Assembly (NCBI RefSeq): GCF_900168195.1
Contig: NZ_FUYX01000002.1
Span: 441,501 to 505,500, forward strand
Direction of reading: 5' to 3'
Source: Allobosea thiooxidans
Lineage (GTDB): Bacteria; Pseudomonadota; Alphaproteobacteria; Rhizobiales; Beijerinckiaceae
Length of the DNA: 64,000 bases
Shown here: positions 1 to 64,000 of the stretch, piece after piece
How positions within the stretch are numbered: position 1 is the first letter of the stretch
Layout of the letters: every line of letters begins with the position of its first letter
Position numbers and translations under genes: made by a program
The notes under the pieces: model-generated
What the model was told of the DNA's origin: nothing
Databases searched by the model: none
Seen by the model: only the letters and a program-made list of their open reading frames with translations

Positions 1-892
1 CTATCGCGGCTACGAGATCATCGGCCCGCCGCCGCCCTCCTCCTCGGGCGTGCACATCACGCAGATGCTCAACATCCTCGAAGGCTACGATATCGGCGCG
101 CTCGGTTTCGGCTCGGCCGATGCCGTGCATCTGCTCGCCGAAGCCCTGAAGATCGCCTTCGCCGACCGCGCCGTGGCGACGGCCGATCCCGCCTTCGTCA
201 AGGTCCCGGTCGAGAAGCTGATCGACAAGGCCTATGCGAATGAGCGCCGCGCGCTGATCGAGATGGGCCAGGCGAAGAGCTGGACGGCCGGGCTCTCGGG
301 CGGCGAATCCGCCGACACGACCCATGTCACCGTCGCGGATGCCATGGGCAACGTCGTCAGCGCGACGCAGACGATCAACGGGCTGTTCGGCGCCTGCGTG
401 CAGATTCCCGGCACGGGCATGATCGCCAACAACTACATGTTCAACTTCGATCCGCATCCCGGGCGTGCGCTGTCGATCGCGCCGGGCAAGCGGGTCTTCA
501 CTTCGATGGCGCCGATGATGGCGCTGAGGGACGGCCGGCTCGCCTTCGCGCTCGGCCTGCCCGGGGCGTTGCGCATCTTCCCCTCGGCGCTGCAGGCGAT
601 CGTCAATCTGATCGACCACCGGATGACGCTGCAGGAGGCGGTCGAGGCGCCGCGCGTCTGGACCGAGGGCGGCGTGCTCGAGCTCGAGGAAGCCATCCCC
701 GAGGCGGTGGCGCAGGCGCTTCTGGCGCGCGGCCACAAGGTGGTGCGCTCGCCGCGCGTCGCCGGCGGCATGAACGCGATTGCCTTCAACCCGGACGGCA
801 CCTTGACCGGCGCCGCCTGCTGGCGCGCCGACGGCACGCCCGTCGCGATCTCCGGCGGGCTTGCCCGCGCCGGCGCGCGCTTCACCATCTGA
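1..892 (+). CDS. ggt: Gamma-glutamyltransferase family protein, C-terminal part (cut by window start)
   Basis: The frame is open from base 2, so the start lies outside the window; about 297 codons are visible against a usual 530-580 residues. These Ntn-hydrolases self-cleave, and the new N-terminal Thr cleaves or transfers gamma-glutamyl groups, usually in the periplasm. The Thr in DTTHVTV (codon 317-319) fits the nucleophile. It is followed by the family-like stretches GNVVSATQTING and GMIANNYMFNF. Before it lies the typical PPPPSSSG segment. The C-terminal end (GAACWRADGTPVAI) departs from the common GADPRRDG ending, so a related acylase is possible. The gene ends 27 bp before the dehydrogenase and is probably co-transcribed with it. 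Confidence 0.88.
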   Translation, partial: YRGYEIIGPPPPSSSGVHITQMLNILEGYDIGALGFGSADAVHLLAEALKIAFADRAVATADPAFVKVPVEKLIDKAYANERRALIEMGQAKSWTAGLSGGESADTTHVTVADAMGNVVSATQTINGLFGACVQIPGTGMIANNYMFNFDPHPGRALSIAPGKRVFTSMAPMMALRDGRLAFALGLPGALRIFPSALQAIVNLIDHRMTLQEAVEAPRVWTEGGVLELEEAIPEAVAQALLARGHKVVRSPRVAGGMNAIAFNPDGTLTGAACWRADGTPVAISGGLARAGARFTI

Positions 893-919
893 TCCGAGCT
901 TTTTCGACTGGACCATCCC

Positions 920-1885
920 ATGCCCGAGACCATCGTTCTTCTCGACATGACCACGCCCGAGCGGGCCGACCGCCTGCGCGCGTTGCTGCCTGATGGCTTC
1001 GTGCTGACCCATGGCACGGCCCGCGGCGACGAGCACATGAAGGAGATCATCGCCAACGCCGATTATGCGATTTCCGGCCAGGTCGGCGTCTCCGGCGACG
1101 TGCTGCGCGCCGCGAAGAAGCTGAAGCTGCTGCATAAATGGGGCGTCGGCTACGACAATATCGACATCGAGACCGCCAGGGAGCTCGGCATCAAGGTCGC
1201 GCGCACGACCGGCTCGAATGCGGTCGCCGTTTCCGAATTCGCGCTCGGGCTGACGATCTCGACCTTGCGCCACATCGCCTATGGCAATGCCGAAATGAAG
1301 AAGGGCCATTGGCGCACGGGCCAGTTGCCGTCGGATACCTATACGCTCTCCGGCAAGACCGTCGGCATCGTCGGCTTCGGGGCGATCGGCAAGAATGTCG
1401 CGAAGCTGCTGAAGGGCTTCGGCTGCACCATCCTCTACAGCAAGCGCACGCCGCTCGATGCCGCCGAGGAAGCGGCTCTGGGCGTCAAGCATGCCTCGAT
1501 GGAGGAGATCCTGACCCTGGCCGACGTCGTCTCGCTGCATTGCCCGCTGACGCCAGAGACCAAGGACCTGATCGACCTCGCGGCGTTGAAAAAGATGAAG
1601 AAGACGGCGGTTCTGATTAATGTCGCGCGCGGCGGCGTCGTCAACGAGGCCGATCTCGTCACGGCGCTCCGGGCGAAGGAGATCGCGGGCGCGGCGATGG
1701 ATGTCTACGAGATCGAGCCGCTCCCGGCCGAGAGCGAGCTCCTGACCCTCGACAATCTCGTGACCACGCCGCATCTCGCCGCCATGGCCGCCGACAATTT
1801 CGCGCCGGTGGTGAAACGCATGTTCGCAAACATGCAGCACGTCTCGCGTGGGGAGCCGGTGCCGCCGCTCGATCTGGTGGTGTGA
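920..1885 (+). CDS. D-2-hydroxyacid dehydrogenase (NAD-dependent, PGDH-like)
   Basis: A 321-residue member of the D-isomer-specific 2-hydroxyacid dehydrogenases, which interconvert 2-oxoacids and D-2-hydroxyacids in the cytoplasm. The Rossmann motif GFGAIG is at residues 152-157. Family catalytic residues are in place: Arg237 in INVARGG, Glu266 in YEIEPLP and His285 in TTPHLAA. The length fits single-subunit forms without the ACT domain of true SerA. Substrate cannot be read from sequence. The ATG start is 27 bp after the gamma-glutamyltransferase stop, suggesting one transcript. A palindromic repeat element follows the stop. Confidence 0.9.
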   Translation: MPETIVLLDMTTPERADRLRALLPDGFVLTHGTARGDEHMKEIIANADYAISGQVGVSGDVLRAAKKLKLLHKWGVGYDNIDIETARELGIKVARTTGSNAVAVSEFALGLTISTLRHIAYGNAEMKKGHWRTGQLPSDTYTLSGKTVGIVGFGAIGKNVAKLLKGFGCTILYSKRTPLDAAEEAALGVKHASMEEILTLADVVSLHCPLTPETKDLIDLAALKKMKKTAVLINVARGGVVNEADLVTALRAKEIAGAAMDVYEIEPLPAESELLTLDNLVTTPHLAAMAADNFAPVVKRMFANMQHVSRGEPVPPLDLVV

Positions 1886-1892
1886 CGCCTGC

Positions 1893-1983
1893 TCGTCATT
1901 GCGAGGAGCGTTAGCTCCGAAGCAATCCAGAGGCGGCAGTGCTCTACGCCCCCTGGAGTGCTTCGCTGCGCTCGGAATGACGA
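1893..1983. repeat. Palindromic intergenic repeat element, type A
   Basis: About 91 bp between convergent genes. The ends are inverted copies: TCGTCATTGCGAGGAGCG at 1893-1910 opposes 1966-1983, imperfectly. An inner pair also faces each other: CCGAAGCAATCCAG (about 1917-1930) against the region around CTGGAGTGCTTCGC (1953-1966). It would fold into a long stem. Elements of this look (CGTCATTGCGAGGAGC ... AATGACG) are familiar in Rhizobiales genomes. Here it could also stop transcription from both sides. Confidence 0.6.
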
Positions 1984-1990
1984 CGGGGAT

Positions 1991-2707
1991 TCAGTGCAGC
2001 CCGCCGACGCCGACATAGCGTTCGAGCGTTTCGGCATCGGCGCGCAGCGCGTCGGGCTTGCCTGACCAGACGATCCGCCCGCGCTCGAGGATGACGACCT
2101 CCTCGGCGAAATCGAGCGCACTCTCGAGGCGCTGCTCGACGAAGAGGATCGTCATCGCGCCGCTTCCCGCGAGCCGGGTGAAGGCCTCCATCAGCATGTC
2201 GCAGATGACGGGGGCGAGGCCCTCCAATGGCTCGTCGAGCAGCAGCACGGAAGGCTGGCCGAGGATGGTGCGCGCCGTCGCCAGCATCTGCTGCTCGCCG
2301 CCCGAGAGCTGCGAGCCGAGGTTGCGGCGGCGCTCGCGCAGGCGCGGGAACAGCGCATAGGCCTCCTCGATCGCGCTGCGCGGCCGGCCCTTCAGCCCGG
2401 CGAAGAGATTCTCCTCGACCGTCAGCCCCTTGAAGATCTCGCGGGTCTGCGGGACGAGGCCGATGCCGCTGCGGGCGCGGGCGGCGGTGCCGAGCGCGGT
2501 GATGTCGGTGCCCCCCACGGCGATGCTGCCGGCATAGCGGCGGGTCAGCCCCATCAGGCTCGCCATCAGCGTGGTCTTGCCCATGCCGTTGCGGCCGAGG
2601 ATGGAGAGGCGCCCGCCCGCCGGCACGGAGAAGGAGACGTCCTCCAGCACATGGGTCTGGCCGTAGCCGGCGCTCAGATTGCGGACGTCGAGCTCAGCTG
2701 CCGGCAT
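1991..2707 (-). CDS. ABC transporter ATP-binding protein, LivF type
   Basis: Cytoplasmic ATPase of a branched-chain-amino-acid-type (HAAT) importer, 238 residues. Walker A GRNGMGKT is at residues 38-45, the signature LSGGEQQ at 134-140 and Walker B VLLLDEP at 154-160. It is the last gene of a five-gene leftward set (binding protein, two permeases, LivG, LivF), and its start overlaps the LivG stop by 14 bp. The set follows pobA on the same strand, so an aromatic acid is a more likely cargo than leucine; that is inference from context only. Confidence 0.92.
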   Translation of the reverse strand: MPAAELDVRNLSAGYGQTHVLEDVSFSVPAGGRLSILGRNGMGKTTLMASLMGLTRRYAGSIAVGGTDITALGTAARARSGIGLVPQTREIFKGLTVEENLFAGLKGRPRSAIEEAYALFPRLRERRRNLGSQLSGGEQQMLATARTILGQPSVLLLDEPLEGLAPVICDMLMEAFTRLAGSGAMTILFVEQRLESALDFAEEVVILERGRIVWSGKPDALRADAETLERYVGVGGLH

Positions 2708-3452
2708 GGGCGTAGCTCCCGAGATAGGCTTCGCGGACCTTGGCGTCCCTGGCGACCTCGGCCGGCAGCCCCTGGAAGATCAGCTCGCCCGCGGCCAGCA
2801 CCACGACGCGTTTGGCGAAACGGAAGACCAGGTCCATGTCGTGCTCGATCATCAGCACGGCGAGCGAGGGCGGCAGCTGTGCCAGCGCCTCCTCGATGCG
2901 CGGCGTGTCGGCGGACGGCACGCCGGCCGCCGGCTCGTCGAGCAGCAGCACCTTTGGCCGCTGCGCCAGCGCGATCGCGATTTCCAGCAGGCGCTGCTGG
3001 CCATAGGCGATGGTCGCGACCTTGCGACTGGAGACCTCGGTCAGGCCCAGCGTGGCGAGGATCTCTGCCGCCTCGTCGCGGGCTGCGGAGTCGCCGTGAA
3101 AGCGGGCGAAGATGCGCGTCGCCCGCCCGTGCCGCTGCAGGATCGTCATCACCACATGCTCTTCCGGCGTCATGTCCGGGAACAGCCGCGTGACCTGGAA
3201 GGTGCGGACGAGGCCGCGCCGCACGCGCTGGACGGCACCGAGCGCCGTGATGTCCTCGCCGCCGAGGCGCACCTGGCCGGCGCTCGGCCGGATCCGGCCG
3301 GTGACGAGATTGACGAAGGTGGTCTTGCCGGCACCGTTGGGGCCGATCAGGGCGAGGCGCTCGCCCTCCGCCAGCGCCAGCGAGATATCGCGGCTGACCT
3401 GGAGACCGCCGAACTCCTTCGAGAGGTTCGAAACCTCGAACAGCGTGCTCAT
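2694..3452 (-). CDS. ABC transporter ATP-binding protein, LivG type
   Basis: Second ATPase of the HAAT-type importer, 252 residues. Walker A GPNGAGKT is at residues 37-44, the signature-like YGQQR at 150-154 (typical LivG variant of LSGGQ) and Walker B LLLDEP at 169-174. The C-terminal segment GELIFQGLPAEVARDAKV and the ending YLGSYAHAGS match the LivG tail. The ATG lies inside the end of the permease gene (4-bp overlap), so the two are translationally linked. Confidence 0.92.
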   Translation of the reverse strand: MSTLFEVSNLSKEFGGLQVSRDISLALAEGERLALIGPNGAGKTTFVNLVTGRIRPSAGQVRLGGEDITALGAVQRVRRGLVRTFQVTRLFPDMTPEEHVVMTILQRHGRATRIFARFHGDSAARDEAAEILATLGLTEVSSRKVATIAYGQQRLLEIAIALAQRPKVLLLDEPAAGVPSADTPRIEEALAQLPPSLAVLMIEHDMDLVFRFAKRVVVLAAGELIFQGLPAEVARDAKVREAYLGSYAHAGS

Positions 3453-4456
3453 CGTCCGGCCCTCCAGCGGCTGCGGGTGAGCAGGCGCGCGGCCTCGTCC
3501 AGCGTGCCGGAGAGCCCGCGCGGGGCGAAGAGCACGATGGCGATCAGCACGGCGCCGACCAGCGTCATCCAGTGGAAGGGGTTGATCGCGGCGACGACAT
3601 GCTCGAGCGCCATGAAGATCACGGTGCCGATCAGCGCGCCGTAGAGATGGCCGATGCCGCCGAGCACGAGCATGACGAGAGCATTAGCCGAAATCTCGAA
3701 ACTCACGCTGTCGAGCCCGACGACCTGCGTCGCGATGGCCGCAAGCGCCCCGCCCATGCCGGCGACCGCACCGGAGATCGCGAACATCTTGAGCAGCACC
3801 GGGAAGGCGCGGATGCCGAGCGCGCTGATCCGCAGCGGATCCTCCTTGAGGCCACGGCAGACCATGCCGAAGGGCGAACGCACGATGAAGCGTAGCGCTG
3901 CGAAGACGAGGATGAGCAAGGCGAGGCCGAAGAAATAGGCGCTGCGGCCCCAGAGATCGAATTCGAAGACGCCGAAGAGCGGGGCGGGGACCATGCCGGA
4001 GAGGCCGTCGCTGCCGCCGGTGATCGAGGAGGCCTTGTTCGCGGCCTCGTGCAGGAGCTGGACGATGGCGATCGAGAGCACGAGCTGCGGCAGGCCATGG
4101 GCGCGCAGCATCACCGCTCCCATAAGCAGGCCCATGACGGCGCCTGCGGCCGCGCCGATCAGGATGAGCAGGAAGGGCTCGGTGACGCCATGCAGGCAGG
4201 CGATGCCGGCGGCATAGGCGCCGGTGCCGTAGAGCGCCCCCTGGCCGAGCGAGGCGATGCCGCAATAGCCGACGATCAGGTCGAGCGAGAGCACGAGCAG
4301 CGCCACCGAGACGACGCGGGTGAGGAAGGCGAGGTTGTCCGGAAACAGCGCATAGCCGGCAAGGCCGGCGAGCGCGATCAGCGCGAGGCCGAGCAGGTCC
4401 TGGCCGAGTGTGCGCAGCCGGGGCGCCGTGTCGTGCGGGAGCGTTGCGCCGGTCAT
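3449..4456 (-). CDS. Branched-chain-type ABC transporter permease, LivM type
   Basis: Inner-membrane permease of 335 residues with a short cytoplasmic N-terminus and about nine hydrophobic segments. The segment LVLSLDLIVGYCGIASLGQGALYGTG (split here: LVLSLDLIVGYCG, then IASLGQGALYGTG) is the conserved LivM region that contacts LivG. It pairs with the LivH-type protein encoded 1 bp upstream on the same strand. No unusual insertions were seen. The specific cargo is unknown. Confidence 0.92.
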   Translation of the reverse strand: MTGATLPHDTAPRLRTLGQDLLGLALIALAGLAGYALFPDNLAFLTRVVSVALLVLSLDLIVGYCGIASLGQGALYGTGAYAAGIACLHGVTEPFLLILIGAAAGAVMGLLMGAVMLRAHGLPQLVLSIAIVQLLHEAANKASSITGGSDGLSGMVPAPLFGVFEFDLWGRSAYFFGLALLILVFAALRFIVRSPFGMVCRGLKEDPLRISALGIRAFPVLLKMFAISGAVAGMGGALAAIATQVVGLDSVSFEISANALVMLVLGGIGHLYGALIGTVIFMALEHVVAAINPFHWMTLVGAVLIAIVLFAPRGLSGTLDEAARLLTRSRWRAGR

Positions 4457-4457
4457 G

Positions 4458-5321
4458 CTACTGCGCCCGCCCCATCAACCCGCGCGGGAAGATGCAGACC
4501 ACCAGGATCACCGCGAGATAGAAGAAGAAATTGCCGAAATCCGGCACGAGATAGCGCCCGGTGACATCGATGGCGCCGAGCAGGAGGCAGGCGGCGAGCG
4601 CGCCCGGGATCGAGCCGGCGCCGCCGACCGAGACGACGACCAGGAAGGTCACCATATAGCGCAGGGCGTAATAGGGCTCGATCGGCAGGAATTCGGCGCC
4701 GACCACGCCGCCGAAGGCGGCGAGCCCGATCGCAAGCGCGAAGCTCGCCGCATAGATGATCTCGGTGCGCACGCCGAGTGCACGGGCCATCGGCGCATTC
4801 TCGACGGCGGCGCGCAGATGGATGCCGAAACCGGTGCGCTCGATCAGGAACCAGAGGCCGCCGGCGACGACGAGGCCGCTCGCGATCACGAAGAGCCGGT
4901 GGCCGGCGATGCCGCGGAAGCCGAGATCGACGGAGCGGGCGAGCTCGGCCGGCAGGGGAATCGTCTTCAGCGTCGGGCCGAAGAAGTAGTTGGTGATGCC
5001 GATGACGCAGAAGGTGATGCCGATCGTCATCAGCACCTGGGAAAGCTCGCTGCGGTCGTAGATGCGGCGATAGAGCAGGCGCTCCAGCGGGATCGCGATC
5101 AGCACCGTGCCGAGCATGGCGAGCAGGATGGCGAAGCCGTAGCCGAGGCCGAGGTCGCGCGCCGCCCAGGAGGCGATGTAGCCGCCGATCATCGCGAAGG
5201 CGCCATGGGCGAGGTTGACCACGCGCATCAGGCCCATGGTCAGCGACAGGCCGATGCAGATGATGAACAGCGCCATGCCATAGGCGAGGGCGTCCATGGC
5301 GATGCTCAGCGCGGTCTGCAT
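4458..5321 (-). CDS. Branched-chain-type ABC transporter permease, LivH type
   Basis: Inner-membrane permease of 287 residues with about eight hydrophobic segments. The N-terminal region SLTMGLMRVVNLAHGAF is the conserved LivH motif. The ATG at 5321 fits the usual LivH start; longer frames upstream have no conserved sequence. The gene is separated from the binding-protein gene by 174 bp holding a palindromic repeat, which may lower permease expression relative to the binding protein. Confidence 0.92.
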   Translation of the reverse strand: MQTALSIAMDALAYGMALFIICIGLSLTMGLMRVVNLAHGAFAMIGGYIASWAARDLGLGYGFAILLAMLGTVLIAIPLERLLYRRIYDRSELSQVLMTIGITFCVIGITNYFFGPTLKTIPLPAELARSVDLGFRGIAGHRLFVIASGLVVAGGLWFLIERTGFGIHLRAAVENAPMARALGVRTEIIYAASFALAIGLAAFGGVVGAEFLPIEPYYALRYMVTFLVVVSVGGAGSIPGALAACLLLGAIDVTGRYLVPDFGNFFFYLAVILVVCIFPRGLMGRAQ

Positions 5322-5367
5322 ATTGCGGGCCTCGTTGCTGCCTGGCGTGGCGCATGCGGGAAAGCTG

Positions 5368-5474
5368 CCGTCATGCTCGGGCTTGACCCGAGCATCTCAT
5401 GGCACGGAAGCTTCGGAGCCTCTTTCGACAAGAGATTCTCGGGTCTGCGCTACGCTTCGCCCGAGAATGACGGC
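5368..5474. repeat. Palindromic intergenic repeat element, type B
   Basis: A 107-bp element in the gap between the binding-protein gene and the LivH-type gene. The ends are near-perfect inverted copies: GCCGTCATGCTCGGG at 5368-5382 and CCCGAGAATGACGGC at 5460-5474, one mismatch. Inside are GCTCGGGCTTGACCCGAGC (a small hairpin) and CGGGTCTGCGCTACGC. Sequences starting TCATGCTCGGGCTTGACCCGAGCA are familiar as dispersed repeats in rhizobial genomes. It is different in sequence from the element at 1893-1983. Confidence 0.6.
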
Positions 5475-5495
5475 TGCTCCAAATGGAAGGCGACC

Positions 5496-6689
5496 TTACT
5501 TCGTTAGGCCGGAATCCTTCTGGTCCGGCACGCTGGCGATCTCCTTGTTGATCCAGCGGCCCTGCGCGTCCTTGGCGACCTCGCGCAGATAGATCGTCTG
5601 GGTGATGTGGCGAGTCTCCGGGTCGATCTTGACCGGCCCGCGCGGGCTTTCCCAGGCGAGGCCCTTCACTGCCTCGACCGCCTTCTCCGCATCCTGCTTG
5701 CCGCCGGTCGCGGCGATCATCTTCGCGATCACGAACATGCCGTCATAGGCGCCCACCGCCGGGAAGGAGAGCAGGTCCGGCGCGCCGATGGCCTTGTCGG
5801 CGGCCGCGACGAAACGCTTGTTGATCTCGGAATCATGCGAGACCGCATAGTGGAACGAGGTGATCAGGCCGTCCGCCGCCTCGCCCAGCGCCGGCAGGTC
5901 CGATTCCTGCGTGAGGTCGCCCGGCGCGAAGAGCTTGACGCCCGCCTTCTTCAGGCCGGTGTCGCTGAACGCCTTGACGAAGCCGAGCGTCGGCGGGCCC
6001 GAGGGCAGGAAGGCGAAGACACCCTCGGCCCCGGCATCGCGGACGCGCTGCATGATCGGGCTGAATTCGGTGGTGTTGAGCGGCATGCGGATCGACTCGA
6101 CGACTTCGCCGCCGGCGGCCGTGATGGCCTTCTTGAAGGCGGCTTCGGCATCGACGCCGGGGCCGTAGTCGGTGACGACCGAAACGAACTTCTTCACGCC
6201 GCGCTCGACCGCCGCCTTGCCGAGGGGGGTCGTGGTCTGAGAGAGGGTGAAGGAGGTCCGCACCGCCAGCGGCGAGGAGGTCATGATCGCCGAGGTGGCG
6301 GCGTTGAAGATCACCAGCGGCACGTTGCCCTGCTTCAGAAGCGGGGTGATCGCCATCGCGTCGGGGGTGAAATAGACGCCGCCGAGATACTGGACCTTGT
6401 CGCGGACGATCAGCTCCTGAGCCAGCGCGCGCGCCTGCTGCGGGTTGGCGGTCGGCAGGTCGCGGTAGACCAGCTCGATGTCGTGGCCGGCGACGGTCTT
6501 GCCGTTCTGCGCCAGCCAGGCTTCGGCGCCGGCCTGGAAGTTCTTGCCCTGCAGGGCGAAGGGACCGGAGAAGGGCCCGATGATGCCGACCTTGATCGTG
6601 TCGGCGAAGGCGCTGCCGCCGAGGCCGCAGACGCCTGCGAGGGCGAGGGCGCCGGCCCGCACGAACCGGCCGAAGGATGTCTTCTTCAT
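5496..6689 (-). CDS. ABC transporter substrate-binding protein, LivK/Peripla_BP_6 type
   Basis: Periplasmic receptor of the HAAT-type importer, 397 residues. The first 29 residues (MKKTSFGRFVR, then a hydrophobic run ending GGSAFA) form a Sec signal peptide with likely cleavage before DTIKVG. The mature start IKVGIIGPFSGPFALQGKN is typical of the family. GGGAGG-like RBS (reverse of CCTCCC) lies 8-10 bp before the ATG. It sits 152 bp downstream of pobA on the same strand, so it may receive 4-hydroxybenzoate or another aromatic acid. Confidence 0.92.
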   Translation of the reverse strand: MKKTSFGRFVRAGALALAGVCGLGGSAFADTIKVGIIGPFSGPFALQGKNFQAGAEAWLAQNGKTVAGHDIELVYRDLPTANPQQARALAQELIVRDKVQYLGGVYFTPDAMAITPLLKQGNVPLVIFNAATSAIMTSSPLAVRTSFTLSQTTTPLGKAAVERGVKKFVSVVTDYGPGVDAEAAFKKAITAAGGEVVESIRMPLNTTEFSPIMQRVRDAGAEGVFAFLPSGPPTLGFVKAFSDTGLKKAGVKLFAPGDLTQESDLPALGEAADGLITSFHYAVSHDSEINKRFVAAADKAIGAPDLLSFPAVGAYDGMFVIAKMIAATGGKQDAEKAVEAVKGLAWESPRGPVKIDPETRHITQTIYLREVAKDAQGRWINKEIASVPDQKDSGLTK

Positions 6690-6817
6690 CGTTCTCTACC
6701 TCCCGATATCGTTTCCCGTCGCGGCCGCGCTTCCGGCGCGGTGCGATGTTCTGGCCGGTCCGGCCGGGGCGCCGCAAGGCGGCGTCCGGCTCTTGTTGTC
6801 ACCAACGCAATTTTTCG

Positions 6818-6838
6818 CCTCAGGGCAATGCCCTGGGG
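6818..6838 (-). terminator. Short stem-loop just after pobA (weak terminator or mRNA-end hairpin)
   Basis: Arms 6818-6826 and 6830-6838 pair over 9 bp with one G-T wobble (CCTCAGGGC against GCCCTGGGG) around a 3-nt loop. It starts 4 bp past the pobA stop. On the transcript it is followed by A-rich, not U-rich, sequence, so it is not a classic intrinsic terminator. Confidence 0.3.
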
Positions 6839-6841
6839 CTC

Positions 6842-8142
<1,301 letters not shown>

Positions 8143-9018
8143 ATGTCCGGAAGCTCCGTCCCAGCCTATTGGCTCTATGGCGAGCGTCTGGCCGAGCGCT
8201 TCCCCGATGCGCTGCATATCGAGCCGATCGTGGCGCGCAGTTCCCTGCATGGCTGGACGATCCAGCCACATCTGCATCATGACCTGTTCCAGTTCTTCCT
8301 GGTCACCCGGGGGGGAGGGCGGACACGGGTCGACGGCCGCGACCATCGCCTCGAACCGGGATCGGTGCTGCTGCTGCCGCCTTCGACCATCCACGAATTC
8401 GCCTTTCTGGAAGGAACCGACGGCTTCGTGGCCAGCGCCGCGGCGACCTCGCTGAAGCGGCTGTTCGGTGCCGAGCCGGAGGCGCGGTCGTTCCTCGGGG
8501 TGCCGGCGGTGCTGCAGATGACGGCGACGGGCGCGGAAGCGGCAGCGCTGGAGGCGACGATGCGGCTGGCGATGCGCGAGTTCGGGGCGAACCTGCCGGG
8601 CCGCGAATTCTCGCTGGGCGCCTTCGCCGACCTGATCGCGTCCTGGTTCGTGCGGGCGGTGCGCGGCGTGCGGACCGGCGTGGAGCCGGCGCGGGATCCG
8701 CGCGCCGGCCTCGTCCGCCGCTTCGTCGAGCGGGTCGAGGCGCGCTTCCAGCATCATGACCCGCTCGCGGTCTATGCCGGAGCGCTGGGCGTTTCGGTGC
8801 CGCATCTGTCGCGCAGCTGCCGGGAACTGCTCGGCCATTCGGCGGCGCGGGTGATCCAGGACAGGCTGATGATCGAAGCCAGGCGGGACCTGGTCTACAC
8901 GGCGATGTCGATCGCGCAGATCTCGTTCCGGCTGGGCTTCACCGATCCGGCCTATTTCTCGCGCTTCTTCGCCAAGCGCGCAGGGGTGTCGCCGTCGGAC
9001 TATCGGGCGAAGGCCTGA
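8143..9018 (+). CDS. pobR: AraC family transcriptional regulator (PobR-like)
   Basis: Predicted activator of the divergent pobA. The N-terminal half is a cupin-like sensor with the HLHHDLFQFFLVTRGGGR pattern typical of AraC proteins that bind aromatic acids. The C-terminal ~100 residues carry two helix-turn-helix motifs (about VYAGALGVSVPHLSRSCREL and the end region SIAQISFRLGFTDPAYFSRF, split: SIAQISFRLGF, TDPAYFSRFFAKRAG). The start at 8143 is chosen because of the strong GAGGAGG site 3 bp before it; a longer frame from 8077 lacks this. AraC-type PobR is known from rhizobia and Azotobacter; assignment here is by context and similarity. Confidence 0.87.
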   Translation: MSGSSVPAYWLYGERLAERFPDALHIEPIVARSSLHGWTIQPHLHHDLFQFFLVTRGGGRTRVDGRDHRLEPGSVLLLPPSTIHEFAFLEGTDGFVASAAATSLKRLFGAEPEARSFLGVPAVLQMTATGAEAAALEATMRLAMREFGANLPGREFSLGAFADLIASWFVRAVRGVRTGVEPARDPRAGLVRRFVERVEARFQHHDPLAVYAGALGVSVPHLSRSCRELLGHSAARVIQDRLMIEARRDLVYTAMSIAQISFRLGFTDPAYFSRFFAKRAGVSPSDYRAKA

Positions 9019-9022
9019 CGGC

Positions 9023-10204
9023 TCAGCCGGCGGCGTCGATCTCCTTCATCACCGCGGCGGCCTCGGCAAAGCCGGTGTTGCCGGCCGGCACGCCGGCATA
9101 GATCGCCGTCTGCATCAGCAGTTCCTTGAGCTCGTCGCGGGTGAAGCCGCCGCTCGTCAGCCCGGCGCGGACATGCAGGCGGAATTCCTCCCAGCGGCCG
9201 AGGCTCGCGGTGATGGCGAGCACGATCAGGCGCCGCGTGCGGTCGTCCAGCCCGGGGCGGCTCCAGATCTCCTGCCAGGCGACGCGGGTGATCATCGCCT
9301 GGAACTCGGCGTTGAATGGCGTGCGGTTGGCGAGCGAGCGATCCACCCAGGCGTCGCCGAGGACGCGGCGGCGGTTGCCCAGACCGGCCTCGAACAGGGT
9401 CTCGGCTGCGGCGGCGACGTCCGGGCCGGGCTGCAGGAAGGCGCGCAGGGCGCCGGCCAGGGCGGCGGGCGCCTCGAGCGGGGCGAGATGGCCGCAGTCG
9501 AGCCGGTCCAGCTTCGCCGCAGGGATGGCGGCGAGGAGGTTCTCGCCATGGCCGGCGAAGGGAGTGGAGGCGTCGCGCTCGCCGACGACGACCAGCACCG
9601 GGCAGGCGAGGGCGGGTAGCTGGCCGATCAGGTCCATGTCGCGGATCGCGGCTCCGGCCCCGGCATAGCCTTCGCTGTTCATGGCGACGAGACTGCGCCG
9701 CACGCTTTCGGCCACAGCCGGCTGGCCCGCGGCGAAGGCCGGCGAAAGGAAGCGCTGCATGGCGAGGTCGGCGATTGCCGCCGTCCCGCCGGTGCGGACC
9801 TTGGCGATGCGCTCCTGCCAGGCGGCCTTGTCCATGGTCGCTGAGGTGCAGATCAATGCGAGGGCCGAGACGCGCTCCGGCCGGGACAAGGCCAATTCCA
9901 TCGCGATCATGCCGCCGAGCGAGACGCCGGCCACGGCCGCGCGGTCGATGCCGGCGGCATCCATGGCGGCGGAGACGTCGTCCGCCAGCATGGCGAGGCT
10001 GTAGTCGCCAGCCGGCGCGTCGGAGGCGCCGTGGCCGCGGGTGTCGAGCCTGAGCACGCGGAAGGAGGCGAGCAGGGCGGGCAGGACTGCGTCCCAGAGC
10101 GAGAGGTCCGTGCCGATCGAATTCAGCAGCACGAGCGCCGGCTTGCCGTCGGCGCCTTCGAGCTTCCAATAGATCCGGGCGCCGCTGCTCGCTGCGAAAG
10201 GCAT
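9023..10204 (-). CDS. pcaL: Fused 3-oxoadipate enol-lactonase / 4-carboxymuconolactone decarboxylase (PcaL type)
   Basis: A 393-residue two-domain protein for consecutive steps of the protocatechuate branch. Residues 1-255 are an alpha/beta hydrolase (PcaD) with Ser95 in GVSLGGM, Asp211 in GERDAS and His239 in DCGHLAP. Residues about 265-393 are the CMD/PcaC domain (GLGNRRRVLGDAWVDRS ... LHVRAGLTSGGFTRDEL). Expected action: decarboxylate gamma-carboxymuconolactone, then open the enol-lactone to 3-oxoadipate. The ATG at 10204 follows GAGGAAC; the open frame continues much further upstream without homology. It is the last gene of the leftward pca operon, 10 bp after pcaB. Confidence 0.93.
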   Translation of the reverse strand: MPFAASSGARIYWKLEGADGKPALVLLNSIGTDLSLWDAVLPALLASFRVLRLDTRGHGASDAPAGDYSLAMLADDVSAAMDAAGIDRAAVAGVSLGGMIAMELALSRPERVSALALICTSATMDKAAWQERIAKVRTGGTAAIADLAMQRFLSPAFAAGQPAVAESVRRSLVAMNSEGYAGAGAAIRDMDLIGQLPALACPVLVVVGERDASTPFAGHGENLLAAIPAAKLDRLDCGHLAPLEAPAALAGALRAFLQPGPDVAAAAETLFEAGLGNRRRVLGDAWVDRSLANRTPFNAEFQAMITRVAWQEIWSRPGLDDRTRRLIVLAITASLGRWEEFRLHVRAGLTSGGFTRDELKELLMQTAIYAGVPAGNTGFAEAAAVMKEIDAAG

Positions 10205-10214
10205 TGTCCGTTCC

Positions 10215-11354
10215 TCAATCTTGCCGCGCGAGCAGTGCGGCGACCAGCGCCGGGCTCTCGCCGATGTCGCTTCCGAGGCCCGCCGCCGCCAGGTTGCGGG
10301 CGATGGCGGCTTCGTCGATCTCCAGCCCTTCCGCCACCGTCGCCATGGCCTCGGCCGCGCCGCCTGCGAGCAAGAAGAGCTCGGCGAGCGCCGGGCCCTC
10401 TGCCTGCCAGCCACCGAGGCCGCGCTCCTGCTCGGCGGGCAGGCCGGCGAGGATGCCGGCGACGAGGCCGGGCGCCCGCAGGGCGGCGGACAGCGCGATC
10501 TGGCAGCCGGTGGGGTTGCGCTTATGTGCCATGGCCGAGGAGCCGCCGCGGCCGGGGATCGCTGGCTCGCGCGCTTCGCCGATGCCGTTCTGTGCCAGGA
10601 GCGAGACGTCGCGCGCCATTTTGCCGAGCGCGCCGATCGCGATGGCGAGAGCCGCCGCGATGCCGGCGATGCCGCCGCGGCGGGCGTGCCAGGGCGGTGC
10701 GTCCGGCAGGTCGAGCGCGGCGGCGAGGCGGGCCGAGACGGCGGCGCCCTTGCCATCGAGGCCGGCGCGGCTGCCGGCTGCTCCGCCGAATTGCAGGGTG
10801 GCGCCGGTCTCGACCTCGTGCCGCAGGCGTTCGGCGGCTTCGACGATGCCGGCCTGCCATTGCGCGAGGCGCAGGCCGAGGCCGATCGGCAGCGCATCCT
10901 GCAGCAAGGTGCGGCCGATAGCGGGTGTCGCGGCATGGCGCTGCGCCAAGGCGGCCAGCGCCGTCGCCGTACGGGCAAGATCGCTGTCGAGCAGGGCGCT
11001 CGCGGCGCGAATCTGGCAGGCCAGCACCGAATCCGCGACATCCTGGCTGGTCGCCCCCTTGTGCAGGACGGCGGCGGCAGCTTTCGGCAAGGCGGCGCGC
11101 AGCCGCGCCACCAGAGGGATGGCGAGGGTGCCCGCCAGCGTCGTCTCCTCCGCCAGCGCGGCGGGGTCGATCACGATCCTGGCGCAGAGCGCCGCGATCG
11201 CCTCGGCCGACTCGGGCCCGATCAGTCCTTCGGCCGCTTCGGCGCGGGCGAGCTCCGCCTCGAAGGCGAGCGCATGGCGCAGCGTGGCCGCGTCGGAGAA
11301 CGCGGCCAGCATCGCCTGGGTTGTCGCCGGCCGCGAGCGGAGGAGCCCGCTCAC
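10215..11354 (-). CDS. pcaB: 3-carboxy-cis,cis-muconate cycloisomerase
   Basis: A 379-residue member of the fumarase/aspartase superfamily that cyclises 3-carboxymuconate to gamma-carboxymuconolactone, the substrate of the PcaC domain encoded next. HKGATSQDV (98-106) and [13 protein letters not shown] (268-280) are the conserved catalytic-loop signatures of the family, and [15 protein letters not shown] fits PcaB. The first codons overlap the end of pcaJ by 4 bp, so translation is coupled. It is at the short end of PcaB lengths. Confidence 0.93.
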
Positions 11355-12013
11355 GCGGCCTTGGCGAGGCTCGGCGCGACCGTGAAGGGTGCCGCCGTCT
11401 TGGCCTTGACCTCGTCGAGGCTGACGCCGGGGGCGAGCTCGATCAGGGTGAGCCCGCCGCCCTTCTCCTTGTCGCAGCTCATGACACAGAGATCGGTGAT
11501 GATGAGATCGACCACGCCGGCGCCGGTCAGCGGCAGCGAGCAGCGCTCCAGCACCTTGGATTCGCCCGCCTTGTTGGCGTGATCCATCACGACGATGACC
11601 TTCTTGACGCCGGCGACGAGGTCCATCGCGCCGCCCATGCCCTTCACCATCTTGCCGGGAATGGTCCAGTTGGCGATGTCGCCATTGGCCGCCACCTCCA
11701 TGGCACCGAGGATGGTGAGATCGATATGGCCGCCGCGGATCATCGCGAAGCTATCGGCCGAGGAGAAGAAGCTCGAGCTCGGCAGGATGGTGATGGTCTG
11801 CTTGCCGGCATTGATCAGGTCGGGATCGGCTTCGCCCTCATAGGGAAAGGGACCGATGCCGAGCAGGCCGTTCTCCGACTGCAGGGTGACGTCGACGCCA
11901 TCGGGAATATAGTTCGCCACCAGCGTGGGAATGCCGATGCCGAGATTGACGTAGAAGCCGTCCTTCAATTCCTTGGCGGCGCGGGCAGCCACCTCTTCGC
12001 GGGTCCAGGCCAT
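11351..12013 (-). CDS. pcaJ: 3-oxoadipate CoA-transferase subunit B
   Basis: Beta subunit (220 residues) of the succinyl-CoA:3-oxoacid CoA-transferase that activates 3-oxoadipate. Glu47 in QSENGLLG fits the glutamate that forms the acyl-CoA thioester intermediate. [13 protein letters not shown] near the N-terminus and [12 protein letters not shown] are conserved. The start at 12013 gives a TGATG junction with the A subunit stop. A longer frame upstream has no family sequence. Acetoacetate:succinyl-CoA transferase (ScoB) has the same fold, but the pca context favours PcaJ. Confidence 0.92.
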
Positions 12014-12723
12014 CAGGCTGCCTCCCTCTTGCGCTCGGTCAGCTTCTCGATCTTCTTGTCGTTGATCGTGCTCTTGATGATGCGGTCGACATAGATGCCG
12101 GGGGTGTGGATCGCCTCCGGATCGAGCGAGCCGACCGGCACGATCTCCTCGACCTCGGCCACGGTCACCTTGCCGGCGGTCGCCATGTTCGGGTTGAAGT
12201 TCCGCGCGGTCTTTCGATAGACGAGATTGCCGGCGGTATCGGCCTTCCAGGCCTTGACGATGGCGAGGTCGGCGCGCAGCCAGGTCTCGCGGACATAGAG
12301 CTGGCCCTCGAATTCCTCGACCGGCTTGCCTTCCGCCACGACGGTGCCGACGCCGGTCCTGGTGTAGAAGGCCGGGATGCCGGCGCCGCCGGCGCGGATG
12401 CGCTCGGCCAGCGTGCCCTGCGGGTTGAGCTCGAGCTCCAGTTCGCCGGCGAGGTATTGCTGCTCGAACAGCTTGTTCTCCCCGACATAGGACGCGATCA
12501 TCTTCTTGATCTGCCGGGTCTGCAGCAGCATCCACAGGCCGAAGCCGTCGGCGCCGGCATTATTCGAGATCACCGTCAGGTTCTTCACGCCGGAATCGCG
12601 GATCTGCGGAATCAGGCTCTCGGGATTGCCCGACAGGCCGAAGCCGCCCGACATGATCGTCATCCCGTCAAACAGCAGCCCCTCAAGCGCAGCCGATGGG
12701 CCGTCATAAATCTTCCGCGTCAT
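12013..12723 (-). CDS. pcaI: 3-oxoadipate CoA-transferase subunit A
   Basis: Alpha subunit (236 residues) that pairs with PcaJ to move CoA from succinyl-CoA to 3-oxoadipate. The glycine-rich CoA-binding segment [10 protein letters not shown] lies near residues 25-34. The ending [14 protein letters not shown] is basic and typical. GGGAGGAGC lies directly before the ATG at 12723. It is the promoter-proximal gene of pcaI-J-B-L. The last enzyme needed, a 3-oxoadipyl-CoA thiolase (PcaF), is not in the window. Confidence 0.92.
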
Positions 12724-12818
12724 TGCTCCTCCCAGGGCGCGGCCTCTGCCGCGACATGCGCCTTGGCGGCTCGTCCCGAACGGCGCGCTCGCGCCGCGGG
12801 CCGGCCGCCCCCGATGGT

Positions 12819-12851
12819 TTCGCCGGCGATCAGAATACGATCGCCGGCGAA
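12819..12851. promoter_or_regulatory. Perfect 13-bp inverted repeat between PACE gene and pcaI
   Basis: Arms TTCGCCGGCGATC (12819-12831) and GATCGCCGGCGAA (12839-12851) match perfectly across a 7-bp spacer AGAATAC. Each arm itself contains the palindrome TCGCCGGCGA. It lies about 96-128 bp before the pcaI start and 57 bp after the PACE gene stop, on the same strand as both. It may be an operator for the pca operon or a strong hairpin ending the PACE transcript; no U-tract follows. Confidence 0.5.
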
Positions 12852-12907
12852 TGTCCATGGCCATCGCGGCGTCGCGGGCCCGCGCGTGGGGCGGAGCGGG
12901 CGACGGT

Positions 12908-13348
12908 TCAGGCGGCGGCCATGCGCTCCGGCGCGGTAATCGGGAAAACCCGGTCATAGGCGAGATTGAACAGGAAGGCGTAGACCACGTAGAAGACCAC
13001 GATGGCGAGATCCATCAGCAAGGTCTGCCACAGGCTCATGCCGAGATACCAGGCGATCGGCGGCAGCAGCAGCACGAGCAGGCCGCCTTCGAAGAGCAGC
13101 ACATGCAGGACGCGCGTCGCGAGGTTCTTGCGGGTATGCCCGACCAGGCGGTGCATGGCGTGGTCGAAGCCGAGATTGAAGACGAAGTTCCACAGCGTCG
13201 CCACGGTCGCCGAGCCGACGCCGACCACGCCCATATGGCTGGCCGGCAGCCCGAACAGCTGCGCGCCGCCCGGGATGACCAGCGCGAGCCCGATCGCCTC
13301 GAAAAGGAGGGCGTGGCGGACCCGATCCGGGAATGAACGCATCGACAT
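12908..13348 (-). CDS. PACE efflux transporter (AceI/chlorhexidine-efflux family)
   Basis: A 146-residue membrane protein with four hydrophobic helices made of two tandem BTP units. Each unit starts with the family signature: RVRHALLFEAIG and RVLHVLLFEGGL. Each ends similarly: LWNFVFNLGFDHA and YAFLFNLAYDRVFP. The conserved Glu in HALLFE fits the proton-coupling residue. Family members export biocides such as chlorhexidine and possibly short-chain diamines as natural substrates. It is transcribed leftward ahead of the pca operon, but a strong hairpin lies between. Confidence 0.9.
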   Translation of the reverse strand: MSMRSFPDRVRHALLFEAIGLALVIPGGAQLFGLPASHMGVVGVGSATVATLWNFVFNLGFDHAMHRLVGHTRKNLATRVLHVLLFEGGLLVLLLPPIAWYLGMSLWQTLLMDLAIVVFYVVYAFLFNLAYDRVFPITAPERMAAA

Positions 13349-13764
13349 GCTTGGTCGTCTCGCTTGAACTGATTTCGGTTTGATGGCGCGGCTTCTATCG
13401 CGATCAGCCGCTTGTTCAAGTTAGCTATCATCTGCTTTTCAGATGGATTGGATCGATCGAGAGCGGCGCCGATCAACCCGGCCGATGCCGGGGGCAGGGC
13501 TTTCGTCCAGCGAGGACCGGGATTTTCGCAGAGGGCACAGCCGGCCCGCAGTTGGGCCAGTCAAGTGGCGGCGGTTTCGCGAAGCGGGAATTTAATTACA
13601 TATCCTGCATGGGCGACCTGCCATTTCTGCCGAAATCAGCCTGCTTCTGCCGTCAATATCGGCATGCGCCGGCCTGTCTTGCCAAGCTTTCGGTGTTGTG
13701 AAATATCTTTGGTAATAAAATTTCACAAACGGCCAGGATTCATGGCCTTGCCAGGGGAGACATC
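13349..13764. promoter_or_regulatory. 416-bp intergenic region with GAAAT-type inverted repeats
   Basis: No coding frame here looks real. The right part is AT-rich and holds three related patterns: GGGAATTTAATTACA (13586-13600), ATTTC-TGCC-GAAAT (13623-13636), and a perfect 9-bp inverted repeat TTGTGAAAT (13696-13704) / ATTTCACAA (13720-13728) with a 15-bp spacer. The last one is 37 bp before the binding-protein ATG and would cover its promoter. The RpiR regulator at the end of the same operon is the natural candidate to bind; this is inference. GGGGAG at about 13755-13760 is the ribosome binding site. Confidence 0.45.
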
Positions 13765-15330
13765 ATGCACGTGAAAAGCTTCGACCAAGGCGCCTTGACC
13801 CGGCGCGGCCTCGCCGGGCTTGCGGCCGGCCTCGCCGCCTCGACGGTCATGGGCCCGCTTTCGGCTGCGGCGCAGGGGGCCACGAGCGCGAACCTCGCCA
13901 TGGTCGGCGAGCCGCAGTCGCTCGATCCGATGGCGTCGACTGCCGACCTCGTCGGTACGATCATGCACCATGTCTACGAGTCGCTGTTCACCTTCGACGC
14001 CAACTGGGCGACGCAGCCGATGCTGGCTGCCACGCTGCCGACCGTCTCGGCCGACGGCAAGACCTACACGATCGAGCTGCGCAAGGGCGTCAAGCTCCAC
14101 AATGGCCGCGATCTCGATTCCGAGGACGTCGTCGCCTCGCTGAAGCGCTGGTTCGAGATGACGCCGCGCGGCAAGGGGCTCTCCAAGAGCATTGTCAGCC
14201 TGACGGCCAAGGGGCCGACAACGGTCGAGATCGTGCTGAGCAAGGTCGAGCCGGCGCTGCTGGCGCATCTCGCTTTGCCGTCCGGCTTCGCCGCGATCAT
14301 GGCGAAGGAATCGATCGCCAACCCGCTGACCGAATTCGTCGGCACCGGCCCCTACAAGTTCCGCGAGCGCAAGCCCGACCAGTTCGTCGTGCTGGTCAAG
14401 CACGATGGCTATGCCGCGCGCAGCGAGCCGGCCTCCGGCTATGCCGGCAAGCGCGAGGCGAAGATCGACGAGCTGCGCTTCATCCCGGTGCCGAACGCCA
14501 ATACCCGCCTCGAAGGCGTGATCGCCGGTCAGTATCAGTTCTCCGACCAGCTGCCGGTCGAGAGCTTCAAGAAGCTGTCCGGGGCGAGCGCCGCGCGCGC
14601 CGTGCTGACCATGCCCTTCGGCTTCCCCTATTTCCCGACCAACACCAAGCAGGGGCCGATGGCCGATCTGAAGGTCCGGCAGGCCTTCCAGATGGCGCTC
14701 GACCTCGAAGAGGTGCTGATGGCCGGCTTCGGCGAGCCGAAGTTCTTCGCCAAGGCGGCCGAGCACTTCCCGAAGGGCTCGCCCTTCTTCTCGGAAGCCG
14801 GCAAGGACAAGTACAGCAAGGCCGATGCCGCCGGCGCCAAGAAGCTCCTGGCCGAGGCCAAGTATGACGGCACGCCGATCCGCATCCTGAACTCGAAGCA
14901 GTATGACTTCCATCACCGCATGGCGCTGGTCATGGCGGAGCAGATGAAGGCGGCCGGCTTCAAGGTGCAGCTCGACGTCGTCGACTGGGCGACGCTGATC
15001 CAGCGCCGCGGCGACCCGGCGCTGTGGGACATCTACATCACCCACTCCGCCTTCCTGCCCGAGCCGATGCTCTCGCCGCCACAGCTCGGCGACGGCGCTC
15101 CCGGCTGGTGGGCGAGCCCGGCCAAGGAAGCGGCGCTCGCCGCCTTCAACGCGGAGCCCGACCCGGCCAAGCGCGGCGCACTCTGGGGCAAGGTCCAGCA
15201 GGTGGTCTATGACGAGGTGCCCTATATCCGCGCCGGCAATTTCGGCGCGCTCTCCGGCACCTCGGCCAAGCTGACCGACTACGCCGCGATGCCGTGGCCG
15301 TCCTTCTGGAACGTCGGCCTGGCCAAGTAG
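13765..15330 (+). CDS. ABC transporter substrate-binding protein, family 5 (dipeptide/oligopeptide type)
   Basis: Periplasmic receptor of 521 residues, normal for SBP_bac_5 proteins. The N-terminus has a twin-arginine-like signal (LTRRGLAGLAAGLAAS) ending around SAAAQG. The mature start LAMVGEPQSLDPMASTADLV and the segment GKTYTIELRKGVKLHNG are family hallmarks. It leads an operon with two permeases and an RpiR regulator. Cargo could be peptides, opines, glycosides or other compounds; the RpiR (sugar-phosphate sensing) partner hints at amino sugar or glycoside. Confidence 0.93.
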   Translation: MHVKSFDQGALTRRGLAGLAAGLAASTVMGPLSAAAQGATSANLAMVGEPQSLDPMASTADLVGTIMHHVYESLFTFDANWATQPMLAATLPTVSADGKTYTIELRKGVKLHNGRDLDSEDVVASLKRWFEMTPRGKGLSKSIVSLTAKGPTTVEIVLSKVEPALLAHLALPSGFAAIMAKESIANPLTEFVGTGPYKFRERKPDQFVVLVKHDGYAARSEPASGYAGKREAKIDELRFIPVPNANTRLEGVIAGQYQFSDQLPVESFKKLSGASAARAVLTMPFGFPYFPTNTKQGPMADLKVRQAFQMALDLEEVLMAGFGEPKFFAKAAEHFPKGSPFFSEAGKDKYSKADAAGAKKLLAEAKYDGTPIRILNSKQYDFHHRMALVMAEQMKAAGFKVQLDVVDWATLIQRRGDPALWDIYITHSAFLPEPMLSPPQLGDGAPGWWASPAKEAALAAFNAEPDPAKRGALWGKVQQVVYDEVPYIRAGNFGALSGTSAKLTDYAAMPWPSFWNVGLAK

Positions 15331-15361
15331 GCCGGCCGGGGCACCTGGCCTGACAGTCGCA

Positions 15362-15385
15362 CCGGCGCGGTCGATGCCGCGCCGG
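15362..15385 (+). other. GC-rich stem-loop between binding protein and first permease gene
   Basis: CCGGCGCGG (15362-15370) and CCGCGCCGG (15377-15385) form a perfect 9-bp stem with loop TCGATG. It starts 31 bp after the binding-protein stop and no U-tract follows. Such hairpins often protect the upstream mRNA and raise binding protein over permease; that role is inferred. Confidence 0.55.
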
Positions 15386-15430
15386 ATGCATTTCCGACAA
15401 GCCCGCCTACCGCACAACGGAGCGTATCGG

Positions 15431-16372
15431 ATGCTCGCGCATATCGGACGCCGCTTCGCCGGCCTGCTGCTCGTCCTCTTCATCGTCGCCGCGCTCGTCT
15501 TCTTCCTGACCCGGCTGGCGCCGGGCGATCCGGCGGCCCTGATGCTGGGCGACCAGGCGACGGCCGAGGACATCGCCAGGCTGCGTGCCGCCTACGGCCT
15601 CGACCAGCCCCTGCCGCTGCAGTTCGCGCTGTGGCTGAAGGAGGTCGCGAGCGGCAATCTCGGCCAGTCGATCTTCCTGCAACGGCCGGTGACGCAGGCG
15701 CTGCTGGAGCGGGCCGAGCCGACCTTCTTCCTGGCGATGTTCTCGCTGGCGATCGCCGCAGCGATCGGCATCCCCGCCGGCGTCGCCTCGGCGGTCTGGC
15801 GCGGACGCCCGGTCGACCAGACGGTCAGCGGGCTCGCCATGCTGGCGGCCAACATCCCGAGCTTCTGGCTCGGCCTGATCTTCATCCAGCTCTTTGCCGT
15901 CAAGCTCGGCTGGTTCCCGGTCGCGGGCTATGGCGCGCCGGAGGCCGGCTTCGCCGAGCGCCTGCGGCACCTGCTGCTGCCGGCCGCCGTGCTCGGCGTC
16001 GTCAATTCGGCGCTGATCACCCGCTTCACCCGCGCCAGCATGCTCGACATCCTCGACGCCGATTTCCTGCGCACGGCGCGGGCGAAGGGGCTGTCGGAGC
16101 GTCGCGTCCTGCTGGGGCATGCCTTCCGCAACGTGCTCGTCCCGGTCATCACCGTGCTCGGCCTGACGCTGGCGCTGCTGATCGGCGGCGCGATCGTCAC
16201 CGAGACGGTGTTCGGGTTGCCCGGCATCGGCAATCTCGTCGTCTCGGCGGTGCTGCGGCGCGACTACCCGGTGATCCAGGGAGCGCTGCTCGCGGTCGCG
16301 GCGATCTATGTCCTGATCAACCTCCTGATCGACGTGATCTACACGCTCGTCGATCCCCGCGTGCGCTACTGA
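15431..16372 (+). CDS. ABC transporter permease, DppB type
   Basis: Inner-membrane permease of 313 residues with six hydrophobic segments. The N-terminus RRFAGLLLVLFIVAALVFFL and LAPGDPAALMLG are typical of DppB/OppB proteins. The ATPase-coupling EAA loop is TARAKGLSERRVLLGHAF. The start at 15431 keeps the usual short N-terminus; an upstream ATG at 15374 would overlap the stem-loop and adds unconserved residues. Confidence 0.92.
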   Translation: MLAHIGRRFAGLLLVLFIVAALVFFLTRLAPGDPAALMLGDQATAEDIARLRAAYGLDQPLPLQFALWLKEVASGNLGQSIFLQRPVTQALLERAEPTFFLAMFSLAIAAAIGIPAGVASAVWRGRPVDQTVSGLAMLAANIPSFWLGLIFIQLFAVKLGWFPVAGYGAPEAGFAERLRHLLLPAAVLGVVNSALITRFTRASMLDILDADFLRTARAKGLSERRVLLGHAFRNVLVPVITVLGLTLALLIGGAIVTETVFGLPGIGNLVVSAVLRRDYPVIQGALLAVAAIYVLINLLIDVIYTLVDPRVRY

Positions 16373-16382
16373 GGAGGCGGCG

Positions 16383-17231
16383 ATGACGAACTCTCCCGTT
16401 CGCGCCTTCCTGCGCAGCCTCTTCCGCCGCAAGCTCGTGCTCGTCGCCGCGCTCGTCCTGCTCGTCGCCTTCGCGCTCGCGCTGTTCGCGCCGTGGCTCT
16501 CGCCCTTCGATCCCGGCGCCATGCGGGTGGTGCGGCGCCTGCGCCCGCCGAACGAACTCAACTGGTTCGGTACCGACGAGCTCGGCCGCGACATCTTCTC
16601 CCGCATCATCTGGGGCGCGCGCGCCTCGCTGGGCATCGGCTTCGCCGTGGTGCTGATCTCGGTCGGTACCGGCGCTGCGCTCGGCCTCGTCGCCGGCTAC
16701 TTCAAGCGCCTGGACGCGGCGATCATGCGGCTGGTGGATGCGCTGATGGCGCTGCCCGACATCCTGCTCGCGATCTTCCTGGTGGCGGTACTCGGGGCCT
16801 CCGCCGGCAACGTCATCCTGGCGCTCTCGATCGTCTACACGCCGCGCGTCGTGCGCGTCATCCGCGCCTCGACGCTGGTCGTGCGCGAACTGCCTTTCGT
16901 CGAGGCGGCGCGCTCGATCGGCGTCTCGACGCCGCGGATCCTCGCCGTGCATCTCCTGCCGAACATCGCCTCGCCGGTGCTGGTGCAGGCGACCTTCATC
17001 TTCGCCTATGCGGTGCTCGCGGAAGCGGGGCTTTCCTTCCTCGGCGCCGGCGTGCCGCCGGAAGTCCCGACCTGGGGCACCATGATCGCCTCGGGCCAGC
17101 AATATGCCGACGACGCCTTCTGGCTGGTCGGCTTCCCGGGGCTGGCGATCGTCTTCGTGGCCCTGTCGCTGCAGATCGTCGGTGATGGCCTGCGCGACAT
17201 GCTCGATCCGCGGCTCCGGAAGGCGTTGTGA
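16383..17231 (+). CDS. ABC transporter permease, DppC type
   Basis: Second permease of the importer, 282 residues. It has the DppC N-terminal helix, the WFGTDELGRDIFSRIIWGAR motif and an EAA loop EAARSIGVSTPRILAVHLLP (split: EAARSIGVSTPRI, LAVHLLP). It begins 10 bp after the DppB-type stop with GAGGAGG upstream. No ATP-binding gene follows; the next gene is a regulator. The importer must borrow an ATPase, for example from the fused protein at 56916-58571 or from elsewhere in the genome. Confidence 0.92.
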   Translation: MTNSPVRAFLRSLFRRKLVLVAALVLLVAFALALFAPWLSPFDPGAMRVVRRLRPPNELNWFGTDELGRDIFSRIIWGARASLGIGFAVVLISVGTGAALGLVAGYFKRLDAAIMRLVDALMALPDILLAIFLVAVLGASAGNVILALSIVYTPRVVRVIRASTLVVRELPFVEAARSIGVSTPRILAVHLLPNIASPVLVQATFIFAYAVLAEAGLSFLGAGVPPEVPTWGTMIASGQQYADDAFWLVGFPGLAIVFVALSLQIVGDGLRDMLDPRLRKAL

Positions 17232-17334
17232 AGCCGCCTCCGGAACGGCCGGACCCATCATTCGCCCTGCGATCCGGGGCCTGCTGCCGGCGACGATTTG
17301 CCTGCGGCTGCGATTTCAGGAAAGCTGCTGCGGC

Positions 17335-18321
17335 ATGACAAGCGGTTTCGAACCCTCCGACGCCACCGGCCGACCGGCCGGGCTGGAGGATTCGGTCGGT
17401 GCCTCCGACGTCCTGAGCGCCATCCGGTCCGGGCTCGACGGCATGTCCGAGAGCCAGCGGCGCGTCGGCCAGCTCTTCCTGGGCGACCCGGAATGGGCGG
17501 TGAAGGCGAATGTCGAGGAGATCGCGACCCGCGCCGGCGTCAGTGCGCCGACGATCGTCCGCTTCGCCCGGGCGATCGGCTGCGAGGGGCTCAAGGACCT
17601 GAAGCTCAAGCTTGCCGGGGCGCTCGCGCTCGGCGCCCCCTTCCTGCACCGTTCGGTGCATGTCGGCGAGACTGCGGCCGAGGTGGTGCGCAATGTCACC
17701 GGCAGCATGACGACGGTGCTCGCCGACTGGCAGCGTCGCCTCGATCCGGGCGAGCTCGATCGGGCGGCGGCGGCGATCAACCGCGCACGTCGGATCGACT
17801 GCCTCGGCACCGGCGCGACCTCGCATTTCCTGGCGCAGGACCTGCAGGCCCGGCTGTTTCGCCTCGGCCTGACGGCGAACGCCTTCTCGGACGCGCATTT
17901 CCAGCTCGTCGCCGCCGCGACGCTGACCTCGGCAGACGTCCTCGTCTCGATCTCCTTCGTCGGCCGCATGCCGACGCTGCTGCGCGCGGTCGAGGTCGGC
18001 CGGGCGCGCGGCGCGACCGTGATCGCGCTGACCCAGGCGCGCACGCCCTTGGCCGAGCTCGCCCATGTCGTGCTGCCGATGGACGTGCCGCGCGACGCGA
18101 CCATGCTTGTCGGTACCGATGCCTATGTCGTGCAGCTGATCGCGATCGAGGTGCTGATGATCCTGGTCGGGCTGCGGCAGGGGACCAGCCTGATCGGCCG
18201 CATGAACGACCTGCACCATGTGCTGCGTACCTATGGCATCGACCGCGAGGACCCCTCGGTGCTGCATGCGGGCTGGCGGCAGATGCTGGCCTCCGATCTC
18301 GGCCTGCCCGAGACGGGATAG
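17335..18321 (+). CDS. MurR/RpiR family transcriptional regulator
   Basis: A 328-residue two-domain regulator. The N-terminal HTH_6 domain covers about residues 25-100 (SESQRRVGQLFLGDP ... RAGVSAPTIVRFARAIGC). The SIS domain covers about 130-270 and includes LGTGATSHFLAQDL and TSADVLVSISFVGRM. SIS domains bind phosphosugars, so the protein probably senses a phosphorylated product of the transported compound. The start at 17335 is chosen by homology; the frame is open further upstream, overlapping the permease gene. It lies 103 bp after the permease and may control the GAAAT repeats at 13586-13728. Confidence 0.9.
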   Translation: MTSGFEPSDATGRPAGLEDSVGASDVLSAIRSGLDGMSESQRRVGQLFLGDPEWAVKANVEEIATRAGVSAPTIVRFARAIGCEGLKDLKLKLAGALALGAPFLHRSVHVGETAAEVVRNVTGSMTTVLADWQRRLDPGELDRAAAAINRARRIDCLGTGATSHFLAQDLQARLFRLGLTANAFSDAHFQLVAAATLTSADVLVSISFVGRMPTLLRAVEVGRARGATVIALTQARTPLAELAHVVLPMDVPRDATMLVGTDAYVVQLIAIEVLMILVGLRQGTSLIGRMNDLHHVLRTYGIDREDPSVLHAGWRQMLASDLGLPETG

Positions 18322-18399
18322 GGCGGCATCGGTCGCCCCGTGGAGCCCGGTCGGCCGGAGCCGATCCGGGACAGCCCTTGCATTTGACGTGGAGCGGCT

Positions 18400-19242
18400 A
18401 TGATGCGTCCGCCTCGACCCGGCCTGCCGGTCGCGGCCAGCCCGCGACATGGAATTGTGATGAGCCCTTCCGCCCCGGACATCGAGACGCTGACGCCGCG
18501 CCAGAGGCAGATACTCGACGTCGTGCAGGAGCTCGGCTTCACCACGCTCGAGACCTTGGCCGAACGATTCGGCGTCTCGGCCCAAACGGTCCGTCGCGAG
18601 ATCATCCGGCTGCAGGCCGGCAATTTCCTGCAGCGCTTCCATGGCGGGGCGGGACTGGCCTCCGGCGGCATCCGCTCGGCCTATGCCCAGAAGCTGACGG
18701 TCTCGCCGCATGGCAAGCAGCGGATCGGCGCGGCGGTGGCGGGCATCGTGCCGCCTGGCGCCTCGGTCTTCCTCGATGTCGGCACCACCGTCGAGGCGGC
18801 TGCGCGCGCGCTCATCAACAAGCCGGGGCTGCGCGTGGTCACGGCGAGTGTCGGCGTCGCCCAGATCTTCTGCAGAAACGGCGTCTTCGACGTGGTCGTC
18901 ACCGGCGGCACGACGCGCGGTGCCAATGGCTCGCTGGTGGGGCAGGCGGCGATCGCCAGCATCATGGGGTTTCGCTTCGACTACGCGATCATCGGTCTGG
19001 GCGGCTTCGACGACGACGGTGCGCCGATGGATTTCGACCTCGAGAAGATCGCTGTCCGCCAGGCTGCGATCGGCCGGTCGCGGCAGGTGCTGGCGCTCGC
19101 CGACCACAGCAAGTTCGAGCAGGTCGGGACGGCGCGGGTCGCGCCCGCGGAAACCATGAGCCTGATCGTCGTCGACGCCGAGCCCGGTCCGCGCCTGCGT
19201 GCCAGTTGGGAGCGCAGCGGAACCCGCTGGCTCGTGGCCTGA
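18400..19242 (+). CDS. DeoR/GlpR family transcriptional regulator
   Basis: Repressor-type protein of up to 280 residues. The N-terminal DeoR helix-turn-helix includes FTTLETLAERFGVSAQTVRR and GNFLQRFHGGA; the C-terminal sensor domain includes FLDVGTTVEAAARAL, the phosphosugar-binding loop of the family, and ALADHSKFEQVG. GGAGCGG lies 6 bp before the tandem ATGs at 18400/18403; an alternative ATG at 18460 fits the family N-terminus but has a weak site. DeoR proteins usually respond to a sugar phosphate. It precedes the phn-type importer on the same strand. Confidence 0.9.
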   Translation: MMRPPRPGLPVAASPRHGIVMSPSAPDIETLTPRQRQILDVVQELGFTTLETLAERFGVSAQTVRREIIRLQAGNFLQRFHGGAGLASGGIRSAYAQKLTVSPHGKQRIGAAVAGIVPPGASVFLDVGTTVEAAARALINKPGLRVVTASVGVAQIFCRNGVFDVVVTGGTTRGANGSLVGQAAIASIMGFRFDYAIIGLGGFDDDGAPMDFDLEKIAVRQAAIGRSRQVLALADHSKFEQVGTARVAPAETMSLIVVDAEPGPRLRASWERSGTRWLVA

Positions 19243-19287
19243 AAGCCGGTTCGCCTCCCGCCAATTCTTAGCCGGCACTCTTGCGTC

Positions 19288-19307
19288 CCTGATCGATTTT
19301 GATCAGG
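19288..19307. promoter_or_regulatory. Inverted repeat upstream of the phnD-type gene (candidate DeoR operator)
   Basis: CCTGATC (19288-19294) and GATCAGG (19301-19307) form perfect 7-bp arms around GATTTT. It lies 55-74 bp before the binding-protein ATG and just after the DeoR-type gene, the right place for autoregulated control of the importer. No second copy was found nearby. Confidence 0.4.
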
Positions 19308-19361
19308 ATGGAAGAAATCTTACACGAGCGCTGTCAGGGCGCCGATCCCAGGGAGGTTGCC

Positions 19362-20351
19362 ATGCTGCGCGCCAAGATCGCGTCTCTTTGCCTGTTCGCT
19401 TTCGGCTTCGGCCTTGCCGCTCCGGCGCAGGCGCAGGATTGCGCGAATCGCGGCACGCTCGATGCCCGCTATTGCGACGCCAACCGCGATCTGATCGCCG
19501 ACACCCCGACCGATCCGGCGAAGCAGAAGGATCCGGACACGCTGATCTTCTCCTACACGCCGGTGGAGGACCCTTCGGTCTACGAGAACGTCTTCGCCGA
19601 CTTCCTCGCCCATCTGAGCAAGGTGACCGGCAAGAAGATCAAATGGTTCGGCGCCGAGTCCTATGCCGCGCAGGTCGAGGCGATGCGTTCCGGTCGCCTC
19701 CACATCGCCGGCGTCGCCAGCGGCCCGACACCGTTCGCGGTCAATCTCGCCGGCTTCTCGCCGATCGTGGCGATGGCCAAGAAGGACGATTCGATCGGCT
19801 ACACGCTGCAGCTCATCGTGCCGAAGGATTCGCCGATCAAGGGCATCGCCGATCTCAAGGGCAAGCGCGTCGCCCATGTCGCGCCGTCCTCGAACTCGGG
19901 CGATACCGCGCCGCGCATCCTGTTCAAGGAGAAGGGCGTCGTGCCCGGCAAGGACTACGAGGTCCTCTATTCCGGCAAGCACGACAACTCGATCATGGGC
20001 GTGGTCAACAAGGACTACGACGCCGCGCCGGTCGCCTCCAGCGTGGTCGAGCGCATGGCCGATCGCGGCATGTTCAAGCGCGACGACATCCGCATCGTCT
20101 ATGAATCGAGCCCGTTCCCGCGCACGGCCTTCGGCCTCGCCCATGATCTCAAGCCCGAGCTGCAGGCCAAGATCAAGCAGGCCTTCCTGACCTTCGACTT
20201 CCTGAATTCCGGCCTTGCCAAGGAGTTCAAGGACACCAAGGGCTTCAAGGAGCTGAGCTACAAGGACGCCTGGGCCGATATCATCCTGATCCAGGGCAAC
20301 AGCGGCATCACCTACACTCAGGACGGCCTCTCCAAGCTGAAGGGCGATTGA
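19362..20351 (+). CDS. phnD: Phosphonate-type ABC transporter substrate-binding protein
   Basis: Periplasmic receptor of the PhnD family, 329 residues from the ATG at 19362, which follows GGGAGG. The signal peptide is about residues 1-24 ([21 protein letters not shown]). The family pocket segment is seen in [21 protein letters not shown], close to the SxxSG loop that binds the phosphonate group. Four Cys-like positions near the mature N-terminus ([13 protein letters not shown]) could form a disulfide from two Cys. Cargo could be a phosphonate, phosphite or a phosphate ester. Confidence 0.9.
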
Positions 20352-21208
20352 TGTCGGCGCAGGTGAGGGCGGTGGCGGGCAGCGGCGTGCCGCTGCTGGC
20401 CGTCGAGGGACTGGCCAAGGTCTATCCGACCGGCAAGAAGGCCCTGGGCGGCGTCGATGTCGTCATCGACCGGCCGCAGCTCGTGGCGGTGATCGGCTCG
20501 TCGGGCGCCGGCAAGAGCACTTTCATCCGCTGCATCAATCGGCTGGTCGAGCCGACTGCCGGCAGCGTCAGGCTCAATGGCGAGGATATCGTCGCGCTTG
20601 ATCGCAAGGGCCTGCGCGCCGCGCGCCGTCGCATCGGCATGATCTTCCAGGAATACAACCTGGTCGAGCGGCTCAGCGTCATGCAGAACCTGCTCTCGGG
20701 GCGGCTCGGCTATGTCGGCTTGTTCGCGGCGCTGCGCTACCGCTTCCCGCCGGAGGACATCCAGGCCGCCTTCGCGCTGCTCGACCGCGTCGGGCTCGAC
20801 GGCTATCACGACCAGCGCGCCGATGCGCTTTCCGGCGGCCAGCGCCAGCGCGTCGGCATCGCGCGCGCCCTGATGCAGCGGCCGGAACTGCTGCTGCTCG
20901 ACGAGCCGACCGCCAGCCTCGACCCCAAGACTTCGCGCCAGATCATGCGCCTCGTGCGCGAGCTCGTCGCCGAGCGCCAGACCCCGGCGATCATCAACAT
21001 CCACGACGTCGCGCTCGCCCGCGCCCATGCCGACCGGATCATCGGCATGAAGGACGGGCTGATCGTCTTCGATGCGGAGGCCTCGGCCCTGACCGATGCG
21101 GCGCTGACCCGCATCTATGGCGAAGAGGACTGGTCGAGGCCGCAGGACGCGGACGACGAGCCTGCGCCGGCGGCGGCCGCGCCGGGCTCGCTCAGCCTGA
21201 TCTCATGA
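20351..21208 (+). CDS. phnC: Phosphonate-type ABC transporter ATP-binding protein
   Basis: ATPase of the importer, 285 residues. Walker [10 protein letters not shown], signature [15 protein letters not shown] and Walker [13 protein letters not shown] are intact. [22 protein letters not shown] is a PhnC-like Q-loop region. The ATG at 20351 overlaps the phnD stop (TGATG). The C-terminus has a short Ala/Pro-rich tail. Order D-C-E-E with overlaps throughout shows a tightly coupled operon. Confidence 0.93.
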
Positions 21209-22008
21209 CGACGGCCGTCTCCTATCCGAGCCGATGGCGCGCGCCGAGCATCTTCGGCAGCCCAGGCCGGCGCCTGGCCTTCTGGGCGCTGGTCGCCGCC
21301 TATCTGGTCTGGTCGCTCTCGTCGCTCAACATCGACACGGCCCGCATCATCGCCGGCCTGCCGCGGGCCTGGACCATCCTCGAACGGATGGTGCCGCCCG
21401 ATTTCAGCCGCTGGCAATTGCTCCTGACCGGCATGGTCGAGAGCGTCCAGATCGCCATCGCCGCGACGATCATCGGGGCCGTGCTCTCGATCCCGCTCGG
21501 CATCGCGGCGGCCGCCAACCTGTCGCCGCGGCCGCTCTATCTCGCGGCACGCGGCTTCATCGTGGTCGGCCGGACCTTCCATGAGGTCATCATCGCGATC
21601 TTCTTCGTGAAGCTCTTCGGCTTCGGGCCGGTGGCGGGCTTGCTGACGCTCGCCTTCTCCTCGGCGATCTTCCTCGGCAAGATGCTGGCCGAGGACATCG
21701 AGAACATGAAGCCCGGCCCGGTCGAGGCGATCCGCGCCACCGGCGCGAGCTTCGGCCAGACTTTCTTCTACGCGGTCGTGCCGCAGGTGCTGGTCAAGAC
21801 GCTGGGCGTGCTGATCTACCGGCTCGATTCCAATCTGCGCCATTCCACCGTGATCGGCATCGTCGGCGCCGGCGGCATCGGCCAGACGCTCTCGGCCTCG
21901 TTCTCGCGCTACGATTTCGACTTTGCCAGCGCGATCCTGCTGACGATCGCGGCCATGGTCGCCTTCGGCGAATGGTTCAGCGACTGGGCAAGGCGGAGGC
22001 TGAGATGA
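21205..22008 (+). CDS. phnE: Phosphonate-type ABC transporter permease (first PhnE)
   Basis: Inner-membrane permease of 267 residues with about six hydrophobic segments. The EAA-type coupling loop is [20 protein letters not shown], and the [20 protein letters not shown] stretch (split: [20 protein letters not shown]) is the PhnE signature. It overlaps phnC by 4 bp. Two PhnE copies probably make a heterodimeric channel, a common layout in rhizobia. Confidence 0.92.
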
Positions 22009-22838
22009 CGGCGCATCAGCAGCCCCCGCGCGGAAGCGCCCCCATGCGCGGCTATCCCGACCAGTGGGAGCGCTACTCGCCACGCGAACGCTTCGTCCGC
22101 TGGCTCTGGCTCGCCGGCATCGCCATCGCTGCCGCCTGGTCGGTCTCGGCGCTCGACATCGAATGGGCCTTCTTCGCCGACGCTCATGAGCAGGCAGCCG
22201 ACCTGATCGAGCGGATGTGGCCGCCGCGCTGGTCCTATTTCCCGCGCATCGTCCAGCCGCTGATCGAGACGCTGCACATCGCGACGCTCGGCACGATGAT
22301 CGCGATCGTCTTCGCCTTGCCGGTGGCCTTCCTGGCGGCGCGCAACACCACCTGGAACCAGGGGACCTGGCTGATCGGCCGCGGCATGCTGGTGCTGTCG
22401 CGCTCGATCAACACCGTGATCTGGGGGCTCGTCTTCGTCGCGATCTTCGGGCCGGGGCCGGTCGCCGGCATCTGCGCGGTCGCGGCCCGGTCGGTCGGCT
22501 TCATCGCCAAACTCGTCGCCGAGGCGATCGAGGAGGTCGATGCCGGCCAGATCGAGGCGGTGGAGGCGACCGGCGCCAGCACGCTGCAGGTCTACGGCGT
22601 CGCCATCCTGCCGCAGATCCTGCCGGTGCTGATCGGCACCTCGATCTACCGCTGGGACATCAATGTGCGCGAATCGAGCGTTCTCGGCTTCGTCGGCGCC
22701 GGCGGCATCGGGCTGCTGCTCTACGCCTCGATCAACCAGTTCGCCTGGTCGCAGGCGATCGTGATCCTGATCGCCATCCTCGGCATCGTCATCATCAGCG
22801 AGGCGCTTTCTGCCTATGTCCGCTCCCGCATTGTCTGA
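22005..22838 (+). CDS. phnE: Phosphonate-type ABC transporter permease (second PhnE)
   Basis: Partner permease of 277 residues from the ATG at 22005, which overlaps the previous stop as ATGA. The coupling loop VEATGASTLQVYGVAILPQI and ESSVLGFVGAGGIGLLLYAS match the first PhnE position by position. The protein keeps the paired W residues and LDIEWAFFADAHEQAADLIE periplasmic loop. The frame overlaps the start of the HAD gene by 23 bp. Confidence 0.92.
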   Translation: MTAHQQPPRGSAPMRGYPDQWERYSPRERFVRWLWLAGIAIAAAWSVSALDIEWAFFADAHEQAADLIERMWPPRWSYFPRIVQPLIETLHIATLGTMIAIVFALPVAFLAARNTTWNQGTWLIGRGMLVLSRSINTVIWGLVFVAIFGPGPVAGICAVAARSVGFIAKLVAEAIEEVDAGQIEAVEATGASTLQVYGVAILPQILPVLIGTSIYRWDINVRESSVLGFVGAGGIGLLLYASINQFAWSQAIVILIAILGIVIISEALSAYVRSRIV

Positions 22839-23718
22839 GCCGCGGGCGAAGACCGCATTTCCCGGCGGCATGGCCGCGCTGGCAGGCCGCTATGACGGCT
22901 TCCTGCTCGACCAATGGGGTGTTCTGCATGACGGCACCCGGCCCTATCCCCGCGCGATCGCCTGCCTCGAACGTCTGCGCGCGGCGGGCAAGGCTGTGAT
23001 CATCCTGTCCAATTCGGGCCGGAGCGGCCGCGACAACGAGGCGGTCCTCGCCGGGATGGGGTTCGCACGCCATCTCTACGACCATGTCGCCTCGGCCGGG
23101 GACGATGCGCGCGATGCGCTGGCGAAGCGCTCCGAGCCGGCGTATCGCGATCTCGGCAGGCGCTGCCTGCTGCTGGCGCGGCCGGGCGAGGAGCATCTCG
23201 CCGAGGGGCTCGGTCTGACGCTGGCGGACGCGCCGGAGCGTGCCGATTTCCTCTTCGTGATGAGCATGGATTCCGATCGGCAGTCGGTCTCCGGCTGGCG
23301 ACCAGTACTGGTCGAGGCGCTGCAGCGCGGCCTGCCGATGATCTGCGGCAATCCGGACCGCTACCGCGTCCATGCCGATGGCGGGCTGCGCGAGGCTCCG
23401 GGCCTCGTCGCACTCACCTATGAGAAGATGGGCGGCTCGGTGCATTATCATGGCAAGCCGCATCCTCGGATCTACCGGGGCTGTCTCGAGCTCATGCAAG
23501 TGCCCGCCGCCCGCCTGCTGGCGATCGGCGACTCGCTCGAGCACGATGTCGCGGGCGCCGGCACGGCCGGGATCGATGCGGCCTTCATCGCAGGCGGGAT
23601 CCATGAGGGCGAGCTCGCCTGGCGATCGGGGGCAGTCGAGCCGGAAAGCTGCCTGGCACTGTTCGCGCGCGAAGGCCGCCAGCCGCGCTTCTGCCTCTCC
23701 CGGTTCGCCTGGGACTGA
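22816..23718 (+). CDS. HAD superfamily protein, class IIA (NagD-like, TIGR01459 type)
   Basis: Cytoplasmic HAD-fold protein of 300 residues. Motif I is YDGFLLDQWGVLHDG (Asp32 nucleophile; the +2 position is Trp34 instead of the usual Asp). Motif II is IILSNSGR, the motif III Lys is in YHGKPHPRIY and motif IV is LAIGDSLEHDVAGA. The missing +2 Asp is common in this subfamily but makes ordinary phosphatase activity uncertain. It overlaps phnE, so it is part of the importer operon and probably acts on the imported phospho-compound or its product. Confidence 0.87.
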   Translation: MSAPALSEPRAKTAFPGGMAALAGRYDGFLLDQWGVLHDGTRPYPRAIACLERLRAAGKAVIILSNSGRSGRDNEAVLAGMGFARHLYDHVASAGDDARDALAKRSEPAYRDLGRRCLLLARPGEEHLAEGLGLTLADAPERADFLFVMSMDSDRQSVSGWRPVLVEALQRGLPMICGNPDRYRVHADGGLREAPGLVALTYEKMGGSVHYHGKPHPRIYRGCLELMQVPAARLLAIGDSLEHDVAGAGTAGIDAAFIAGGIHEGELAWRSGAVEPESCLALFAREGRQPRFCLSRFAWD

Positions 23719-23727
23719 AGCCCATCG

Positions 23728-23742
23728 CGCCGCGAGGCGGCG
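23728..23742. terminator. Hairpin between convergent HAD and GH5 genes
   Basis: CGCCGC (23728-23733) and GCGGCG (23737-23742) form a 6-bp stem with a GAG loop in the 30-bp gap. No U-tract on either side, so it is only a weak bidirectional terminator candidate. Confidence 0.3.
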
Positions 23743-23748
23743 GCAAGC

Positions 23749-24987
23749 TCAGTTGGCGGGGGGCTTGCGCAGCGTCCGCGCAGCGGCGGCGCGCATCACC
23801 GACCAGAGCGGCGAGCCGTCGTTGCGGATGTCGAACTGGTCATGCGCGTCGGCCGGGAAACGGCCGTGGTCCTGCCGCGAGACGAGGCGCCAGACGATCC
23901 AGCCGGCGCAGCCCTCCTGCTGATCCAGCGTCGCCAACCAGTCGTCATAGGCGGCGGGCTGGCCGCGATTGCTGCGCGCCCAGCCGAACTCGGAAAGCAA
24001 CGCCGGCTTGCCCGCCTTCCGGGCAATGCCGCAGAATTCGACGATCTGATCGCGGAAATCCGCGGCCGTCTGGCCGTAATATTTCGGATAGCCGTGCCAG
24101 CCGCTGTAATCGATGTCCTTCAGGAGGAGGTCGGACATTTTCGTTCCGGTGTTCGCATGCCCCGAGGTCAGGAGCTGCTTGGGCGCGATCGTCTTCACCA
24201 GGGCGGCCATCTCGGCGATCCAGGCGTCGCGCAACTGGTCGGGCTGGGCATTGGGCTCGTTCATCAGCTCCCAGGCCATGATCGTCGGATCGTCCTTGTA
24301 GGCGATGCCGGTCAGTCGGTTGCGCCGGTTGACGACGTAATGCACCCAGGCGCGATAGTCGGCCTTGGTCCGCTCGTCCTTGAAGAAGAAGCCGGTCTTG
24401 TCCGTGCTGCCATACCAGGCGCGCATCTGCTGGGAGCCGCCGGTATAGGCCCAGAAATCGAGGAAGGCGATCATCAGCCGGAGGTTGCGCTTGGCCGCCT
24501 CGGCGATCAGGAAGTCGACCTTCCGGAAGCCTTCGTCATGGATTGCCATGCTGCGGGTCGCGGGATTGAAGGACAGCAGGTAGTTTCCCTTCACGCCGAG
24601 ATTGCTCGCCTCCGCCGCGCTGGTGAAATCCCAGATCGTGGGAACGGTGCCATCGGTTGAGCCGATCACCGGCTGGAGGAAGGTGCGGACAACGTTGGCG
24701 CCCATGGCGACGGCGTCGTCGAGAACGGCCAGCACCTCGCGCTCGCTGCCGAATGTCAGGTAGTGATTGTTGACGCCAGCGACGCGGAATTCACCGCCGT
24801 CGAGCATGAAGCTGCTGCCCGCTACGGTGACGAAGCCGGGCTTGGCGGCTTCAGTCGAGCCCTGGGCATTCACGCCGGTCGCGGCGGTCAGGCCGACGAT
24901 CAGTGCGGCCAATACTCCGAAGCGGCAAATGCAGCGCCAGAACTTCGCCGTCGTTCCCTGCAACGCGGATGCTGAGGATTTGGACAT
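23749..24987 (-). CDS. Secreted glycoside hydrolase family 5-like protein (beta-mannanase type)
   Basis: A 412-residue (beta/alpha)8 hydrolase. The N-terminus has a charged start, then FGVLAALIVGLTAATGVNAQ as signal peptide. Acid/base Glu244 lies in AWELMNEPN and nucleophile Glu333 in LLSEFGW. The FRVAGVNNHYLTFGSEREV opening and SGWHGYPKYYG loop resemble mannan endo-1,4-beta-mannosidases. It is divergent from the polysaccharide export gene, so it may trim or release the exopolysaccharide made by this cluster. Substrate is not certain. Confidence 0.85.
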   Translation of the reverse strand: MSKSSASALQGTTAKFWRCICRFGVLAALIVGLTAATGVNAQGSTEAAKPGFVTVAGSSFMLDGGEFRVAGVNNHYLTFGSEREVLAVLDDAVAMGANVVRTFLQPVIGSTDGTVPTIWDFTSAAEASNLGVKGNYLLSFNPATRSMAIHDEGFRKVDFLIAEAAKRNLRLMIAFLDFWAYTGGSQQMRAWYGSTDKTGFFFKDERTKADYRAWVHYVVNRRNRLTGIAYKDDPTIMAWELMNEPNAQPDQLRDAWIAEMAALVKTIAPKQLLTSGHANTGTKMSDLLLKDIDYSGWHGYPKYYGQTAADFRDQIVEFCGIARKAGKPALLSEFGWARSNRGQPAAYDDWLATLDQQEGCAGWIVWRLVSRQDHGRFPADAHDQFDIRNDGSPLWSVMRAAAARTLRKPPAN

Positions 24988-25172
24988 ATGCGCTAGGTCC
25001 CGGTTGGCTGTTTGGCGCTGTCTTGGAGAGAATTTACTGTTACCTGCGAATCGTCGAGGTCAATTCCCTTACGTCCTGTCAGCGTTATTGTGATTCATCT
25101 AACAGTTGATTTCTTTTTGACACCTACGGAAGGATAAGGTTAATGTAAATTAACTAGAAACGGAATACCGTC
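24988..25172. promoter_or_regulatory. Divergent promoter region of GH5 and export genes
   Basis: A 185-bp AT-rich gap. A rightward -35-like TTGACA is at 25117-25122; the best -10 at 18 bp spacing is only TAATGT (25141-25146). AACAGTTGA (25101-25109) is repeated exactly in the other divergent promoter gap of this cluster at 33700-33708. Confidence 0.35.
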
Positions 25173-26504
25173 ATGACCCGTCGCTGCCATACAGGTTTCT
25201 GGGTTGCCGGGTTGGCCCTGGCCGGCCTGACAATCCAAGCCGATGCCTGGAACGCAACCGCCATGGCCCAGGATGGGCCCGCCGTCGCAGCACCCCTGGC
25301 CGAGATGTCGTCGCGCGGGGATGCGGCCCTGCTCATGCCGGGCGACCGGCTGCGGATCGACCTGTTCGAGCGGATCGAGCCGGAAGACGACCGATGGGCT
25401 GCCCGCAGGCGCGCGGGCCGGCCGGACCAGAGCTTCTACCCGCGGCAGGATATGACCGGCGAGTTCGTCGTCCAGCCCGACGGGACGCTGCCGATGCCGC
25501 TGATCGGGAATATCCGGGCCGAGGGGCGCAGCGGCGCCGCGGTGGCCGAGTCGATCGCCGCCACCTTCGAGGCTGTCATCGGACGTACGGCCCGGGTGAC
25601 CCAGTCGCTGGTCGAGCGGCCTCCGGTCTCGATCGTCGGGCCGGTGCGCCAGCCGGGCATCTTCCGCTATGTCACCGGCATGACCGTCCAGCATGTGCTG
25701 GCTCTGGCCGGCGGCTTGCGTCGTGCCGACGATAACTGGGTGCGCGTCGAATATGCACGGGAGCAGGCCAGGATCCCGGCGGCGCGGGAGCGCTTCCAGC
25801 GGCTTCAGGTGGAGGTGCAACTGCTGCGCGCCGAGCGGGAAGGGGACGGCGACGAGCCGAATCTGCGCGCCCTGGTGGGCGTGGCGCGGAACCTGATCGA
25901 CGAGGCCCGCAACGGCCGCCAGCGCATCCGCGAGGCCTATGCCGAGCGCCGGGCCACGCTCGACGCCGCGGCGGTGGCGGCCCAGGAGGCGCTCGACATC
26001 ACCCAGGACCGCCTCGCGGCGGCGGCCGTCGGCGTCAAGCATCGGGAGGAGCGTCTCAAGGCGCTCAAGCCGCTGGCGGACGCCAACAATATCGGCAAGC
26101 CGGTCTATCTCGAGGCAAGCGTGCAGCTCAGCGAAGCCAATGAGCGGCGGCTCGCGGCCTCGGGGCTGGTCGCCGACGCGCGGCTGCGGCTGGCTGGCGC
26201 GCAGAGCGAATTGTCCCGCTTCGAACTGGACAGGCGGGTCGAACTCGACCGCCTGCTCGCGCAGCGGCTGCAGGAAATGGGTGAGGCACGGACGGCGCTC
26301 CAGTCGTCGGAGTCGGTCGTGACCTTGCTGGCTCCAGAGGTCGAAGCCGATACGGGCGCGCTCGCATCCTTCGATTTCGAGATCGTCAGACGGCGTGGAA
26401 ACGAGTGGGAAAGGATAACCGCAACACCGGCCGCAGTCGTCGAGCCGGGAGATCTGATCAAGTTTGAGATCAATCGCAACAAGATCGTCGTTGCGAACCA
26501 ATAA
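25173..26504 (+). CDS. Polysaccharide export protein, ExoF/Wza-like
   Basis: A 443-residue periplasmic protein. The N-terminal signal peptide ends near NATAMAQ and has no lipobox Cys, unlike Wza. The Poly_export domain is about residues 50-155 (LLMPGDRLRIDLFERIEPE, FVVQPDGTLPMPLIGNI), then an SLBB domain (SIVGPVRQPGIFRYVTGMTV). Residues about 190-380 are strongly charged and helical, a long coiled coil. This plan matches rhizobial ExoF, which works with an ExoP-type copolymerase to move exopolysaccharide out. No such copolymerase is in the window. Confidence 0.88.
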   Translation: MTRRCHTGFWVAGLALAGLTIQADAWNATAMAQDGPAVAAPLAEMSSRGDAALLMPGDRLRIDLFERIEPEDDRWAARRRAGRPDQSFYPRQDMTGEFVVQPDGTLPMPLIGNIRAEGRSGAAVAESIAATFEAVIGRTARVTQSLVERPPVSIVGPVRQPGIFRYVTGMTVQHVLALAGGLRRADDNWVRVEYAREQARIPAARERFQRLQVEVQLLRAEREGDGDEPNLRALVGVARNLIDEARNGRQRIREAYAERRATLDAAAVAAQEALDITQDRLAAAAVGVKHREERLKALKPLADANNIGKPVYLEASVQLSEANERRLAASGLVADARLRLAGAQSELSRFELDRRVELDRLLAQRLQEMGEARTALQSSESVVTLLAPEVEADTGALASFDFEIVRRRGNEWERITATPAAVVEPGDLIKFEINRNKIVVANQ

Positions 26505-26572
26505 AAAATCCAAGATGCGTTTGCTGGACTACACGTGATCGTACGACAACAACAATAACATCGGAGCGTGTC

Positions 26573-27349
26573 ATGTCGGTTGGGGTAGAAAAGGCGCTGA
26601 TTCCCTATGAGGCCCTTGCGCGGAACACCACTGCCGTCCGGAGCGTGGACAGGCATTTCGGATTCGATGACCTTCCCAGCGTCTCGGTCGTCATCCCGAC
26701 GCTGAACGAGGAGAAGAACCTTCCCTTCGTCCTGCCTCGCATACCGAGCTGGGTCGATGAGGTGATCATCGTCGATGGCCGCTCCACCGACGGGACCGTC
26801 GAGGCCGCCCGCCAGCTCTGCCCGCGGGCCCGGATCGTGCTCGACCAGACCCCCGGCAAGGGGGCGGCGCTGCGCGCCGGCTTCGACGCCGCGACCAGCG
26901 ACATCATCGTCATCCTCGATGCCGATGGCTCGATGGACCCGGCCGAGATCAGCCTCTTCGTCGGCGGGCTGATCGCCGGAGCCGACATGGTGAAGGGCTC
27001 GCGCTTCATCCAGGGCGGCGGCACCGACGACATGTCGCTGATCCGGATGCTCGGGAATTGGGGCCTGACGATGCTGGTGCGCATCCTGTACGGAAGCCAA
27101 TTCAGCGACCTCTGCTACGGCTATCTCGCCTTCTGGCGCCGGCATCTCGACGCGTTGCGGCCGACGACCAACGGCTTCGAGGTCGAGACGCATCTGAACG
27201 TGCGCGCCCTGAAATCCCGGCTCAGGATCTCGGAAGTTCCGAGCTTCGAGGCCAACCGAATCTTCGGCGAGAGCAATCTGCACGCCGTATCGGATGGGTT
27301 TCGCGTCCTGCGGACGATCCTGCGCGAACGGATGCCGCGGCTGGGCTAG
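26573..27349 (+). CDS. Glycosyltransferase family 2 (dolichol-phosphate-sugar synthase-like)
   Basis: A 258-residue GT-A enzyme without membrane segments. VSVVIPTLNEEKNLPFVLPR starts the nucleotide-binding fold; VDGRSTDGT and ILDADGSMDP (the DxD) bind the sugar nucleotide and metal. The late segment CYGYLAFWRRHLDALRP resembles polyprenyl-phosphate mannose/glucose synthases. It may supply a polyprenyl-linked sugar to the GT-C-like membrane protein encoded at 28493. First of four rightward overlapping or close genes. Confidence 0.88.
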   Translation: MSVGVEKALIPYEALARNTTAVRSVDRHFGFDDLPSVSVVIPTLNEEKNLPFVLPRIPSWVDEVIIVDGRSTDGTVEAARQLCPRARIVLDQTPGKGAALRAGFDAATSDIIVILDADGSMDPAEISLFVGGLIAGADMVKGSRFIQGGGTDDMSLIRMLGNWGLTMLVRILYGSQFSDLCYGYLAFWRRHLDALRPTTNGFEVETHLNVRALKSRLRISEVPSFEANRIFGESNLHAVSDGFRVLRTILRERMPRLG

Positions 27350-27423
27350 GGCCGGACCCGGTCAGGTCGCGGCAGCCTGATCGGAACACGCTCCGGTTCC
27401 GTCACCAACTCGGATCTGCGTCT

Positions 27424-28509
27424 ATGAACATCCTGATGGTCTGGGCTCGCTTCTTCCCCGAAATGGGGGGCATCGAGACCCATATTCACGAGATCTCGCG
27501 GCGCCTCAGCGCGGCCGGCCATCGCATCACCGTGCTGGCCACCGATCGCTCGGGCGCGCTGCCGACGCGCGATCGCGTCGGCGAGGTGGAGGTGATCCGG
27601 GTTGGGGCGCGGCCGCGCTCCACGGACTGGTACGTCGCGCCCGGAATCCTCGGCACGATCCTGCGGCAGCGCTGGGACGTGGTGCATGTCCAAGGCTATC
27701 ACACCCTTGTCTCGCCGCTCGCGATGCTCGCCTCGCTGCTGTCGCGCCAGAAATACGTTCTGACCTTCCATAGCGGCGGCCATTCCTCGGCCTTGCGCCG
27801 GTCGCTGCGCGGCCTGCAATGGCGCATCCTGGCGCCGCTGGTGCGCCGGGCGGATGCGCTGGTCGGAGTTTCCCAGTCCGAGGTGGAGCAGTTCAGCCGC
27901 GGCATGCACATCCCGCGCAACCGCTTCCGGGTCGTGCGCAACGGTGCGCAGGTGCCGGAAGGGGTGGCGGGAACGGTGCGGGAGGATCCGGACCTGATCA
28001 TCTCGATGGGCCGCCTCGAGCGCTACAAGGGCCATCACCGGGTGATCGAGGCGATGCCCGCAGTGCTGCGGCAATGCCCGAATGCGCGGCTGGAGGTGAT
28101 CGGCGCCGGGCCCTATGAGCCGGATCTGCAGCGGCTGGTGGCCGGGCTCGGCCTCGATCGCGCGGTTCGGATCTTCGCCTGGGACCCCACCGACCGGATG
28201 GGGCTCGCTCGGCATCTGGCGGCTTGCGGCCAGTTCGTGCTGCTGAGCGACTACGAGGCGCATCCGGTCGCGGTGATGGAGGCGCTCGGGCTCGGCCGGA
28301 AGGTGCTGACGACGCGCAATTCGGGCTTTGCCGAACTGGCGGATCTCGGCTGGTTGGCGACAGTCCCCCCGCAGGCGGGGGGCGAGGCGATCGCGCAGGC
28401 GATCCTGCAGGGGCTGGCCGCCCCGCCGGCAACGTCGGTGACCCTGCCGACCTGGGACGAGGCCGCGGCCTCGCTCCTGCGGATCTACGCCGATGTCGTC
28501 GACCGCTGA
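27424..28509 (+). CDS. Glycosyltransferase family 4
   Basis: A 361-residue GT-B enzyme. The acceptor domain starts MNILMVWARFFPEMGGIETH, a typical GT4 N-terminus. The donor domain has SMGRLERYKGHHRVIEA and the EX7E-like motif EAHPVAVMEALGLGRKV. The ATG at 27424 matches the family start; the open frame extends upstream without homology. It overlaps the next gene by 17 bp if that starts at 28493. Sugar and linkage cannot be told. Confidence 0.9.
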   Translation: MNILMVWARFFPEMGGIETHIHEISRRLSAAGHRITVLATDRSGALPTRDRVGEVEVIRVGARPRSTDWYVAPGILGTILRQRWDVVHVQGYHTLVSPLAMLASLLSRQKYVLTFHSGGHSSALRRSLRGLQWRILAPLVRRADALVGVSQSEVEQFSRGMHIPRNRFRVVRNGAQVPEGVAGTVREDPDLIISMGRLERYKGHHRVIEAMPAVLRQCPNARLEVIGAGPYEPDLQRLVAGLGLDRAVRIFAWDPTDRMGLARHLAACGQFVLLSDYEAHPVAVMEALGLGRKVLTTRNSGFAELADLGWLATVPPQAGGEAIAQAILQGLAAPPATSVTLPTWDEAAASLLRIYADVVDR

Positions 28510-30469
28510 GCCCCATGCCGGAATGACGTTGCCCGTGCCGCCGGACGCGCGCCGGGCGCGGCTTGCCGCACGCGGCTGGGCGGCGGTCTGGGCCGTGATC
28601 GGGCGGCTGCCGGCGGGGGCGGTGGATCCGAGCGACGCCCGCATCCGCTGGCGCGTCGTGGCGGGTGTCGCGGTGCTGAACGGAGTCTGCCTGGTCCTGA
28701 ATGCGGTGGCGCAGGGCATGGGCCGGGCCGGCCAGCCACAGGCCGGCGCGCTGTTCTGGACGGCGATGCTCGTCATGGTGTTCGGCAGCGCGCTCGCCGC
28801 GAGCCGCCCGGGGGTCCATCGGCTGGAGCGGCTCGCCTGCCTGGTCGTGCTGGGGCAGTCTCTGCACCTGCTCAAGGTGATCTTCTCGCCGATCGGCTTC
28901 TACGGCTTCGACGAGTATCTGCACTACCGCACCCTTCTCGACATTGTCGAATTGCAAACGCTGTTCGCCAGCAACTCGCTCTTGCCGATCAGCCCGCTCT
29001 ATCCCGGGCTGGAGATCGCGGTCGCGCCATTGATCGCCCTCACGGGGCTCGCCCCCTTTCCGGCGGCGCTGCTGGGGATCTCGCTGACCCGTTTCGTCGC
29101 GGTCATGGCCTGCTTCCTGATGTTCGAGCGGATCTCGGGTTCGAGCCGGCTCGCCGCCATCGCCGTTCTGGTGGTGATGAGCGGCACCAGCTTCGTCGGC
29201 TTCCACGGCCAGTTCGCCTATGAGACGCTCGCCTTCGCCCTGTTCCTGGTGGTCATCGGCTGCGTCCTGCGGCTGGAGCAGGAGCCGCCGTCGATGCGGT
29301 GGCAATTCGCCCTCGTCGCGCTGCTGCTGATCCCGGTCGTCACCGTCACCCATCACCTGACCTCCTACCTGACAGCAGCGACCATCGTCGGCGTCGCCGT
29401 GCTGATGCTGGCGCGGCCGATGCCCGGCCAGCCCCGCGCGCTCGTCCTGCTCCTCGCGGTGGTGGCGGTCGCTGCGCCCCCCCTGTGGAAGTCTGCGGTC
29501 TCCGCGCCGATGAGCGACTATCTCGGGCCGCACATCATGCATGCGCTGAGCGACATGCAGAGCCTGCTCCTCAGGGGCAGCCCGTCCCGGACGTTCTTCG
29601 TCGGCACCGACGGCGTGCAGGCGCCGCTGGCGCTGCGGCTGATGGGGGTCATCTCGGTCGTGATGATCGGTGTCGGCCTGTTCTTCGGCTTCTTCCGCGC
29701 GCTGACCTTCCGGCTGCCCGGCGAGCGGGAGGCGAGGAAGCCGCGCCGGCCTTGGCCATCGAGCGCGAGCGTGCTGCTGGCCCTGGCCGGGGCTGCCTTC
29801 CCGGTGACCGTGATTTTCAAGATGACCAGCACCGGCTGGGAGGTCGGCAACCGGCTCGGCGCCTTCGCGATGATCGGCGCAGGGTTCGTCTGCGCGCTCA
29901 GCGTCACACATTTCTGGGGGCGCTCGCTTCGAGGGCGGACCGGTCGTACCGCCCTTGCCGGCGTCCTCGCGCTGATGATCGCCGGCGGCATCGTCAATGG
30001 CGGGGCCCTCCTGGTCCGGACGAGCTATCAGGTCTCGGCGGACGGCCAGTCGCTCGAACCGCTCGGCATCGCCGTGGCCGGGTGGATGCGGCAGGTCCTG
30101 GGCGAGAACAACCGTGTCGTCGCGGACAGGACCAACTCGATCCTCGCCAGCACCTATGGGCGCCAGAACGTGCTGTCGACGCTCAACGGCGACCCGGCCA
30201 TCGCGGATCTCTATTTCGGCGACAGATTGGGCGCGCATGAACGCAACATCATCGCCGCCGGCTTTGTCGACTACATCCTCGTCGACCTGCGGCTGCCCAT
30301 GAGCGCGCCGAAGTTCGGGCATTATTACGAGCCGGGAGACCTGTCGCAGTACGACAATCTGCCACCGCGCCAGCGCGACCTGGCGAAATTCGAACGGCAT
30401 CCCGAGATCGCCCGGGTTCTCGATGCCGGTCCCGTGGTGGTGTACGATGTCCGCAAGATCCGTCGATGA
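28493..30469 (+). CDS. Large polytopic membrane protein, GT-C-like, function unassigned
   Basis: A 658-residue protein with roughly a dozen hydrophobic segments and a soluble C-terminal part of about 110 residues. The first large loop has FYGFDEYLHYRTLLDIVE, an acidic pair in the position used by GT-C glycosyltransferases, and HHLTSYLTAA follows later. The C-terminal region (DRTNSILASTYGRQNVLST) may be periplasmic. It could be a lipid-linked sugar transferase or a polymerase; I do not recognise a named family. An alternative start is ATG 28523. The next gene, a DUF1616-like membrane protein, may be its partner. Confidence 0.75.
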   Translation: MSSTAEPHAGMTLPVPPDARRARLAARGWAAVWAVIGRLPAGAVDPSDARIRWRVVAGVAVLNGVCLVLNAVAQGMGRAGQPQAGALFWTAMLVMVFGSALAASRPGVHRLERLACLVVLGQSLHLLKVIFSPIGFYGFDEYLHYRTLLDIVELQTLFASNSLLPISPLYPGLEIAVAPLIALTGLAPFPAALLGISLTRFVAVMACFLMFERISGSSRLAAIAVLVVMSGTSFVGFHGQFAYETLAFALFLVVIGCVLRLEQEPPSMRWQFALVALLLIPVVTVTHHLTSYLTAATIVGVAVLMLARPMPGQPRALVLLLAVVAVAAPPLWKSAVSAPMSDYLGPHIMHALSDMQSLLLRGSPSRTFFVGTDGVQAPLALRLMGVISVVMIGVGLFFGFFRALTFRLPGEREARKPRRPWPSSASVLLALAGAAFPVTVIFKMTSTGWEVGNRLGAFAMIGAGFVCALSVTHFWGRSLRGRTGRTALAGVLALMIAGGIVNGGALLVRTSYQVSADGQSLEPLGIAVAGWMRQVLGENNRVVADRTNSILASTYGRQNVLSTLNGDPAIADLYFGDRLGAHERNIIAAGFVDYILVDLRLPMSAPKFGHYYEPGDLSQYDNLPPRQRDLAKFERHPEIARVLDAGPVVVYDVRKIRR

Positions 30470-30476
30470 GCGGCCG

Positions 30477-31247
30477 ATGATGCGCGTCGGCCTCGCGCTG
30501 CTCTGGGTCCTGGCGGTCCGGGCCGCGGCGCAGGCGGAGCTGCACCCGGTCCTGCGCGCCTGTCTGGTGCTGCCGGTCCTCTCCTTCTTCCCGGGCTATC
30601 TGCTGCTGCGGGTGTTGCGGGTCAGGGTCGGTGGGGCGGACATGATTCCGTTCGCGATCGCGCTGAGCTGGGCCATCCTCATTGCTTCCGGCTTCGTCCT
30701 GCATGCGTTCCAGGCGCTGTCGGAGGAGGGCTGGTTCGCCGCCACCGGCACGACGATGGTCGTCCTCGCGGTGGCGGCCGCCGCCATGCCCGGCCCGGCA
30801 CCGCAGCCTCCCACGCCGCTGCCGCGCATCGACGGGCTCGCGATCGCCGGCCTTGCGGTGGCGGCCGGGCTCGCGGTCGGCGCCGTGGCGCTCGCCGTCT
30901 GGCAGGCGGGCAACGACCGTCCCTTCGAGATCCTCGAATTCTGGATGGTCGAGGGCAGCCAGCCCCGCGAGCTCCTCATCGGGATGCGCAACGGCGATCT
31001 GGACGAGCGCCATGTTCGGCTCGAGGTTCGCGGCGTCGGCCGGCTGATCCATTCCGAGCCTGCCATGGTCCTCGAACCGGGCCAGACGGTGCAGCGCATC
31101 GTGCGGGTGCCGTTTCGCGATACCGGGTCCGCGGAACGGATCAGCGCGGTGCTGCTCGGCGAGGGCGACCGCATCCTTCGGCATACTCACATGACGATCG
31201 GCGAGGCGCGGGAGCCCGGCCGCATCGGGATGGAGGCAGGGCGATGA
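30477..31247 (+). CDS. DUF1616-like membrane protein
   Basis: About 256 residues. Four hydrophobic helices fill the first 150 residues; LVLPVLSFFPGYLLLRVLRV resembles the FxPGY motif of DUF1616 proteins. A further helix AIAGLAVAAGLAVGAVALAV leads into a soluble C-terminal domain with RELLIGMRNGDLDERHVRLE and a beta-rich look, like a periplasmic immunoglobulin-type domain. Start is uncertain: ATG 30477 avoids overlap, ATG 30447 overlaps the previous gene. Function unknown; context says exopolysaccharide assembly. Confidence 0.65.
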   Translation: MMRVGLALLWVLAVRAAAQAELHPVLRACLVLPVLSFFPGYLLLRVLRVRVGGADMIPFAIALSWAILIASGFVLHAFQALSEEGWFAATGTTMVVLAVAAAAMPGPAPQPPTPLPRIDGLAIAGLAVAAGLAVGAVALAVWQAGNDRPFEILEFWMVEGSQPRELLIGMRNGDLDERHVRLEVRGVGRLIHSEPAMVLEPGQTVQRIVRVPFRDTGSAERISAVLLGEGDRILRHTHMTIGEAREPGRIGMEAGR

Positions 31248-32257
31248 CGACGAGCCCGTCGCAACGCGAGCAGGCAGGGCATTTGGCTGCGGCGGCGATG
31301 GCGGAGACGGGCGTCTCCATCATCGTCTGCGCCTATACCGAGGCCCGCTGGAACGATCTCTGCGAGACGATCGACACCCTCAAGGCGCAGTTGCGCAAGC
31401 CGGACGAGATCATCCTCGTCATCGACAACAACGATGCGCTGCTCGCGCGGGCCCAGGCGCATTTCGCCGGCATCAGGACGCTGCCGAGCCGGCTCGGCCG
31501 GGGCCTGTCGGCGGCGCGGAACACCGGGATCGCCGCTTCGTCGGGCTTCCTCGTCGCCTTCGTCGACGACGATGCGACGCTCGAACCGGACGTCGTCGGC
31601 CGGCTTGAGGCGGCCAGCCTGAAGCCGGGTGCGCTTGGGGCGACCGCCCGGATCCTGCCGGACTGGGTCGGCGCGCGGCCGGCCTGGTTCCCCGACGAAT
31701 ATCTCTGGACGGTCGGCTGCAGCCACGAGCCATCCACCGGGCGCCTGGCGATCGTCCGCAACGTCACCGGAGCGGCCTGCATCTTCCGCCGCGACGTGTT
31801 CGCGCGTTGCGGTGTCTTCTCGCAGGCGCTGGGGCGCGGGAAGGGCCAGGTGCCGGTGAGCTGCGAGGAGACCGAACTGTGCATCCGCGCCCGCCTGCGC
31901 TTCCCGGACGGTCATTTCCTGCGCGACGACGCGGCCCTGGTGCATCACAAGGTTCCCGCCGCGCGCCTGACCTGGCGCTATTTCCTGCTCCGCTGCTATG
32001 CCGAGGGGCTGTCGAAGGGCAGGCTGCGCGAGATGCTGTCGTCCGGTGCGGCCTTCGCGACCGAGCGCTCCTATGTCCGGGCGCAGCTCGCCCCGGCCAT
32101 CGGGCGCGCGCTGCTCGGCGGCGCGTTCGGCCGGGCTGCGGCGCTCGGGCTCGGGCTCGGGGCGGCGGGGCTGGGCTATGTGCTGGCCAGGTTCGCTTCC
32201 GCAGGCGGGCGGCCGGTCGGGGACATCGCCTCGGGTATTCCGCCGGCCCATGGCTGA
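31244..32257 (+). CDS. Glycosyltransferase family 2
   Basis: A 337-residue GT-A enzyme. VSIIVCAYTEARWNDLCETI opens the fold, LSAARNTGIAASSG is the family loop, and FVDDDA is the metal-binding DxD. CEETELCIRARLRFPDG holds the ED catalytic-base motif. The C-terminal ~70 residues include one or two hydrophobic, glycine/alanine-rich helices that may anchor it to the membrane. It overlaps the DUF1616-like gene by 4 bp (ATGA). Confidence 0.9.
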   Translation: MTTSPSQREQAGHLAAAAMAETGVSIIVCAYTEARWNDLCETIDTLKAQLRKPDEIILVIDNNDALLARAQAHFAGIRTLPSRLGRGLSAARNTGIAASSGFLVAFVDDDATLEPDVVGRLEAASLKPGALGATARILPDWVGARPAWFPDEYLWTVGCSHEPSTGRLAIVRNVTGAACIFRRDVFARCGVFSQALGRGKGQVPVSCEETELCIRARLRFPDGHFLRDDAALVHHKVPAARLTWRYFLLRCYAEGLSKGRLREMLSSGAAFATERSYVRAQLAPAIGRALLGGAFGRAAALGLGLGAAGLGYVLARFASAGGRPVGDIASGIPPAHG

Positions 32258-32297
32258 CGAGGTCGGTGCCTCTCTGCATCTTTCCGGGAAACATGAG

Positions 32298-32314
32298 CCC
32301 CGCCGCCGGCGGGG
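32298..32314. terminator. Hairpin between convergent glycosyltransferase and flippase genes
   Basis: CCCCGCC (32298-32304) and GGCGGGG (32308-32314) form a perfect 7-bp stem with loop GCC, ending against the flippase stop codon. No U-tract; candidate bidirectional terminator. Confidence 0.4.
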
Positions 32315-33625
32315 TCAGCTGCCGTCGGCCTCGCGCAGCTGCGGCACCGGCCCGACATGTGGTTCGGCCGGGCCGGCGAGCACCTGCGCGACCGCACTGA
32401 GCGTCTGGAGCATGGCTCCGATCTGGCCGAAGATGCAGGCGAGGCCAACGCCGCTCAGGCCGAGCCAGGGGGCGAGGACCAGCGTCAGGCCGATCGTGAG
32501 GCTGCCCTGGATGGCGTAGTTGATCGTGATCGAGCGCCCCCAGTTGCGCAGCCGGGCGAGGGCGATGAACCAGATGTTGACAGCGGCAGGGATCGACGAG
32601 ACGGCCAGCAGTCGCAGGATCGTGATGCTGTTCTCGACATAGTCCTTGCCGAGGAGCGCGAGCAGCAGCGGCGCGGCGAGGATGAGCGCTGCGGCCGCAA
32701 CGGCGACGAGCAGCACCACGAGCGCGAGCGCGCGGCGCGCATAGGGCAGGAGCTTGTCCGGCGCTGCGGCGACGGTGACGACGAAGGACGTGACGAAGCT
32801 CGACGAGGCCAGGCGGATGGTGTTGGCGATCAGCCAGCCCTGAAAGAAGAAGGCGGCCTCGGCGGCGCCGAGCAGGTTGAGGACGATCAGCGGCAGGAGA
32901 CGCACCGAGGCCTCGTTGAGGAGGCCGCCGAGATAGTCGAAGCCGACGACGGAGACGACCTGGCGGTAATCGGCCGTGCTGTCGCGATCATGGCTTTCGA
33001 TCGACCGGGCGTGCAGCCTGCGGCTGAAGACGATCAGGCCGATCGCGACGAGGAAGAACGGCAGCGGCGCGAACCAGGACAGCACGACCGCATGGCCAAC
33101 CCCCATCCGCGCCAGGGCGATGAGCAGGGCGAGCTTGGCGAGGTTGTAGGCGAGGTTCTCGACGAGGATGAGCCAGGTTCGCCGCCTGGCGGCCAGAACC
33201 CCGTCCTGAACGTAGAAGAGCGTCGAGCAGATGATGGCGGCAAGAACTAGGAGGTGGTTTCCGTTGAGCTCGGGGATCATGAAATCGATCAGCCCGGTCG
33301 CGGTCAAAACGCTCCAGACCAGGATGCCGGCACCGATGTTGAGCGCGTAGCAGGTTGCAACGAAGCGACGGAAGGAGCGGCCGACCTGCGCCGTGTAGCG
33401 CGTCAGGGCGACCGTGATCCCCAGTTCGGCGACCATGCCCAGCAGCACGATGCCGGAGATTGTGGAAGAGGCGAGGCCGATCTCTGCGGGCAGGAGAAGG
33501 CGCGCGGCGATCGCCCAATATAACAGGCCGAGGCCGGATGAGAGGATCTGGTTCGCGACCAGCACGTATCCATGCGAGAAAAGATCGGAAGTCAGGTTCT
33601 CGCGCAGGCGTTGACGTAGAGACAC
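32315..33625 (-). CDS. Lipopolysaccharide/exopolysaccharide flippase, Wzx (MOP) type
   Basis: An integral membrane protein of about 436 residues with 12-14 hydrophobic segments, in the polysaccharide-flippase superfamily that moves undecaprenyl-linked repeat units across the inner membrane. The N-terminus FSHGYVLVANQILSSGLGLL and IAARLLLPAEIGLASSTIS is typical. A GTG at 33625 is preferred because GGAGGCGGT lies just before it; an in-frame ATG at 33676 adds 17 unconserved residues. It is the only leftward gene inside the otherwise rightward exopolysaccharide block. Confidence 0.87.
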   Translation of the reverse strand: MSLRQRLRENLTSDLFSHGYVLVANQILSSGLGLLYWAIAARLLLPAEIGLASSTISGIVLLGMVAELGITVALTRYTAQVGRSFRRFVATCYALNIGAGILVWSVLTATGLIDFMIPELNGNHLLVLAAIICSTLFYVQDGVLAARRRTWLILVENLAYNLAKLALLIALARMGVGHAVVLSWFAPLPFFLVAIGLIVFSRRLHARSIESHDRDSTADYRQVVSVVGFDYLGGLLNEASVRLLPLIVLNLLGAAEAAFFFQGWLIANTIRLASSSFVTSFVVTVAAAPDKLLPYARRALALVVLLVAVAAAALILAAPLLLALLGKDYVENSITILRLLAVSSIPAAVNIWFIALARLRNWGRSITINYAIQGSLTIGLTLVLAPWLGLSGVGLACIFGQIGAMLQTLSAVAQVLAGPAEPHVGPVPQLREADGS

Positions 33626-33784
33626 GATAGCACCGCCTCCGACGCATTCTCGCGCCATTGCCCATCGCAGGCGCATCTGGCAGTTTAAACTTTTATGTGA
33701 ACAGTTGAAGTCATGATGTGATAAGTTTTTTCGCTACGATTCTCGACCGGGATCGGCGGTCGGGACGATACAACGGGAGCAACC
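33626..33784. promoter_or_regulatory. Divergent AT-rich region between flippase and glycosyltransferase
   Basis: A 159-bp gap, AT-rich around 33680-33735, expected to hold both promoters. AACAGTTGA (33700-33708) also occurs in the divergent gap at 25101-25109. ATGATGTGATAAG follows. No confident -35/-10 pair was found. Confidence 0.3.
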
Positions 33785-35032
33785 ATGCGCGTCCTCCTGG
33801 CCACGCAATTCTATCCTCCCGTCATCGGCGGCGAGGAGCGGCATGTCAGGAACCTCGCCCATGGGCTCGCGGCTCGCGGGCACGAAGTCACGGTGGCGAC
33901 GCTGGCGGGAGCGGACCTGCCCGAGGATGAGAGGGGTGGCGGCGTGAGGATCCGGCGTCTGCGCGCCATGATCCAGCGCGTGCCGGGGCTCCATGCCGAC
34001 CGACAGCGGATGCATGCCCCGCCCTTTCCCGACCCGGAGCTGGTCCTCGGCATGAGGCGGCTGGTGAGGGAGACGAAACCGGATGTCATCCATGCCCATA
34101 ACTGGATGGTCCATGCCTGCCTGCCGCTGAAACTCACCTCGCGGATTCCGCTCGTCCTGACCCTGCACGACTACAGCCTGGTCTGCGCCAAGAAGAACCT
34201 CATGCGGTCCGGCGCCGCCTGCGCCGGGCCGTCTTTCGGCACCTGCCTTCCCTGCGCGATCGACCATTACGGCGCGCTGAAGGGGATGGTGACCTATGGC
34301 GGGCTGGTGGCGATGCGGCCCTTCGAGCGTGCCGCGATCGACCTCTTCATCGCCGTCAGCCAGGCGGTGGCCCGGGACAATGGCCTCGAGGGCGTGCCCC
34401 ACACGGTGATCCCGAACTTCGTGCCGGACGTGCTCGAGGCGCTGGCGGGCGCCAGCGAGCGGATCGCGCTTCTGCCGAAGGAGCCGTTCATCCTGTTCGT
34501 CGGCGACCTGATGCTGCTGAAGGGGGTGGGGACGCTGCTCGACGCCTACCGCACCCTGGAGCGGCCGCCGCCGCTGGTGCTGATCGGGCGCAGGCTGCCC
34601 GACACGCCGCAGGAACTGCCGCCCGGCGTGTCGCTGTTCGAGAGCTGGCCGCATGACGACGTCCTGGCAGCCTGGCAGCGCTGCCTCGTCGGGGTCGTGC
34701 CTTCGGTGCTGCGCGAGGCCTGCGCCACCGTGATCATCGAGGCGATGACCTTCGCCAAGCCGGTGATCGCCTCGCAGATCGGCGGGAACACCGATCTGAT
34801 CGAGCCGGGCGTGTCGGGGCTGCTGGTGCCGCCCGGAGACGCGGGGGCACTTGCCGCCGCCCTGGCGGAAGTCATCGGCGATGCCGGGCTGCGCCAGCGC
34901 CTGTCCGAGGGCAGCGCCAGCCGGGCCCGGCAGTTCCGGGCGTCCGCGGTGATCGCCCGCATCGAGGATGCATACCACGTCGTCCTCGCAGAGCGGGGTA
35001 CGGCCGTCGCTGGGGATTCGGCCCATGCCTGA
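33785..35032 (+). CDS. Glycosyltransferase family 4
   Basis: A 415-residue GT-B enzyme. The start MRVLLATQFYPPVIGGEERH is the usual GT4 opening, and TLHDYSLVCAKKNLMRSGAA has the Cys-containing loop seen in one GT4 branch (with a later CLPC pair). The donor site has FVGDLMLLKGVGTLLDAY and EX7E motif EACATVIIEAM. Its stop overlaps the start of the deacetylase gene, so the two are coupled. Specific sugar unknown. Confidence 0.9.
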   Translation: MRVLLATQFYPPVIGGEERHVRNLAHGLAARGHEVTVATLAGADLPEDERGGGVRIRRLRAMIQRVPGLHADRQRMHAPPFPDPELVLGMRRLVRETKPDVIHAHNWMVHACLPLKLTSRIPLVLTLHDYSLVCAKKNLMRSGAACAGPSFGTCLPCAIDHYGALKGMVTYGGLVAMRPFERAAIDLFIAVSQAVARDNGLEGVPHTVIPNFVPDVLEALAGASERIALLPKEPFILFVGDLMLLKGVGTLLDAYRTLERPPPLVLIGRRLPDTPQELPPGVSLFESWPHDDVLAAWQRCLVGVVPSVLREACATVIIEAMTFAKPVIASQIGGNTDLIEPGVSGLLVPPGDAGALAAALAEVIGDAGLRQRLSEGSASRARQFRASAVIARIEDAYHVVLAERGTAVAGDSAHA

Positions 35033-35993
35033 TGGATTGCTCAAGCGCGCCTCCAATGCCCTCAGGCGCGCGCTCGCGCCGCGGGATGGCTGCATCATCC
35101 TGATGTATCACCGTGTCGGCGCCCCCGGCTGCGACCCGGAGCATCTGGCCGTGACGGCCGGCAAGCTGGCCGAGCAGATCGCAGTGCTGAAGCGGAACCG
35201 CACGGTGGTACCGCTGAGCTGGCTGAAGGAACGCATGGCGCAGGGGCTTTCGGTCGCGGGGACGGCGGCGGTCACCTTCGACGACGGCTATGCCGATGTC
35301 CTGCATCAAGGCCGACCTGCCCTTGCCCGGCTGGATTGCCCCGCCACGGTCTTCCTTGCGACCGGCGCGATCGGCACCGGAGCCAACATGTGGTGGGATC
35401 TGGTCGGCCGGCTCTTCCTCGTTTCCCCGGCGCTGCCGCCGGAGGTGACGGTGGCGCGGCAGGGCCGCCGGCAAAGCATCGCGCTCGACGCCGCCGACCG
35501 GGGCTCCCGGATGCGGGCCTATGGCCAGGTCTCGGAGATGGTGCGGCCGCTGCCATCGCGGGAACGTGACGCCGTCGTCGACGATCTCGTCCGCCAGATC
35601 TGGGGCGCGCGCGAGGACCGAGACGAGGATCGCCTGATGAGGCCGGAGGAGGTGCAGGCCTGGTACAGCAAGGGGATGTTCGAGATCGGGGCTCATACCG
35701 TCAGCCACCCTTCACTGCCGACCCTGCCTGCCGCCGAGCAACGGGCCGAAATCGCGGAAAGCAGCCGCGCCTGCACGACGCTCACCGGGGAGCCCCCGAC
35801 GGGTTTCGCCTATCCCTACGGACATTATGACGCCGCGGTGATGGAGGCCGCGGCGGCTGCGGGAATCGCCATCGCGGTGACGGCGGAGAAACGACGGATC
35901 GGGCCGGCCGAACCGATGCTGGCCCTGCCGCGTTATTATGTGGGCGATTGGGATGCGGCTGCCTTCGCCCGGCATATGTCCTTCCAAGCCTGA
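35025..35993 (+). CDS. Polysaccharide deacetylase (CE4 / NodB homology)
   Basis: A 322-residue metal-dependent deacetylase-like protein. Motif 1 TFDDGYAD puts the catalytic base and metal ligand at Asp86-Asp87; motif 2 HTVSHPSL gives the metal-binding His224 and His228; GFAYPYGHYD is motif 3. LMYHRVGAP at the N-terminus is common in exopolysaccharide CE4 proteins. No signal peptide is evident, so it may act in the cytoplasm on lipid-linked or nucleotide-linked sugars. The ATG at 35025 overlaps the glycosyltransferase stop. Confidence 0.88.
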   Translation: MPDGLLKRASNALRRALAPRDGCIILMYHRVGAPGCDPEHLAVTAGKLAEQIAVLKRNRTVVPLSWLKERMAQGLSVAGTAAVTFDDGYADVLHQGRPALARLDCPATVFLATGAIGTGANMWWDLVGRLFLVSPALPPEVTVARQGRRQSIALDAADRGSRMRAYGQVSEMVRPLPSRERDAVVDDLVRQIWGAREDRDEDRLMRPEEVQAWYSKGMFEIGAHTVSHPSLPTLPAAEQRAEIAESSRACTTLTGEPPTGFAYPYGHYDAAVMEAAAAAGIAIAVTAEKRRIGPAEPMLALPRYYVGDWDAAAFARHMSFQA

Positions 35994-36161
35994 TGATATC
36001 GGTTAGTGACGCGCTGAATGGGCCGTTCTGCATAAGAAGGCTCTCAGCCGTCGGCGCATCGATCGCCTGCGCCGGCCGCGAGGGTCGGAAAGCATGGGGG
36101 AAACATGCCTCACGGGTTTCGGTCGACCGATCGTCACATTGCCAGGCCGGGAGCCGATACC

Positions 36162-36467
36162 ATGTCTGACCGTAAGGAGATGTCGCCCGGCAACGGCGTT
36201 CCCGGCCCGAGCTTCGACCGCCGGACCACGGATGCCGTCATCGCCGCGGTCGAGAACGAGATCGCCCTTCTCGACGCGGAGCTGGTAAAGGCGGGCAATG
36301 GCGGCAGGGAGGCCACGGCGCTGTCCGACAAGAAGGCGCGCCTCCAAGGCTTCCTCGCCGATTACGCGATGATCGCCAACGACTATCATGGTCGCCTGGC
36401 GCGCGGCGCGCAGCCGGTCTCCCGCTCGTTATGGAAGCAACTCCTCGACAGGCTGAAGCTCGGCTGA
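36162..36467 (+). CDS. Small hypothetical protein
   Basis: A 101-residue frame starting at ATG 36162. It is charged and mainly helical: TTDAVIAAVENEIALLDAEL and LSDKKARLQGFLADYAMIAN look like two amphipathic helices, with a basic C-terminus. No signal peptide or membrane segment. The same strand could start earlier at 36105. An antisense frame (36003-36389) overlaps it but looks like composition bias. No family recognised; context after the exopolysaccharide block says little. Confidence 0.5.
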   Translation: MSDRKEMSPGNGVPGPSFDRRTTDAVIAAVENEIALLDAELVKAGNGGREATALSDKKARLQGFLADYAMIANDYHGRLARGAQPVSRSLWKQLLDRLKLG

Positions 36468-36546
36468 CGGCAGCCTTCGGCGTCCAAGGCCGGGTCGCGT
36501 CGACGACCGCGCGCCGGGCCGGCGGGTAAGCCGGCGCCGGCCGAGA

Positions 36547-37887
36547 TCAGCTCGATGTCTGGATGTCTTCCCTGTGCACGAGCGAACGGCGCGAGGTTTC
36601 GGGGATCGTCAGCACGACGAGGAAGACCAGCACGGAGACCGCTGCCATGTAGATGGCAGGCGCGATCTTGCTGCCGGTCTGGAGGATGAGCCAGGTCCCG
36701 AGGAAGGGCGCGGTGCCTCCGAAGATCGTGTAGGCGAGGTTGTAGCTGATGGCCGAGGCGCTGAAGCGCGTGCGCGTCGGGAAGAGTTCGAGCAGGGCGA
36801 TGCCGACCGGTCCCCAGAACAGGCCGCAGCCGATGGCGAGCAAGCCCTGTCCGATGATCGCGGAGGCGAGCGTGCCCTGCGCGGCGATGAGATAGGCCGG
36901 AATGCACGCCAGCGCGTTGACGACGAGGCCGAGGATCAGGATCGGCTTGCGGCCATAGCGATCCGACAGGCCGCCGCCGACGATCATCATGACGAAGGCG
37001 AGGGACAAGGCGACGCTGTTCGAGATCAGCGCGGCGTTGGAACCGAGCCCGACCGTCGCCGTCAGATAGCTCACGAAATAGCCGGCCAGCGTGTAGAAGC
37101 CGAGGCTCGAGAAGGCGGCGAGCGCGAAGCTGTAGCCCATCTGCTTCTTCTGGTCGCGCATGGCCTCCGCGATCGGCGAGGTGGCGACGCGCTTCGCCGC
37201 CTGGGTGGCCTTGAAGGCTGGGGATTCGTCGACCTGGTGGCGGATGTAGAGGCCGATGAGCGCGAGCGGGCCGCCGATCAGGAACGGGATGCGCCAGCCC
37301 CAGGATGCGTAGGCGTCGGCGGTCAGGACATTGGTCAGCAGCAGCACGAGCAGCGCAGCCGCGATCGGAGGCAGGTTGGCGAAGGAATAGGTGAAGGCGA
37401 CATAGAGACCGCGCTTCTCGCCGGGGGCATGTTCGGCGACGAAGGAGTTGGAGCCGACGGTTTCGCCCGCGGCCGAAAGGCCCTGGATCAGCCGGCAGAT
37501 CACGAGCAGCACCGGCGCCATGATCCCGATCTGCGCATAGGTCGGCAGGAGGCCGATGGCGACCGTCGCCCCGCCCATCATCAGGATCACGAGGGAAAGG
37601 ACGCGCCGGCGCCCGATCCGGTCGCCGAGGCTGCCGAAGACGAAGCCGCCGAGGGGGCGCATGACGAAGCCGACGGCATAGATGGCGAATGTCGAGAGGA
37701 GCGCGGCCGTCGGATCCGAATTCGGGAAGAACAGGCGCGCGATGATCGCCGCCGAGTAGGCGTAGACGACGAAGTCATACCATTCGACGAACTGGCCGAG
37801 CGCGGCCGAGGTCAGCACCCGGCGCAGGCTGCTCTTCTCCGCAGCGGCGGAGGGAGCGCCGACAGCGGTGCTGGAGTGGGCAGTCAT
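36547..37887 (-). CDS. MFS transporter, metabolite:H+ symporter (MHS) type
   Basis: A 446-residue inner-membrane carrier with 12 predicted helices. The N-terminal ALGQFVEWYDFVVYAYSAAI is the MHS signature, and GSLGDRIGRRRVL is the loop 2-3 MFS motif. Members move small organic acids, betaines or shikimate with protons. GGAGGAAA before ATG 37887 sets the start. The next gene upstream on the same strand is a nitrilase-superfamily hydrolase, so the pair may import and hydrolyse an amide or nitrile. Confidence 0.92.
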   Translation of the reverse strand: MTAHSSTAVGAPSAAAEKSSLRRVLTSAALGQFVEWYDFVVYAYSAAIIARLFFPNSDPTAALLSTFAIYAVGFVMRPLGGFVFGSLGDRIGRRRVLSLVILMMGGATVAIGLLPTYAQIGIMAPVLLVICRLIQGLSAAGETVGSNSFVAEHAPGEKRGLYVAFTYSFANLPPIAAALLVLLLTNVLTADAYASWGWRIPFLIGGPLALIGLYIRHQVDESPAFKATQAAKRVATSPIAEAMRDQKKQMGYSFALAAFSSLGFYTLAGYFVSYLTATVGLGSNAALISNSVALSLAFVMMIVGGGLSDRYGRKPILILGLVVNALACIPAYLIAAQGTLASAIIGQGLLAIGCGLFWGPVGIALLELFPTRTRFSASAISYNLAYTIFGGTAPFLGTWLILQTGSKIAPAIYMAAVSVLVFLVVLTIPETSRRSLVHREDIQTSS

Positions 37888-37956
37888 CGGATTTCCTCCA
37901 TGCATTCTTCTTGTCCGGAACCGCCCACGCCGCCCTTGTGGTGGTGGGCTGATCCT

Positions 37957-38793
37957 TCAGGTCTTCTGGACGATCGCGTAGCGGCGGTGCTCCAGGCAGG
38001 GTAGGGTCCGACGCACCTCGAGCAGGCGCGCGCGGGAGATGCGGGCTATGGCGAGCCCCTGCTCGGCCGCGACGAGCGCGGTGGGCAGGCCGGCGGGATC
38101 GATGATCATGCTGTGCCCGACGGAGAGCGGCGGAGGCTGGCACGAGGCCGCGACGAAGCAGGTGTTCTCGATGGCGCGGGCCTGCAGCAGGGTCTGCCAA
38201 TGCAGTTCCTTGAGCGGACCGCTCACCCAGCCGGAGGCGACGAGCAGCACATCGGCGCCGCGGTCGACCAGCAGCCGCGACATTTCCGGGAAGCGGATAT
38301 CGTAGCAGTTCATCAAGCCGAAGCGCAGGCCGTCGAGCTCGAACAGCGTCAGCTCCCCGAAATCCGGCTGCAGCGGCGCCGTCTGGTTCTTCTCCGATTC
38401 GCGGTAATGGAACGCGTCGTAGAGATGCAGCTTCTCGTAGCGGCCGAGAACCGTGCCCTCCGGGCTCCAGGCCACCATGGTGTTGGTTGCGAGCCGGCCC
38501 TGGCCTTCGCCGTAGAGGCCCGCCACGATGGCGACGTCGTGCTCGATCGCCAGATCTCGCAGGGCGGCTTCGAAGCGGATGCCCTCGCTGCGGGCGACTG
38601 CGGCAATCGCCTCGGCGGAGGCGGTAAAGTCGAACATCGCCGCCTCGGGGAAGACGACGAGCCTGGCTCCGCGGGAGGCTGCTTCCGCAGTCAGGCGCGC
38701 GATCGCTTCCAGATTGGCGCCGATGTCGGGCCCGCCCACCATCTGGGCCACCGCAATGACGACATCGTTCGGATCCGGGCTGACAGGCGCCAT
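37957..38793 (-). CDS. Carbon-nitrogen hydrolase (nitrilase superfamily)
   Basis: A 278-residue cytoplasmic amidase-like enzyme. The catalytic triad is intact: Glu50 in VVFPEAAM, Lys121 in YEKLHLYD and Cys163 in NCYDIRFPE. CYDIRFPE and YEKLHLYDAF resemble omega-amidase/Nit-type members and aliphatic amidases more than true nitrilases. GAGGAAGAAC lies before the ATG at 38793; a longer frame reaches into the LysR gene. It lies upstream of the MFS gene (69 bp) and divergent from a LysR regulator, which probably controls both. Confidence 0.9.
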   Translation of the reverse strand: MAPVSPDPNDVVIAVAQMVGGPDIGANLEAIARLTAEAASRGARLVVFPEAAMFDFTASAEAIAAVARSEGIRFEAALRDLAIEHDVAIVAGLYGEGQGRLATNTMVAWSPEGTVLGRYEKLHLYDAFHYRESEKNQTAPLQPDFGELTLFELDGLRFGLMNCYDIRFPEMSRLLVDRGADVLLVASGWVSGPLKELHWQTLLQARAIENTCFVAASCQPPPLSVGHSMIIDPAGLPTALVAAEQGLAIARISRARLLEVRRTLPCLEHRRYAIVQKT

Positions 38794-38911
38794 GTTCTTC
38801 CTCGGCTGACCCTGCCTTTGCGCGGCAGGCACAATGCGGCGCAAGCGTCGCACCGTATTGGAAGCCGGATTTGACAGGGGCGGGCGCGTCCTGTCCAAGA
38901 TCAATTCTGTC

Positions 38912-39862
38912 ATGATTGATGCTGAATCGTTATCAGTCGGCCATCTGCCCGACCTGGCTCGCCTGCGGTATTTCCTCGCCGTCGCGGATTGCCTCAGCTT
39001 TCGGGAGGCCGCGCAGCGCCTGAACGTGGCGCAGCCGGCGATCAGCCGGGCGATCCGGCAACTGGAGCGCGAGCTCGGCTTCCCCGTGTTCGAACGGACG
39101 ACGCGGAAGGTCGTCCTGACCGAGGCGGGCGCGGCGCTGCGCAGCGGCAGCGCGGAAGCGCTGGAGCGCCTGGCGGTGGCCCTGCGCCACGCAGCCCAGG
39201 CTGCGGCCGGCGAAGCCGGCGAATTGTCGCTCGCCTATTCGGCCCAGGCCGTCCATGGGCCGATGGCCGAGATCGTGGTCGGCTTCCGCTCCGCCATGCC
39301 CAACGCCCGCATCCATCTCAACCTGATGTCGTCGCAGGAGCAGATTCCGGCGCTCGAAAGCGGCCGGCTCGATGTCGGCTTCCTGCTCTCGGCGGCATGC
39401 AAGTCGCCATTGTCCCACATCGTCGTCGCGCGGGAGCGCTTCGTCGTTCTCGTCTCGAAGCATGATCCTCTCGCGGGCCGGGCTTCGATCGCCCTGTCGG
39501 AGCTGTCGGAGCGCCCTTTCGTGATCGGCACGATGCGGCGCTGGCACAGCTTTCGTTCCCTGGTGAACCATGCCTGCCTGTCGGCGGGCTATCTGCCCAG
39601 AGTCGTCGAGGAAGCGGATGATGTGCCGCTGCTGCTGCAACTCGTCTCGCTGCGCAAGGGCGTGACCCTCTACGGGGCAGCGATCGGGCCGACGCTGCTG
39701 CCCGACATTGCGGCGGTTCCGGTCGCCGACGAGCATGCGACCTTCGACGTCAGCATTGCCTGGAACGCGGCCAGGGCCACGCCGCTGTTGAAGGCGTTCA
39801 TCGACTTCACGCGCAGCCACGCTGCGAAAGGCGATGCGGGAGCGGCGTCCCCGTCGCCGTGA
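38912..39862 (+). CDS. LysR family transcriptional regulator
   Basis: A 316-residue regulator. The N-terminal winged helix-turn-helix is LRYFLAVADCLSFREAAQRL followed by NVAQPAISRAIRQLERELG; the C-terminal substrate domain is two-lobed. The start at ATG 38912 fits the family; a longer frame from 38834 overlaps the divergent gene's promoter. Divergent from the nitrilase-type gene, with 118 bp between, the standard LysR control layout. Confidence 0.92.
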   Translation: MIDAESLSVGHLPDLARLRYFLAVADCLSFREAAQRLNVAQPAISRAIRQLERELGFPVFERTTRKVVLTEAGAALRSGSAEALERLAVALRHAAQAAAGEAGELSLAYSAQAVHGPMAEIVVGFRSAMPNARIHLNLMSSQEQIPALESGRLDVGFLLSAACKSPLSHIVVARERFVVLVSKHDPLAGRASIALSELSERPFVIGTMRRWHSFRSLVNHACLSAGYLPRVVEEADDVPLLLQLVSLRKGVTLYGAAIGPTLLPDIAAVPVADEHATFDVSIAWNAARATPLLKAFIDFTRSHAAKGDAGAASPSP

Positions 39863-39892
39863 CGATAGGGATGACGCGCAAGATAGATCGTT

Positions 39893-39908
39893 GCAGGGCT
39901 TCCCCTGC
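39893..39908. terminator. Hairpin between convergent LysR and FAD oxidoreductase genes
   Basis: GCAGGG (39893-39898) and CCCTGC (39903-39908) pair perfectly around CTTC, in the 52-bp convergent gap. No U-tract on either side. Confidence 0.35.
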
Positions 39909-39914
39909 CTCGGC

Positions 39915-41354
39915 TCACGCCGCAGCAGAATCCGCCGCCGGCGCGACATTCTGATTCATCCGAAAGAGGTTCGACGGATCGTAGCGTCGTTTCAGACCGG
40001 CGAGGCGGCTATAGCTGGCGCCGTAAGCCTCCTGGACGCGATCTCCCTCGTCGGCGGGCATGAAGTTGATATAGGCCGTGCCCGCGGAATGCGGCCTTGC
40101 GGCGTTGAAGAGGTCGCGGGCCCAGCGGATGCAGCTCTGGTCCATGCTCGGTTCGCGCCAGCGTGCGTGAACATTCATGACGAAATGGGAGGCGCGCTGC
40201 GGAAACGCCGTGGCGGCAGCGGGCACCCGGCCTGCCGCTCCGCCGACATGCGCGATGAAGATCTCGCATTCGGGCCCCGGCAGATGGCCGACCGCGCCCA
40301 CCAGGAGTTCGATCGCCGCATCCGAGAGATCGATGAAGTCGTGGCTCTTCCAGTAGTTGCGAGCGCCGGCCGCGAGGAGCGGGTCGAAAGCCTGTTGCCA
40401 TGCCGTGAACGGCGTCGGGCCGACCACGTCGGCGATCGGCGTTCCGATCGAGCGCAGCCGCTTCGTCGCCTTCTCGCCTTCGGCGATGTCCCCGCAATAG
40501 CACGTGGCCAGGACCAGCACTTCCTTGCCATGCCATTCCGCAGGGAGGAACGGCAAAGGCGGAGCCTTGCGCATTACGGCCCAGCAGGTCAGCTCGTCGG
40601 GGGAGCCTTCGAGCGCTGCGCGATATTCCTTAAGGACCTTCCCGGCCTCGCTGAACGGATGCACGACAAGCCCCGACAGGACTTGCGGACCGAGCTTCTG
40701 CAGCCGGAATTCGAACGCCGTCACCACCCCGAAATTGCCACCGCCGCCGCGCAGCGCCCAGAACAGATCGGGCTCCTGCGTCGCGCTGGCTCGCCTCAAC
40801 TCGCCGTCGGCCGTGACGATCTCGACCGACGACAGGTTGTCCAGGGTCAGGCCGAATTTCCGCGTGGTCCAGCCGAAGCCGCCGCCCAGGGTCAGCCCGG
40901 CGATACCGGTCGTCGAATTGATGCCGGTCGGCACCATCAATCCGAAAGCCTGTGTCGCTGCGTCGACATCGGCGAGCGTCGCGCCGGGCTCGACCCAGGC
41001 GCGCTGCGCCGCCGCCTCGACGCGGACCGCCTTCATCTGCGACAGATCGATCATCAGGCCGCCGTCGCAGACCGCGTTTCCGGCGATGCCGTGCCCGCCG
41101 CCGCGCACCGAGACGAGCAGCCCGTTGTCGCGCGCAAACCGGACCGCGGCCGCGACATCCGCGGCAGCCATGCACCGTATGATCAGCCCGGGCCGGCGAT
41201 CGATCATCCCGTTCCAGATCGCACGTGCGTCATCATAGGCTTCGTCGTTCGCATCGAGGATGCTGCCGCGGATTTGCGAGGCAAGCGCCTCGATGGCCGA
41301 GGGATCGATGGTCCGCCGTCCGGCTGCCAGTGTCGTGAGGCTGTGCGCAGGCAT
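39915..41354 (-). CDS. FAD-binding oxidoreductase, berberine-bridge/FAD_binding_4 type
   Basis: A 479-residue flavoprotein. SVRGGGHGIAG contains His88, the usual site of covalent FAD attachment. GATLADVDAATQAFGLMVPT and TTGIAGLTLGGGFGWTTRKF are the FAD-binding loops, and GGGGNFGVVTAFEF completes the domain. The C-terminal BBE segment ends YDPSNLFRMNQNV. No signal peptide. Relatives oxidise sugars, alcohols or alkaloids with O2; substrate here unknown. GGGAGG before ATG 41354 sets the start. Confidence 0.9.
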   Translation of the reverse strand: MPAHSLTTLAAGRRTIDPSAIEALASQIRGSILDANDEAYDDARAIWNGMIDRRPGLIIRCMAAADVAAAVRFARDNGLLVSVRGGGHGIAGNAVCDGGLMIDLSQMKAVRVEAAAQRAWVEPGATLADVDAATQAFGLMVPTGINSTTGIAGLTLGGGFGWTTRKFGLTLDNLSSVEIVTADGELRRASATQEPDLFWALRGGGGNFGVVTAFEFRLQKLGPQVLSGLVVHPFSEAGKVLKEYRAALEGSPDELTCWAVMRKAPPLPFLPAEWHGKEVLVLATCYCGDIAEGEKATKRLRSIGTPIADVVGPTPFTAWQQAFDPLLAAGARNYWKSHDFIDLSDAAIELLVGAVGHLPGPECEIFIAHVGGAAGRVPAAATAFPQRASHFVMNVHARWREPSMDQSCIRWARDLFNAARPHSAGTAYINFMPADEGDRVQEAYGASYSRLAGLKRRYDPSNLFRMNQNVAPAADSAAA

Positions 41355-41753
41355 GGTGGTTCCTCCCGAAGGCATGGTTGTGTGCCGCCCCCCGGCAGCC
41401 GGAAATCTGCGCCCGATCCTCGCCCCGCTCCGTGATGCGGATCACACAGGGACTTCCATGCGCTGAAAGCCCCCGCGACTTGTGCATCGGGCGCCGCGGA
41501 AACTTCGCCACGGCTTGTCCGGGTCGACGTGCGCGCTGACAGGAACCTGCCGGATCTGATATCGTGGAAAGGCGCGACCCCGGCCGGGCCGCGCGCGCCT
41601 TGCATGGCCTATGCCTCGCCCGGCTTGCCGGGCCATCCGGTTCCTTCACGCCCTGTTTCGGTTGCCATCGCCTGCAAGTGGAGTCCGAAACGGGGCGTCG
41701 CAAGCTTTCGATGCGTGTCATTGCCATCCGCACGTTCATTCGCGGCAGCGCAA
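41355..41753. promoter_or_regulatory. 399-bp divergent region with a CRP-like site
   Basis: The region between the FAD oxidoreductase and the ABC-like gene holds no convincing gene. CGTGA-TGCGGA-TCACA at 41431-41446 fits the CRP consensus TGTGA-N6-TCACA with one mismatch; it is 77 bp before the oxidoreductase start and 308 bp before the ABC-like start. The frame of the ABC-like gene stays open back to 41529 but without homology. No clear -35/-10 pair was assigned. Confidence 0.4.
41431..41446. promoter_or_regulatory. Candidate CRP binding site 1
   Basis: CGTGATGCGGATCACA matches TGTGA-N6-TCACA at 9 of 10 positions and shares the GCGGATCACA core with the site at 49282-49297 (GCCGGATCACA). One-mismatch matches are expected about twice per 64 kb by chance, so location and the nearby CRP-type protein carry the argument. 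Confidence 0.4.
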
Positions 41754-44700
41754 ATGGTCGGATTGTTCAGTTATATTTGGAAAAATAGCTGGCTTGAGCA
41801 GATAAAGATCATCTGCATTGCGCTATTGTCTTTGCCTTTCTACTATTTCTCGCTCGATCTGCCGCGATACATCATCGCCGACGCGCTGCAGGGGCGGGCA
41901 TTCGCGGGCGGGCAGGAGACGGCGAAGCTCTTTCACCTCACGCTGAACCTGCCGCAATCGCTGGGTGGTCCCCGGACGCTGTTCGACGGAATCTGGCTCG
42001 ACAGGCTGTCCTATCTCTTCGCGCTGTCGGGGCTCTTCCTGCTGTTCGTCCTGATCAACGGCGGGTTCAAATACCTCATCAACATGCGCAAGGGGGCCTT
42101 GGGCGAGCGCCTGCTGCAGCGCCTGCGCCTCGATCTGTTCTCGGCGGTGCTGCATTTCAAGCCGGAGGCGCTCCAGCGGATCAAGCCTTCCGAGGCGGCG
42201 ACGATCATCAAGGACGAGGTCGAGCCGGTCGGCGGTTTCGTCGGGGACGCCTTCGTTCAGCCGATCTTCCTAACCGGCCAGGCGCTGACCGCGCTCGTCT
42301 TCATCTTCGCCCAGAATCTCGCGCTTGGCCTGATCGCAGGGGGGATGATCCTGATCCAGGGGATCCTCATCCCCCGCCTGCGGCGGGAGCAGATCCGCCT
42401 GGCGCGGCAGCGCCAGATCGCTTCGCGGGCCTTCGCCGGAAAGATCGGCGAGGTGGTCGAAACCCTGGCGGAGGTCGCCAATCACGGCACGGCCGCGGTG
42501 GAGAAGGGCCTGATCGCGCAGCGGCTGGAGCTGCTCTTCGGCATTCGCTATCGGCTCTATGCGCGGAAATTCGCGGTCAAGGCGCTGAACAATCTGCTGG
42601 CGCAGATGACCCCGTTCCTGTTCTACGCCGTCGGTGGCTATTTCGCCCTCGCCGGCCGTCTCGACCTTGGCCAGCTGGTCGCTGTCATCGCGGCCTATCG
42701 CGATCTGCCGACGCCGGTGAAGGAATTGATCGACTGGGACCAGCAGCGGCTGGACGTCGAGGCCAAGTTCCAGCAGGTCGCCGAGCATTTTGGCCTGGAC
42801 GGCAATCCCGGAGCAGGCACGCCTGGCGGAGACGGCGATGCGGCCAGCCTGCCTGCCGCGGGCATGATCGTGGCGCAGGACCTGACCGTCACGAACCCGG
42901 CCGGGGAGCATGTTCTGGACCGGGTTTCGGCCTCGCTGCCGCTGCAACGGCATATCGCATTGTCGGGCGGAGCAAGCGAAGGCGCGGGCATTCTGGCGCA
43001 GGTCCTGGGCGGGGGCCTTCATGCCAGCAGCGGCCTCGTGACGATTGCCGGCCGGCCTCTCTCGGCGTTGTCGACGGGCATTCGCGGCAAGGAGATCGCC
43101 TATCTCGGCCCGGAGCCCGTCATTCTCGACGGGAGCCTGCGGGACAACATCCTCTACAGCCTGCGCAGGGCACCTGCGGACGCATCAGCTCCGGCCGGCT
43201 GGGCGATCGATTATCGCCGGGCGCAGGCAGACGGCGAGGCAGCACTCGACGTCAAGCTGATCGAGGCGCTGAGGATCGTCGGCCTCGCCGAAGCGGTCTT
43301 CCGCTTCGGACTTGCCGCCAGGCCGGGCTCCGAGATCCCGGGCGAGCTGGTGGCCCGCATTTCGGACATCCGTACCCTCATTCGCCGCAGGCTCGCCGAA
43401 CGCGGGGCCGAGGCCGCGATCGAGCCCTACGACCCCGCGCGCTACACGCGCAATGCGACGATCGGCGAGAACATCCTGTTCGGAGTCCCGACCGAGCCTG
43501 GATTGATCGGTGCGAAGCTCGCCGAAAATGCCCTGACCCGCGAGATTCTGGACGAGCTGGCCCTGACGGATGTGCTGTGCGGGATCGGGCGCCGCATCGC
43601 CGCGACGATGCTGGACATCTTCCGTGATCTCGCCCCCGGCCATGTTCTCTTCGAGCAGTATTCCTTCATCGCGGCCGAGGATTTCCAGCACTATCGCGAG
43701 GCGCTGGGGCGGATGGAGGCCGGAACGGGCAGCGAAGCCGATCGCATGCGACTGATCGGGCTGGCGTTTCTCTACAGCGAACCGCGGCATCGTCTCGGCT
43801 TGCTGGACGCGGCGGTCGAGGCCCGCCTTCTCGCGGCCCGTACCGCCTTTCGCGACCGCGCCTCCGCCGGGCTGGCGCACGCCATCGCCTTCTACGACCC
43901 GCAGCGCTACTGCGCCGCGGCCCCGCTGCGGGACAATCTCCTGTTCGGACTGGCGGCGCAGGGCACGGCCGACGAGGTTCTCCACGATACGCTGGCGGAG
44001 CTCGAGCTGGACGGTAACGTCTACCGGCTGGGCCTCGAGCGGCCTGCCGGTTATAGCGGGCGGCTGCTCTTCCCGGCCATGAAGGCGCAGATCGCGCTGG
44101 CGCGCTGCCTCATCAAGCAACCGCAACTGCTCATCCTCAATAATGCCTTCGGCGCGTTCAGCCAGAGCGAGGCGCGACAGATATTGACCCGCGTCCGGGC
44201 GGCGATGGCCGGGCGAAGCCTGATCGTCGCGGAGCGCGATCTCGCCGACGGCTTCGATCTTCACGTCAGGTTCGACGGGGCGAGGCTGGCGGCCCTGCGA
44301 TCCGTCGCGGAGGTCGCATCCGGCCAGGCCGAGCGGCCGGTCATCGAGGCCGGGGCTGAGGGGCCGGCGGCGACCGGCAGCGGCGAAATCCAGGCCTTGC
44401 GGCGCGTGCCGATCTTCAACGGGCTCGATGCCGCACGGCTGAGGCTCCTCGCCTTCACCGGCGAGCGCACGACCTTCGCCGAGGGCGAGGTATTGTTCCG
44501 GCGCGGGGACGAGGCGGACGCAGCCTATGTCCTGCTCTCGGGCACGGCCGATGTGGTGATCGCGATCGGCGAGGATGGCTCCGTCCGCGGATGGAGCGTC
44601 GCCGAGAATGCCATCATCGGCGAGATGGGCCTCGTTATGGACGATCCCCGCTCGGCCACTGTCGTCGCGACCTCCGATATCGTCGCCCTCAAGCTGCGCA

Positions 44701-44837
44701 AGGAGGTCTTCCTGGCCTTGCTCGCCGAGTTCCCGCAAATGGCGCTCTCGGTCACGCGGCTGATGATCAAGCGCCTGCGCGACAATGCGGCGGCGACGAG
44801 CCTGCCCAGCTCGGCCGGCGCTGCCCGAGACTTGTGA
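41754..44837 (+). CDS. ABC-exporter-like protein with degenerate ATPase and C-terminal cyclic-nucleotide-binding domain
   Basis: A 1027-residue protein. Residues 15-330 resemble an ABC exporter membrane domain with several hydrophobic segments. The ATPase part is damaged at every motif: the Walker A position reads SGGASEGAG (404-412) with no Lys-Ser/Thr, the Q-loop region reads YLGPEPVILDG (no Gln), and the Walker B position reads LLILNNAFG (792-800) in place of LLILDEPT. Between Q-loop and Walker B there are about 260 extra residues holding two copies of a YDPxRY...(E/D)N(I/L)LFG module (559-577 and 714-732). Residues about 880-1010 are a cNMP-binding domain with cassette GEMGLVMDDPRSATV. 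Probably a cAMP-sensing, non-hydrolysing membrane protein. Start at ATG 41754 by homology. Confidence 0.82.
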   Translation: MVGLFSYIWKNSWLEQIKIICIALLSLPFYYFSLDLPRYIIADALQGRAFAGGQETAKLFHLTLNLPQSLGGPRTLFDGIWLDRLSYLFALSGLFLLFVLINGGFKYLINMRKGALGERLLQRLRLDLFSAVLHFKPEALQRIKPSEAATIIKDEVEPVGGFVGDAFVQPIFLTGQALTALVFIFAQNLALGLIAGGMILIQGILIPRLRREQIRLARQRQIASRAFAGKIGEVVETLAEVANHGTAAVEKGLIAQRLELLFGIRYRLYARKFAVKALNNLLAQMTPFLFYAVGGYFALAGRLDLGQLVAVIAAYRDLPTPVKELIDWDQQRLDVEAKFQQVAEHFGLDGNPGAGTPGGDGDAASLPAAGMIVAQDLTVTNPAGEHVLDRVSASLPLQRHIALSGGASEGAGILAQVLGGGLHASSGLVTIAGRPLSALSTGIRGKEIAYLGPEPVILDGSLRDNILYSLRRAPADASAPAGWAIDYRRAQADGEAALDVKLIEALRIVGLAEAVFRFGLAARPGSEIPGELVARISDIRTLIRRRLAERGAEAAIEPYDPARYTRNATIGENILFGVPTEPGLIGAKLAENALTREILDELALTDVLCGIGRRIAATMLDIFRDLAPGHVLFEQYSFIAAEDFQHYREALGRMEAGTGSEADRMRLIGLAFLYSEPRHRLGLLDAAVEARLLAARTAFRDRASAGLAHAIAFYDPQRYCAAAPLRDNLLFGLAAQGTADEVLHDTLAELELDGNVYRLGLERPAGYSGRLLFPAMKAQIALARCLIKQPQLLILNNAFGAFSQSEARQILTRVRAAMAGRSLIVAERDLADGFDLHVRFDGARLAALRSVAEVASGQAERPVIEAGAEGPAATGSGEIQALRRVPIFNGLDAARLRLLAFTGERTTFAEGEVLFRRGDEADAAYVLLSGTADVVIAIGEDGSVRGWSVAENAIIGEMGLVMDDPRSATVVATSDIVALKLRKEVFLALLAEFPQMALSVTRLMIKRLRDNAAATSLPSSAGAARDL

Positions 44838-44854
44838 CGACTGCGGCGGGCCGC

Positions 44855-45880
44855 TCACGGAGCGACGTAGCGCATCTCCAGCCGTTGCGGCGGGCCGAGG
44901 TCGCGGTGAGCGCTTGAGATGGTGCGGAGGCTCGCCGGTTTCCGGTCGATCTCGTACATGCGCAGCAGCCGCACGCTTTCGAGATCATGCTCCCGCCGCG
45001 CAGGGCTCTCCGGCGCGGCGGATTCGGCCAGGCAGGAGCTGAAGGCAAAGTCGGTATAGGCCGGCAGCTCATAGGACTCCCATCCGTCGGTTCCCATCGG
45101 GCTGGGCCGTTCCATGATCCATTCCGCGGTGGCACCACTGACCAGCAGACCGGCAGGCGCGCGCGCATCGAAGGCCTGCAAGACGATGCCCTGGCTGGCG
45201 TTCTTCAGATTGCAGCGCACCGTCCTTTCGTCGAGCACGGTCAGGATGGCACTGATCTGGTCGCCGGCCGCCACGGGCAGCGCCAGATCCAGCACCGGGA
45301 GGTCGAGCCCCCGTGCCCACCATTGAAACCAGGCCGAATATTCGGCCTTCGCGGGCGGTCGCGCGAGCCACCTCTGCCTTGTGCCGATCTGTGGGAGTGA
45401 TGAATCGGGATAGAATTTCTGGCCGTCGAGACCGATCCAGGTCGAGCTTTGAAATTCCGACGCGCTGCCGTCGGCTGGAGCGGACACGCTGGGCACCGTC
45501 CAGCTCGCCATGACCGAGACCAGGCTGCGCCCGTCGCGCGGCATGACGTAGCCGCCCGACCAGTTCAGGCTTTTCTGCGCTGGCCGTGTCTGTGGTGCGG
45601 CGACCGCCAGGACGAGCTCCATCATGGTGGGGGCGGGCGGGACCAGCGCCGGAAGGAAGCGCAGCGCAGGCGCGTCATCGCGCTTCCGAAGGAAGTTCCG
45701 GCGAAACGCCGCCGCCGCCGGGTTCGTCCCGTACTCCATCGGTGTCGGCAGGCCGAACCACTCCAGATCGTCGTCGGAGGCCACAGCGGGATCGAAAGGC
45801 TCCAGCGGCATGGGGAGGAGCTTGATTGCCGAATCCTGCGACAGCGCCCCGGCGGTCTCGCCCATGGGATTCCTGACCAT
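44855..45880 (-). CDS. Peptidase G1 (eqolisin) family-like protein
   Basis: A 341-residue protein. From residue about 105 it carries the G1 beta-sandwich motifs in order: LNWSGGYVM, a VPSVSAP segment, STWIGLDGQKFYP, LPQIGTRQRW (Gln in the place of the catalytic Gln), EYSAWFQWWARG and AEWIMERPSP (Glu in the place of the catalytic Glu). G1 enzymes are usually secreted acid peptidases, but no signal peptide is visible; the first 100 residues are an unrecognised leader. It follows the haloperoxidase-like gene by 10 bp, so the two form an operon. Confidence 0.75.
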   Translation of the reverse strand: MVRNPMGETAGALSQDSAIKLLPMPLEPFDPAVASDDDLEWFGLPTPMEYGTNPAAAAFRRNFLRKRDDAPALRFLPALVPPAPTMMELVLAVAAPQTRPAQKSLNWSGGYVMPRDGRSLVSVMASWTVPSVSAPADGSASEFQSSTWIGLDGQKFYPDSSLPQIGTRQRWLARPPAKAEYSAWFQWWARGLDLPVLDLALPVAAGDQISAILTVLDERTVRCNLKNASQGIVLQAFDARAPAGLLVSGATAEWIMERPSPMGTDGWESYELPAYTDFAFSSCLAESAAPESPARREHDLESVRLLRMYEIDRKPASLRTISSAHRDLGPPQRLEMRYVAP

Positions 45881-45890
45881 CGCCGACCTC

Positions 45891-46892
45891 CTAGACCGGC
45901 TTCCATTCGGCGGCTGCCGCGGTTGCCGCCGCGCCGAAGGCCTTGAGCGTGTAGTCGCTCTCGCTCTGCCCGGTGCCCGTGTGCTCGGACAGCGTCGCGA
46001 AGACCGTCGTCGCCAAGGTTTCGCCGGCCATCGAATCGCTGGGATAGTGCAGCCCGGCGATCTCCCGATTGCGAGCCACCCGTCGCGCGAGCGCCTTGAG
46101 GGTCTCGGCTACCGCGATCTTCTCGGCTTGCGGCAGCGCCGGCGTCACGATGTCCAGCACATGCTCGATGCAGGCCGCCATGAGATGGGCCTGGGTGGCA
46201 TGGCCGCTGGGATAGGCCGCATGCCCAGGAACCGGGATGGGCGGCAGCAGGGCAGGGCATTCCCAGGACGGGCGCGGCCGCTGGAAGACATGCTTGTAGT
46301 AAAGCGCGGTGTAGGAGGCCAGCAGGCTGGCGATATGCAGGACCCGGAAGGTCTGCGGATGCGATCCCGGGGCCATGGCCAAGGCCTCCATGAAGGCCGT
46401 GATGAATTCGGCATCCTGCGTCAGGATCTCGCCCAGCGCCGCAGCGCGCTCGTCGCGGGCGGCCACCAGGAGGTTCTTGATCTCCAGTGCTTGTTTCGTC
46501 TCGCCGCCATAGGCCGTGTTCAGATCGAGCAGGATATCCGCCAGGCTGTCATGCAGCGTCACGGTGTTCCAGTCGGTCGCCGCGAATTCCGCGAGAACGC
46601 GAAAGGCATACCAGCGCGCGGCCCAGTTGCGGTCGGCGAACGCGACCGATTTTCCGCCGGTGCCGGCGTTCAAGAACAGGACCGTCTTTTCGGGACCGCC
46701 GTTGGGGTCCTGGAGGATGTGAACGACCCTGCGCAGATCCCGGATCCGCTCCCCGCTGGTCGCCGCCTCCATCGAGAACGGAAAATCCGCTCTCTCCGCG
46801 AGCAGCCAGCTCGTACCGTCGCTGCCGACGCCGGCGCTTCCAGCGTTGCCGGTATTGCCGGTGTTTCCCGTATTTCCTGTATTGCCGGTCAT
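45891..46892 (-). CDS. Vanadium haloperoxidase/PAP2-superfamily protein
   Basis: A 333-residue protein. The acid phosphatase/haloperoxidase motifs appear in order: KHVFQRPRP (KX6RP), YPSGHAT and NREIAGLHYPSD (RX5HX3D with Asn-Arg for Ser-Arg). The upstream half is helical as in bacterial vanadium chloroperoxidase-like proteins. No transmembrane helices or signal peptide. The N-terminus is a low-complexity run of GNT triplets. An upstream TTG (46925) would add 11 residues; ATG 46892 is preferred. Either halide oxidation or phosphate-ester hydrolysis is possible. Confidence 0.8.
   Translation of the reverse strand: MTGNTGNTGNTGNTGNAGSAGVGSDGTSWLLAERADFPFSMEAATSGERIRDLRRVVHILQDPNGGPEKTVLFLNAGTGGKSVAFADRNWAARWYAFRVLAEFAATDWNTVTLHDSLADILLDLNTAYGGETKQALEIKNLLVAARDERAAALGEILTQDAEFITAFMEALAMAPGSHPQTFRVLHIASLLASYTALYYKHVFQRPRPSWECPALLPPIPVPGHAAYPSGHATQAHLMAACIEHVLDIVTPALPQAEKIAVAETLKALARRVARNREIAGLHYPSDSMAGETLATTVFATLSEHTGTGQSESDYTLKAFGAAATAAAAEWKPV
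46833..46886 (-). repeat. GNT triplet repeat at the N-terminus of the haloperoxidase-like protein
   Basis: Just after the start codon the protein reads four GNT triplets, then GNA-GSA, from imperfect 9-bp DNA units with varied third bases. The synonymous variation suggests an old repeat kept for its protein sequence, not recent slippage. Confidence 0.6.
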
Positions 46893-46943
46893 GGCTCGGA
46901 CCCCGAACGGTTGCTGTTGCGGCAAAGTCGTTAGGCCAAAGGT

Positions 46944-48695
46944 TCAGTCAGGCAGGCCCGCCCTTCGCAGATGCCCGAGCCATTGCCCCAGAATGGGCGG
47001 CAGGAACGGACAGCGTGGCGCATAGATGGCCAGCCGAAAATCCGGCTGGACCAGCAGAAGGCGATCGACCGCGTTTGTAGCTTCCGTCAGCCGGCCCGCA
47101 GCCATCAGGCTGGCGACGAGGATCCGCAGCGTAAATCGGATCGAGGGGTTGTGGGCAACGGCGCTGCGCGCCCAGCCGACGGCCTGGTCGTAGTCACCAT
47201 TGACGTAATGGGCCTGGGCAAGGATGCCCTCGTGAAAGAAGCGATAGGGATCGGCCGGGGCCAGGCGTTGCCCGGCCTCGGCGTGCAGGACCGCAAGCGG
47301 ACCATCGCCGATGAAGCCGCGCGTGGCGCTGCTCATCGTCCAGGCCATTGCCACGCTCGGCCCGGCCTCGATCGCACGATCGAGAAAGCGCTGGGCCGTG
47401 ACCATGTCGCGCAGGAAAAACGCCTGAACGTGGCCATAGATCGCGAGAGCCAGTGCATCGTTGCCGTCGTGTTCGATGGCGGCCCGCGCGCGTTCGGCCG
47501 CGACCTGCGCGTCTCCCTCCGGATCGGGCGATCCGAACTCGCCGACGCGGAAAACATGCCAGAGCGCCGTATAGGTGAAAGGCGGCGCATAGGACGGGTC
47601 CAGCGCCATCGCCTGCTGCAAGAGCCCGCGCGCGCGGGCAAAGCTGTCGCTGTCCATCTTGTAGAGGAGGTCGAGCGCCTGGAGCAGCAGGTCATAGGCG
47701 GTCATGTTCTGCGGATGCTGCCGAAGGGCGCGCTGCAGCTCATGCTCGCGCACATGGGGCGCGATGGTCTTGACGAGCTTCAGCGAGATCCGATCCTGCA
47801 GGTCGAAGAGTTCGCCGACCTTGCCGTCATAGTGATCGGCGCTGAGCACGGCGCCGTTTTCGTTGGCGATGAGCTCGGTGCTGATGCGGACGCGCCTGTC
47901 GGACAGCGCGACGGTGCCGTCCATCACGTAGCGGACGCCGAGCTTGCGCCCGACAGCAACCGGGTCGATACGCCGCCGGCCATATTCCAGGGTGGAGCCG
48001 CGCGAGATGACGAACAGCTCCTTGAGCCCCGACAGCGACTGGATGATCGAGTCGACGACGCCGTCGGCCATGGTGCTCTTATGGAGCCCGGAACCGTTCA
48101 TGCGGAAAGGCAGGACGGCGATCGATGCCCTCGCATCCATGCCGGCGGGGCTTTCGCCGATCTTTCGAGGAGCCGAGCCTGCTTCTGACCGAAGGGCGAA
48201 GGCGCGCACCGGCTGCTTGTGGTTGCGCAGGAAGATCTCGCCCATGTCGGAGGCAAGCGATCGCGTCGCTTCATCGACCCGCGCGAAGACCGCTTCCGAT
48301 ACGATCACTCCCCCTTGCTCGGCATAGGATTGCAGCCGGGCAGCGACATTGACGCCGTCGCCGTAGATGTCGCCGCCGTCGAAGATGACGTCGGCGAGGT
48401 GGATCCCCATGCGGAACGCGATGCGCAGGGCGATGGGCTGATCGGCCGTCGCGGCGGCGAGGGCACGCTGGAGCGACAGCGCACAGCGGGAAGCGGCCGG
48501 GGCGCCGTCGAAGGTCGCCAGGAATCCGTCGCCCGTGTTCTTGACGATACGCCCGCCATGCTCGCCGACGCAGGGCTCGATCAGGTCGGCGCGCAGCCGC
48601 ATCAGGCGATGATGCGTATCCTCCTCGGCCGCCTCGCTCAGACGCATGTAGCCGACCACGTCGGCAGAAAGGATGGCGGCCAGATGGCGTTTCAT
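46944..48695 (-). CDS. Class III adenylate cyclase with TPR-type C-terminal domain
   Basis: A 583-residue cytoplasmic protein. Residues 1-165 are the cyclase catalytic domain: the metal Asp residues are in LSADVVGYMRLSE and KNTGDGFLATF, and GDIYGDGVNVAARLQ carries the transition-state Asn/Arg. The middle (about 190-330) resembles the FlgO/TolB-like segment ASIAVLPFRMNGSG seen in rhizobial cyclases. The C-terminal half is a run of TPR-like helical repeats. The ATG at 48695 matches the conserved MKRHLAAILSADVVGYMRLS start (split: MKRHLAAILSADV, VGYMRLS). It makes cAMP that could act on the two cNMP-domain proteins nearby. Confidence 0.9.
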   Translation of the reverse strand: MKRHLAAILSADVVGYMRLSEAAEEDTHHRLMRLRADLIEPCVGEHGGRIVKNTGDGFLATFDGAPAASRCALSLQRALAAATADQPIALRIAFRMGIHLADVIFDGGDIYGDGVNVAARLQSYAEQGGVIVSEAVFARVDEATRSLASDMGEIFLRNHKQPVRAFALRSEAGSAPRKIGESPAGMDARASIAVLPFRMNGSGLHKSTMADGVVDSIIQSLSGLKELFVISRGSTLEYGRRRIDPVAVGRKLGVRYVMDGTVALSDRRVRISTELIANENGAVLSADHYDGKVGELFDLQDRISLKLVKTIAPHVREHELQRALRQHPQNMTAYDLLLQALDLLYKMDSDSFARARGLLQQAMALDPSYAPPFTYTALWHVFRVGEFGSPDPEGDAQVAAERARAAIEHDGNDALALAIYGHVQAFFLRDMVTAQRFLDRAIEAGPSVAMAWTMSSATRGFIGDGPLAVLHAEAGQRLAPADPYRFFHEGILAQAHYVNGDYDQAVGWARSAVAHNPSIRFTLRILVASLMAAGRLTEATNAVDRLLLVQPDFRLAIYAPRCPFLPPILGQWLGHLRRAGLPD

Positions 48696-48931
48696 CGTCG
48701 CGACGAAGCTCTCGGATCCGGAACCGGTCCGCACCGATCCGGATAGCCAGCAATGCGTCAGCCTCGACGGAATGCTGGCATGGCAGCCTTGTCCGGTCCA
48801 CCTCAAAGCGCCCGGTTTCGGCATCTGGGTTCCGTTAGGGAAATGCCGGGAACGGCATGCGCGCGAATTTCCGGCTCGCGGGGGACCGTGCCCCCGCCTC
48901 GTCGGCCGGCGGCCAGCGCCGTGGCGCTACG

Positions 48932-49216
48932 CTAATCCCGATAGAGGATGTCGATCCGCGTCAGCCCGATATCGCTCAGCGTATGGTCGTCGAGGGGCTC
49001 CGGGTCCCATGTCCGGTGGGCGCTGCCGGTCCATGCCAGCCAGCGACGCAGGACCGGGATTGCGCGCGATGGCGGTCCCGGGGGCGGGGCTGCGCCATTT
49101 CCGGCGCTCCCTGCGCGGTCGCCCGGTGTCTCCAAAGGTGATAGGTTCAACGGCGTGTGATCGCGGCTCTGAGCGTGCTGCACGGCGAAACTCCCGTCCC
49201 CGTCGGCCCCCGCCAT
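48932..49216 (-). CDS. DUF1127 domain protein (small, basic C-terminus)
   Basis: A 94-residue protein. The last 40 residues match the DUF1127 pattern: RRWLAWTGSAHR, then LDDHTLSDIGLTRIDILYRD. The N-terminal half is Pro/Gly-rich and poorly conserved, so a shorter protein is possible. Some alphaproteobacterial DUF1127 proteins bind RNA or affect phosphate and sRNA control; no specific role can be read here. It is divergent from the CRP-type gene, with the CRP-like site between them. Confidence 0.7.
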   Translation of the reverse strand: MAGADGDGSFAVQHAQSRDHTPLNLSPLETPGDRAGSAGNGAAPPPGPPSRAIPVLRRWLAWTGSAHRTWDPEPLDDHTLSDIGLTRIDILYRD

Positions 49217-49281
49217 TGCCGCCGATGGCGGTCGTGGCGGGCGATGGGGACGAGTTTCTCCGCCCTTTCCGCTTCAGGTTC

Positions 49282-49297
49282 TGTGCGCCGGATCACA
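49282..49297. promoter_or_regulatory. Candidate CRP binding site 2
   Basis: TGTGC-GCCGGA-TCACA matches TGTGA-N6-TCACA at 9 of 10 positions. It lies 44 bp before the ATG of the CRP-type regulator and 66 bp before the divergent DUF1127 gene, a usual place for autoregulation. Confidence 0.45.
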
Positions 49298-49340
49298 TAA
49301 GCTCGGGCTGCCTGACAACACCGGATGTCGAGGCCACAGG

Positions 49341-50039
49341 ATGAGCGATGACCCTCGCCGGATCGCGAGCCTTCTCTCGGCAAACCCGTTCTTCGCCGGG
49401 TTCGCGCAAGGCACCCTCGACAGGATCGCTGCGATCTGCCGGCAGCAGCATCTGGCGGCGCGGGAGGTGCTGTTCCTGAAAGGGGACCCGAGCAACGGGC
49501 TCTACGCCATCCGGCGCGGGCTGATCCGCATCGGCACGACCGACGATCTCGGCCAGCAGTTGACGATGAACGTGCTCGGAGGCGGCGACGTCTTCGGCGA
49601 GATCGCGCTCCTCGACGGCCGTTTCCGGACGGCGGATGCGGTGGCGCTGGAGGACACGGACATGTTCTTCCTGCCGCGCCGGGACTTCCTGCACCTGCTT
49701 TCGAGCGAGCCTGCGATCGCATTGCATGTGATCGAGCTTCTGTGCGGCCGGCTGCGCGATGCGATCGACCGCATGGAGGAGAGTGCGTTCCTGCCGGCCG
49801 AGACAAGGCTGGCGCGGCGCATCCTCATGCTTGCCGTCGATTACGGGATGGTGGTGCGCGCTTCGCAGGAGGAGCTCGCATCACTCGCCGGCGTCACGCG
49901 CGAGACGGTGAACCGCCAGCTCCAGAGGTGGAAGCGTGCCGGCGTTCTCGTACTCGGGCGCAAGCGACTGGAGATCCACGATATCGACGACTTTCGTCGC
50001 CTGACGGGGATCGCGACGCTGGGACCGCGTACGCGGTAG
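49341..50039 (+). CDS. CRP/FNR family transcriptional regulator, CRP-like
   Basis: A 232-residue regulator. The N-terminal cNMP-binding beta-roll ends in FGEIALLDGRFRTADAVAL, with Gly-Glu and Arg-Thr-Ala in place of the cAMP-contacting GE...RSA of E. coli CRP. The C-terminal HTH has recognition helix VTRETVNRQLQRW; RETVxR is the CRP pattern that reads TGTGA. The FNR iron-sulfur cysteine cluster is absent. So a cAMP-responding CRP-type protein is likely; it may control itself and neighbours through the two CRP-like sites. Confidence 0.9.
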   Translation: MSDDPRRIASLLSANPFFAGFAQGTLDRIAAICRQQHLAAREVLFLKGDPSNGLYAIRRGLIRIGTTDDLGQQLTMNVLGGGDVFGEIALLDGRFRTADAVALEDTDMFFLPRRDFLHLLSSEPAIALHVIELLCGRLRDAIDRMEESAFLPAETRLARRILMLAVDYGMVVRASQEELASLAGVTRETVNRQLQRWKRAGVLVLGRKRLEIHDIDDFRRLTGIATLGPRTR

Positions 50040-50070
50040 CTTTCACTGGCTCTCCGGGCTGCCTGCAGGC

Positions 50071-51780
50071 CTATTTCCTGTCGCCGATCACCGCGGCGAA
50101 GATTGCGATCGGCTTGTCGAAGCCCTTCAGGATCCGCGCATCCAGCTCGATGAGCGGAAGGCGCGAACCGACGGCGCGAGCAGCGACACGGTCCATGAGA
50201 ATCTCGAAATCGCCCGCGATCGAACACAGGCGCGCTGCGAGATTCACGACGTTGCCGACCGCGGTATAGTCGAGGCGCCCCCCGGAGCCGATCCGCCCGA
50301 CGGTGGCGAGCCCCATGGCGAGGCCCACGCCAAAGCCGAGGCGATGGTCGAACGCGCGCCGGGCGGCCAGCAGCTTCTGCACATCGATCTGCATGTCGTG
50401 CGCCATCTCCAGCGCTTGCAATGCCGGATCCGCGCAGGGAACAGGGGCATTGAACAGCACCATCGCCCCATCGCCGGAGAAATTCGTCAGCGTTCCCTCA
50501 TGGGCTGTGACCACCCTTTCGAGGACGTCATAGTATTCGCCCAGGACGCCCATGACGGCCTCGGGCTCGGCCCGCGCCGAGAAGGCGGTGAAGCCACGCA
50601 GATCACAGAACAGGACGGCGACTTCGACGCGTCGTCCGTCGAGCATGTGATCACCCCCCGTGCGATCGATGAGCTCGGCGACCTGCGGGGCCAGGAAACG
50701 CCTGAGCCGGCTGATGCGTTCCGAGCGCTCCTGCGAGAGCGCGAGCTCGCCCGCCATCTCGTTGAACCGGGTCGCGAGCCGCTCGAGTTCGTCCCCGGTG
50801 GCGAGATTGATCCGGTGATCGAATTGCCCGGCGCCGATCCGGGAGGCTCCGTCCTCCAGAAGGTGGATCGGCCCCGTCATCCGATGCGTCAGCCAGTAGG
50901 CGAGCGCCGCGGCAAGGATCGCGCCGGCAACGAGCAAGGCCGCCGTGCGCCAGAGAGCCGCGTAGATCGGGCCGAAAGCCTCGACCAGGGGCTGCTTGAC
51001 GATGACGCTCCAGCCGACATTGCCGATCGGCGCCATCGCGGCGAGGACCGTGTTCCCGGTGACGTCCTGCCCGGCGATCGCCTGGCCCGGGCGGGCGAGG
51101 ATCGCGGCACGCAGTTCCCGGAGCGGCCGCGTCGCGGTTTCGTCGGCACGCAACACCAGGCTGATGTCCGGATGAGCGATCAGGCGGCCTGGCCGATCGA
51201 GTACGAAGGCCTCCCCGGTGCGTCCGACGCGGATCGCCAGGATCACGTCCCAGATGAATTTGAGGTTGACCTCGGCGATGGCCACGCCGGCAGCCGCGCG
51301 GTTGCCCGCGACCGCCATGGTCATGAAGGGCTCCGAGCCGCCTTGAAACGCCACGGGGCCGTACCAGACGCGATGGGAGCGAGCTTCCGTCACGGCGGGA
51401 TTCCCGGAGCGGTCGGCGCCGCTCTCGAACCTGTTCAGGCCGATACGGGACACGAACAGCCGTTCCCGCCCCGAGGCATCGACGAGGCTCAGGCTCTGGA
51501 TGGGAGGGACTTGCCGCAGCACGAGCAAGGCATCGAGCCTGCGCTTGTCATCGGCATTCTCCGACCATGGCAAAAGGACCGCCCATCCAAGCTGATCACG
51601 GATTCCTTCCATGAAATCCTGGATCTTGGCCGCAGCTGCCCGTGCCTCGGCGTCGAGCAGGTCATTGAGGCTGGCCCGTTGATCGCGATAGCCGAACCAG
51701 GCCTCGCCAACACCGGCGACCAGGAGCGGAATGACGACCGCCGCGAACAGTGCGAGGAAGTACTTCCTGAACAGCGACAT
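50071..51780 (-). CDS. Membrane-bound class III adenylate cyclase with Cache-type sensor and HAMP domain
   Basis: A 569-residue protein. One helix near the N-terminus (FLALFAAVVIPLLVAGVGEA) and a second around residues 275-300 flank an extracytoplasmic Cache-like sensor of about 240 residues. HAMP follows (LTHRMTGPIHLLEDGASRIG). The catalytic domain has LFCDLRGFTAFSARA and NFSGDGAMVLFNAP with metal Asp residues and DYTAVGNVVNLAARLCS. Predicted to turn an external signal into cAMP. Starts: ATG 51780 (chosen) or GTG 51807. The next gene upstream on this strand is a lone binding protein 60 bp away. Confidence 0.9.
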   Translation of the reverse strand: MSLFRKYFLALFAAVVIPLLVAGVGEAWFGYRDQRASLNDLLDAEARAAAAKIQDFMEGIRDQLGWAVLLPWSENADDKRRLDALLVLRQVPPIQSLSLVDASGRERLFVSRIGLNRFESGADRSGNPAVTEARSHRVWYGPVAFQGGSEPFMTMAVAGNRAAAGVAIAEVNLKFIWDVILAIRVGRTGEAFVLDRPGRLIAHPDISLVLRADETATRPLRELRAAILARPGQAIAGQDVTGNTVLAAMAPIGNVGWSVIVKQPLVEAFGPIYAALWRTAALLVAGAILAAALAYWLTHRMTGPIHLLEDGASRIGAGQFDHRINLATGDELERLATRFNEMAGELALSQERSERISRLRRFLAPQVAELIDRTGGDHMLDGRRVEVAVLFCDLRGFTAFSARAEPEAVMGVLGEYYDVLERVVTAHEGTLTNFSGDGAMVLFNAPVPCADPALQALEMAHDMQIDVQKLLAARRAFDHRLGFGVGLAMGLATVGRIGSGGRLDYTAVGNVVNLAARLCSIAGDFEILMDRVAARAVGSRLPLIELDARILKGFDKPIAIFAAVIGDRK

Positions 51781-51840
51781 GCGCGAGGCGGCGGGGGGAT
51801 TGGGCACGGGGTTGGCTCACGCGACAGATGACCGGCCGGG

Positions 51841-52863
51841 TTATTCGATCACGAAATCGGCACTGCTCAGAAGCGAAGGCGGGACGGAGAGACCGAGCGC
51901 GTTCGCAGCCTTGAGATTGATGAACAGCTCGACCTTCGTCACGCGCTGCACCGGCAGTTGCGACGGCTTCTCGCCCTTGATGATGCGGCCGGCATAGGCA
52001 CCGGTGTGGCGGTGCGACTGCAGGAAATCGCCGCCGTAGCTCATCAGGCCGCCGGCGATCGGGAAATCGCGCGATTGGGTGATCGCCGGTACGGCATGGG
52101 CGACCGCAAGCGCCGCCAGGCGAGGGCTGCGATAGGCGAAATAGGGATCGGAGGTGAAGACGAGGCCACCGGCTCCGACCTGAGCAACGCTGGCGAACAA
52201 CGCCTCGAATTCCTGTTCGGTACTGGCTTCGAGCTGCCGCAGCTGCAATCCGAGGCTGTCCGCCGCGGCCTGGAGGTTCCTGATCTGTGAGTTTGCGGTC
52301 GGGCTCGTTCGATTGACGGCGATCGCGAACAGCCTGGCGCCCCGGCGCAGCTCCGCCATGAACTCCAGCCGCTTGCGAGAGACCTCCACGCTCAGGCTTG
52401 ATACGCCGGTGAGATTGCCCCCCGGCTGGGACAGGCTGTCGACGACGCCGAGGGCGATGGGGTCGCCCCCCATCTCGAACACGATCGGAATCGTCATCGT
52501 CGCCGATTTCGCCGCGAGCGCGACCTCGGCTCCGCCGGGGGCGACGATCGCGACCACCTGACGATCCGCCAGCTCCTTCGCCAGCGCCGGCAATCGTTGA
52601 TAGTTGCCTTCCGCCCAGCGATACTCGACCGCCAGATTGCGCCCTTCGACGTATCCGGTCTCGGCCAGTCCCTCGCGGAAGGCCGCGAGCCGGCTGGCGT
52701 AACGCTCGGGTGATTCCGAGCCAAGATATCCAAGCACCGGCATTGCGGGCTGCTGCGAGCGGGCCGGGACGGCCCACGCCGCGGCGCCGCCGGCGAGCAG
52801 GATGAGATCACGGCGGCTGAGTCCATCGGCGGCTCTGGCCGAGGCGGAGGGCAAGAAGCGCAA
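51841..52863 (-). CDS. ABC transporter substrate-binding protein, PF04392 type, orphan
   Basis: A 340-residue periplasmic protein of the ABC_sub_bind family. A twin-arginine-type signal (LSRRDLILLAGGAAAWAVPA) lies near residue 15-35. The two-lobed fold starts PVLGYLGSESPERYASRLAA; VVAIVAPGGAEVALAAK and GVSSLSVEVSRKRLEF are family segments. A TTG start at 52863 with GGAGAG 7-9 bp before it is preferred over the TTG at 52881. No permease or ATPase follows; the next gene is the Cache-cyclase, so it may act as a ligand-delivering partner of that sensor instead of an importer part. Confidence 0.85.
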   Translation of the reverse strand: MRFLPSASARAADGLSRRDLILLAGGAAAWAVPARSQQPAMPVLGYLGSESPERYASRLAAFREGLAETGYVEGRNLAVEYRWAEGNYQRLPALAKELADRQVVAIVAPGGAEVALAAKSATMTIPIVFEMGGDPIALGVVDSLSQPGGNLTGVSSLSVEVSRKRLEFMAELRRGARLFAIAVNRTSPTANSQIRNLQAAADSLGLQLRQLEASTEQEFEALFASVAQVGAGGLVFTSDPYFAYRSPRLAALAVAHAVPAITQSRDFPIAGGLMSYGGDFLQSHRHTGAYAGRIIKGEKPSQLPVQRVTKVELFINLKAANALGLSVPPSLLSSADFVIE

Positions 52864-53438
52864 GGCCGTCTCTCCTTCCAACCAACATCGTATGTTTGCT
52901 TGAGGCCTTCGAATGCTAGTCCAACTGCTCGGCGGCGGTAAATCACATCAGCAGACAATCGAGGATGACGTAGAGTTATATCAGCCGGCGGGCGTGGGTC
53001 TCTACCGCGCTCTCGTCCGCGTCGCAGCAGAAATCATGCCCGCCCGCGTCCACGGCAGGCTTCGAAGAGGCTGGAAGCAAGCGGGCGTGCCGACGACCAA
53101 ATCGGGAGATGGGTCCCGCCCGCAGCTGGCCTCGTCGTGAACCGGGTTGCCACGGTTCCGGCACGGAAACCATGCGGAAAGCGCAGCCGCAGCCCAGTTT
53201 TATGTCGCCGGGCCGGGTCGGATTGGACGCCGGCCGGCAGGTGCTCCGTCGCCTCTTGACCGGTTATGATGCATCATAATATGATGCATCATAATTCGAG
53301 AAATGCCCCCGAGAGGGCTTCCGGCGGGAAGCCTTCAGGTCACAAGAGGTCGGCCAGCCAAGACGAGTAATTTTGGGTCGGAAATAAGAACGGTTTGCGA
53401 ATAATCGCAAATAATAAGAATTCCCGGAGGAAATCATC
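52864..53438. promoter_or_regulatory. 575-bp intergenic region with promoter, palindromic operators and leader repeat
   Basis: Frames here (for example 52913-53140) look random in composition and have no good start. The right part holds a -35-like TTGACC (53256-53261), 18-bp spacer and -10-like TATGAT (53280-53285), overlapped by two ATGATGCATCAT palindromes (53266-53277, 53281-53292). Further down, TTTGCGA-ATAA-TCGCAAA (53394-53411) is a perfect 7-bp inverted repeat in the leader, and GGAGG at 53426-53430 is the ribosome binding site. Confidence 0.55.
53256..53292 (+). promoter_or_regulatory. Predicted promoter overlapped by tandem ATGATGCATCAT palindromes
   Basis: TTGACC-N18-TATGAT fits a housekeeping promoter. 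Two perfect 12-bp palindromes with centres 15 bp apart fill the spacer and cover the -10; the left one extends to a 16-bp perfect palindrome (53264-53279). This is a classic repressor position. The core GATGCATC recurs twice at 63699-63706 and 63728-63735, next to the other end of the same gene cluster. The GntR-type regulator at 62913-63599 is the likely binder. Confidence 0.6.
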
Positions 53439-55013
53439 ATGTTTCAACTGACGCGACGCGGCGCGCTCGCCGCTGGACTTATGCTTGCCGCCACCGCCGG
53501 CGCAACGGCTCAGGAAACGCCGGTAAAGGGCGGAATTCTGAACATGATCGCGCAGCCGGAGCCCCCCATGCTGATGGTGGGCCTCAATACGCAGGGGCCG
53601 ACGCTCTATGTCGGCGGGCAGATCTATCAGAGCCTGCTTACTTACGGCAAAGACCTGCAGCCGCTGCCGTCCCTGGCCAAGTCCTGGGCCGTTTCTCCGG
53701 ATGGCCTGACCTATACGTTCACCCTGCAGGACAACGTCAAATGGCATGACGGAAAGCCGTTCAGTGCCGACGACGTCGTGTTCACGGCCGACAAGTTCCT
53801 GCGCGAGTCGCATCCGCGCTGGCGTCTGATCGCGGCGACCTATGTCGAGAGCATCACCGCGCCCAGCCCCAACCAGGTCGTCTTCAAGCTGAAGAAGCCG
53901 TTCTCGGCGTTCCTCTACGCCTTCGAGCTGAGCTCCTTCCCGGTCATCCCGAAGCATCTCTATGACGGCACGGATTACCGCACCAATCCCGCCAACCAGA
54001 CGCCGATCGGCACTGGCCCGTTCAAGCTCAAGGAATGGAAGCGCGGCTCCTATATCCACCTCGTCCGCAACGAGGATTACTGGAAGCCGGGCAAGCCCTA
54101 TCTCGACGAGCTCTATTTCCGCATCATCCCGGATGCCGCCTCCCGCGCGGTCGCCTTCGAGAAGGGCACGGTCGATGTGCTGCGCGGCGGCGACGTCGAA
54201 GGCTTCGAGGTCCGCCGGCTGGTCAAGCTGAAGGATGTCGAGAGCACGACCAGCGGCTGGGAGGTCTATGGCCCGCTCGTCTTCATGCAGCTGAACCAGC
54301 GCAAGATGCCGTTCTCCGACAAGAATGTGCGCAAAGCCCTGATGCACGCGATCGACCGCGACTTCATCGTGAAGAACATCTTCTTCGGCCTGGGCAAGGC
54401 CGCCACCGGCCCGTTCGCGTCGACGACGCTGTATTACACGCCCGAGGTCACGGCCTATCCCTTCGACATGGCCAAGGCCAAGAAGCTGCTCGCCGATGCG
54501 GGGATCAACCCGGGGGACTACAGCGTCAAGCTGATGCCCCTGCCTTATGGCGCGGCCTGGGACCGGATGGCCGAGTACATCAAGCAGCAGATCTCGCAGC
54601 TCGGCTTCAAGATCGACATTCAGGGCGTGGATGCCGGCGGGTGGTCCCAGAAGACCTCGGATTTCGACTTCGATATGACCTTCAACTTCACCTATCAGTA
54701 TGGCGAGCCGGCCCTTGGCGTGGCCCGTCACTATCTGTCCAGCAACGTCGTCAAGGGCACGCCCTACGGCAACAACCAGAACTATCTGAATCCGAAGGTC
54801 GACGCGCTGCTGGCCGAAGGCGCGAGCGCGGTCAGCAAGGACGTTGCGACCAAGGCCTATGCGGAAGCGCAGAAAATCCTCGTCGACGACGTGGCGCTCA
54901 ACTGGCTCTACGAGATGCAGAACGTCACGATCAACCGCCAGAAGGTGAAGAACCTCGTCAATACCGGTATTGGCCTGAACCAGTACATGGACGAGGTCTG
55001 GATCTCCAAATAA
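53439..55013 (+). CDS. ABC transporter substrate-binding protein, family 5
   Basis: Periplasmic receptor of 524 residues. Signal peptide with twin Arg (LTRRGALAAGLMLAATAGATA) cleaved near AQE. Mature start KGGILNMIAQPEPPMLMVGL and WAVSPDGLTYTFTLQDNVKW are SBP_bac_5 hallmarks. CCCGGAGGAA precedes the ATG. It leads a complete importer operon that continues directly into catabolic genes; the catabolic genes point to an acylated amine or small peptide-like compound as cargo. Confidence 0.94.
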   Translation: MFQLTRRGALAAGLMLAATAGATAQETPVKGGILNMIAQPEPPMLMVGLNTQGPTLYVGGQIYQSLLTYGKDLQPLPSLAKSWAVSPDGLTYTFTLQDNVKWHDGKPFSADDVVFTADKFLRESHPRWRLIAATYVESITAPSPNQVVFKLKKPFSAFLYAFELSSFPVIPKHLYDGTDYRTNPANQTPIGTGPFKLKEWKRGSYIHLVRNEDYWKPGKPYLDELYFRIIPDAASRAVAFEKGTVDVLRGGDVEGFEVRRLVKLKDVESTTSGWEVYGPLVFMQLNQRKMPFSDKNVRKALMHAIDRDFIVKNIFFGLGKAATGPFASTTLYYTPEVTAYPFDMAKAKKLLADAGINPGDYSVKLMPLPYGAAWDRMAEYIKQQISQLGFKIDIQGVDAGGWSQKTSDFDFDMTFNFTYQYGEPALGVARHYLSSNVVKGTPYGNNQNYLNPKVDALLAEGASAVSKDVATKAYAEAQKILVDDVALNWLYEMQNVTINRQKVKNLVNTGIGLNQYMDEVWISK

Positions 55014-55028
55014 GCGCGCCGATCAAGC

Positions 55029-55056
55029 CCGGGCCGGCATCCTGCTGTCGGCCCGG
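55029..55056 (+). other. GC-rich stem-loop between binding protein and permease
   Basis: Positions 55029-55039 and 55046-55056 pair over 11 bp (one G-T wobble) around loop TCCTGC, 15 bp after the binding-protein stop. No U-tract. Same placement as the hairpin at 15362-15385 in the other dipeptide-type operon. Confidence 0.55.
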
Positions 55057-55088
55057 CCCTGCGTTATGCGGCCGTCGGGAGAATAGTC

Positions 55089-56066
55089 TTGAAATCCCTC
55101 GATTTCGTGTTTCAACGCCTGCTCAAGGCGGCCTTCGTCGTGCTCGGCGTCGTCATCCTGAACTTCCTGCTGGTTCACATGGCGCCGGGCGATCCCGCCT
55201 CCGTGCTGGCCGGCGAGGCCGGAGCGGGCGATGCCAAATACATCGCCCAGCTGCGCGCGCAGTTCGGCCTCGACCAGCCGCTCTATCAGCAGCTCTGGAC
55301 CTATCTCCGGGGCGCCCTGACCGGCGATCTCGGCTTCTCCTACCGCAACCAGCTGCCGGTGATGACGCTGATCCTCGACCGGCTGCCGGCGACATTGCTG
55401 CTGACCGGCTGCGCCTTCGTGTTCTCGCTGGTGCTCGGCATCCTGCTCGGCGTCGTCGCCGCCTATCGGCGCGGCAGCGTCACCGACAGCGCGGTCATGA
55501 CCGGCGCCCTGATCTTCTACGCCACGCCGCTGTTCTGGGTCGCCCTGATGGCCGTGCTGGTGTTCTCGCTGCATCTCGACTGGCTGCCGCCCTTCGACAT
55601 GGAAACCATCGGCGGCGGCTATACCGGCTGGGCCCGGGCGCTCGATATCGGGCATCACCTCATCCTGCCCACCGTCACGCTCGGCCTGTTCTTCACCGCG
55701 ATCTATACGCGCCTGACGCGGGCTTCGATGCTCGAGGTGATGTCGCTCGACTTCGTCAAGACCGCCCGCGCCAAGGGTGTGCCCCAGGCGCGGATCATCC
55801 GGCGGCACGTGCTGCGCAACGCGATCCTGCCGGTCTTCACCTTCGCCAGCATGCAGGCCGGGCAGCTCGTCGGCGGCGCCGTCCTGACCGAGACCGTGTT
55901 CGCCTGGCCCGGCATCGGGCGCCTGATGTTCGACGCGCTGCTGCAGCGCGACTACCCGGTGCTGCTGGGCGTGTTCCTGGTCACTGCAGCCGTCGTGGTC
56001 ATCGTGAACCTGATCTCGGACCTGCTCTACCGCTTCGTCGATCCGCGCATCGAAGCCGCAAGCTGA
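55089..56066 (+). CDS. ABC transporter permease, DppB type
   Basis: Inner-membrane permease of 325 residues with six hydrophobic segments. LLVHMAPGDPASVLAGEAG is the typical DppB loop; the coupling loop is TARAKGVPQARIIRRHVLRN. The start is a TTG at 55089 with GGGAG before it; no ATG gives a proper N-terminus. Rare start codon may keep permease levels low. Confidence 0.92.
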   Translation: MKSLDFVFQRLLKAAFVVLGVVILNFLLVHMAPGDPASVLAGEAGAGDAKYIAQLRAQFGLDQPLYQQLWTYLRGALTGDLGFSYRNQLPVMTLILDRLPATLLLTGCAFVFSLVLGILLGVVAAYRRGSVTDSAVMTGALIFYATPLFWVALMAVLVFSLHLDWLPPFDMETIGGGYTGWARALDIGHHLILPTVTLGLFFTAIYTRLTRASMLEVMSLDFVKTARAKGVPQARIIRRHVLRNAILPVFTFASMQAGQLVGGAVLTETVFAWPGIGRLMFDALLQRDYPVLLGVFLVTAAVVVIVNLISDLLYRFVDPRIEAAS

Positions 56067-56077
56067 GGATCGCTGTC

Positions 56078-56914
56078 GTGAAATTCTTCCAACGCTACGC
56101 CAAGAACTACGGCGCTCTCATCGGCCTCGGCATCCTGATCGTCGTGGCGATCGTCGCGCTTGCCGCGCCCCTGCTTTTCCCGGTCAGCCCGTGGCAGAGC
56201 GTCGGCGACCCGCTGCTGGCCCCATCCGAGGACCCGGCCTTTCCGCTGGGCACCGACATGCTCGGCCGCGACATCGCCGCCGGCCTTGCCTATGGCGCGC
56301 GCGTCTCGCTGCTCATCGGCCTGATCTCGACGGCGGTCGCGGTCGTCATCGGCGTCTCGATCGGCGCCCTCGCGGGCTACTATGGCGGCAGGATCGACGA
56401 CGTGCTGATGCGCTTCACCGAGTTCTTCCAGACCATCCCGGCCTTCGCCATGGCCATCGTCCTGGTGGCGATCTTCAACCCGAGCATCACCTCGATCACG
56501 CTCGCCATCGCGATCGTCTCCTGGCCGCCCGTGGCGCGCCTGGTCCGCGGCGAGTTCCTGAGCCTGCGCTCGCGCGAGTTCGTGCAGGCGGCCGTGGTGA
56601 TCGGCCAGAGCGGCCCGCGCATCATGTTCACCCAGATCCTGCCGAACGTGATTTCCCCGATCATCGTGACGGCCTCGCTCATGGTGGCGACCGCGATCCT
56701 GACCGAGAGCTCGCTGTCCTTTCTCGGTCTCGGCGACCGCAACATGATGAGCTGGGGCTTCATGATCGGCGCCGCCCGCACGATGCTGCGCGAGGCCTGG
56801 TGGATGAGCGTCTTCCCGGGCGTCGCCATCCTGCTGACGGTGCTCGCGATCAACTTGATCGGCGAAGGCCTCAACGACGCGATGAATCCGCATCTGCGCG
56901 GACGGAAGGACTGA
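56078..56914 (+). CDS. ABC transporter permease, DppC type
   Basis: Second permease, 278 residues. PLGTDMLGRDIAAGLAYGAR and the coupling loop REFVQAAVVIGQSGPRIMFT are DppC features. It starts with GTG at 56078 after GAGGATC, 11 bp after the DppB-type stop. The same frame is open far upstream through the binding-protein gene, but that part has no homology and is a shadow. Confidence 0.92.
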   Translation: MKFFQRYAKNYGALIGLGILIVVAIVALAAPLLFPVSPWQSVGDPLLAPSEDPAFPLGTDMLGRDIAAGLAYGARVSLLIGLISTAVAVVIGVSIGALAGYYGGRIDDVLMRFTEFFQTIPAFAMAIVLVAIFNPSITSITLAIAIVSWPPVARLVRGEFLSLRSREFVQAAVVIGQSGPRIMFTQILPNVISPIIVTASLMVATAILTESSLSFLGLGDRNMMSWGFMIGAARTMLREAWWMSVFPGVAILLTVLAINLIGEGLNDAMNPHLRGRKD

Positions 56915-56915
56915 C

Positions 56916-58571
56916 ATGACCGGTCAATCCACTCCTCTGCTGCGCGTCGAGAATCTGTCGATCCCGCTGCCTGCCGGGCTCGACCGCGCCTTCGCCGTCG
57001 AAAAGATCTCCTTCGACCTGCAGGCCGGCGAGATCCTGTGCATCGTCGGCGAATCCGGCTCCGGCAAGTCGCTGACCGCCAATGCCATCATGGGGCTTCT
57101 GCCGCGCTATCTGCAGCCGAGCGGCGGGCGGATCCTGTTCCGTGGCCAGAACCTGCTCGCCATGAGCGAAGCGGAGCTGGAGACCGAGCGCGGCCGCGCG
57201 ATGGCGATGGTGTTCCAGGAGCCGCTTTCGGCCCTCAATCCGCTGATGAAGGTCGGGGACCAGGTCGCCGAAGTCCTGGAGGTCCATGGCGAGAAGAACG
57301 CGACGATCCGCGAGCGCCGCGTGCTCGAACTGTTCGAGTTCGTCGGGCTTCCGGACCCCGCGAGTTTGCGCAATGCCTATCCCTTCCGTCTTTCGGGCGG
57401 GCAACGCCAGCGCGTGATGATCGCCATGGCGCTGGCGCTCGAGCCGGCGCTCCTGATCGCCGACGAGCCGACGACCGCGCTCGACGTCACCACCCAGGCC
57501 CAGATCCTCGACCTGATCCGCAAGATCCAGCAGGCCAAGGGCATGGGCGTGATGTTCGTCACCCATGATTTCGGCGTGGTCGCCGACATTGCCGACCGCG
57601 TCGCGGTGATGGAGCGCGGCGTCATCGTCGAGCAGGGGCCGGCCGAGGAGATCCTGAACCGTCCGCAGCATCCCTATACGCGGCGCCTGATCGCTGCCGT
57701 CCCCCATCGCGAGGACAGAGACGCGGCGCCAAGCGCGACCGGTGCCGACGGCGCGCGGCTGCTCGAGGTCAAGGGGCTGCGCAAGGTCTATCGCAGCGGT
57801 GGCGGCTTCTTCTCCAAGCCGCGCGTGGTCAACGCCGTCAACGACATCAGCTTCAGCCTGCGGCGCGGCGAGACGCTCGGCGTCGTCGGCGAATCCGGGT
57901 CAGGGAAATCGACGCTCGGGCGCTGCCTGCTGAAGCTCACCGAGATCGACGCCGGCGAAATCCTGTTCCACGGCAAGGATATCGTGCCGCTCTCGGCCAG
58001 CGCCTTCCGCCCGTTGCGGCGGCACATCCAGATGATCTTCCAGGATCCGTTCGCCTCGCTCAATCCGCGCCAGACGGTCGGGCGCATCCTGACCGACGGT
58101 CCGATGGCCAACGGCGTGTCGCAGGCCGAGGCCGAACGCAAGGCCCGCGAACTGCTGGAACTGGTCGGGCTGGAGGCTTCCGCCTTCGATCGCTATCCGC
58201 AGGAATTCTCGGGCGGGCAGCGCCAGCGCGTCGGCATCGCGCGCGCGCTCGCGCTGGAGCCCGAGCTTCTGGTTGCCGATGAAAGCGTCTCCGCGCTCGA
58301 CGTCTCCGTCCAGGCGCAGATCCTGACGCTGTTGCAGGAGCTTCAGGCCAAGCTGAACATCGCGATCATCTTCATCACCCATGACCTGCGCATCGCGGCG
58401 CAGATCTGCGACCGCATCGCCGTGATGCATCGCGGCGAGATGGTCGAATACGGGCCGCCGGAGCAGATCTTCGACGCACCGCAACACGCCTACACGCAGC
58501 GCCTGATCGCCGCCATTCCCGGCTCCCACTGGAATCCGCGCCTGGCCGTGCTGGAAGGAGAAGCACGATGA
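56916..58571 (+). CDS. Fused dipeptide-type ABC ATPase (DppD-DppF in one chain)
   Basis: A 551-residue protein with two full ATPase domains. Domain 1: Walker A GESGSGKS near residue 45-52, [15 protein letters not shown] and [12 protein letters not shown]. Domain 2: Walker [10 protein letters not shown] near 325-335, [15 protein letters not shown] and [12 protein letters not shown] (Walker B Glu present as DES). Each has the oligopeptide-type C-terminal tail ([28 protein letters not shown]). Both sites look active. It may also serve the ATPase-less importer at 13765-17231. Confidence 0.93.
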
Positions 58572-60274
58572 GCGGAACCAGCCCGATCCCCGCGAGAGCA
58601 GGCGGCGATATCCTCGTCCGCCATCTCATGCTCAACGGCGTGCGCCGTGTCTTCATGGTCGCCGGCGAGAGCTTCCTGCCCTGCATCGACGCCCTTTACG
58701 CAAATCGCGACGCGATCGAGACCATCTCCTTCCGTCAGGAAGCCGGGGCGGCCTTCGCTGCGGAAGCGCATGGCAAGCTCACGGGCGAAACCGGAATCTG
58801 CTTCGTCACGCGCGGGCCCGGCGCGAGCAATGCCTGCATCGGCGTGCACACCGCCTATCAGGACGGCACTCCGATGGTGCTGTTCATCGGTCAGATCGGC
58901 TCGGATACGGTCGAGCGCGATTGCTTCCAGGAAGTCGACTACCGGCGCATGTTCGGGCCGATGGCCAAATGGGTCGCGAGCATCGATCGCACGGACCGGA
59001 TTCCTGAGTTCGTCGCCCGGGCCTTCCAGGTCGCGCGCAGCGGGCGGCCCGGCCCGGTAGTGCTGGCGCTGCCGGAGGACACGTTGTGGGGCAAGGCGGC
59101 CGTAGCCGATGTCCCGCCGACGGAGCGCGCCCACCCTCATCCCGCGCCTGCGGAGATGGAGCGTCTGGCGGCCTTGCTGGAGGCGGCGGAGCGCCCGTTC
59201 ATGATCGTGGGCGGGGCGGGCTGGAACGAGCAGGCCCTGGCTTCCATCCGCGGTTTTGCCGAGCGTTACGACCTGCCGGTCGGCGTGTCCTGGCGGCGGC
59301 TCGAATGCTTCGACAATCGCCATCCGAACTTCGCCGGCCATGTCGGCTACGGCATGGACGGCAAGCTGGCGCGGCGCCTGGAGGAGGCCGACCTGCTCCT
59401 GGCCGTCTGTACGCGCCTCGACGAGCCGACGACCGAGGGCTACGTGCACGTCACCTGCCCGATACCGCGCCAGAAGCTCGTGCATGTCCATCCCGATCCG
59501 AACGAACTCGGCCGGGTCTATCGGCCGGAGCTCGCCATGGTCGCGGATCCGACCGGTTTCGCTGCCGCGGTGTCCGGGCTCGCGCCCCGGACGAGCCTGC
59601 GCTGGGCCGGTGCCGCCAGGGCCGCGAACGCCGATTATCTGGCGACGCTCCAGCCCGGACCGATGCCCGGCGAAACCAATCTCGCGGAAATCTCGGCTTC
59701 GTTGCGTCAGACATTGCCCGAAGACGCCTGCGTGACGCTCGGCGCCGGCAATTTCGCGCTGTTTCCACACCGCTTCCTGCAGTTCTCGGGATTGGGCACG
59801 CAGGCCTCCCCGATCTGCGGGGCGATGGGCTACGGCCTGCCCGCGGCCATCGCCGCCAAGCTCGCTTTCCCGCAGCGTCCGGTGCTCTGCTATGCCGGCG
59901 ACGGCTGTTTCCAGATGACGATGCAGGAGCTGGGGACTGCCGCCCAGAACAAGCTCGGGATCGTCATCCTGGTCTTCAACAACGGCATGTGGGGCACGAT
60001 CCGCCAGCATCAGGAGCGCGAATACCCGGCCCGGGTTTTCGGCCTGTCACTGACCAATCCCGACTTCGCGGCACTGGTTCGCGCCTATGGCGGGCACGGC
60101 GAGACCGTGGCGCGGACCGGTGACTTCGGCCCGGCCTTCGAGCGCGCGCAGGCTTTCGCAGAGCGTGAGTCGATGCCGGCCCTGATCGAGATTCGCTACG
60201 ACCCGGACGGGATCACGCCCGACACGACGCTCTCGGCGGTGCGGGCTGCCGCGCTCGCGCGGGCGGCCGCATAG
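58568..60274 (+). CDS. Thiamine pyrophosphate-dependent enzyme, acetolactate synthase-like
   Basis: A 568-residue three-domain TPP enzyme. Glu58 in SFRQEAGAAFAAEAHG activates the cofactor. The central domain is residues about 190-340. The TPP/metal motif is YAGDGCFQMTMQELG followed by VFNNGMWGTIRQH (about 440-475). It lacks clear features of a named decarboxylase, so 2-oxoacid decarboxylation or carboligation are both possible. The ATG overlaps the ATPase stop by 4 bp, so it is made with the importer. Confidence 0.88.
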   Translation: MSGTSPIPARAGGDILVRHLMLNGVRRVFMVAGESFLPCIDALYANRDAIETISFRQEAGAAFAAEAHGKLTGETGICFVTRGPGASNACIGVHTAYQDGTPMVLFIGQIGSDTVERDCFQEVDYRRMFGPMAKWVASIDRTDRIPEFVARAFQVARSGRPGPVVLALPEDTLWGKAAVADVPPTERAHPHPAPAEMERLAALLEAAERPFMIVGGAGWNEQALASIRGFAERYDLPVGVSWRRLECFDNRHPNFAGHVGYGMDGKLARRLEEADLLLAVCTRLDEPTTEGYVHVTCPIPRQKLVHVHPDPNELGRVYRPELAMVADPTGFAAAVSGLAPRTSLRWAGAARAANADYLATLQPGPMPGETNLAEISASLRQTLPEDACVTLGAGNFALFPHRFLQFSGLGTQASPICGAMGYGLPAAIAAKLAFPQRPVLCYAGDGCFQMTMQELGTAAQNKLGIVILVFNNGMWGTIRQHQEREYPARVFGLSLTNPDFAALVRAYGGHGETVARTGDFGPAFERAQAFAERESMPALIEIRYDPDGITPDTTLSAVRAAALARAAA

Positions 60275-60305
60275 GCCGGGAACAGGACGACAGGAGCAAG
60301 GCGCC

Positions 60306-61352
60306 ATGCGAGCATTCTTTCACCCCGACCAGAGCCTGCACGACCCTCAGCAGTTCATGCAGGTCGGCCGCATCCGCGAGCCCAAGGACCTGCCGAGCCG
60401 GACCGAGGCGCTGCTGGGGGCGCTGAGACAGCGCGGCATCGCGACGGAGCAGCCCTCCGACTATGGCACGGCGCCGGCGCTGACCATCCATACGCAGAGC
60501 TATCTCGACTTTCTGGAAAGCGCCTACGAGCGCTGGCGGCAGGTTCCGGAAGCCGGCCCCGAGGTCCTGCCCAATGTCTCGCCCTACTGGAACGGCCGGC
60601 CCGACATGGCGCATCGCCGGCCTTGCCGCTCGAACTGGATCGTCGCGGAAGCCGGCTACTATCTCGGCGACATGGCGGTTCCGATCGGCCCCAATACCTG
60701 GCTGTCGGCCTTGCGCTCCAACCACACCGCGGTCGCGGCGGCGGACGCCGTGATCGCCGGCGAGGCCGCGAGCTATGCGTTGTGCCGGCCCTCGGGGCAT
60801 CATGCCCGCGCCGACCGGGCCACGGGCTTCTGCTATCTCAACAATTCGGCCACCGCGGCGGAGCGGCTGCGCCAGCGCTTCGGCAAGGTCGCCGTGCTCG
60901 ACGTCGACGCCCATCATGGCGACGGCACGCAGGAGATCTTCTACCGCCGCAACGACGTGCTGACGGTCTCGATCCACGTCGATCCCAACAGCTACTACCC
61001 CTACTATATCGGCTACGCGGACGAGCTCGGCGAGGGGCAGGGCGAGGGCTGCAACGTCAATCTGCCGCTGGCGCCCAAATCGAACGATGCCGCCTTCCAT
61101 CAGGCGGTGGACAGGGCGCTCGATAAGGTCCGGGAGTTCGGTGCCGAAGCGCTCGTCGTGGCGCTCGGCTACGACAGCCATCGCGAAGACCCGATCGGCC
61201 TGCTCGACGTCTCGACGGCCGGGTTCCGCGGCATTGGCGAACGGATCGGCGCCGCGGGGCTGCCGACCGTGATCGTTCAGGAGGGCGGCTATCAGATCTC
61301 GGTCATCGGCGATTGCCTCGGGGAGTTCCTGGACGGGCTTATGACCCGCTGA
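60306..61352 (+). CDS. Histone-deacetylase-like amidohydrolase (acetylpolyamine amidohydrolase type)
   Basis: A 348-residue zinc enzyme of the arginase/deacetylase fold. Catalytic His165-His166 in RPSGHHARAD; zinc ligands Asp201 and His203 in DVDAHHGDGTQ and Asp290 in ALGYDSHREDP; transition-state Tyr329 in QEGGYQ. The N-terminal FHPDQSLHDPQQFM and loops PNSYYPYYIGYADELGEG resemble acetylpolyamine amidohydrolases, which free amines from acetylated polyamines. It fits with the aldehyde dehydrogenase downstream, which would oxidise the aldehyde formed after deamination. Confidence 0.9.
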   Translation: MRAFFHPDQSLHDPQQFMQVGRIREPKDLPSRTEALLGALRQRGIATEQPSDYGTAPALTIHTQSYLDFLESAYERWRQVPEAGPEVLPNVSPYWNGRPDMAHRRPCRSNWIVAEAGYYLGDMAVPIGPNTWLSALRSNHTAVAAADAVIAGEAASYALCRPSGHHARADRATGFCYLNNSATAAERLRQRFGKVAVLDVDAHHGDGTQEIFYRRNDVLTVSIHVDPNSYYPYYIGYADELGEGQGEGCNVNLPLAPKSNDAAFHQAVDRALDKVREFGAEALVVALGYDSHREDPIGLLDVSTAGFRGIGERIGAAGLPTVIVQEGGYQISVIGDCLGEFLDGLMTR

Positions 61353-61390
61353 AGCCATCCGCATCGCTTGCTAGGGAGTCAAAACAGGTC

Positions 61391-62821
61391 ATGACGCATA
61401 ATCTCCAGTTCTACATCGACGGTTCCTGGGTCGCTCCGGCGGGTGGCGCCACGCTCGACGTCGTCAATCCGGCCACCGAGGAAGCCTATGCGCGCATCGC
61501 GATGGGCGAGCGGGCCGATGTGGACAAGGCCGTCGCGGCGGCGCGGCGCGCCTTCGCCTCCTATTCGCGCACCAGCCGGAAGGAGCGGGTGGAGCTGCTG
61601 AGCAGCGTCATCGCCGTCTACAAGAAGCGCTATGACGAGATGGCGGCCGCGATCTCCGACGAGATGGGCGCGCCGCTCGGCTTCGCGCGCGACGCCCAGG
61701 CGGCCGCGGGTCTCGGCCACCTGTCGCAGGTGCTGGAAGTGCTCAAGACCTTCGAGTTCGACGAGGTCATCAATCGGACGTTGGTCACCCGCGAGCCGGT
61801 CGGCGTATGCGCCTTCATCACGCCGTGGAACTGGCCGATGAACCAGATCACCTGCAAGGTCGGCCCGGCGCTCGCCACCGGCTGCACCATGGTGCTCAAG
61901 CCCAGCGAAGTGGCACCCATGTCCGGGCTGCTCTTCACCGAGATCATGCATGAGGCGGGCGTCCCCGCCGGCGTCTACAACATGGTCAATGGCGACGGTC
62001 CTTCGGTCGGCGCGACGCTGTCCTCGCACCCCGATATCGACATGGTGTCCTTCACCGGCTCGACCAGGGCCGGCATCGCCGTGGCACGCGCCGCGGCGGA
62101 CACGGTGAAGCGCGTCGCGCAGGAACTGGGCGGCAAATCGCCGAACATCATCCTGCCCGGTGCGGATCTGTCGAAGGCCATCACCCATGGCACCCGCCAG
62201 TGCTTCAGCAACAGCGGCCAGTCCTGCAACGCCCCGACGCGCCTGCTGGTGCCGCGGGACCAGCAGGAGGCGGCGATCGAGATCGCTCGCAAGGTCGCGG
62301 AGCAGACGGTCGTCGGAGATCCGCGCGACGCGGCGACGACCATCGGCCCGGTCGTCAGCAAGGTGCAGTTCGACAAGATCCAGGCGCTCATCGAAGCCGG
62401 CATCGCGGAAGGTGCCCGCCTCGTGGCCGGCGGCCCCGGTCGCCCGGAAGCCCTGAACAGGGGCTATTATATCCGCCCGACCATTTTCGCGGATGTGCGC
62501 AACGACATGACGATCGCGCGCGAGGAGATCTTCGGACCGGTGCTGTCGATCCTGCCCTACGAGACCGAGGAGGAGGCGATCGCCATCGCCAATGACACGG
62601 TCTACGGGCTTTCGAGCTACGTCACCGCCGCCAGTCTCGATCAGGCCCGCAAGGTCGGGCGTCAGATCCGCGCCGGCATGGTGCATCTCAATGGGGCGCC
62701 CGGCGACCTTGCGGGTGCCTTCGGCGGCTACAAGCAATCCGGCAATGGCCGGGAATGGGGTAAGTTCGGCTTCGAGGACTTCCTGGAGGTCAAGTCGATG
62801 TTCGGCTTCGAGGCTGCCTGA
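61391..62821 (+). CDS. Aldehyde dehydrogenase (NAD(P)-dependent)
   Basis: A 476-residue member of the ALDH superfamily. Nucleophile Cys279 in SNSGQSCNAPTRL, base Glu246 in AQELGGKSPNI, and cofactor loop FTGSTRAGIAVAR. ITPWNWPMNQITCKVGPAL is standard. It converts an aldehyde to a carboxylic acid; in this operon the aldehyde probably comes from an amine freed by the amidohydrolase. The ATG at 61391 starts 38 bp after the previous stop; a longer frame overlaps that gene. Confidence 0.92.
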   Translation: MTHNLQFYIDGSWVAPAGGATLDVVNPATEEAYARIAMGERADVDKAVAAARRAFASYSRTSRKERVELLSSVIAVYKKRYDEMAAAISDEMGAPLGFARDAQAAAGLGHLSQVLEVLKTFEFDEVINRTLVTREPVGVCAFITPWNWPMNQITCKVGPALATGCTMVLKPSEVAPMSGLLFTEIMHEAGVPAGVYNMVNGDGPSVGATLSSHPDIDMVSFTGSTRAGIAVARAAADTVKRVAQELGGKSPNIILPGADLSKAITHGTRQCFSNSGQSCNAPTRLLVPRDQQEAAIEIARKVAEQTVVGDPRDAATTIGPVVSKVQFDKIQALIEAGIAEGARLVAGGPGRPEALNRGYYIRPTIFADVRNDMTIAREEIFGPVLSILPYETEEEAIAIANDTVYGLSSYVTAASLDQARKVGRQIRAGMVHLNGAPGDLAGAFGGYKQSGNGREWGKFGFEDFLEVKSMFGFEAA

Positions 62822-62826
62822 GCTGT

Positions 62827-62861
62827 GGCGGGGCGGGGCTGCGTGCCAGACCCGCCCCGCC
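62827..62861 (+). terminator. Strong GC hairpin after the aldehyde dehydrogenase gene
   Basis: GGCGGGGCGGG (62827-62837) and CCCGCCCCGCC (62851-62861) form a perfect 11-bp stem with a 13-nt loop, 6 bp past the stop codon. No U-tract, so it may attenuate read-through into the regulator gene more than stop it. Confidence 0.5.
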
Positions 62862-62912
62862 AGGCCGGCGCTGAAAGAGCCGGGACGGCGTCAAGCTTAT
62901 GGGGATCTCATC

Positions 62913-63599
62913 GTGAACTTTGAGCATCGGGGCGTGGGCCAGAACAGTCTCGGCGGCAGCGTGTACCAACATATCGCCGAGGCCCTGACAAAAGGGGCGC
63001 TGAAGCCCGGCGACCGTCTCAAGATCCGCGACCTCGCCCAGCAGATGGGCACCAGCGTGACGCCGGTGCGCGACGCCGTGCTCCGGCTGGTGCATGAGGG
63101 GGCGCTCGCGCTGAAAAGCCCGCGCGACATCCGCGTCCCGAGCCTGCAGCAGGAACGCTATCTCGAAATCCGCGTGATCCGCCTGAAGCTGGAGGGGCTC
63201 GCGGCGGAGGGCGCCGCCATGAACGCGACGCCGACCGACATCGCAAGGCTGGAACGGTTGACGGAAGACAACGAGCAGGCCCTGGCGCGCAGCGAGTTCA
63301 CCCGTGCGACGGCGATCAACCAGGTCTTCCATTTCGAACTGGCCGAGATCGCCGCCATGCCGATCCTGCGCGGCATCCTGCAGAATCTCTGGCTCCAGAT
63401 GGGCCCCGTCATCGCCGCCGCCTACGCGGATGGCGGGCGGACGATGATCGAACATCACTACGACGTCATCGACGCGATCCGGCGCCACGAGCCCCAGGCG
63501 GCGAAGAGGGCGATCCGCGAGGACATTCTCGCCGGGGGCGACGTCATCCTCAGCAACCGCATCCTGATCCCGTCCGGCGGCGCAGGCCCGCAGCCCTAG
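62913..63599 (+). CDS. GntR family transcriptional regulator (FCD type)
   Basis: A 228-residue regulator. Winged HTH at about residues 15-80: SVYQHIAEALTKGALKPGDR, then LAQQMGTSVTPVRDAVLRL. The C-terminal helical FCD-like domain has HFELAEIAAMPILRGILQNL and HHYDVIDAIRRHEPQAAKRA (the conserved Asp/His metal region). GTG start at 62913 with GGGGA before it; the frame is open upstream inside the dehydrogenase gene. It probably binds the GATGCATC palindromes at 53264-53292 and 63697-63735 and responds to the amine substrate or its acid. Confidence 0.9.
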   Translation: MNFEHRGVGQNSLGGSVYQHIAEALTKGALKPGDRLKIRDLAQQMGTSVTPVRDAVLRLVHEGALALKSPRDIRVPSLQQERYLEIRVIRLKLEGLAAEGAAMNATPTDIARLERLTEDNEQALARSEFTRATAINQVFHFELAEIAAMPILRGILQNLWLQMGPVIAAAYADGGRTMIEHHYDVIDAIRRHEPQAAKRAIREDILAGGDVILSNRILIPSGGAGPQP

Positions 63600-63696
63600 C
63601 CGCTCACGAACGGAGCCTCCCGATCATGACCGCGGCGAGCCTTCCGATGGCGGCGCGGGTCGCCCGGCGGCGGGAAAAACACGTTTGAGACCAGCA

Positions 63697-63735
63697 GAGA
63701 TGCATCTCCGGATCAGGGCGATGCGGCGATGCATC
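63697..63735. promoter_or_regulatory. Pair of GATGCATC palindromes before the kinase-like gene
   Basis: GAGATGCATCTC (63697-63708) is a perfect 12-bp palindrome, and GATGCATC recurs at 63728-63735. Both share the 8-bp core of the tandem operators at 53266-53292. They lie 15-53 bp before the ATG at 63750, where a repressor could block transcription. Confidence 0.5.
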
Positions 63736-63749
63736 CAGGGACCTTTGCC

Positions 63750-64000
63750 ATGATGACCAGCCAGATTTCGGAAACGAGCGTCCTTCTCGACACGGCTTCG
63801 CCGGAGCTGTCGCTGCGGGATGTCGAGCGCATCGCCCGGGACGTCTTCGGGCTCGCCGGCGAGGCCAGTGAGCTGACCGGCGAGCGCGACCGCAACTACC
63901 ATCTGCGCGCGGGCGATGCGCACTACGTGCTGAAGGTCAGCAACCCGGCCGAAGATCCGCAGGTCATCGATTTCCAGACCAGGGCGCTGCTCCACATCGC
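63750..64000 (+). CDS. Aminoglycoside phosphotransferase (APH)-like protein, N-terminal part (cut by window end)
   Basis: Only 83 codons are visible and the frame is open at the window edge. The segment LTGERDRNYHLRAGDAHYVL followed by KVSN is the N-lobe of an APH/homoserine-kinase-II fold, with the ATP-binding Lys in YVLKVSN. Rhizobial proteins with this start are often hydroxylysine kinase-like or are fused to a class III aminotransferase; the rest must be seen to decide. ATG 63750 is chosen; an in-frame ATG at 63729 adds 7 residues but would overlap a GATGCATC site. Confidence 0.72.
   Translation, partial: MMTSQISETSVLLDTASPELSLRDVERIARDVFGLAGEASELTGERDRNYHLRAGDAHYVLKVSNPAEDPQVIDFQTRALLHI

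Follow-up and report, generated by a model that had tools for sequence, protein, structure and literature searches.

A conserved alphaproteobacterial module with an ATPase-dead ABC-exporter-like protein and a cyclic-nucleotide-binding domain: a possible cAMP-switched membrane gate

Organization of the locus

Within a 64,000-nucleotide stretch of DNA (the window), the open frame 41754-44837 on the forward strand encodes 1027 amino acids and is intact throughout, as a preliminary description made from the letters had stated. The features of the gene, and three further genes linked to it by neighbourhood, are the following.

41754..44837, + strand: ATPase-dead ABC-exporter-like protein with C-terminal cyclic-nucleotide-binding domain (CNBD), fused form, 1027 aa
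41754..42788, + strand: exporter-type transmembrane domain, residues 1-345, with the lowest dN/dS among the domains against three congeners
42843..43178, + strand: nucleotide-binding domain (NBD) core, first part, residues 364-475
42963..42989, + strand: degenerate Walker A, SGGASEGAG
43095..43163, + strand: Q-loop segment, copy 1, YLGPEPVILDGSLRDNILY, Gln lost
43179..43958, + strand: 260-aa NBD insert, residues 476-735
43428..43484, + strand: repeat copy 2, YDPARYTRNATIGENILFG
43893..43949, + strand: repeat copy 3, YDPQRYCAAAPLRDNLLFG
43959..44303, + strand: NBD core, second part, residues 736-850
44127..44153, + strand: degenerate Walker B, LLILNNAFG
44385..44795, + strand: CNBD, residues 878-1014
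44619..44663, + strand: canonical phosphate-binding cassette, GEMGLVMDDPRSATV
46944..48824, - strand: class III cyclase with TPR; Asp, Asp, Asn and Arg kept; linked by neighbourhood
49341..50039, + strand: CRP-like regulator, CNBD and HTH; linked by neighbourhood
50071..51807, - strand: dCache-HAMP-class III cyclase; Asp, Asp, Asn and Arg kept; linked by neighbourhood

Pfam recognized the membrane part of the window protein as ABC_membrane (residues 91-313, E 4.3e-9) and the C-terminal part as cNMP_binding (PF00027, residues 907-992, E 1.4e-17, 63.9 bits vs a cut-off of 27.5). ABC_tran gave a marginal fragment (residues 388-484, 24.8 bits, below the cut-off of 25), and no C39 peptidase domain was matched by Pfam at E <= 1. 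Among the 25 NCBIfam matches listed of 46, the best was MsbA with 78 bits vs a cut-off of 602, and none reached its cut-off. The chain has an exporter-type transmembrane domain and a single NBD fold.

Loss of the ATPase motifs

The motif positions of the window NBD are named after the canonical ones of ABC proteins. In an alignment with relatives, Walker A (consensus GxxGxGK[ST]) reads G-G-A-S-E-G-A-G, with Lys replaced by Ala and Ser by Gly. The Gln of the Q-loop has become Pro (YLGPEP), the signature motif reads LFPAM and has lost its Gly-Gly, both the Asp and the Glu of Walker B are Asn (LLILNN), and the H-loop region (VAERD) is without His. The degeneration of Walker A, Q-loop and Walker B noted earlier was thus confirmed at every point, and the signature and the H-loop are altered as well. 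None of the five motifs that ATP hydrolysis requires (Walker A, Walker B, signature, Q-loop and H-loop) has kept its required form.

A census of the family covered 429 aligned rows (430 minus one truncated), some of them redundant. The Walker A Lys is kept in 65 rows and the Ser/Thr in 77, but the two occur together in only three; the Walker B Asp is kept in 150 rows and Asp-Glu in eight. The Walker A Ser/Thr and the Walker B Asp are the two residues that hold Mg, and the combination of Walker A Lys and Ser/Thr with the Walker B Asp was found in none of the 429 aligned rows. Three members (L186, P0127 and P0131) keep the Lys-Ser/Thr with a Walker B Asp changed to Asn; in an earlier census of 330 rows, 41 keep the Lys with Ser/Thr changed to Glu/Asp and the Walker B Asp to Asn. 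The count of the H-loop His over the 429 rows was set aside, since the column misses a His that is kept in some members (L084). One of 14 further loci, L256, keeps both the Walker A Lys-Ser and the Walker B Asp-Glu; its signature reads VSQTL, and it also carries the NBD insert. Because L256, L186, P0127, P0131 and the 65 rows retain Walker residues, ATP binding is possible in part of the family. L256 and the rows with a Walker A Lys are also what could be cited for a pump still powered by ATP through unusual motifs. For the window protein, without Walker A Lys, Walker B acids, Q-loop Gln, signature Gly-Gly and H-loop His, we regard such a pump as highly improbable.

Heterodimeric exporters keep one working composite site, and the window protein could be the dead half of such a pair, with a partner that contributes the functional site, in the manner of TM287/288 or TAP. 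A model of the window protein indeed matches chains of TM287/288, TmrAB and BmrCD, and degenerate sites in such exporters are described in the available text of PMC7756269. We nevertheless consider this unlikely. Signature, Walker A and Walker B are all lost together in the window protein, the gene directly downstream in the family encodes a CNBD, often followed by a cyclase, and no second exporter half appeared among the nameable neighbour clusters, from a clustering not aimed at one; a partner encoded elsewhere in the genome would have escaped it.

Repeats within the NBD

Besides the ordinary DGSLRDNILY copy, the pattern YDPxRY...(E/D)N(I/L)LFG occurs at residues 559-577 and 714-732. In profile-profile comparisons, copy 2 matched copy 3 with E 9e-15, copy 1 matched copy 3 with E 7e-11, and copy 1 matched copy 2 with E 5.6e-6. 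The stretch between the copies served as a control and scored 1.6e-4 with copy 1 and 0.02 with copy 3; its comparison with copy 2 is invalid, as the two pieces overlap. Since the control scores 1.6e-4 against copy 1, the pair of copies 1 and 2 is the weakest link. These comparisons tie together the two additional modules that had been seen in about 260 extra residues. The insert is not a second NBD-like fold but consists of repeats of the helical segment. As judged from sequence, the NBD carries tandem repeats of its own Q-loop/helical segment, three copies in all.

Spread of the family and selection

Of 7993 candidates scored in a search with the window protein, 3363 are relatives at E <= 1e-30 (120 were listed), and the insert region of the divergent member L084 gave 2962 matches at E <= 1e-5 (7997 scored, 120 listed). 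Within the order, 84 of 249 sampled genomes and 48 of 112 sampled genera carry the insert profile; a sample of 299 genomes from the phylum gave 25 with it, every one of them in the same class. A scan of species genomes gave at least 572 loci; the best 80 of these are alphaproteobacterial by title, except for two betaproteobacterial MAGs (L065 and L085). The family tree has no outgroup of ordinary exporters, and midpoint rooting places its root on L171, a row that is long and misaligned. The pSymB replicon of Sinorhizobium meliloti carries one relative, 37% identical, whose CNBD is encoded by a gene of its own. In the available text of PMC10945364, SMb20813 is named as an msbA homologue of S. 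meliloti, a tag that we do not equate with the pSymB relative.

Over 19 pairs (Nei-Gojobori), dN/dS ranged from 0.025 to 0.268 across the whole gene, from 0.019 to 0.273 in the NBD core and from 0.035 to 0.293 in the insert. In the pair L057/L058 a 53-codon "CNBD" piece gave 0.666; this value was set aside, because the CNBD is separate there and the piece is an aligned tail. The window gene gave 0.23-0.25 overall against three congeners, and its membrane domain had the lowest values, 0.11-0.16. This domain has dozens of invariant residues in an alignment of 87 rows, and some of its relatives (L232-L235) have no NBD in the same chain.

The losses and the repeat are therefore common to a large family under purifying selection, as homologue search and alignment had been expected to reveal. 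The preliminary description would have yielded to a high dN/dS, and the NBD core and insert lie at 0.02-0.29; it would also have yielded to homologues with intact Walker motifs and no repeat, and among the rows and loci aligned only L256 retains both Walker motifs, together with the insert. Its view that this is no simple decay is upheld by the family-wide sharing and the low dN/dS. Local decay is ruled out by the sharing of the losses together with dN/dS. The broken motifs are what a decaying gene would have, but the intact frame and a dN/dS of 0.11-0.34 per domain against the three congeners leave that reading practically no credence.

The CNBD is fused or encoded next door

The cassette GEMGLVMDDPRSATV is as described earlier and contains the Gly-Glu and the Arg-Ser/Thr-Ala of CNBD cassettes (GE...PRSATV). 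Its Glu and Arg, the ribose- and phosphate-binding residues of known cAMP sites, as in CRP and PKA, are kept in the window protein and most family members. The window CNBD thus keeps the canonical residues of a cAMP pocket and is a predicted cyclic-nucleotide receptor.

A CNBD was found at 195 of 201 loci (198 distinct, three counted twice). It is fused as in the window at 26 loci and a separate small gene at 169, in each of these 169 cases on the same strand, with 5-219 bp from the main frame to the start of the domain. This prevailing split arrangement could not be gleaned from the one sequence on which the preliminary description was based. The six loci without it are L021 (contig end), L025, L171, L173, L174 and L176, the last four of which form one relative group. 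In the window's genus, 6 of 25 genomes have the fused form and 24 of 25 a split paralogue. Other conserved neighbours of family loci encode a peptide-importer ATPase, glycosyltransferases and methyltransferases.

Cyclase genes adjoin many family loci

The two cyclase genes of the window lie 3.4 and 5.4 kb from the fused gene with the CRP-like regulator between them, all within 7 kb. In all, four class III cyclases are encoded in the window's genome; besides these two, a third lies directly downstream of the split paralogue and its CNBD. Across the genus (G000-G024), a cyclase domain starts 1.16-1.20 kb downstream of the split paralogue in 24 of 24 cases, and in 10 of these 24 genomes no class III cyclase other than the downstream one was found. 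G016, the sole genome of the genus without the family, lacks a class III cyclase too. A cyclase was present within 7 kb of the fused form in 6 of 6 genomes of the genus.

Because congeners share ancestry, a wider test was made across other genera of the order. A same-strand cyclase gene lies directly downstream at 39 of 88 loci, and these 39 fall in 16 families. The number expected from the cyclase counts of the genomes is 0.28 for the 88 loci, and none of 200,000 random draws gave more than 5; the expectation is approximate, as a home-made profile served to detect cyclases at the loci and PF00211 to count them in the genomes. L217, which has no downstream cyclase, was left out of this test since its genome was not counted. 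In the whole set, a same-strand cyclase lies directly downstream at 72 of 201 loci and is absent, within the flanks examined, at 129 (126 of 198 distinct); at the fused loci, 9 of 26 are without a cyclase on either strand within the flanks examined. The link to cAMP drawn in the preliminary description hence gains independent support from adjoining cyclase genes that are far commoner than chance. Five module cyclases, chosen for their likeness to the one at L011, are class III enzymes with a 2Fe-2S domain before the catalytic domain (5/5), a result that covers the Fer2 and Guanylate_cyc domains of these five. A shorter cyclase type of about 475 aa occurs at other loci.

A cyclase whose product opens a CNBD-bearing membrane effector would resemble a Pycsar-like anti-phage pair, which has the same parts in principle. 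The window CNBD matches Pycsar TIR effectors of PADLOC, all six neighbour proteins tested (five cyclases and one regulator) match Pycsar models over shared domains, with best E values of 1.3e-8 to 4.1e-24 for the cyclases, and the fused form is patchy, with 6 of 25 genomes in the genus. The PADLOC matches, however, span generic domains only, and the split copy occurs in nearly every genome of the genus (24 of 25), not in the patchy way of a defence gene. A role in defence is therefore very unlikely in our estimation.

Joint loss of cyclase and CNBD residues in one clade

In the split operons of the genus, the cyclases keep both metal Asp residues, but VNxAxR has become VMVASQ and similar, and the transition-state Asn and Arg are absent (24/24 loci); in the CNBDs next to them the phosphate Arg is lost and Glu is changed to Asp (24/24). 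In ten genomes, the sole class III cyclase found is this impaired-looking one.

We scored cyclases as intact with Asp-Asp-Asn-Arg/Lys and CNBDs with R[STN][AT], a rule under which L167 counts as intact despite Glu changed to Ala. The two states agree in 68 of the 70 loci having both genes: 36 are intact/intact, 32 lost/lost, two have a lost cyclase with an intact CNBD, and none the reverse. Among CNBDs without a downstream cyclase, the motif is lost in 6 of 125. The lost/lost loci form a single clade, so the co-loss counts as one event; independent repeats were not found on the tree, which offered only two independent pairs (sign test, p = 1). The co-loss suggests that the CNBD reads the product of the neighbouring cyclase, and the residues point to one clade that retains all three proteins with the nucleotide chemistry apparently off.

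The same operons bear on a real, if lesser, possibility: that the protein moves nothing and is a cAMP-binding membrane receptor or scaffold, which holds or regulates the cyclase and partners in the manner of the complex reported for CyaC, Clr and CycR. The family genes are tightly linked to cyclase genes, and the cyclase and CNBD of the split operon are still present in 24 of the 25 congeneric genomes although key residues are lost, which fits protein contact better than a flow of cAMP. According to the available part of PMC10463352, CyaC forms a complex with regulators. The low dN/dS and the dozens of invariant residues of the membrane domain rather fit a path or a substrate site, although contacts with partners would fit them also.

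Proposed mechanism

The losses in the ATPase, together with a CNBD and a cyclase that are fused or adjoining, make it likely that the family is switched by cAMP and not powered by ATP. The earlier inference of a cAMP-gated sensor, channel or scaffold that does not hydrolyse ATP is supported in part: gating, channel activity, cAMP binding and the absence of hydrolysis are predictions. In our working model, to which we give even chances, the window protein represents a conserved alphaproteobacterial module in its fused form and acts as a cAMP-switched membrane gate, not as an ATP-driven pump. A nearby cyclase would make cAMP; in some lineages it is probably redox-responsive, given the 2Fe-2S domain. 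The CNBD, whether part of the same chain or a separate subunit, would bind cAMP, and the enlarged pseudo-NBD could relay the conformational change of the CNBD to the membrane domain, in place of the ATP-driven NBD closure of an active exporter. The membrane domain might then open or close a passive path for some solute or lipid, which is the least certain step. Our preference goes to a gated passive path, since no other part of the protein is as constrained as the membrane domain and since this domain has the NBD-less relatives L232-L235; a receptor or scaffold role ranks just below it and is nearly as likely. The ligand of the CNBD could also differ from cAMP, as the CNBD of HetC binds ppGpp and not cAMP according to the accessible part of PMC10986499.

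More tentatively, and with some doubt, these ABC exporters may have swapped ATP for cAMP, by way of a dead, enlarged relay NBD, a tripled helical segment and a cyclase-CNBD switch, and one clade may then have dropped cAMP in favour of direct contact. If pseudo-ATPase, pseudo-CNBD and pseudo-cyclase persist together there, a cyclase of the redox type would signal by direct contact with the ABC fold.

Comparison with known systems

ABC exporters are textbook ATP-driven pumps; exporters with degenerate sites and ABC proteins acting as channels or channel regulators are already known. So is, from the available text of PMC10986499, a CNBD-bearing exporter with a live ATPase, HetC. What appears to be new is the dead sole NBD with its tripled helical segment in a cyclase/CNBD neighbourhood, and no description of this family was found in the literature as judged on titles and abstract openings. 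A sole NBD that is dead, under selection and tied to cAMP turns the drive of an ABC exporter fold by another ligand into a testable question, and the relative on pSymB of the model symbiont S. meliloti makes its genetics accessible. Annotation is affected as well: family genes are named, for example, "ABC transporter ATP-binding protein" or "putative ABC transport system ATP-binding protein", a CNBD gene standing alone is called "Crp/Fnr family transcriptional regulator", and the pSymB pair carries the first and the last of these names.

HetC of Nostoc is similar in that an ABC exporter is fused to a CNBD; in HetC, as far as PMC10986499 could be consulted, the CNBD is N-terminal and accompanied by a C39 peptidase and an essential ATPase residue. 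Our family has a dead ATPase and a CNBD that is either C-terminal or a separate protein, and the window protein has no C39 peptidase match. CyaC of S. meliloti is a redox-sensitive class III adenylate cyclase (PMC10463352, in the part available), beside which the five module cyclases, likewise class III and with a 2Fe-2S domain, are set by their Fer2 and Guanylate_cyc domains, a six-helix haem-binding anchor being the further mark of the CyaC type; the neighbours of CyaC named in that part are regulators and not a pseudo-ABC protein. Pycsar shares a cyclase, a CNBD and a membrane part, with PADLOC matches at the level of generic domains only; the split copy of the module is near-universal in the window's genus.

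Exporters of the MsbA/BmrA/PCAT type have the same membrane-domain fold, NBD core fold and domain order as the window protein. They differ from the window protein, in which all ATPase motifs are lost and a 260-aa repeat insert is present, and from the family, which has a CNBD in cis or in trans. In exporters with one degenerate site (TM287/288, TAP, BmrCD and MRP1), catalytic residues are lost in an NBD, but the damage in the window protein goes far wider and a CNBD gene lies next door. SUR and CFTR are ABC proteins that gate channels or are channels and still respond to ATP/ADP. With the family they would share the use of the ABC fold for gating, whereas the switch that we propose here would be the CNBD.

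Membrane domain and stand-alone relatives

In the window protein (1027 aa), the first two membrane helices are joined by a long loop, residues 46-83, which is predicted to form four short strands and contains conserved Gly, Phe and Pro. We found four stand-alone relatives of the membrane domain (phmmer, E 1.9e-41 to 9.5e-39) whose frames contain no NBD.

Stand-alone membrane-domain relatives
L232:3974-5362, stand-alone relative
L233:4853-5902, minus strand, stand-alone relative
L234:4624-5982, stand-alone relative
L235:4248-5768, stand-alone relative

Two of the four frames (L233 and L234) were analyzed with Pfam, which returned zero matches. At L234 there is a frame for an ABC ATPase at a distance of 1.3 kb; no such frame was found in the examined flanks of the other three. 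Weaker candidates were observed at L236-L238; the one at L237 is directly preceded by a gene that matches ABC_tran strongly and by an FtsH gene.

Departures from the usual layout

A subgroup of the pseudo-ABC family (L171, L173, L174 and L176) retains the NBD with the repeat insert. The N-terminal half of these proteins, however, shows no alignment to the membrane domain of the window protein. No cyclic-nucleotide-binding domain (CNBD) was found at these four loci. At L025, a 2Fe-2S cyclase directly follows the pseudo-ABC gene, and no CNBD was found between them. Nine loci (L219, L228, L229 and L244-L249) constitute a divergent branch of the fused form, 1000-1080 aa in length, in which the motifs and CNBD pockets are altered further; three of them share one genome.

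Neighbouring genes

The window carries two genes between the pseudo-ABC gene and the cyclase-TPR gene.

44855-46925, minus strand, peptidase A4 and PAP2 genes

Both are on the same strand as the cyclase-TPR gene, and all three genes possibly form one operon. Many split loci (e.g., L037, L059, L076 and L011) have a gene for a YejF/OppDF-like peptide-importer ATPase nearby, on the opposite strand. Glycosyltransferase/methyltransferase genes were observed near the pSymB pseudo-ABC locus of Sinorhizobium meliloti. At this locus (L230, about 7685-10436), the pseudo-ABC gene is split over two frames in the record of strain 1021, whereas in strain 2011 and several others the match is in one piece.
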